20,362 bases of DNA from a virus: the IMG/VR virus record IMGVR_UViG_3300032011_001483, positions 1 through 20,362 of that record. One strand, given 5' to 3'. Below the pieces are notes generated by a model. That model was not told the origin of the DNA and did not search any database. It saw only the letters and a program-made list of their open reading frames with translations. The translations under genes and the position numbers were made by a program. This document shows, piece after piece, positions 1 through 20,362 of the stretch (its first letter is position 1; every line of letters begins with the position of its first letter).

Positions 1-736
1 TAAAAATACTGTCAAGAGAATCATCAGAATCAACCAATACACAACTAGCAAACTGCCTAAGAGGAGTCCGAATACCAGCCATGATAGGGGTTGGAATATT
101 GATTTTAAATGTTGAAACAGCTTCGTAATACCTTTTGACATAAGATAACCTCTTGTCTTTCGGATAGTTCTTAAACAAAACAGCTGATATCAACATATAC
201 ATATATTGAGGTGATTCAAATATCTTACCAGAACTTCTGTCTTGTACAAGATACTTATCAACTACTTGTCTTAATCCAGCGTATGTAAACAACATATCTC
301 TATCGTGTTTCATATAACTGTCTAATTTATCCCACTCCTCATCACTATAATATGTGATAAGTTCTTCGTCATACACTTTATGATTTATATTTCGTGTAAC
401 GATATCTTTCAATGGTGGATAAATCTTTGAATCTTTCCATTTAGTGTTAAATACACTCTTTCTAATTTGAAACAACAACAATCGAGCTGCTACAAACTGA
501 TAATTTGGTGTTTCCAAACTAATCAGATCGGCCGCTGATTTAATGAGAATACTCTGTATCTCTGTTGATGTCATTCCATCATAAAATTGTAAACCAGAAT
601 TCATCTCTACAGACGATGCTGATACACCAGAGACATCTTTACAAGCTGCCTCTACCATTCTATGTACTTTATCTAAACTTATTTCTTCTAACTCACCGCT
701 TCTCTTTACGATTCTTGTCTCACTACTCTCAACCAC
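1..736 (-). CDS. nrdA: Ribonucleoside-diphosphate reductase, large (alpha) subunit, N-terminal part, cut by window edge
   Basis: Catalytic subunit of class I ribonucleotide reductase, which reduces ribonucleotides to deoxyribonucleotides for phage DNA synthesis. About 245 residues are present; the 3' part lies beyond position 1. The translation starts MVESSETRIVKRSGELEEIS, giving an ATP-cone-like N-terminus (IVKRSGE...LDKVHRMVEAA). Near the edge it reads PTPIMAGIRTPLRQFASCVLV, the conserved NrdA segment holding one of the redox-active cysteines. The start is a GTG at 736, with GGAG five bases upstream; an in-frame stop lies just above it, so no longer start is possible. The start overlaps the end of the primase gene by 8 bases, suggesting coupled translation. 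T4-like phages commonly carry nrdA/nrdB among their nucleotide-metabolism genes. The family is certain; the GTG start is well supported. Confidence 0.93.
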   Translation of the reverse strand, partial: MVESSETRIVKRSGELEEISLDKVHRMVEAACKDVSGVSASSVEMNSGLQFYDGMTSTEIQSILIKSAADLISLETPNYQFVAARLLLFQIRKSVFNTKWKDSKIYPPLKDIVTRNINHKVYDEELITYYSDEEWDKLDSYMKHDRDMLFTYAGLRQVVDKYLVQDRSSGKIFESPQYMYMLISAVLFKNYPKDKRLSYVKRYYEAVSTFKINIPTPIMAGIRTPLRQFASCVLVDSDDSLDSIF

Positions 737-1727
737 TTCTACTCCAGTCGCTCAAAGCCATCTTTGCTGACAACCCTGAAAATTTATTCTTATTAATAAT
801 GTCTTCTATAATATCAGAAGACAAACCATTCAATACCATATCATTGATATCTTTTTCTTTTATAGTCTTTGGCCAAAAACAGATTTCGAATCCGTCTTCG
901 ATAACTTGACCCATAAGTTTATGCAGTTGTGGATTTCTTCTCTCGTTATCGAAAACGACCACAGCTTGTTCTGTCGGTACTATCGATTTTAGTTTTGAGA
1001 AGTCACTACCAGCGACTGCAATTGAGTTCGGAAGAAACAGACTATCAATTGGACCTTCTGTAACATAAACTTTTTTATTATAATCGACTGTTCGTAAGCC
1101 GTAGATGAGAGATTCTTGATCATCAAATTTTAGTGTTAGATATCTAAGTTTATTGTTATTCAGAGCCCTGCCTGAAACTCCCACTAGTTTACCTTGTCTT
1201 GAATAGAAAGGTAAAACTAATCTTGGGTCGTTTCCAAACACTCTATCTTTATACTTATAATCCAAAGAACTTAGAGATTGACAATTTTCAATAAAGTAAA
1301 GTTCATCCCATCTGTGCTTCGGAATCTTTCTATGGTTCAGATAATCTATTGATACTTGACTATCTAAAGCTGAGACACAACCCACTTTCTTTAGTGGGTC
1401 GTCTTTGAATACAGGTGTTGTTGTCTTTTCAATGACACTTGTAAACGAAGGTTCTTTCTTATAGAACTTCTCTACACAATACTCATTGTAAAGTTTAGTG
1501 TCGTGATCTTTTAAAAACTTACTGAAAGCTTTAGAGATAGAACAGTTATGACACTTGTAAACGAATGTCTCTTTGAGTTTGAAATGATATCCTCGTGCCT
1601 TATGTTGATTCTTCTCTGAATCACCACAATACGGACACGAATGATTAAGTAGTTCTTCGGTTTTCCACTTGGCGTTTCTAAACCTAGAACTAACTAATCG
1701 TAAATATTTCTTATCAACCCAAAACAT
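729..1727 (-). CDS. DNA primase, T4 gp61-like
   Basis: Makes RNA primers for lagging-strand synthesis as partner of the gp41-type helicase. 332 residues, close to T4 gp61 (342). A CHC2-type zinc finger is visible near the N-terminus: CPYCGDS at residues 31-37 (C31, C34) and C59/C62, followed by ARGYHF-type gp61 sequence. A TOPRIM domain follows, with YVTEGPIDSLF around residues 221-231 (catalytic E224) and VVVFDNE around 257-262. The N-terminus MFWVDKKYLRLV aligns with the T4 gp61 start, supporting ATG at 1727, although no Shine-Dalgarno is seen. A consensus sigma70-like promoter lies directly upstream. It overlaps nrdA by 8 bases. Unlike T4, where genes 41 and 61 sit together, about 17 kb of accessory genes separate them here. 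Confidence 0.93.
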   Translation of the reverse strand: MFWVDKKYLRLVSSRFRNAKWKTEELLNHSCPYCGDSEKNQHKARGYHFKLKETFVYKCHNCSISKAFSKFLKDHDTKLYNEYCVEKFYKKEPSFTSVIEKTTTPVFKDDPLKKVGCVSALDSQVSIDYLNHRKIPKHRWDELYFIENCQSLSSLDYKYKDRVFGNDPRLVLPFYSRQGKLVGVSGRALNNNKLRYLTLKFDDQESLIYGLRTVDYNKKVYVTEGPIDSLFLPNSIAVAGSDFSKLKSIVPTEQAVVVFDNERRNPQLHKLMGQVIEDGFEICFWPKTIKEKDINDMVLNGLSSDIIEDIINKNKFSGLSAKMALSDWSRSG

Positions 1728-1741
1728 AATGTATACTACTT

Positions 1742-1769
1742 ATTATACTAGCATACTCGTATATGTCAA
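1742..1769 (-). promoter_or_regulatory. Consensus sigma70-type promoter for primase-nrdA
   Basis: On the minus strand TTGACA (1769-1764) and TATAAT (1747-1742) are both perfect matches, separated by 16 bases. The expected transcription start is near 1734, only about 7 bases before the primase ATG at 1727, and no ribosome binding site fits between. It occupies the 44-base gap between the spanin lipoprotein gene and primase. AGTATA occurs twice in the -10 region and downstream of it. I infer a host-polymerase (early) promoter giving a nearly leaderless transcript. Confidence 0.75.
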
Positions 1770-1771
1770 GG

Positions 1772-2314
1772 TTATTTCTTTTTGACTTCTCCGGCGTATC
1801 CGTCTTTGTCGTTGATGGTTACACTTCGATAATACACGACTACTTCTTGTACTTCTCGAATGTATCTTCTGAGTTCTTGCATGTTATATGACATTAACTC
1901 ATAGTCTTCTGTAGTTATAGCGAAGAATACTACATCACCACTATTTTGTTTCTTAACATCATCTATGAATTTATCTAAGTATGTGTATCCTTCAGGCCAA
2001 TTATTCTCTTTACCTAGTTTACATACTCTAATGACTTTACCTTTATCATTCAATAGACCATCAGGGTGATCCATCTTAGGTCTTTTACCTTCTTGATCTT
2101 TGACACAAGGATTAGCTATTGTCTTTGAAGAAACTACATGCCACTTCGGATCTTTAAGATCAATGTTTCTTGGCATTGTTGGTTGAATGATATCAATTTC
2201 AATAGGTTTAGACGAGGTTTCAATTAATCTCGTTCCGAATGTACTACACCCACTAATTGTTAGGATTGATATCGCTAGTAGGGTCGTCCAGACTGTCGAG
2301 CTCTTTGCTATCAT
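1772..2314 (-). CDS. Outer-membrane lipoprotein, probable o-spanin (Rz1-like)
   Basis: 180 residues with a short positively charged start, a hydrophobic stretch TLLAISILTI (about residues 11-20) and the lipobox-like ISGC ending at C23, so a lipoprotein signal peptide is likely. After the cysteine comes a Pro-containing region (SKPIEIDIIQPTMP) and a C-terminal ...ELRRYIREVQEVVVYYRS helix. This layout resembles lipoproteins next to Rz-like genes in marine T4-like phages. The ATG at 2314 has AGGAG eight bases upstream (CAGGAGTATAGAAAATG), inside the upstream gene, which it overlaps by 62 bases in another frame. Overlapping i-spanin/o-spanin genes are typical of lysis cassettes. The likely role is to fuse inner and outer membranes at lysis. 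At 180 residues it is longer than classical Rz1; function is inferred from signal and context. Confidence 0.72.
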   Translation of the reverse strand: MIAKSSTVWTTLLAISILTISGCSTFGTRLIETSSKPIEIDIIQPTMPRNIDLKDPKWHVVSSKTIANPCVKDQEGKRPKMDHPDGLLNDKGKVIRVCKLGKENNWPEGYTYLDKFIDDVKKQNSGDVVFFAITTEDYELMSYNMQELRRYIREVQEVVVYYRSVTINDKDGYAGEVKKK

Positions 2315-2648
2315 TTTCTATACTCCTGAAAACCGCTGATGTAGCATCATTGGCTTGTTTCTCAATCATACCCGGTTTCGCTATCGCTAGTTTATTTAGA
2401 TTATGTCTTCTAAATATGTCCAAGTATCCGTTCATCTCAGCTTCTATCTGAGCGTTCTTTGAAGATAACTGATTCAAGGCTTTACCTTGTTTCTCATAAC
2501 TCTCTTTAATCGCTGTTATGGCTTCTTCTTGTTGTTTGATTGCAACTTCTAACTGCATGTTGTTCATAGTTAGTACTTGATTTTCTGAGTACAACCACCA
2601 TGAAGTTAATCCTAAGATTAATATTATCGCTATAAAGAACTGTTGCAT
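2253..2648 (-). CDS. Inner-membrane spanin subunit, Rz-like
   Basis: 131 residues: one N-terminal membrane anchor (FFIAIILILGLTSWWLY, about 4-20), then a helical, coiled-coil-prone periplasmic segment (QLEVAIKQQEEAITAIKESY...) and a short segment NLNKLAIAKPGMIEKQAN. That last segment resembles the LxxLAxxKPGLVE motif of Rz-like proteins in T4-like marine phages (from memory, not a search). It would pair with the lipoprotein encoded by the overlapping downstream gene to span the periplasm during lysis. The ATG at 2648 lies one base after the stop of a 48-residue membrane protein gene, without its own clear ribosome binding site, so coupled translation is likely. Confidence 0.75.
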   Translation of the reverse strand: MQQFFIAIILILGLTSWWLYSENQVLTMNNMQLEVAIKQQEEAITAIKESYEKQGKALNQLSSKNAQIEAEMNGYLDIFRRHNLNKLAIAKPGMIEKQANDATSAVFRSIENDSKELDSLDDPTSDINPNN

Positions 2649-2649
2649 T

Positions 2650-2796
2650 TTAAAATATCCATTGTAGTAATAGAACTACTAACACACCTTTAAAAAATGA
2701 AATCCACAAAGCACTGTACATAGATAAGTCTAATGTATCCATCATTGTTTTAAGAATATTTTCATGCCAATCTTTTACTTTTTGTAATATTTCCAT
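2650..2796 (-). CDS. Small single-span membrane protein, 48 aa, in lysis cassette
   Basis: A short open frame that begins MEILQKVKDWHENILKTMMD and ends with the hydrophobic run ISFFKGVLVVLLLQWIF. It has an amphipathic, charged N-terminal half and one transmembrane helix at about residues 28-47. Its ATG overlaps the stop of the acyl carrier protein gene (TAATG at 2798-2794), and its TAA is one base before the i-spanin ATG, so it fits the operon exactly. That packing is the main reason to call it real. A small membrane protein just before a spanin pair could be a holin or lysis regulator, but I see no family-specific motif. There is no strong Shine-Dalgarno. Confidence 0.68.
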   Translation of the reverse strand: MEILQKVKDWHENILKTMMDTLDLSMYSALWISFFKGVLVVLLLQWIF

Positions 2797-3014
2797 TATG
2801 AATTATCCGAAATGTATTGTTTGAGTAGACCAACTGTTGTTAACGCATCAGTATCTTCGTCAGGTATTTCTAAATCGAATTCTTCTTCAACACCCATAAC
2901 GATCTCTACTATACTTAATGAATCAGCACCTAAGTCTTCAATAAAAGTTTTGTTATCAGTAACTTCTGATTCACTTATTCCTAAATTGTCTGCTATTATT
3001 CTTTCTACACTCAT
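2796..3014 (-). CDS. acpP: Acyl carrier protein
   Basis: 72 residues with the complete AcpP pattern: helix I (VERIIADNLGI), a conserved TFIEDLGADSLSIVEIVM block, then EEEFDLEIPDEDTDALTTVG. S32 in the DSL motif is the expected attachment site for 4'-phosphopantetheine. The protein would be charged by the host holo-ACP synthase and carry acyl groups. No other fatty-acid synthesis gene is seen in the window. The ATG at 3014 has a good AGGAGAT site five bases upstream and overlaps the previous gene by 4 bases (ATGA). The following gene starts on its stop codon, and it lies immediately upstream of the lysis genes. It is an auxiliary metabolic gene; whether it feeds lipid synthesis or acylates a phage or host target is unknown. 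Confidence 0.93.
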   Translation of the reverse strand: MSVERIIADNLGISESEVTDNKTFIEDLGADSLSIVEIVMGVEEEFDLEIPDEDTDALTTVGLLKQYISDNS

Positions 3015-3337
3015 TTCATCTCCTGTATTTTTGACATCTTTGAAGTTCTATCGTAATGTTTAACTTCTCCGACTATTGTTTCTGTCATATAATCCATCGG
3101 TGAGGCTGATTTTAGTTCAACCATTGTACCGTCATAAGTTTTAAATCTCATGTGTTTGGGTGCACATTTATAAAACTTTCTTACTGTAAAACTTCTAACT
3201 ATAACATCTACAACTTCACCTTCTGAGTTATATTCAGTTTTAGTTACATGAAGATATTTATGGTCTTCGAAAAGACGCATAAATCGTAAGAACACCCATA
3301 CAAAGAAATCTTTAATCTTTACAAAAAAGTTCTTCAT
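3011..3337 (-). CDS. Conserved small protein with hydrophobic N-terminus
   Basis: 108 residues. The first 23 (MKNFFVKIKDFFVWVFLRFMRLF) form a basic, aromatic amphipathic or membrane-associating helix. The rest is a soluble, beta-rich segment (HKYLHVTKTEYNSEGEVVDVIVRSFTVRKFY...). I do not recognise a named family. It overlaps the acyl carrier protein gene by 4 bases and the upstream HNH-motif gene by 4 bases, so it is clearly part of the operon. A peripheral membrane role near the lysis or ACP genes is possible but not shown. Confidence 0.72.
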   Translation of the reverse strand: MKNFFVKIKDFFVWVFLRFMRLFEDHKYLHVTKTEYNSEGEVVDVIVRSFTVRKFYKCAPKHMRFKTYDGTMVELKSASPMDYMTETIVGEVKHYDRTSKMSKIQEMK

Positions 3338-4062
3338 CTTTTTCTTGCCATGTCTTGAATTCTTCTTAAAATTTTCTTTCTTTTTTTGACTACAACTGTA
3401 GATGAATCATCACCTGTACCAGCTATAGCAGGTCCTGTAACAGTACCCATATCTTCATTTTTTGTTGCGGCGATAGCTTTCTTCTCAGCTTCTTTTTCTC
3501 TGTCATGTTTTCTTTTTAGATCAGCTCGTTCTTTAGCTCTACTTACAGCATCTTCACCGACATCTAATGTTTTAGGATATCCTTTTTGACCTGGTTTAAG
3601 TTTTGGTTTACCTGCAGCTCTTCTTTTACGAATGTTCGCCCATAAACTTTCATTTTGTGTTTCCCATTTATCCATATACTCTTTTACCTCTCCCATGACT
3701 AGACCAGACAACTGTTGTACCATTTGTACTAAAGCTGATTGTGGTAGTGTTTGTAACATTTGTAGTTGTTTTTTAGATATACCTTTGACTTTCTTTAAAG
3801 CTTTTTGTACATCTACAGCTTCACTCCATTCTTTGAGTTTCTTTTCTCTAAGTCTTGGTTCTTTTCGATTGTAGTTTTGAGTAACTACTGATAAGTTTTT
3901 CTTGTCGTTGTTTAGTGGGTTATTATCTTTATGATGTACATCTTTATCTTCTGGTACATCTTTCATTGATCTTCTAGCAGCATTTCTAGCTGCTCGTCTG
4001 AGTTTTTGTTCAGGTCTTGAATGATAATTCTCGTACTCTTTCTTATAATTTCTCATAGACAT
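3334..4062 (-). CDS. HNH-motif protein with ESLWxNIRKRR tail
   Basis: About 242 residues from MSMRNYKKEYENYHSRP. An upstream in-frame ATG at 4125 exists, but it would give a longer overlap with the peroxiredoxin gene, and the MRNYKKEY start looks like related phage proteins (MRNY itself is at 4056). An HNH-like motif, DVHHKDNNPLNN (about residues 41-52) followed by NLSVVTQNYNR, resembles the zinc/metal His motif of HNH nucleases. A middle region is rich in Gln and Leu. The segment ESLWANIRKRRAAGKPKLKPG (about 138-158) closely matches a segment in the protein at 14034-14669. The C-terminus is very basic (KKRKKILRRIQDMARKR). It could be a nuclease or, as its tail suggests, a virion-associated DNA-binding protein. 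It overlaps the neighbouring genes by 4 and 20 bases. Confidence 0.75.
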   Translation of the reverse strand: MSMRNYKKEYENYHSRPEQKLRRAARNAARRSMKDVPEDKDVHHKDNNPLNNDKKNLSVVTQNYNRKEPRLREKKLKEWSEAVDVQKALKKVKGISKKQLQMLQTLPQSALVQMVQQLSGLVMGEVKEYMDKWETQNESLWANIRKRRAAGKPKLKPGQKGYPKTLDVGEDAVSRAKERADLKRKHDREKEAEKKAIAATKNEDMGTVTGPAIAGTGDDSSTVVVKKRKKILRRIQDMARKR

Positions 4063-4516
4063 TTTCTGGTGAAGATATATCATACGGGTCTTCTGTATGA
4101 TTATCACATTTACCTTCTTCGGCAAACATTTGTTCTACTATACCATTATTTATAACACACGCGTATCTCCAAGACCTTACACCGAATCCTAGATTGTCTT
4201 TCTTACATAACATACCTAATCTATCAGTTAGTAGACCTGATCCGTCAGCTAACCATTTAACATTTAAAACTTCTTGATCTTTAAACCATTTACTCATTAC
4301 AAAAGCGTCATTGACTGAAACACAATAGATTTCATGTATACCTTTCTCTTGAAACTTACTGAACATTTCTTCATATCCAGGTAATTGTTTAGTTGAACAA
4401 GTCGGTGTGAAAGCTCCAGGCAATCCAAACAATATGACTTTCTTGTCTTTAAAAAGTTCTGTTGTATCGACTGGATCGAATGGTGCTTGTGGTAGGGTTA
4501 AGTTGTTGATATCCAT
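4043..4516 (-). CDS. Peroxiredoxin (Prx5/redoxin type)
   Basis: 157 residues with a thioredoxin-fold peroxiredoxin signature: VILFGLPGAFTPTCSTKQLP holds the peroxidatic cysteine C40 in the PxxxTxxC pattern, then LPGYEE, CVSVNDAFVMSKW and LADGSGLLTDRLG, typical of the Prx5/type II peroxiredoxin group. It would reduce hydrogen peroxide or organic peroxides with thiol electrons from the host. Other cysteines occur at about 65, 104, 119 and 137; which one resolves, if any, is unclear. The ATG at 4516 has ACGGAGT upstream. Probably an auxiliary gene protecting the infected cell or redox-sensitive enzymes such as ribonucleotide reductase. Confidence 0.92.
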   Translation of the reverse strand: MDINNLTLPQAPFDPVDTTELFKDKKVILFGLPGAFTPTCSTKQLPGYEEMFSKFQEKGIHEIYCVSVNDAFVMSKWFKDQEVLNVKWLADGSGLLTDRLGMLCKKDNLGFGVRSWRYACVINNGIVEQMFAEEGKCDNHTEDPYDISSPENVYEKL

Positions 4517-4530
4517 AATATACTCCGTGT

Positions 4531-5100
4531 TTATCTTAAATCATGACCTGAACAGATCATCATTTGATTCTTATCTATGTTATACATGCGAAAAAGAGGT
4601 ACTCCATATACTTTACCTACAGGTTTTGCACCTGAATGAATAAGTGTGTCTCCTCTTTCAGCATCTGATTCTTCATCTATTATCATGTTTCGTTTAAGAT
4701 GAAATGTTTTTTCTGTTTCTAGTTTTTTTATAGGTGCAAATTCTTCAAGTAAATCATCAGGTAAAAACTCACCCTCTTTTAGATACTTGAATACTTCTTT
4801 ATCTAATTGTGTACCAGAAAGTTCACAATGTTCTTTAATTAGAAATAACGCTGCAGCGTATGATGCCAATCTATTTTTACCCAATGGTAACATTTCGATT
4901 AGTCTTTTAAGATTGAATACTAGTCTATGTAGAAATGTGTATGATTGTTTTAGTTCTGCTGTGTTAACTTTAACTGACTTGATTCTCTTACCGTTAGCAT
5001 CAATGATACCTGCTTTGAATGCTTCTTGATCTTCCCATTTGGTTGTTAAGAGTTTGAGTACTCTAAAAGTGATAACTGTATCTATAGCTCTACTTGCCAT
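4531..5100 (-). CDS. Conserved T4-like marine phage protein (MASRxID family)
   Basis: 189 residues, mostly helical. The start MASRAIDTVITFRVLKLL, the middle FLHRLVFNLKRLIEMLPLGKN and LASYAAALFLIKEH follow a pattern I recall from a protein conserved in T4-like cyanophages and their relatives. Some homologues may have been labelled as inhibitor of the prohead protease, but I cannot confirm this from sequence. The ATG at 5100 directly follows the stop of the upstream gene, so the pair is probably co-translated. No catalytic motif is visible. Given the prohead-targeting-like peptides elsewhere in the window, a head-assembly role would make sense but is only inference. Confidence 0.75.
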   Translation of the reverse strand: MASRAIDTVITFRVLKLLTTKWEDQEAFKAGIIDANGKRIKSVKVNTAELKQSYTFLHRLVFNLKRLIEMLPLGKNRLASYAAALFLIKEHCELSGTQLDKEVFKYLKEGEFLPDDLLEEFAPIKKLETEKTFHLKRNMIIDEESDAERGDTLIHSGAKPVGKVYGVPLFRMYNIDKNQMMICSGHDLR

Positions 5101-5472
5101 TTATATTTCTCTCATTCGTTTTGTTACTTCTTCGTCTAATGGAATATCTTGTTTCCAATTTTCATCAATATAACCTAAGTACAAAAGACAAGTCTTTAAT
5201 ATAGGCCAGAATTCTTTTTCTAGTTTGAACTCTAACATTTTAAGTGTGTTATCTACACCAAACAGATTACTCAACACAATAAGATGATTAAGAATCAATC
5301 GTTCTCGTAGTTCACCTGACTTGGCGTATCGTTTTAGAAGTCTTTTAAGATATCTAAATCTTCTAATGTCCTCATAGAATTCTTCTGTAGAAGTACATTG
5401 AGGGTTGTCATAGTGTCTTATTGCGAAAAGAGTAAAATTCTCCTCGTTGAGTTCTTCAAATATATCCATCAT
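5101..5472 (-). CDS. Conserved T4-like marine phage protein (NPQCTSxEEFYED family)
   Basis: 123 residues, helical and acidic/aromatic. NFTLFAIRHYDNPQCTSTEE, then EDIRRFRYLKRLLKRY and RLILNHLIVLSNLFGVDNTLK follow a pattern recurring in T4-like cyanophage genomes as a conserved protein of unknown function. No catalytic motif is seen. Two ATG codons stand in tandem at the start (5472 and 5469). No Shine-Dalgarno is visible; instead a 7-bp inverted repeat and a promoter-like sequence abut the start. The stop is immediately followed by the ATG of the next gene. Confidence 0.78.
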   Translation of the reverse strand: MMDIFEELNEENFTLFAIRHYDNPQCTSTEEFYEDIRRFRYLKRLLKRYAKSGELRERLILNHLIVLSNLFGVDNTLKMLEFKLEKEFWPILKTCLLYLGYIDENWKQDIPLDEEVTKRMREI

Positions 5473-5505
5473 GTAAGTATATAGTACTTACGAAAACTAG
5501 TTCAA
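5473..5505 (-). promoter_or_regulatory. Promoter-like sequence overlapping a 7-bp inverted repeat
   Basis: On the minus strand TTGAAC (5505-5500) and TATACT (5481-5476) are 18 bases apart, a fair sigma70 match with the same spacing and -10 as the sequence at 18770-18799. The arms GTAAGTA and TACTTAC (5473-5479 and 5485-5491) are perfectly complementary around a 5-base loop and end one base from the ATG at 5472. The expected start point (about 5469) would fall on the second ATG. It may be a promoter, an RNA hairpin in the intercistronic gap, or chance in AT-rich DNA. Confidence 0.3.
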
Positions 5506-5892
5506 TTTAGCTGATATTCTATACCCACCGTTTCCACTTGATCCGTACTCTACAGTCATAGTCAAGTCTTCTGGTATTGTTGGTGTTAATGCATGAGTTT
5601 CAGCTGGGTCTAATTTCTCACCGAACTGATGTACATTTAAAGTAAGTGAACCGTCTTGTCCAAATTCTTGTTCTGACATATTAAATGTTAACCCAAGTTG
5701 TTGTACTTTACCTGCTAATTGTGTTAAAGCTGCTTCAACACTCATGTATTCCATGTTGTTGCATCCTTCTAACCATGAATTAACTCTCGTTTTCACATCT
5801 TCTTGATCAAGTCTATGAAAATCAGGTGGGACATCACTTGATATCCCTCCAGATCCATGACTCTCTCTTATATAACTTTTAAAAGATTTCAT
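5497..5892 (-). CDS. Small protein with capsid-targeting-like N-terminus
   Basis: 131 residues. The first ten, MKSFKSYIRE, look like the T4 capsid-targeting sequence (MKTYQEFIAE) with an I-R-E tripeptide fitting the T4 gp21 prohead protease site (I/L-x-E). A flexible Ser/Gly-rich linker follows (SHGSGGISSD), then a compact soluble domain (MEYMSVEAALTQLAGKVQQL ... LTLNVHQFG ... MTVEYGSSGNGGYRISAKLN). I do not recognise the domain. The ATG at 5892 has AGGATAAAAAATT upstream. The neighbour upstream is a virion-type protein. I infer an internal head protein or a protein packaged in the prohead. Confidence 0.7.
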   Translation of the reverse strand: MKSFKSYIRESHGSGGISSDVPPDFHRLDQEDVKTRVNSWLEGCNNMEYMSVEAALTQLAGKVQQLGLTFNMSEQEFGQDGSLTLNVHQFGEKLDPAETHALTPTIPEDLTMTVEYGSSGNGGYRISAKLN

Positions 5893-5907
5893 AATTTTTT
5901 ATCCTAT

Positions 5908-6501
5908 TTACGCTGTAACTGTTAATGAACCAGCTGCTGTTCCAATCGCTGAACTATTAGTAATAGTAGCATTCGTTGAAGTACCAGCATCTTTAATAGT
6001 ACCTGAGTTTAAGTTCATAGCGTTAGCACCGATTACTAATACATCATCAGCATTTGTAGCTGCGTTAGCCGCACCAATTGCTAGTGAGAATACAAGTTCG
6101 TTAGTACCTGTACCTGAAGCGTATGCTAAGTTATGTGGTCCACGACCTGTACCAGAACCTTGGTTTCCGTTAGTTACTGCTAAGTAAGGTGTTCCACTTC
6201 CTGTATCTACATCAACTGCTTCGTTAAATCTAGCTCTTACTGATAAAGTAAATCCATCAGATTTATCTGCTGTTGTTGTGATCCATTCTATTTCTGTTAT
6301 GTCTGCTGAACCCAATGATGTTGTCAATGAACCAATAGCCACTAAAACTTCTGGTGTAGCACTTGTATTGCCGTTACCAGTCATTGTAGAACCTGCTTCG
6401 ATTGTCCAACCACCAGATGCGGCATAGACTTCTTTCTTTTGTGCTGTAGTTAAGTGTTTAGGCTTAGACTCGTCAGCATCTGTTGCTCCCCATAGTGGCA
6501 T
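5908..6501 (-). CDS. Virion structural protein with Ig-like domain
   Basis: 197 residues. The start MPLWGATDADESKPKHLTTA resembles the MPLWGxxDxxxxKPK beginning of virion proteins in T4-like marine phages. The remainder is Thr/Ser/Ala/Gly-rich and beta-type: ARFNEAVDVDTGSGTPYLAV, ...LAYASGTGTNELVFSLAIG and ALVIGAN-like stretches. These recall the repeated Ig-like domains of large bacterial surface adhesins (patterns such as SGTPYL and YASGSGTNTLVF). A head or tail decoration, or a surface-binding domain, is likely. A perfect T4-type late promoter and an AGGAGATAA ribosome binding site precede the ATG at 6501, consistent with a late structural gene. The family assignment is from pattern memory. 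Confidence 0.78.
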   Translation of the reverse strand: MPLWGATDADESKPKHLTTAQKKEVYAASGGWTIEAGSTMTGNGNTSATPEVLVAIGSLTTSLGSADITEIEWITTTADKSDGFTLSVRARFNEAVDVDTGSGTPYLAVTNGNQGSGTGRGPHNLAYASGTGTNELVFSLAIGAANAATNADDVLVIGANAMNLNSGTIKDAGTSTNATITNSSAIGTAAGSLTVTA

Positions 6502-6538
6502 TTTATTATCTCCTACGATATTTATTTTAATTCTATAT

Positions 6539-6547
6539 GTATTTATA
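6539..6547 (-). promoter_or_regulatory. T4-type late promoter TATAAATAC
   Basis: Minus-strand TATAAATA (6547-6540) followed by C is the exact T4 late consensus recognised by the gp55 sigma factor. The predicted start is near 6533, giving a leader of about 32 bases that includes AGGAG before the ATG at 6501. It overlaps the last codons of the upstream gene. Confidence 0.72.
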
Positions 6548-6998
6548 CATTTAGAATGTTTAAAAATTTGAGAAATGTCCTTTTATTCTTCGACATCGCT
6601 TTAATAACTTGAAGTCTCTGTTGAGGTTTTTGTTTCTCTAAATTTTTAGAGATGTTTTGAGCATCCTTTTTTGATATTTTAATTTTGCTCTTATCATCTA
6701 GTTTTATTTCGCCACCGCTACTTAAATCGGCCGCTCCTTTTATCTGAACAAATACATTACGATCTGCTTTGCCTTGTTCTCCTTTGTTACCCTTATTGTT
6801 AAAGAATTCTATCGCAGCTCTAGTAATCAATTCATCTTTAGCATCTTTGTATTTACCACCCAATTTGAGTGCTAACTTATCAATCATGCCGAGTAATTCT
6901 TTTTCTGTTTTAGCTTTTTGAACTAAAGCATACAATAAGTTATTACCTGCTTGTGTCGGCATCCCCATATCAGGAGCTTTTCTACCTTCATCAATCAT
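6543..6998 (-). CDS. Uncharacterised basic protein
   Basis: 151 residues, rich in Lys, no membrane segment. N-terminal helices (NNLLYALVQKAKTEKELLGMI, then KLALKLGGKYKDAKDELITR) lead to a linker and a Lys-rich C-terminus (KISKKDAQNISKNLEKQKPQ...). I do not recognise a family. Its ATG overlaps the stop of the large upstream gene (TAATG), so it is probably translationally coupled to it and works with it or at the same stage. The late promoter of the next gene overlaps its 3' end. Confidence 0.7.
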   Translation of the reverse strand: MIDEGRKAPDMGMPTQAGNNLLYALVQKAKTEKELLGMIDKLALKLGGKYKDAKDELITRAAIEFFNNKGNKGEQGKADRNVFVQIKGAADLSSGGEIKLDDKSKIKISKKDAQNISKNLEKQKPQQRLQVIKAMSKNKRTFLKFLNILNV

Positions 6999-7615
6999 TA
7001 GTAACTATTCTTGATATAACCAAGTTTTTTCATTTTCTCACGAAAATTAGTTCTTCTACCGTCAACTTTCATCTTTGAAGGATTTTCTTCACCTTCTTTA
7101 ACACCCAGTCTTTTCATCACAACTTTAATTTGTGAATTGACTGCTGGTAATTTGTCTGACTTAGGTCCTTCTTTGGCAATGATTCTCGCTTTCATCAATA
7201 GTAGATCAGAATACTCTGTATATTTACCTTCTTCTACTGATTCTTTCTTTTCACCTTTACCACTCCAATTCTTATCAACATAGTTATAAAATTCTTTTTC
7301 TTTATCACCTTCTAACTCAGCTGGTGAACTAACACCGTACTTTTTGAGTGCTGATGCAAAGAACTTTTGATAAGCTGTTTTCTCGTCTTCTGATAATGCA
7401 TTATAGAATTCATTGTTAAATGATTCATTAGCTAATCTTAACATATCTCTAACTTTAGGATCATCAGATAATCCTTTCTTTAATTTTTCTATAGCTTTGA
7501 CTGCACCTGTCATATTACCACCGACATATCTTTTGTCGAAAGCAATCCCACCAGCTTGTCTAACTAATTTTTTAGGAAATTTTGCTTCAGATATAATCTG
7601 ACTAAATGATTTCAT
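6998..7615 (-). other. Probable internal in-frame start giving a 205-aa product
   Basis: Inside the 902-codon frame, GCAGGAGAAAAC ATG places a strong AGGAG Shine-Dalgarno (7625-7621) five bases before an ATG at 7615. The product would begin MKSFSQIISEAKFPKKLVRQ, which looks exactly like a protein N-terminus of the capsid-targeting kind, with I-S-E as the protease tripeptide. It then continues through the SALKKYGVSSPAEL module. Either a separate protein is made from this site, or a formerly separate gene has fused with the upstream one. The same bases encode AGENM in the long frame, so coincidence cannot be excluded. Confidence 0.5.
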
Positions 7616-9706
7616 GTTTTCTCCTGCATACTTAAATGTAAATGACTTACCAGTGTGTTTATCTTTAAGATTGTAAGTATTCTCACACATTTTTAGAACA
7701 GGTCCTATGGCTTTCATACCATCAGGTTTTACAAATTCTACATCTAATTCTTCTTCTAATGCTGTATCAATATCTTGCCATGAATAGTTGATCGGTTCTA
7801 GATTATCTTCTGTAACTGATTCTAAAGCTAAGATAATTCTTTGAGTTTCTCTATCTTCAAAAATATCATCAAGTTCTGTTTTATTGTATGTTAAAAATCC
7901 AGCTTTACCTAATGTTTTTTCTAGTTGTTCTAACTGTAATTCTTGTTCTGTAATCATACCGAATGAATCACATGCTTCTAGTAAGTCTTGATTAGTAGCA
8001 TGTCTTATACCGAATCCTTCTGTATCAATACCAACTGCTTTAGGATAAGCTTGAGATTTTAATTTAAATGGTGATCTCTGAGCATTTTCAAAATCTGATT
8101 GTAACTGTTCTGTTTGAGACTTACCTAATCTTTTTTGTCTGTCTCTAAATGTCTCTTTACCTTTTAAAGAACTAAGATTTCTTTCTCTCTCTTTTCTTCT
8201 TCTTTCTTTTTCAGCAGGTGAGTTAGCTTTGTCTTGAGATCGTTTCATGTTCGCTACATTCTTAGCTCTTTCAGCGTCTCTCATTTTCTTTCTTCTGAGT
8301 TCGTCTTTTTCGCTTGGTGTTAATTCAGATTGAGGTTTTTTCTCTAACTCTGTCTTATCTTCATTCTTCATTGCTTTACCAATTGCTTTTCTTCTTTTGT
8401 GAAGATACTTATCAGAAGAATCTACATCACCATCATTATCGATATCATCATCAGCTTTACCAACAGGATCTAATCTGTCTTCAAACTTAACAAACTTACC
8501 TCTAGGTTTTTTAAAGTTGCCTGGTTTTTTCTTTTGTAATCCTGGTGTCACTCCTTCATCTAACCATTCAGCAGGTACACTTATAATTTTGTAATTTTTA
8601 ATAGTCATCCACTCATCTAAATGTGTAACTAGAATATCTCTCATGTCCATACCCTTGTTCATTTCGATCTTACGACCTTTGAATGTTGCAAAAGCATATA
8701 CATTTCTACCAGGACCTTTACCATATTTTGATCTAGCTTCTTCTTCATTCTTAAGTAGAAGTTCTAAGAGATACATATCATCACTAAATGAATCGTCACC
8801 AAATAGAGGATCAACACCTCTAGCATATTTCTTAACTTGTGCTGGACTGTTAGCTATCTTCTTAGTTTTTAAAAATTCTTGATTGAGTCTATTTAATTTT
8901 GCTCTTGAGTCTGGTATAGCCCATGTACCTTCTTCTAGTCCAACACTTTCTTTAACATACTTCTTTAAATCTCTTACTTGTATGTTTAAAGTTTTGTTTT
9001 TTGGGTGTTCAATATGTGGTATTCCACTTATCATCTTTACTGTTAATTCTTGACCTTTACCAATAACTGATCCTCTGTATCTCAATGGTTTACTTAATAC
9101 TATTTTCTGGCCATCTTTGAATTCATTGACTGATTCTTTTCTTGGTCCTTTCTTCTGACCGTAATATGACTTTAAGAAGTCTTTAGCTGTTGACAAAGGC
9201 ATTTTGTAATCTCTAGCTAATTCTTTAGCTGTAGCACCTTGTTGAATGTCTATAAGCATGTCACTCATAGCACCTTCACTCATGATTGATTCTTTAACTT
9301 CGTTGTATGGGAATCCTTTTAATGGGTCTTTATCAAACTCATGAGATGCTTTTAATCCCATAAATTTATGAGCTAGATCAACAAGAGTATCAATGTTAGC
9401 TTTTTCCATTTTCTTTTTGTTAGTGTCATTTACTTTACTGTAAACTTTTTTAAGTAATGATGCAGTGAACATATCAATCATTACACCACTGACTTTTTTA
9501 GCACCCTTAGTGTCAACGATCTTTTCGATCTCTGGCATTAGATTCTTTTCAGATATTGTTTGTTCTACAACAACAGATTTATCTTTTGTATATCCCATCT
9601 TCTTCGCTTGTTGTTGATAGCGAGTTTCTGCAGGTTGTTTTTTTGTGACTTCTTCGATAGCTTTTCTTAAGTCTTTGAAGTCTGTTACTGTTGTTGTGCC
9701 TTTCAT
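6998..9706 (-). CDS. Large mosaic virion-associated protein with EF-hand-like loop
   Basis: 902 residues, hydrophilic and highly charged, with no catalytic domain recognised. It reads as modules joined by KESV/EEG-type linkers (for example around 138-145, 190-194, 252-260, 629-633, and another near the C-terminus). Modules include MSDMLIDIQQGATAKELARD (about 147-166, helix-turn-helix-like), an acidic loop DIDNDGDVDSSD (421-432) matching an EF-hand/dockerin calcium loop, a long basic helix (about 470-530), and an AYQKFFASALKKYGVSSPAE module near the C-terminus. Several of these recur in cyanophage and pelagiphage proteins as I remember them. At residue 698 an internal MKSFSQIISE peptide follows an AGGAG site. 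The first ATG (9706) follows GGATAATATT. Probably a head or prohead component; possibly processed. Confidence 0.8.
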   Translation of the reverse strand: MKGTTTVTDFKDLRKAIEEVTKKQPAETRYQQQAKKMGYTKDKSVVVEQTISEKNLMPEIEKIVDTKGAKKVSGVMIDMFTASLLKKVYSKVNDTNKKKMEKANIDTLVDLAHKFMGLKASHEFDKDPLKGFPYNEVKESIMSEGAMSDMLIDIQQGATAKELARDYKMPLSTAKDFLKSYYGQKKGPRKESVNEFKDGQKIVLSKPLRYRGSVIGKGQELTVKMISGIPHIEHPKNKTLNIQVRDLKKYVKESVGLEEGTWAIPDSRAKLNRLNQEFLKTKKIANSPAQVKKYARGVDPLFGDDSFSDDMYLLELLLKNEEEARSKYGKGPGRNVYAFATFKGRKIEMNKGMDMRDILVTHLDEWMTIKNYKIISVPAEWLDEGVTPGLQKKKPGNFKKPRGKFVKFEDRLDPVGKADDDIDNDGDVDSSDKYLHKRRKAIGKAMKNEDKTELEKKPQSELTPSEKDELRRKKMRDAERAKNVANMKRSQDKANSPAEKERRRKERERNLSSLKGKETFRDRQKRLGKSQTEQLQSDFENAQRSPFKLKSQAYPKAVGIDTEGFGIRHATNQDLLEACDSFGMITEQELQLEQLEKTLGKAGFLTYNKTELDDIFEDRETQRIILALESVTEDNLEPINYSWQDIDTALEEELDVEFVKPDGMKAIGPVLKMCENTYNLKDKHTGKSFTFKYAGENMKSFSQIISEAKFPKKLVRQAGGIAFDKRYVGGNMTGAVKAIEKLKKGLSDDPKVRDMLRLANESFNNEFYNALSEDEKTAYQKFFASALKKYGVSSPAELEGDKEKEFYNYVDKNWSGKGEKKESVEEGKYTEYSDLLLMKARIIAKEGPKSDKLPAVNSQIKVVMKRLGVKEGEENPSKMKVDGRRTNFREKMKKLGYIKNSY

Positions 9707-9710
9707 AATA

Positions 9711-9983
9711 TTATCCGTATACTGCTACTGATACAGCTTCTACATTAGCGTTAGCTGCAAATAGTTGATCTGTTGGGTCTTTACGAATAAACGCTTCTTG
9801 TTGTCCGTCTAATGTAAATGTGCCGATATCTGTACCATCAGCTTGTTCTAATGTTACTAGATATTCTGTTCCAACAGCTGCTGTATTAAATAATCTTACT
9901 GTAGTCGCTAGACTTACATTAGATGCTGCTCCAGTATTTGTACCTAAATTAGCTTCAGTACTTAATGGTTTAAAAACTGTCAT
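9711..9983 (-). CDS. Small virion structural protein
   Basis: 90 residues, beta-rich and Ala/Thr-rich with no charged patches: MTVFKPLSTEANLGTNTGAA, VSLATTVRLFNTA, TEYLVTLEQADGTDIGTFTL, EAFIRKDPTDQLFAANANVE, ending VSVAVYG. This composition and the KxPTD motif resemble short virion proteins that recur, sometimes in several copies, in T4-like marine phages. A late-promoter-like CATAAATAC and a CGGAG ribosome binding site precede the ATG at 9983. The stop is 4 bases from the start of the large mosaic gene. A decoration or neck/tail minor protein is plausible. Confidence 0.75.
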   Translation of the reverse strand: MTVFKPLSTEANLGTNTGAASNVSLATTVRLFNTAAVGTEYLVTLEQADGTDIGTFTLDGQQEAFIRKDPTDQLFAANANVEAVSVAVYG

Positions 9984-10008
9984 TTTGAATATTCTCCGTT
10001 AATGTAAT

Positions 10009-10017
10009 GTATTTATG
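10009..10017 (-). promoter_or_regulatory. Late-promoter-like CATAAATAC
   Basis: Minus-strand CATAAATAC (10017-10009) differs from the T4 late consensus by one base. The predicted start is near 10003, about 20 bases before the ATG at 9983, with CGGAG in between. It lies in the 47-base gap after the upstream gene, the right place for a late promoter of a structural gene. Confidence 0.5.
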
Positions 10018-10030
10018 TATTTAATAATCT

Positions 10031-10420
10031 CTAAGATGTGACCCCACCGTCATGATCTCTGTTGTTTTCTAATAATTCAGATCGTATCCGTATTACATCT
10101 GAATCTTGCATATAAGCTTCTCTCCAGTCTTCCATTAAAGAATAATAGTCTGTATATTCTTGTCCTGATAATGGTAGTTGCTTGTTTGTTTGTTTATTAA
10201 CTGGTATTAGATATTGGTGTCTTTTTGATTCTAATTTATTTGATTTATCCCAATCTATTCTTTGAATTGTTTCTGTAGGTTCAGCGTCTGTTGGGAATTC
10301 TTTTACAAGAACATCATACATACTGACTGGTTCTTTGTAAATTTCAAGATCAATGTCTATAGCTATTGTCACACCATCAGCGTTTCTTATTATAGTTTCT
10401 TTTTCTCTTAATCTTAACAT
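10031..10420 (-). CDS. Uncharacterised protein, between probable virion genes
   Basis: 129 residues. The N-terminal half is beta-like (ETIIRNADGVTIAIDIDLEIY) and the C-terminal half is helical and acidic (EYTDYYSLMEDWREAYMQDS...). No known domain recognised. It starts one base after the stop of the 264-residue gene and is followed by the late-promoter-like gap. The context (next to possible tail or head proteins) would allow a chaperone or minor structural role, but there is no direct evidence. Confidence 0.68.
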   Translation of the reverse strand: MLRLREKETIIRNADGVTIAIDIDLEIYKEPVSMYDVLVKEFPTDAEPTETIQRIDWDKSNKLESKRHQYLIPVNKQTNKQLPLSGQEYTDYYSLMEDWREAYMQDSDVIRIRSELLENNRDHDGGVTS

Positions 10421-10421
10421 T

Positions 10422-11216
10422 TTAACAATCTTCTTGAGACCCTCCTGTGTATCTTCCTTTCATAGCAACAGGAAATCTAAATACTCTTGGTACATGATTT
10501 GGATGTGAAACAGTAAAATCAACATTAAACCCGAGTAACACCGTTTGTTGATTTTGACTTTCAGATTGGCCAAGCATCCTAAACTCAAAACCTATTTTAG
10601 TATTTGATGAGACTAAATTACTACTCGTACTACCTGTTGATATGGCTGAACTTGCGAATGTTGTAAGACCAGTTTGTAAGTAGGCTGATGTGTAATTTAC
10701 AGATACGGTTGTAGATGTATTTGAAGCTATCCCAGCTAATCTAGCACATTCTGTATCACTCGTAAATGTACTACTCTCTTTTCTATGAGTAGAATTTAAT
10801 GAAAAATTTCCTCGCATCACCTTCCAAACAAGATCATTACCACTTCTCTGACAATATATCCCTACTGATTGTCTGATAGGTACAAAACAAGCATTTTGTT
10901 GAACTGTTTGTTCACTATTGGCTGTTTCATCATGTTGACCAAATGCAGAAGCTGTATTACTAAATAGTATTGGATTAGCTTTAGTATACCCACCAAAGTC
11001 ACCCATATTTGGGGTAGCTGTATTCATATTAGCAGCTACAGAGGTATCATCTGTTGTTAATGTAATTGTATCTGTTAGTGTAAATGTTTGTCTACTACTA
11101 CCCGGATCAAGAACAATCATTCGATCACCTAAATCATTAAGACTTATGTTACTCGTAGAAATACCTAACTCTGTAGCTATTCCGCTCATTGTTATGTTAG
11201 ATGTTGGTATTGCCAT
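10422..11216 (-). CDS. Possible virion/tail-fibre-type protein
   Basis: 264 residues, Ser/Thr/Asn-rich and beta-type, no membrane span. The start MAIPTSNITMSGIATELGIS, followed by NISLNDLGDRM, resembles the N-terminal attachment segments of some phage fibre-type proteins. The rest contains many Thr/Ser-rich strands (SSTFTSDTECARLAGIASNT, VSVNYTSAYLQTGLTTF) and four to five cysteines or more, including one as the last residue. The ATG at 11216 follows AAGAGGT and directly abuts the stop of the P-loop kinase gene. A receptor-binding or decoration function is inferred from composition and neighbours only. Confidence 0.65.
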   Translation of the reverse strand: MAIPTSNITMSGIATELGISTSNISLNDLGDRMIVLDPGSSRQTFTLTDTITLTTDDTSVAANMNTATPNMGDFGGYTKANPILFSNTASAFGQHDETANSEQTVQQNACFVPIRQSVGIYCQRSGNDLVWKVMRGNFSLNSTHRKESSTFTSDTECARLAGIASNTSTTVSVNYTSAYLQTGLTTFASSAISTGSTSSNLVSSNTKIGFEFRMLGQSESQNQQTVLLGFNVDFTVSHPNHVPRVFRFPVAMKGRYTGGSQEDC

Positions 11217-12284
11217 TTATTGACCTCTTATTTTTCCTATTCTTTCTCGTTCAGCTTTCTTAGCACCCGGTAATAATTTTTTTGTGAGTTTAGCTATGGC
11301 AGCCTTTTTCTTATCTAGTTTTTTACCTAGTTGTATTTTTTGAGATATTGTTAATTGACTTAATGGTATACCACCTGATAATTTCATAGCTACTTTATTT
11401 CGAGCTATCATACCTGCTTTCTTCAACATATCATCAGGTCCTTTCATTCTCATAGCTTTTTTCTTTGCTGATCTAGCTCTTTTCTTGGCTGTTCTTTTAG
11501 CTACACGACCTCTTGCAAGTCTTTGTTGCATGTTTAATGCTTCTTGCATTTCTATAAATTCTTTAAATTTATCCATTGTAATATTATTTATGTCTTCTCT
11601 AACAGACGAATCCATACCTCTTTTAACAGCTGCTATCCATTCTAATGCGTTATTGTTATGTTTTCTTGCCCATACTGTTAACTTACCAGCTAAACTTTTA
11701 TCTATCGGACCACCATTGTTTTCTACTTCATGAAAATTTCTTTTACCATGTTTCTTTAAATAACCTTTGACAACTTGTGCTTTTTGATGTGATTTTTCTA
11801 CTATTCTCGGTGGTACTGTTCTAGCTCTCTCATTGTTTCTTTGTAATGCTACTTCTAAATCTGTTTGAATAAATAATGCTTTAACATCATACCCAGCTTG
11901 TTCTAACAGTCTATACATTTTAAATGTTTTACCTTGATCACCAGATGTTGAATCAACTATGATACCCATTCTAGCATCAATCAATGATTTAAATCTTTTA
12001 TCTGTTAACCCTTTAGCTGCTACTCTAGCAGCTTCTCTATCTTCTGTTTCATTCTCTGGCATCTTTAATGAAAGACCTTTTCTTTTCATCAACATCTCAA
12101 AAAAACTATCTGAGTTAACAACGATAAGACCTAAACTTTTAAGACCTAGTTGTTTAGCAACATAAGATTTACCACTACCAGGACCACCTGCTAGAATAAT
12201 TGCTTTAAATATACCTGGATCATTGACACCTTCATCTAAGTCAAGTACTAAGTCTTCTTCTTTGTAATTAAGAATCGATTCCAT
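11217..12284 (-). CDS. P-loop kinase (zeta-toxin/PNK-like) fused to basic virion-type tail
   Basis: 355 residues in two parts. Residues about 25-200 are a P-loop kinase: Walker A GGPGSGKS (33-40), VVNSDSFFEML, GIIVDSTSGDQGKTF, and the lid-like ALQRNNERARTVPPRIVEKS, a pattern shared by zeta-toxin and polynucleotide-kinase-like enzymes; substrate unknown. The tail begins with a capsid-targeting-like MDKFKEFIEMQEALN (from residue 237) and is extremely basic (RGRVAKRTAKKRARSAKKKA..., ending KKAERERIGKIRGQ), like basic domains of marine T4-like virion proteins, suggesting DNA binding. A late-promoter-like CATAAATA lies just upstream of that internal ATG. The main ATG (12284) has AGAGGAAAT and overlaps the upstream gene by 17 bases. 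Confidence 0.82.
   Translation of the reverse strand: MESILNYKEEDLVLDLDEGVNDPGIFKAIILAGGPGSGKSYVAKQLGLKSLGLIVVNSDSFFEMLMKRKGLSLKMPENETEDREAARVAAKGLTDKRFKSLIDARMGIIVDSTSGDQGKTFKMYRLLEQAGYDVKALFIQTDLEVALQRNNERARTVPPRIVEKSHQKAQVVKGYLKKHGKRNFHEVENNGGPIDKSLAGKLTVWARKHNNNALEWIAAVKRGMDSSVREDINNITMDKFKEFIEMQEALNMQQRLARGRVAKRTAKKRARSAKKKAMRMKGPDDMLKKAGMIARNKVAMKLSGGIPLSQLTISQKIQLGKKLDKKKAAIAKLTKKLLPGAKKAERERIGKIRGQ
11574..11592 (-). promoter_or_regulatory. Possible internal late promoter and internal start
   Basis: Within the kinase-fusion gene, minus-strand CATAAATA (11592-11585) is followed nine bases on by an ATG (11576) that begins MDKFKEFIEMQEALNMQQRL. The predicted transcription start (near 11578) is two bases before this ATG. 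A 119-residue, very basic product would result (11217-11576). There is no Shine-Dalgarno. The arrangement resembles that at 18055-18069, but AT-rich coding DNA makes chance matches likely. Confidence 0.3.
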
Positions 12285-13425
12285 ATTTCCTCTTTGCCAT
12301 GTTCATAGCTGTTGCATGCATGATTGAATCAGCTTTGTCACCATGTTTTCTTACAAAGTCTGCTCTTTCTTTTTTTAATTCTTTGTACATTTTTTCTTTG
12401 TATAGTAAAACTTCTTTCGGTAAATCTTCGGCTTCTTTTATCTTTTTAACATATTTGACTACAGATTGTCCTGGTGTATGTTTCTGAGCGTATTCTCTAC
12501 CTGCGTCTGTACCCCATTCGTGTTGTTGAGGATTATATATTTCATACATGAAGTCTGGAAAGTCTTCACGAATACCCATACCTTTCTGTACAGCTTTGTA
12601 TAATTGTTTACCTAGTTTATACCCACGAGGTAGTGAATCAACGAATGTTTTTTCATCACCTACAGAAACTAATTGTCTCATTTTAGAAGCTGACATCCCA
12701 TCTATACCTTTTGAGTCAGGATCTCTTTCACCTGCAGAGATAACTTTAATTGTTTTGAATTTATAATACCCATGTCTAGCTTTGACACCATTATATTTAT
12801 TTAGTAGATTATTAAATTCTTTAATTCTGTCTGAACCAACAACCATTTGTATGTGTTCATAACCTTGATCATGTAAATTTGTCACTACATCAAATACAGT
12901 TTTAGCATCAGTTCTCTGAACATCAATACCACTAGGTAACATTGGGTTCATAAATTGTCTGATCTGTTTATTAGTTAATGGATTCTTTTTCTTATCTGTA
13001 GTATGTGAAGTAAATATCTGTACATCATGACCTCTAGATACTGACTTCATCTTAGCTGCTAACTTCATGTGTCCAACAGTCGGTGGATTGAATCTTCCAA
13101 ATGTGAATGTCACACCTTTGTCTTTAGCTTCTGTTATCTCTTTAAATGTCTTCTCAACTTCTTCGAATCTAAACTTTAACATTTTTTCTATTGTCTTATC
13201 TTTTTGTTTAGTATAATAAGATAGTTCACCAGCAAGTGCTAGTTTGTCACCTCGGTTTAATTTTTGAAACCAATTCATAAATGTAAGATACCCTTTGTTA
13301 CCTTGAGTCATTGCATCTTTAGCTAACTTAGCTAGTCCTTTATCGAACTTGCCAACATCTTTAGCCATATTTTTAAAGCCTTTGACAGCTAAATTTAAAA
13401 AATTGTCTTGATCTTTTGTGTTCAT
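12268..13425 (-). CDS. Nicotinamide-nucleotide adenylyltransferase-like protein with extra N-terminal domain
   Basis: 385 residues. From about residue 105 comes a cytidylyltransferase-like nucleotidyltransferase domain: FTFGRFNPPTVGH (G110-H119, with the HxGH-type PxxGH motif), then QMVVGSDRIKEFNN and GMSASKMRQLV (the ISTxxxR-type motif), as in NMN/nicotinate-nucleotide adenylyltransferases. These join NMN and ATP to make NAD. Residues 1-90 are an added helical domain; between the two lies EKTFKEITEAKDKG, which looks like the capsid-targeting-like N-terminus expected directly before such a domain. This suggests a fusion. The C-terminal region ends KADSIMHATAMNMAKRKYG, a motif seen in other marine phage proteins. 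The substrate is inferred from motifs. It overlaps the kinase gene by 17 bases and the cupin-like gene by 4. Confidence 0.82.
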   Translation of the reverse strand: MNTKDQDNFLNLAVKGFKNMAKDVGKFDKGLAKLAKDAMTQGNKGYLTFMNWFQKLNRGDKLALAGELSYYTKQKDKTIEKMLKFRFEEVEKTFKEITEAKDKGVTFTFGRFNPPTVGHMKLAAKMKSVSRGHDVQIFTSHTTDKKKNPLTNKQIRQFMNPMLPSGIDVQRTDAKTVFDVVTNLHDQGYEHIQMVVGSDRIKEFNNLLNKYNGVKARHGYYKFKTIKVISAGERDPDSKGIDGMSASKMRQLVSVGDEKTFVDSLPRGYKLGKQLYKAVQKGMGIREDFPDFMYEIYNPQQHEWGTDAGREYAQKHTPGQSVVKYVKKIKEAEDLPKEVLLYKEKMYKELKKERADFVRKHGDKADSIMHATAMNMAKRKYGIDS

Positions 13426-13691
13426 ATTTTTTCTATCCGTAAGACTAATTTTGTCTTACCTTTTATTATTCTATGATACATATCTCTAGGTATCTCGAAT
13501 ATTCTGTCTTTCATCAATTCTATCGGTAAACTACCATTGAATTGAAACTGCCATCCTTCTCCTTCTAATACTGTAACTTTTCTGTCTTCTGAATCTCTAT
13601 GCCAAACTAAATCATCACTATTTACACTAGAATAGAATGTTCTGAGTTCACCATCGTCTTCGTATGGTTTACCAGAAATAATTTCCACCAC
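13422..13691 (-). CDS. Cupin-like small protein
   Basis: 89 residues, a single small beta-barrel by pattern: ELRTFYSSVNSDDLVWHRDS, then EDRKVTVLEGEGWQFQFNG and RIFEIPRDMYHRIIKG. The WHRDxEDRxVxVLEGxGW arrangement recurs in T4-like marine phages as a cupin-fold protein. His residues at WHRD and MYHRI could bind metal. Function unknown. No ATG is available at the start: GTG codons stand in tandem at 13691 and 13688, close behind AAAGG, so the exact start is uncertain. It overlaps the upstream gene by 23 bases and the downstream one by 4. Confidence 0.75.
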   Translation of the reverse strand: MVEIISGKPYEDDGELRTFYSSVNSDDLVWHRDSEDRKVTVLEGEGWQFQFNGSLPIELMKDRIFEIPRDMYHRIIKGKTKLVLRIEKI

Positions 13692-14037
13692 CTTTTAATC
13701 CTAGAGAGTCAGCGTATGACGGTAATCTACAACTCCAATATCTAGCTGATAATTTATCATTAGCTGTATCACAATTATGTCTATCAGCAAATGCTTTTCT
13801 AGCTTTTGGGTCTGTTAATTTAACTGATAAATTAGCACCACCGTCTTTAGCTCCAAATGAAACTTTCTTTACTTTGTCGCCGTCTTTAACATAGACATAA
13901 AACTTCTTCGATCCACCTTTCTTAGGTTTACCGATTGGCTTGTCTGGTTCTTCTGTTACTTCAACCATTGGTCTTTCTAATGGTACATGCTTACCTTCGT
14001 AAAGACCATAGTCAATATGTTCTAAAAATGTTTTCAT
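13669..14037 (-). CDS. Conserved phage protein with RHNCD...ARYWSC motif and capsid-targeting-like start
   Basis: 122 residues. The start MKTFLEHIDYGLYEGKHVPL resembles a capsid-targeting sequence, with L-Y-E before G as a possible gp21-type cleavage point. After a Pro/Lys linker comes KKFYVYVKDGDKVKKVSFGA and then FADRHNCDTANDKLSARYWS, continuing CRLPSYADSLG. The RHNCD...ARYWSCR pattern is a conserved family in marine T4-like phages (often called structural); the two cysteines may pair or bind metal. The ATG at 14037 overlaps the upstream gene by 4 bases. No enzyme signature is seen. Probably a virion or internal head protein. Confidence 0.75.
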   Translation of the reverse strand: MKTFLEHIDYGLYEGKHVPLERPMVEVTEEPDKPIGKPKKGGSKKFYVYVKDGDKVKKVSFGAKDGGANLSVKLTDPKARKAFADRHNCDTANDKLSARYWSCRLPSYADSLGLKGGGNYFW

Positions 14038-14669
14038 TTTTTAGCCTTACCTTTCATTTTGTTTTTTCTTTTTCTAGCTGCATCGGCTTTAGGACTGTTA
14101 CTAAATTTTACACTCGTATCAAATTGTTTCTTTGATACTGAACCGTCTTTACCCATTTTCTCACCAGAACCTCTTTTAATTCTTTCTCTTTTCTTTCTGA
14201 TATTATCCCACAAACTTTCTGTTTCGACTTCTTCTTTAGCTCTAACTTTTTTTGCTAAATCACTATCGGCTTTACCCCATGTACCTTTACCTTTAGTAAT
14301 AAAAGAATTGACACGAGCATGACCCCACTGGACAGCTGTTGTCCCTGGTCTATGTCCCGTCTGCCAAGCTTTTACACCTCTTTTGAATACTTGTTTAAGT
14401 ATTCCTACAGGTATACCTGACTTCTTAGACTTGTCATTCAATGATTTATCTGGATTACTTTCACCAAACATCTTTTTAAATTTTAAAGTATGTTTACTTG
14501 GTTTAGTCTTAGCATCATCATCACCTGGTGCTGGAGCAGTACTACCTTTAGCAAAATGTTTAGCTCGTGCTTCTTTTTCTTTCTTACTCAATCCTTTGTA
14601 ATACTTTTTAGGTTGTGTACCTGGTTCGTCTTTTACTGTAGGATCTTGTGGTTGTTTTCTTTCTTTCAT
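14034..14669 (-). CDS. Conserved basic phage protein with ESLWDNIRKKR motif (DUF5824-like)
   Basis: 211 residues from the ATG at 14669, which overlaps the upstream stop (TAATG); a TTG at 14681 would add four residues but is less likely. Basic, with KKYYKGLSKKEKEARAKHF near the N-terminus, PAPGDDDAKTKPSKHTLKFK, SGIPVGILKQVFKRGVKAWQ with TGHRPGTTAVQW, RVNSFITKGKGTWGKADSDL, then ESLWDNIRKKRERIKRGSGE. The central TGHRPG...QW...RVNSF block recurs in many marine and jumbo phages as a domain of unknown function that I believe is DUF5824. The ESLW segment is shared with the HNH-motif protein at 3334-4062. The Lys-rich C-terminus suggests DNA binding. Confidence 0.75.
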   Translation of the reverse strand: MKERKQPQDPTVKDEPGTQPKKYYKGLSKKEKEARAKHFAKGSTAPAPGDDDAKTKPSKHTLKFKKMFGESNPDKSLNDKSKKSGIPVGILKQVFKRGVKAWQTGHRPGTTAVQWGHARVNSFITKGKGTWGKADSDLAKKVRAKEEVETESLWDNIRKKRERIKRGSGEKMGKDGSVSKKQFDTSVKFSNSPKADAARKRKNKMKGKAKK

Positions 14670-15880
14670 TACTTGTCCCAATTTTTTGCTACAGTAAAGT
14701 TATTAAAACTGAATTCCATTTTGTCTACAATTTTAACAGCTTCACCCGTTCTATCTATAGCTACATATCCTTCTGGAGCTACTACTTTCAATCCTTTGTC
14801 TGTCTTTACAAATGTTTTTGCTATCCCTTTAGCTGAATCCATTTTCTTGACAATCATTAGTTTAGCTTCTATCAAAAACCTCATGAAGTCTACTACTTGT
14901 TCTAATGTTTTAAGTGAACTTTTAATTACTTTTAAGTGTTCTCTTAGTTTAGAATTTTGTACAGGACTATCTGATTTATTCTTTTTCCACCAATTAGTAA
15001 AATGTGCTTGATATAGTTTAACAGCATCTTTACCTTTTGGTAATGTTTTTCCTGCTCTTGTATATGTATTTAGATAAGTTTTAAACCCAGCTCCAACAGC
15101 AGATGTACCTAAACTGTCTTGCCATTTTAAAAACTTACTGAATGATCCTGAGTTAATTCTATGAAATTGTTTACCTGCAGCTGATAATAACTTAGTCACT
15201 TGAACTGTTTCTTTAGCTGTAAATGTTGCTCTACCTGATACATCTCTGTATGTTGCATCGTCTTGCCATACACTAGATGAAGTCTTAGGTATCTTAGCCC
15301 CAAACGAAGCACTTAAGTTTTCTATTGAGTCTCCTTTATATGTTGTGTGCCAGACTATACCAACTTTAGCTTTTTGTACTTCTCTACCTATTTCTGAATC
15401 AGATTCAACTGCATACAATATTGTGTTAGGTTGAAATGTAATATGTTTTACACCGTTGATAGTTTTAGTAGATGTATCGTCTGTAAACATTAAATCTCCT
15501 TGAAGTATCTCTGTCATACCTAGTTTACTAAATTCATCTAAACAAACTTTTAATTTTTTATTTAAGTCACCGTCTGTATCAGCATCAATATCTTCGTATG
15601 TATGATAATAAGGTTTAGGATCTTGATTCTTTCTGAACAATGCTTTCTTAGCAACGAAGAATCTACCTGTCTCAGGATGAGGTCCAGCAAAGACAGCAGG
15701 AGCTCCGTCCCACTTGACTGTCACATTCAGTTTACTTTTTGAACCACCTTGAAACATATCTCTTAGTGACTGTAAAAACTGTATAGCACCTCGACCACCG
15801 GCAATACCGAAGTTTAGAATCTCATCTTCAAGATGTTCTAAATGCAAATTCTTACCTGCTGCTTCTGTTATAAATTCCAT
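14669..15880 (-). CDS. Ligase-like nucleotidyltransferase candidate (DUF6267-like), capsid-targeting-like start
   Basis: 403 residues. It starts MEFITEAAGKN, short but with I-T-E before A as in prohead-protease sites. Motifs match the order of covalent nucleotidyltransferases (DNA/RNA ligase, capping enzyme): VTVKWDGAPAVFAG (54-66, K56 in KxDG, motif I), EILQGDLMFTD (124-134, motif III-like), and, after a long insert, PEGYVAIDRTGEAVKIVDK (369-387, EG as motif IV and VKIV with K383 as motif V). K56 would form the lysyl-AMP adduct if it is active. The long stretch between motifs III and IV is unusual, so it may be a divergent or inactive member. I believe related cyanophage proteins carry a DUF6267 label. 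The gene abuts the PAP2 gene upstream and is TAATG-coupled downstream. Confidence 0.75.
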   Translation of the reverse strand: MEFITEAAGKNLHLEHLEDEILNFGIAGGRGAIQFLQSLRDMFQGGSKSKLNVTVKWDGAPAVFAGPHPETGRFFVAKKALFRKNQDPKPYYHTYEDIDADTDGDLNKKLKVCLDEFSKLGMTEILQGDLMFTDDTSTKTINGVKHITFQPNTILYAVESDSEIGREVQKAKVGIVWHTTYKGDSIENLSASFGAKIPKTSSSVWQDDATYRDVSGRATFTAKETVQVTKLLSAAGKQFHRINSGSFSKFLKWQDSLGTSAVGAGFKTYLNTYTRAGKTLPKGKDAVKLYQAHFTNWWKKNKSDSPVQNSKLREHLKVIKSSLKTLEQVVDFMRFLIEAKLMIVKKMDSAKGIAKTFVKTDKGLKVVAPEGYVAIDRTGEAVKIVDKMEFSFNNFTVAKNWDK

Positions 15881-18055
15881 TTATTTACCTTTCAAAGCTT
15901 CTTTAAATTGTTTAGAGAATGTAGCTAAAAAACTAGGTGCTGATGTGAAGTTACCTTTGTATCTCAATGTCACATCACATACAGCTGTTGATCCAACTGA
16001 TAAAATCATGTGTAGCATCGCTGCAGTAGAACCCCTATCAAACGCTTGTGTTTTATTTTTATCTAACTTCATTGATGGTTTACCTGTTTTAAATAACTCA
16101 TCAAGTTTAGTAGTCATTGTATCAACATCTTGATAATCACCTGACTCTATAACTAGACCACTCTTTAACATTCTACCTACACCTGTAACTAAAGCGAAAT
16201 CAAAATTTACTTTCTGTAATTCTTTTAATTCAGTTTTTAATATCAATCTAATTAGTGTATCAGCGAATAAGTCAGCGTTCTTTTCTATAACATCAGCCAT
16301 AGGTTTGAATATTGATTTATTTTTCTTCAACTGATAATTAATTAGATCATTTGGTAAAGCTGTGACAAAAGATTGCCAGTTACTTGTACTTAAATTCTTA
16401 GCATTCTTACCTAGTTTATCCATCAAATCTTTTCTTATCCATGGATTGCCATCTTTATCTACAGCTATCTTAGGTCGTGCTAATTGAAATCTTTGAGCAG
16501 TCTTTACAACACCACTGTAAAATAAATAAGCAGAATCATCTAAATCTTTTCTGACTTTATCAAATTCTTTACCTTTTAATAGTGTACCAAATCCTTTATT
16601 GATTAATGTTGGATCACCTGTCGTACCAGATTTCTTTTTCTTTAATGATATACCAATATAGTTATTACCTTTCTTAATAATAAAATCAGATGCATTGAAA
16701 TCTTTCATACCATATTTTGTGACTTGAAATTGTTTAACATCATCACTCCAAGCTTTACCTGTTAGATATACTTTGTCAGCACCTTTCCAACCACCTTTCT
16801 TAGCGATCACTTCTGCTGCTGAGATAGCTTGAACTAAATTACTATAATCATTTTCTAATGCTTGTTCTTCAAATGATGTATATCCTATAACTTTACCAGT
16901 CTTAATAACTTTTTTAACTTCTTCTATTAAAGCATCTAAGTCTTCTATTGTTTCGACTGTTGGTATTGAAGACATTGTACATAGTGCAGCTGTCATTAAT
17001 TCGTTTGGATCTGCTGTAGCACCACCACCTCGTTTAGTGTCAGGTCTCGTTGTCACATATATTTTTCTATCTATGTCTTTGTGTTTGAAAGCGAAGTCTT
17101 TTGTTGCTCTTGACGCTGTAGGACTTTCTAATGATAAGTCTTCGTCACTACCAATAATATCATTAGATAATGTAGTAAACTTAACTCTCTCATTAGGTTT
17201 GAGTATTATTTGTACACCAATTTTCTTACTGTTAGTTCTACCTGATCTCTGATCTAGTGATACTTCACCATTAATTGAACCTATTTGTTTATCGATATCA
17301 GCTACAACATCAACAGCAAAATCTTTTTCGTCAGCACCACTATACTCTAATGATTCAACCATTTCTAATGTTAGATCGGGTTCCATACTTTGTTTAGACA
17401 TATCATATAAATGATTACCGAGTCTTATACCAAATTCTGTATCAGAAGGATAATGAGCTCCAGCAGTTTGTCTACCTTCACCTATTCTTTTACCTATTTC
17501 TAAAATATTACTTCTATGTTCTAATGGTGCTTCATCAGCCACTAATAAAGATACTAGTCTACCTTGTGTAGCATGACCAGAAGGATATGAGGGTGAACCT
17601 GCTGTCTTTAATGGGAATGTTTCTAGTGGTAGACCTAACTCTTTTGCTATCGCTATCGGTCTTGGTCTATTATAATGTCTTTTAAGTGAAAGTATAATTG
17701 GTTCAGTTTGTCTTCTTAAATCTTTTATTCTATCAAAATCAATTTCTAAACCATATTCATCAGCGTAAAGTTTAAACTCTTTCATGATACTTGTATCATG
17801 CATAACTATATCGTCTGTTTGTTTTTGTATTAACTGACCTAGAGAAATTAAATACTTTATTTCATTGACTGTCTGTAAAGATGAATTAGAAGGTGGTGGC
17901 ATTGATTGCCAATCTTCTAAGTTGATATGTTCGAAAGCTGGAAAAGGTTTACTTAAAGTCTTTAAATGTTTCTTCGGATACTTAACCATGTGGGTAAGTT
18001 TATCAAGCTTGGATTTTGGGGTATCTTCTTGAATTGTTTGTAGAAATGATTTCAT
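15881..18055 (-). CDS. PAP2/class A acid phosphatase fused to a possible nuclease domain
   Basis: 724 residues. N-terminus MKSFLQTIQEDTPKSKL is capsid-targeting-like (I-Q-E). Residues about 60-220 form a PAP2 phosphatase with all three active-site motifs: KRHYNRPRP (K125...R132-P133), YPSGH (157-161), and GRQTAGAHYPSD (R195, H201, D205). No membrane spans are seen, so it resembles the soluble class A acid phosphatases rather than lipid phosphatases. The large C-terminal part (about 240-724) contains NASDFIIKKGNNYIGISLKK (D457...K472), compatible with a PD-(D/E)xK-type fold though the usual acidic residue is Ser470; DPTLINKGFGTLL follows. A CATAAATAC element just upstream would start a leaderless late transcript exactly at the ATG. 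The substrate is unknown. Confidence 0.82.
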   Translation of the reverse strand: MKSFLQTIQEDTPKSKLDKLTHMVKYPKKHLKTLSKPFPAFEHINLEDWQSMPPPSNSSLQTVNEIKYLISLGQLIQKQTDDIVMHDTSIMKEFKLYADEYGLEIDFDRIKDLRRQTEPIILSLKRHYNRPRPIAIAKELGLPLETFPLKTAGSPSYPSGHATQGRLVSLLVADEAPLEHRSNILEIGKRIGEGRQTAGAHYPSDTEFGIRLGNHLYDMSKQSMEPDLTLEMVESLEYSGADEKDFAVDVVADIDKQIGSINGEVSLDQRSGRTNSKKIGVQIILKPNERVKFTTLSNDIIGSDEDLSLESPTASRATKDFAFKHKDIDRKIYVTTRPDTKRGGGATADPNELMTAALCTMSSIPTVETIEDLDALIEEVKKVIKTGKVIGYTSFEEQALENDYSNLVQAISAAEVIAKKGGWKGADKVYLTGKAWSDDVKQFQVTKYGMKDFNASDFIIKKGNNYIGISLKKKKSGTTGDPTLINKGFGTLLKGKEFDKVRKDLDDSAYLFYSGVVKTAQRFQLARPKIAVDKDGNPWIRKDLMDKLGKNAKNLSTSNWQSFVTALPNDLINYQLKKNKSIFKPMADVIEKNADLFADTLIRLILKTELKELQKVNFDFALVTGVGRMLKSGLVIESGDYQDVDTMTTKLDELFKTGKPSMKLDKNKTQAFDRGSTAAMLHMILSVGSTAVCDVTLRYKGNFTSAPSFLATFSKQFKEALKGK

Positions 18056-18060
18056 AACTA

Positions 18061-18069
18061 GTATTTATG
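18061..18069 (-). promoter_or_regulatory. Late-promoter-like CATAAATAC before the PAP2 gene
   Basis: Minus-strand CATAAATAC (18069-18061) differs from the T4 late consensus by one base. With the usual T4 late spacing the transcript would begin at about 18055, the A of the ATG, so it would be leaderless; indeed no ribosome binding site is visible there. It lies in the 20-base gap after the small coiled-coil gene. Confidence 0.5.
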
Positions 18070-18075
18070 CTAATA

Positions 18076-18282
18076 CTATTTTTGAATTCTGTGCTTACTT
18101 AGAAATTTCTCAATTGCTGAGATTTCTTCTATTAGTTCTTCCTGTCTTTCTATATTCTCATGATTCTTCTTAAGAAGAATGAGTTCTTTTTTTGATTGTG
18201 TCTTTTTAACAAGAAGATCAACAAGGGATTTACTCTTGATAATTCCCTTGTTCTTCGTGTTAGTCTGAGTTGATGATGTCAT
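18076..18282 (-). CDS. Small coiled-coil protein
   Basis: 68 residues, Lys/Glu-rich. A disordered Thr/Ser/Lys start (MTSSTQTNTKNKG) is followed by a long charged helix (LVDLLVKKTQSKKELILLKK, then NHENIERQEELIEEISAIEK) with heptad-like leucine/isoleucine spacing. No known family. The ATG at 18282 lies in the end of the HAD gene (23-base overlap), so it is likely co-translated. Its role is unknown; the coiled coil suggests dimerisation. Confidence 0.62.
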   Translation of the reverse strand: MTSSTQTNTKNKGIIKSKSLVDLLVKKTQSKKELILLKKNHENIERQEELIEEISAIEKFLSKHRIQK

Positions 18283-18763
18283 TTAACTGTTTAATTGTAT
18301 TGTCAGCAGTAGTATGTAGTATTCCTATACCACCGGCTTCTACCCAACAATCTATATTTTTATCTCTATCGTCAATCAGAACAGCTTTTTTATGAGCAAA
18401 CGCTGCTTTTTGACTACCTTTGAATGTAGGTATAACTGTCCAATATGGGTTGATATGTTCTCTTATCCACTCAATTTTGTCTCTAACTACAAGTTCTCTG
18501 TTAACAGTACCTGCAGCTGTCAATATTTCTGTATGAATACCTGAATTTAAACACCAATCAGTCAATTTCCATGCATCTGGAAGAGGATCCATCTTTCTAA
18601 ACATATGCTTAGCTGTCAATTCTCTTTTATATTGATCGTAAACACTATGACCAGCATCATTATTCCAGACTTTTTGACCTAACATTTTACTAATTTGAGA
18701 TTCAAAATCAGCTAAAACACCGTCCATGTCTAAGAATATTTGTCTTATTTTCATATTTTCCAT
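18260..18763 (-). CDS. HAD-family 5'(3')-deoxyribonucleotidase-like phosphatase
   Basis: 167 residues from ATG 18763. HAD motif I is IFLDMDGVLADF (nucleophile and acid/base Asp), motif II is ILTAAG, motif III lies around GSQKAAFAHKK, and motif IV is VLIDDRDKN. The order and short cap match 5'(3')-deoxyribonucleotidases, which dephosphorylate deoxynucleoside monophosphates, fitting phage nucleotide metabolism. Start choice: the frame is open back to a TTG at 18799 that overlaps the helicase stop, but homologues begin close to the DMDG motif; ATG 18763 or 18754 (MKIRQIF) is preferred, and a promoter-like sequence occupies the extra stretch. No ribosome binding site is obvious at 18763; a weak GGAA precedes 18754. 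Confidence 0.85.
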   Translation of the reverse strand: MENMKIRQIFLDMDGVLADFESQISKMLGQKVWNNDAGHSVYDQYKRELTAKHMFRKMDPLPDAWKLTDWCLNSGIHTEILTAAGTVNRELVVRDKIEWIREHINPYWTVIPTFKGSQKAAFAHKKAVLIDDRDKNIDCWVEAGGIGILHTTADNTIKQLNDIINSD

Positions 18764-18769
18764 ACTGTT

Positions 18770-18799
18770 AGTATAACAAAAGTGTACCCGCGGTATCAA
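18770..18799 (-). promoter_or_regulatory. Near-consensus sigma70-like promoter for the HAD gene
   Basis: Minus-strand TTGATA (18799-18794), an 18-base spacer and TGTTATACT (an extended -10 with TATACT at 18775-18770). The predicted start is close to 18763, the A of the first ATG, so the transcript would be leaderless or have about 9 bases if ATG 18754 is used. It sits in the gap after the helicase gene. Judged by eye only. Confidence 0.5.
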
Positions 18800-20181
18800 T
18801 CATATTTGAACTCTGATTGTTTTTCAGAACTAATTCTTTTACCTGTTGTAGTATTATCCATTACAGGTCCGATATCAACTAATTCATCTTGTGCTGATTG
18901 TTCACAATCATATAGTCTCATCTTTGCTCTATCTACACCCAATACAAATCTTTTATGATAACCCGGATCATTGTATCTATTCTTTAATTGTTTTACCATG
19001 ACTTGATCAAGTTCTTGCATTTCTTCTGTAGATATCAAAGCAAACATAAAGTCTGCTGTTGCTGGTAGACCAAATGATTCAGAAGTATCTTCTAAACCAA
19101 CATCAGTTGAAACAAATCCTGTTCTATTAGTTTGTGTTGCAGACATAATTGGAACATCAAACTCAACTGCAAGACCTCTGAGTTCTTCTGCTATAGACTT
19201 AATGTAAGAGTAAGTATTCACATTACTACCAGGTCTAACTCTGAATGATGCACATATATTCAAGTAATCAATAAAAATAATATCTGGTGTGAAATCTCTT
19301 TTTAAATCAAGTTCTTGTAATAGATGTCTGAAATGTCCACTATGAGCTGTTGCTGTCGGATACTCTTTGATAATTAATTTACCTTTAGTCTTTTCTCTGA
19401 CTCTAGTAATCTTTTTCTCATACATCATCTTTGGTAGATCATTCAGTTCATTCAATGATATGTCTAGTAGATTTGCATCAATTCTTTCTGCAATCTTTTC
19501 TTCTGCCATTTCCATTGTAATATACAATACATTCTTACCTTGAAGTAATGATGCTGATGCACAATGACACATGAATAAAGATTTACCGACACCAGTACCT
19601 GCCATGACTATATTTAATGTCTTGTTTGGTAGACCACCTTTACTGATCTTATTCATCAAGTCTAAATCAAAAGGAACTCTTTCTTCTTCACGATGCATAA
19701 ATTCATATCGTTCATTCCAATCCTCAATAAAGTCATGACCAATATTACTGTCGAAAGAAACAGACAAAGCTTCTCTGAGTATGTCAGGTATCTCACCTGT
19801 GTTGCCTTGTTTGTCTTGAATAATCTCAATAGAGTTCATCACACCATTGTATACTGCTCTATCTTTACACCATTTCTCTGTTGAATCAATCAACCATTCG
19901 TCAGGTGTTTCTGTTATATCTTGTTTGATCTCACGAATCAATACAGTTGCATCTGATACTAATTGTTGATCCACATCAGTCTTTTCATCAATATCAATGA
20001 TTAGTGATTCTGGTGTTGGTGATGCTTGATACTTTAAGAAATAATCTCTTATCTCTTTGAAAAGAAATTCTTCATCCCTTTCAGAAAAAAATTCTGATTT
20101 TATGTAAGGGAGAGTCTTTCTAGTGAATTCTTCATTCTGTATCAGATTCTTGAGTATCGTCTGTTCTAGTCTGGTTGCCAT
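18796..20181 (-). CDS. Replicative DNA helicase, T4 gp41/DnaB-like
   Basis: 461 residues, close to T4 gp41 (475). It unwinds DNA at the fork with 5'-3' polarity and loads the primase. The N-terminal helical domain begins [20 protein letters not shown]. The RecA-like ATPase core starts about residue 170: Walker A GTGVGKS (195-201), [17 protein letters not shown] (219-235), Walker [11 protein letters not shown] (301-310, D305), and sensor segment MSATQTNR (346-353). A C-terminal Lys/Arg stretch ([20 protein letters not shown]) completes it. The ATG at 20181 is the only reasonable start and lies 50 bases inside the uvsX gene in another frame, a long overlap that implies coupled expression, keeping the T4 recombination-replication order uvsX-41. 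Confidence 0.95.
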
Positions 20182-20362
20182 ATTTATATTCTTGTTTCGC
20201 TGCTTCGTCTAATTGATCAAGTACTTCTTGAGTAAAATACTTCTCTGGATTGTTATTAATAGTTTTACCAAATTGTGTTGTACCATCAGGTAATTCTACT
20301 CTTGTTGATGATTGTTTAAAGATACCATACTTGATTGCTAGTTCTAGTAATCCATAGTATCT
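20132..20362 (-). CDS. uvsX: UvsX/RecA-like recombinase, C-terminus, cut by window edge
   Basis: The last 76 codons of a gene entering from the right edge: [20 protein letters not shown], then [40 protein letters not shown] and an acidic, polar tail ending TQESDTE. This matches the C-terminal part of T4-like UvsX recombinases, which pair single-stranded DNA with homologous duplex in replication and repair. Position directly upstream of and overlapping the gp41-type helicase is the order seen in T4-like phages. The catalytic core lies outside the window, so the call rests on the C-terminus and context. Confidence 0.8.

Follow-up and report, generated by a model that had tools for sequence, protein, structure and literature searches.

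A gene cluster in the window, a 20,362-nt stretch of a marine T4-like phage (IMGVR_UViG_3300032011_001483), encodes what we regard, on balance, as a head-internal enzyme cassette of T4-like marine phages, some members of which would be packaged and delivered with the DNA. It is probably a packaged enzyme cassette representing a new form of the T4 internal-protein strategy. According to the mechanism that we propose, T4-type capsid-targeting N-termini would draw some members into the prohead, a gp21-like protease would trim them after an (I/L)xE site, and the trimmed members would be packed with the DNA and injected into the host alongside it. The conserved core comprises a polymorphic nuclease-like protein, the ligase-fold protein DUF6267, and an NMNAT-like adenylyltransferase, joined in some lineages by a kinase and a PAP2 phosphatase as neighbour genes or fusions. 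Once in the cell, the enzymes would most likely work on the ends of nucleic acids or on nucleotides during the opening minutes of infection, ahead of phage gene expression, perhaps catalyzing reactions on a joint substrate and presumably with some benefit. Since some members are tagged for the head and relatives of one member occur in purified particles, the host cell may receive from the phage a supply of preformed enzymes for nucleic-acid processing. Marine T4-like phages are very abundant in the sea. If an enzyme set is delivered with the DNA, early infection would not depend on gene expression alone, and DUF6267, until now without an assigned function, would acquire a role open to testing, that of a ligase-like nucleotidyltransferase.

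The cluster occupies positions 11217–18055. An ORF check of the window confirmed that the kinase, adenylyltransferase, ligase-like protein, and phosphatase proposed there by a first-pass annotation are full ORFs on the minus strand, with conserved motifs and family matches. A cassette with these four enzymes is kept among T4-like marine phages. DUF6267 is present in 412 phage records, and the adenylyltransferase lies within 6 kb after it in 69 of 74 loci. Single ORFs join the adenylyltransferase to the kinase in four loci (L075–L077 and L080) and to PAP2 in one (P0001). Relatives also fuse it to the DUF5824 protein (14034..14681, minus strand; Pfam PF19141, 2.7e-25) and to p122, a small protein with a capsid-targeting N-terminus (13669..14037, minus strand; phrog_7595, 1.7e-14). 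A further small conserved protein kept in the cassette, p89 (13422..13691, minus strand), had no Pfam, PHROG, or NCBIfam match. The earlier idea that the four enzymes work as a set is supported by the constant order of DUF6267 and adenylyltransferase and by the fusions of the latter to the kinase and PAP2. The kinase and PAP2 are accessory and are absent from many core-bearing genomes. A fused ORF of DUF6267 and adenylyltransferase, hinted at by phrog_455 spanning both, was found in none of 388 loci; therefore, we do not claim such a fusion. Screening the enzymes against a defence-system library turned up nothing of use. The literature searched did not link the virion NMNAT-like protein to DUF6267, nuclease tips, the kinase, PAP2, or a tag with a trimming site.

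All four enzymes had been described as linked to capsid-targeting-like peptides, which goes too far. In the window set, a clear T4-type tag opens only the PAP2-nuclease (MKSFLQTIQED; the MKSFLQTIQE part at 18026..18055, minus strand) and p122 (MKTFLEHI). DUF6267 begins with a short form, MEFITEA; in the adenylyltransferase the motif is internal (FKEITEA, residues 94–100; 13126..13146, minus strand), with about 90 residues preceding the site, and the kinase has only a weak match. Among homologues, the strict tag was found in 20 of 21 PAP2 proteins (0.2% in shuffled sequences) and at the start of 19 of 44 adenylyltransferases. The corresponding counts in controls were 0/15 for the helicase, 0/14 for p264, 0/24 for p89, and 2/27 for NT5C, and the rate was 0–7% in most neighbouring families. 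Tags in the kinase and DUF6267 families were loose or partial only, and DUF6267 of P-HM1 and P-TIM40 had none. A T4-protease-like site, F..IxE, stands just before the GRFNPP core in 73 of 78 adenylyltransferases, and E99 of this prohead-protease-like site is kept in at least 90% of 37 sequences despite variable N-termini. Three adenylyltransferase orthologues found in virions start with MKSFLQFLKEA, MRFRQFIIEA, and MKNFSSFLTEA, which can be compared with MKTYQEFIAEA of T4 IPII/IPIII.

Orthologues of the adenylyltransferase have been detected by mass spectrometry, in published work, in the virions of five cyanophages. Virions of S-SM1 contained the cytidylyltransferase T4-GC190 (PMC3037559), those of S-SZBM1 contained S-SZBM1_140 and its neighbour _139 (PMC9146016), those of S-CREM2 the products of ORF154–156 (PMC10665884), and those of S-SCSM1 the products of genes 89–93, among them the NMNAT (gene 91) and a protein with an SLKK signature (gene 90) (PMC9602691); for S-CBWM1, the detection is taken as cited in PMC10665884. 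In P-HM1, DUF6267 (GC 71) adjoins the cytidyltransferase (GC 190). The 30 virion proteins listed for S-SZBM1 do not include DUF6267, and we found no published virion detection of it; its homologue in S-SCSM1 is compact and unlinked, is encoded at another site in the genome, and carries no virion-protein annotation. Packaging, as suggested by the first-pass annotation, is supported for the adenylyltransferase family by mass spectrometry and tags and for the PAP2-nuclease by tags; for DUF6267 and the kinase, we infer that it may occur.

The NMNAT/NadR-like adenylyltransferase (385 aa; 12268..13425, minus strand; phrog_3041/395) contains the active-site motif GRFNPPTVGH (residues 110–119; 13069..13098, minus strand). 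In the alignment, both this motif and MSASKMR are conserved, so that motifs of the NMNAT/NadR/NadM type (GRFxPxxxGH and the ISxTxxR type) are present. The protein matched cytidyltransferase PHROGs (7e-52) and Pfam CTP_transf_like (3e-4, just over the cut-off). Phage records annotate the family as cytidyltransferase. The core had no match among PDB sequences, and a profile search with the alignment returned MJ0951 only, weakly. The packaged NMNAT-like enzyme might rebuild NAD+ from NMN against NAD-depleting defences or recycle the NMN of an NAD-using ligase, the other genes being bystanders. This reading, which we consider unlikely, is favoured by the GRF-x-P-P motif, by the best NCBIfam matches, which were nicotinamide/nicotinate nucleotide adenylyltransferases far below curated cut-offs, and by the virion detections, for which the cyanophage authors themselves proposed an NAD role; moreover, phage NAD-reconstitution pathways are described (PMC12774641). 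However, no gene for the NARP1/NARP2 partners NAMPT, Adps, and Namat was recognised in the 20-kb window, NMN is only a putative substrate of a family annotated as cytidyltransferase, and the reading leaves the presence of the neighbouring nuclease and DUF6267 genes unaccounted for.

The PAP2 phosphatase and nuclease-like protein (724 aa; 15881..18055, minus strand) has a complete set of PAP2 catalytic residues. The motifs K-x6-RP, PSGH, and R-x5-H-x3-D are invariant in 19 homologues (K125, R132, P133, S159-G-H161, R195, H201, and D205; residues 125–205, 17441..17683, minus strand). Its Pfam PAP2 score was 24.1, below the cut-off of 27.2, whereas in the fused relative P0001 the corresponding domain scored 43.9, above it; a match to the PhoC model (1.8e-5) was likewise below the model cut-off. 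The tagged N-terminal half is constant, and the C-terminal half is exchanged between unrelated types. In the alignment of the nuclease half, S222, D223, S236, L237, and K238 are invariant and form the SD-x12-SLK motif (residues 456–472 of the protein; 16640..16690, minus strand). The model of the nuclease half (residues 101–490), made for one tip type, that of the window itself, aligned with HinP1I structures 2fkc (Z 8.6, 218 residues, 4.6 Å) and 1ynm (Z 8.2), so the window-type C-terminal half has a predicted HinP1I-like nuclease fold. Compared with the D...xK active site of HinP1I, Ser stands in the S-x-K position of the window domain. Residues 5–114 of the model also matched pol-beta-type nucleotidyltransferases (Z 9.5); since the hG[GS]...DxD signature was absent, this domain is not called an active transferase. 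Among the proteins upstream of DUF6267, 298 of 337 fall into seven families, 74–100% of each having [ILVF]S[LVI]K, a count inflated for PAP2 proteins by ILSLKR within the PAP2 domain itself.

These features raise a second alternative, that of an injected polymorphic effector whose variable nuclease tips, in the manner of polymorphic toxins, attack the nucleic acid of the host or of a competitor as the phage enters, with DUF6267 and the adenylyltransferase restraining it, protecting phage DNA, or recycling products. The constant tagged half with exchangeable C-terminal halves, the numerous [ILVF]S[LVI]K proteins, unrelated to one another, that occupy the position upstream of DUF6267, the HinP1I-like fold of the tip, and the presence in virions of S-SCSM1 gene 90, a protein of this kind, agree with it. 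Nevertheless, the tip nuclease is predicted from a model of one tip type, and nothing supports an immunity role of DUF6267; we hold this explanation to be improbable, to the same degree as the previous one.

A less likely explanation still, which we judge distinctly doubtful, is that these are ordinary non-virion genes of nucleotide metabolism beside replication genes, the virion detections being lysate carry-over and the tags coincidental. The cluster is indeed flanked by genes for the gp41 helicase and a gp61-like primase, with NT5C beside it, and the proteomics authors warn of carry-over from the lysate, a caution that also weighs against the packaged cassette. Against the non-virion reading, separate studies made the detection in five phages, tags are far more frequent than in shuffled sequences and neighbour controls, and E99 persists although N-termini vary.

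DUF6267 (403 aa; 14669..15880, minus strand; Pfam PF19782, 1e-92, a family without an assigned function) appears to be a ligase-fold, nucleotidyltransferase-like protein. Across 51 homologues, the covalent nucleotidyltransferase motifs I (KWDG, residues 56–59; 15704..15715, minus strand) and IV (EG) and the motif-V lysine (K-x-V) are invariant; in PEGYV...VKIVD (motifs IV and V, residues 369–386; 14723..14776, minus strand), the invariant residues are P369, E370, G371, V373, K383, and V385. The AlphaFold model aligned best with RNA and DNA ligases, RNA ligases being closest. The top twelve rows of VIA-align were all RNA ligases (Z 7.6–6.8, i.e., under 8), and the top Foldseek match was T4 Rnl1, with an E-value of 0.13. 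Motif V has a single lysine, whereas the T4 Rnl2 group has K225-x-K227; the KxK of T4 Rnl1/Rnl2-type RNA ligases was absent from all 51 sequences. Comparison by hhalign with an alignment of T4 Rnl2 only gave a probability of 0.4 (on a scale of 100), with motif IV alone aligned. A profile search of PDB sequences yielded chance coiled-coil matches only. One could imagine that DUF6267 represents a novel polynucleotide ligase family, injected with a polymorphic restriction-like nuclease, while the packaged NMNAT-like enzyme recycles the NMN product; together they would form a self-sustaining kit for cutting, processing, and sealing, by which nucleic acid is repaired or rearranged ahead of phage gene expression; we consider this specific version rather far-fetched.

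The P-loop kinase (zeta-toxin/PNK/PSTK-like; 11217..12284, minus strand) has a basic helical C-terminal domain and the Walker A motif GGPGSGKS (residues 33–40; 12165..12188, minus strand). It matched Pfam Zeta_toxin (5.5e-18) and AAA_33 (4.9e-16) and, in PHROG and NCBIfam, shows a relationship to models of polynucleotide kinase and of seryl-tRNA(Sec) kinase; no match was found among PDB sequences. Phmmer matches labelled 'Kinase' in short Melnitz and C48C1 proteins covered the basic C-terminal helical domain only and are not kinases. T4 Pnkp/Rnl1-like repair, in which kinase and phosphatase would heal ends and DUF6267 would seal tRNA or RNA cut by host anticodon nucleases, agrees with these kinase relationships and with the RNA ligases closest to the DUF6267 model, but it is very unlikely and without specific support because the kinase bears no Pnkp-type HAD phosphatase domain (Pfam, PHROG, NCBIfam), PAP2 is not known to be a nucleic-acid 3'-phosphatase, DUF6267 has one motif-V lysine and no significant match to T4 Rnl2 profiles, and no cyanophages were among the organisms named in the kinase search, though cyanophages carry the core.

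Compared with known systems, the window kinase belongs to the same broad P-loop superfamily as T4 Pnkp; however, no HAD phosphatase domain is present in the same protein, and the window phosphatase is PAP2. DUF6267 shares KxDG, EG, and the motif-V lysine with Naegleria RNA ligase, TbREL1, T4 Rnl1, and Rnl2 (alignments up to Z 7.6), but differs from RNA and DNA ligases in that a helical insert, some 140 residues long, precedes motif IV, in its invariant HLEHxED and HTxYxG, in the single motif-V lysine, and in having no sequence-level match. The SD-x12-SxK of the PAP2 protein resembles the D...xK catalytic pattern of HinP1I-type restriction endonucleases; unlike in HinP1I, the predicted nuclease is fused downstream of a PAP2 phosphatase and of a pol-beta-like domain that lacks the usual catalytic signature. 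The window gene at 12268–13425 is a homologue of cyanophage T4-GC190, already reported in virions. The T4 internal proteins, with a capsid-targeting sequence, gp21 processing, and injection, are small, and functions are known for few of them. One of them, IPI*, is injected and serves in counter-defence (PMC3012670). The proteins described here share the N-terminal tag pattern of T4 IPI, IPII, and IPIII and come from the same phage lineage, but the tagged ones are large predicted enzymes rather than small inhibitors.

On the window, a fragment record of 20,362 bases, lie genes for a T4-like gp41 helicase and for a gp61-like primase, which resemble those of cyanophages and of Pelagibacter phage HTVC008M. 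Transcription on the minus strand runs through the helicase, an NT5C nucleotidase, p68, the PAP2-nuclease (18055-15881), DUF6267 (15880-14669), a DUF5824 protein (14681-14034), p122, p89, the adenylyltransferase (13425-12268), and the kinase (12284-11217). The p89 product (13422-13691, minus strand) looked cupin-like by eye and had no library match. The same strand also carries an overlapping spanin-like gene pair (1772-2648), a peroxiredoxin-like gene (4043-4516; phrog_2281, 5e-63), and a gene for an acyl-carrier-protein-like product of 72 aa with a DSL attachment motif (2796-3014), recognized from sequence only.

DUF6267 is probably a covalent nucleotidyltransferase of the ligase-like type, as judged from its model and motifs. 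Among 51 homologues from viral contigs, with identity down to 33%, K56-W-D-G59, Q127-G-D-L130, E370-G371, K383, and V385 were invariant. The AlphaFold2 model had a mean pLDDT of 79. Foldseek returned no significant match to it, T4 Rnl1 being ranked first (E 0.13). VIA-align superimposed the model on the Naegleria RNA ligase (Z 7.6, 173 residues, 3.9 Å), the T. brucei editing ligase (Z 6.8, 187 residues), T4 Rnl2 (Z 6.1), T4 Rnl1 (Z 5.8), and DNA ligases (Z 5.3-5.8), values that are middling on the tool's own scale, so that the fold alone is unconvincing. Non-ligase matches were mostly helical proteins aligned with helical parts of the model. The reading is persuasive because the fold match is combined with invariant motifs in the correct order. 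An insert at approximately residues 210-350 is strongly shortened in a compact 294-aa homologue of phage S-SCSM1 (S-SCSM1_257, L095:21406-22290), which retains KMDG, QGDF, EGF, and VKLV and is not linked to the adenylyltransferase. Motif V of DUF6267 has a single lysine, whereas that of T4 Rnl2 has two, and the comparison of the DUF6267 and T4 Rnl2 profiles was not significant; we therefore do not place the protein in the Rnl1 or Rnl2 families.

In an alignment of 19 PAP2-nuclease homologues, the PAP2 catalytic residues were complete. The tagged PAP2 half was constant, and the C-terminal half alternated among several unrelated sequences. The C-terminal half of the window type, modelled by itself (pLDDT 84), matched the restriction enzyme HinP1I over residues 101-490 (Z 8.6, 218 residues, 4.6 Å) and pol-beta-type nucleotidyltransferases over residues 5-114 (Z 9.5); inspection of the latter region revealed no usual pol-beta catalytic signature. 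The invariant SD-x12-SLK is consistent with a variant D...xK nuclease site. Among the 388 DUF6267 loci examined, 337 were preceded by an ORF of 200 aa or more, and 298 of these ORFs fell into seven families, in which 74-100% of members carried [ILVF]S[LVI]K, a count too high for PAP2 proteins because ILSLKR also occurs within the PAP2 domain. On these family and motif counts, the slot upstream of DUF6267 seems to be occupied by exchangeable nuclease-like proteins, with structural support for one type.

The adenylyltransferase matched phage cytidyltransferase families at about 1e-50, and no curated NMNAT model scored above its cut-off. GRFNPPTVGH and MSASKMR were kept among 37 homologues, motifs more in keeping with the NMNAT/NadR branch than with the cytidylyl branch. 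A GTDxxRxxxQxxTPGQ-type peptide, possibly a further packaging or linker signal, recurs at the C-terminus of the window protein and of homologues in loci L086, L087, and L090, and also in fused proteins. The Walker A motif of the kinase is complete, and the protein matched zeta-toxin, AAA_33, polynucleotide-kinase, and seryl-tRNA(Sec)-kinase models; none of the organisms that the kinase search named is a cyanophage.

The first-pass annotation had proposed that the four enzymes form one set, to be given up if the genes occurred independently with no correlated presence. Presence is correlated for the core (nuclease-like protein, DUF6267, adenylyltransferase); the kinase and PAP2 are accessory. 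Of 74 DUF6267 loci whose sequence continues for 4 kb or more downstream, 69 had the adenylyltransferase on the same strand within 6 kb. It was fused to the kinase in four loci (L075, L076, L077, L080) and, frequently in one clade, to DUF5824 and p122. Locus L136 encodes a single 942-aa protein with a tag-like start, adenylyltransferase, PAP2, and further cassette parts, both enzyme domains exceeding Pfam's cut-offs. The core can come apart, however: in S-SCSM1 and S-CREM2 the adenylyltransferase has no adjoining DUF6267. Among sequenced phages, DUF6267 was present in 412 records and the adenylyltransferase in 527.

T4 internal proteins IPII and IPIII start with MKTYQEFIAEA and IPI with MKTFKEFTSTTTPVSTITEA; this conserved capsid targeting sequence draws them into the scaffolding core, and injected IPI* blocks a restriction enzyme (review PMC3012670). 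A strict pattern for such tags, descriptive because it was written after some sequences had been seen, matched 20/21 PAP2 proteins and 19/44 adenylyltransferases. Shuffled sequences, which matched at 0.2-0.3%, and neighbouring families, with zero matches for helicase, p264, p90, and p89 among others, serve as fair controls. Of 402 six-frame ORFs in the S-SCSM1 genome (228 kb), two matched the strict pattern, one being the NMNAT. Some DUF6267 clades carry tags (MMKFTQFLAES, MIKFSSFLTED); none was found in the P-HM1 and P-TIM40 proteins. Adenylyltransferases with an extra N-terminal domain, including that of the window, keep the prohead-protease-like site FKxITEA directly ahead of the catalytic core; overall, a site of this kind preceded the core in 73/78, and Glu99 was conserved in at least 90% of the 37 aligned homologues. 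A 902-aa protein (6998-9706, minus strand) has an internal capsid-targeting-like MKSFSQIISEA, a Ca-binding-like DDIDNDGDVDSSDKY stretch, and PHROGs 4359 and 3326 in common with S-SCSM1 virion protein 92.

The adenylyltransferase has been detected in virions of S-SM1 (PMC3037559), S-SZBM1 (PMC9146016), S-SCSM1 (PMC9602691), S-CREM2 (PMC10665884), and, as cited in the last of these, S-CBWM1; the proteomics authors warn of possible carry-over. In S-SCSM1, a run of five adjacent genes (89-93) carries virion-protein annotation; it includes the NMNAT and gene 90 with an SPAD...GVSLKK signature. DUF6267 was not found in the published virion lists examined.

Gene identities, conserved sites, linkage, fusions, and tags observed here, along with virion presence of adenylyltransferase orthologues from the literature, suggest a packaged nucleic-acid-processing cassette, to which we give slightly better than an even chance. 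Its proteins would be trimmed in the prohead, enter the host along with the DNA and, early in infection, process nucleic acid or nucleotides. Candidate reactions, among which sequence cannot choose, are mending phage DNA that has been damaged, sealing RNA that host defences have cut, restoring NAD+, and attacking host nucleic acid. The open-access literature searched did not contain the DUF6267 name, nor a ligase-like DUF6267, nuclease-like tips that are exchanged downstream of a tagged PAP2 phosphatase domain, the conserved trimming site, or fusions linking the set; virion NMNAT-like proteins and the T4 internal proteins are already known.
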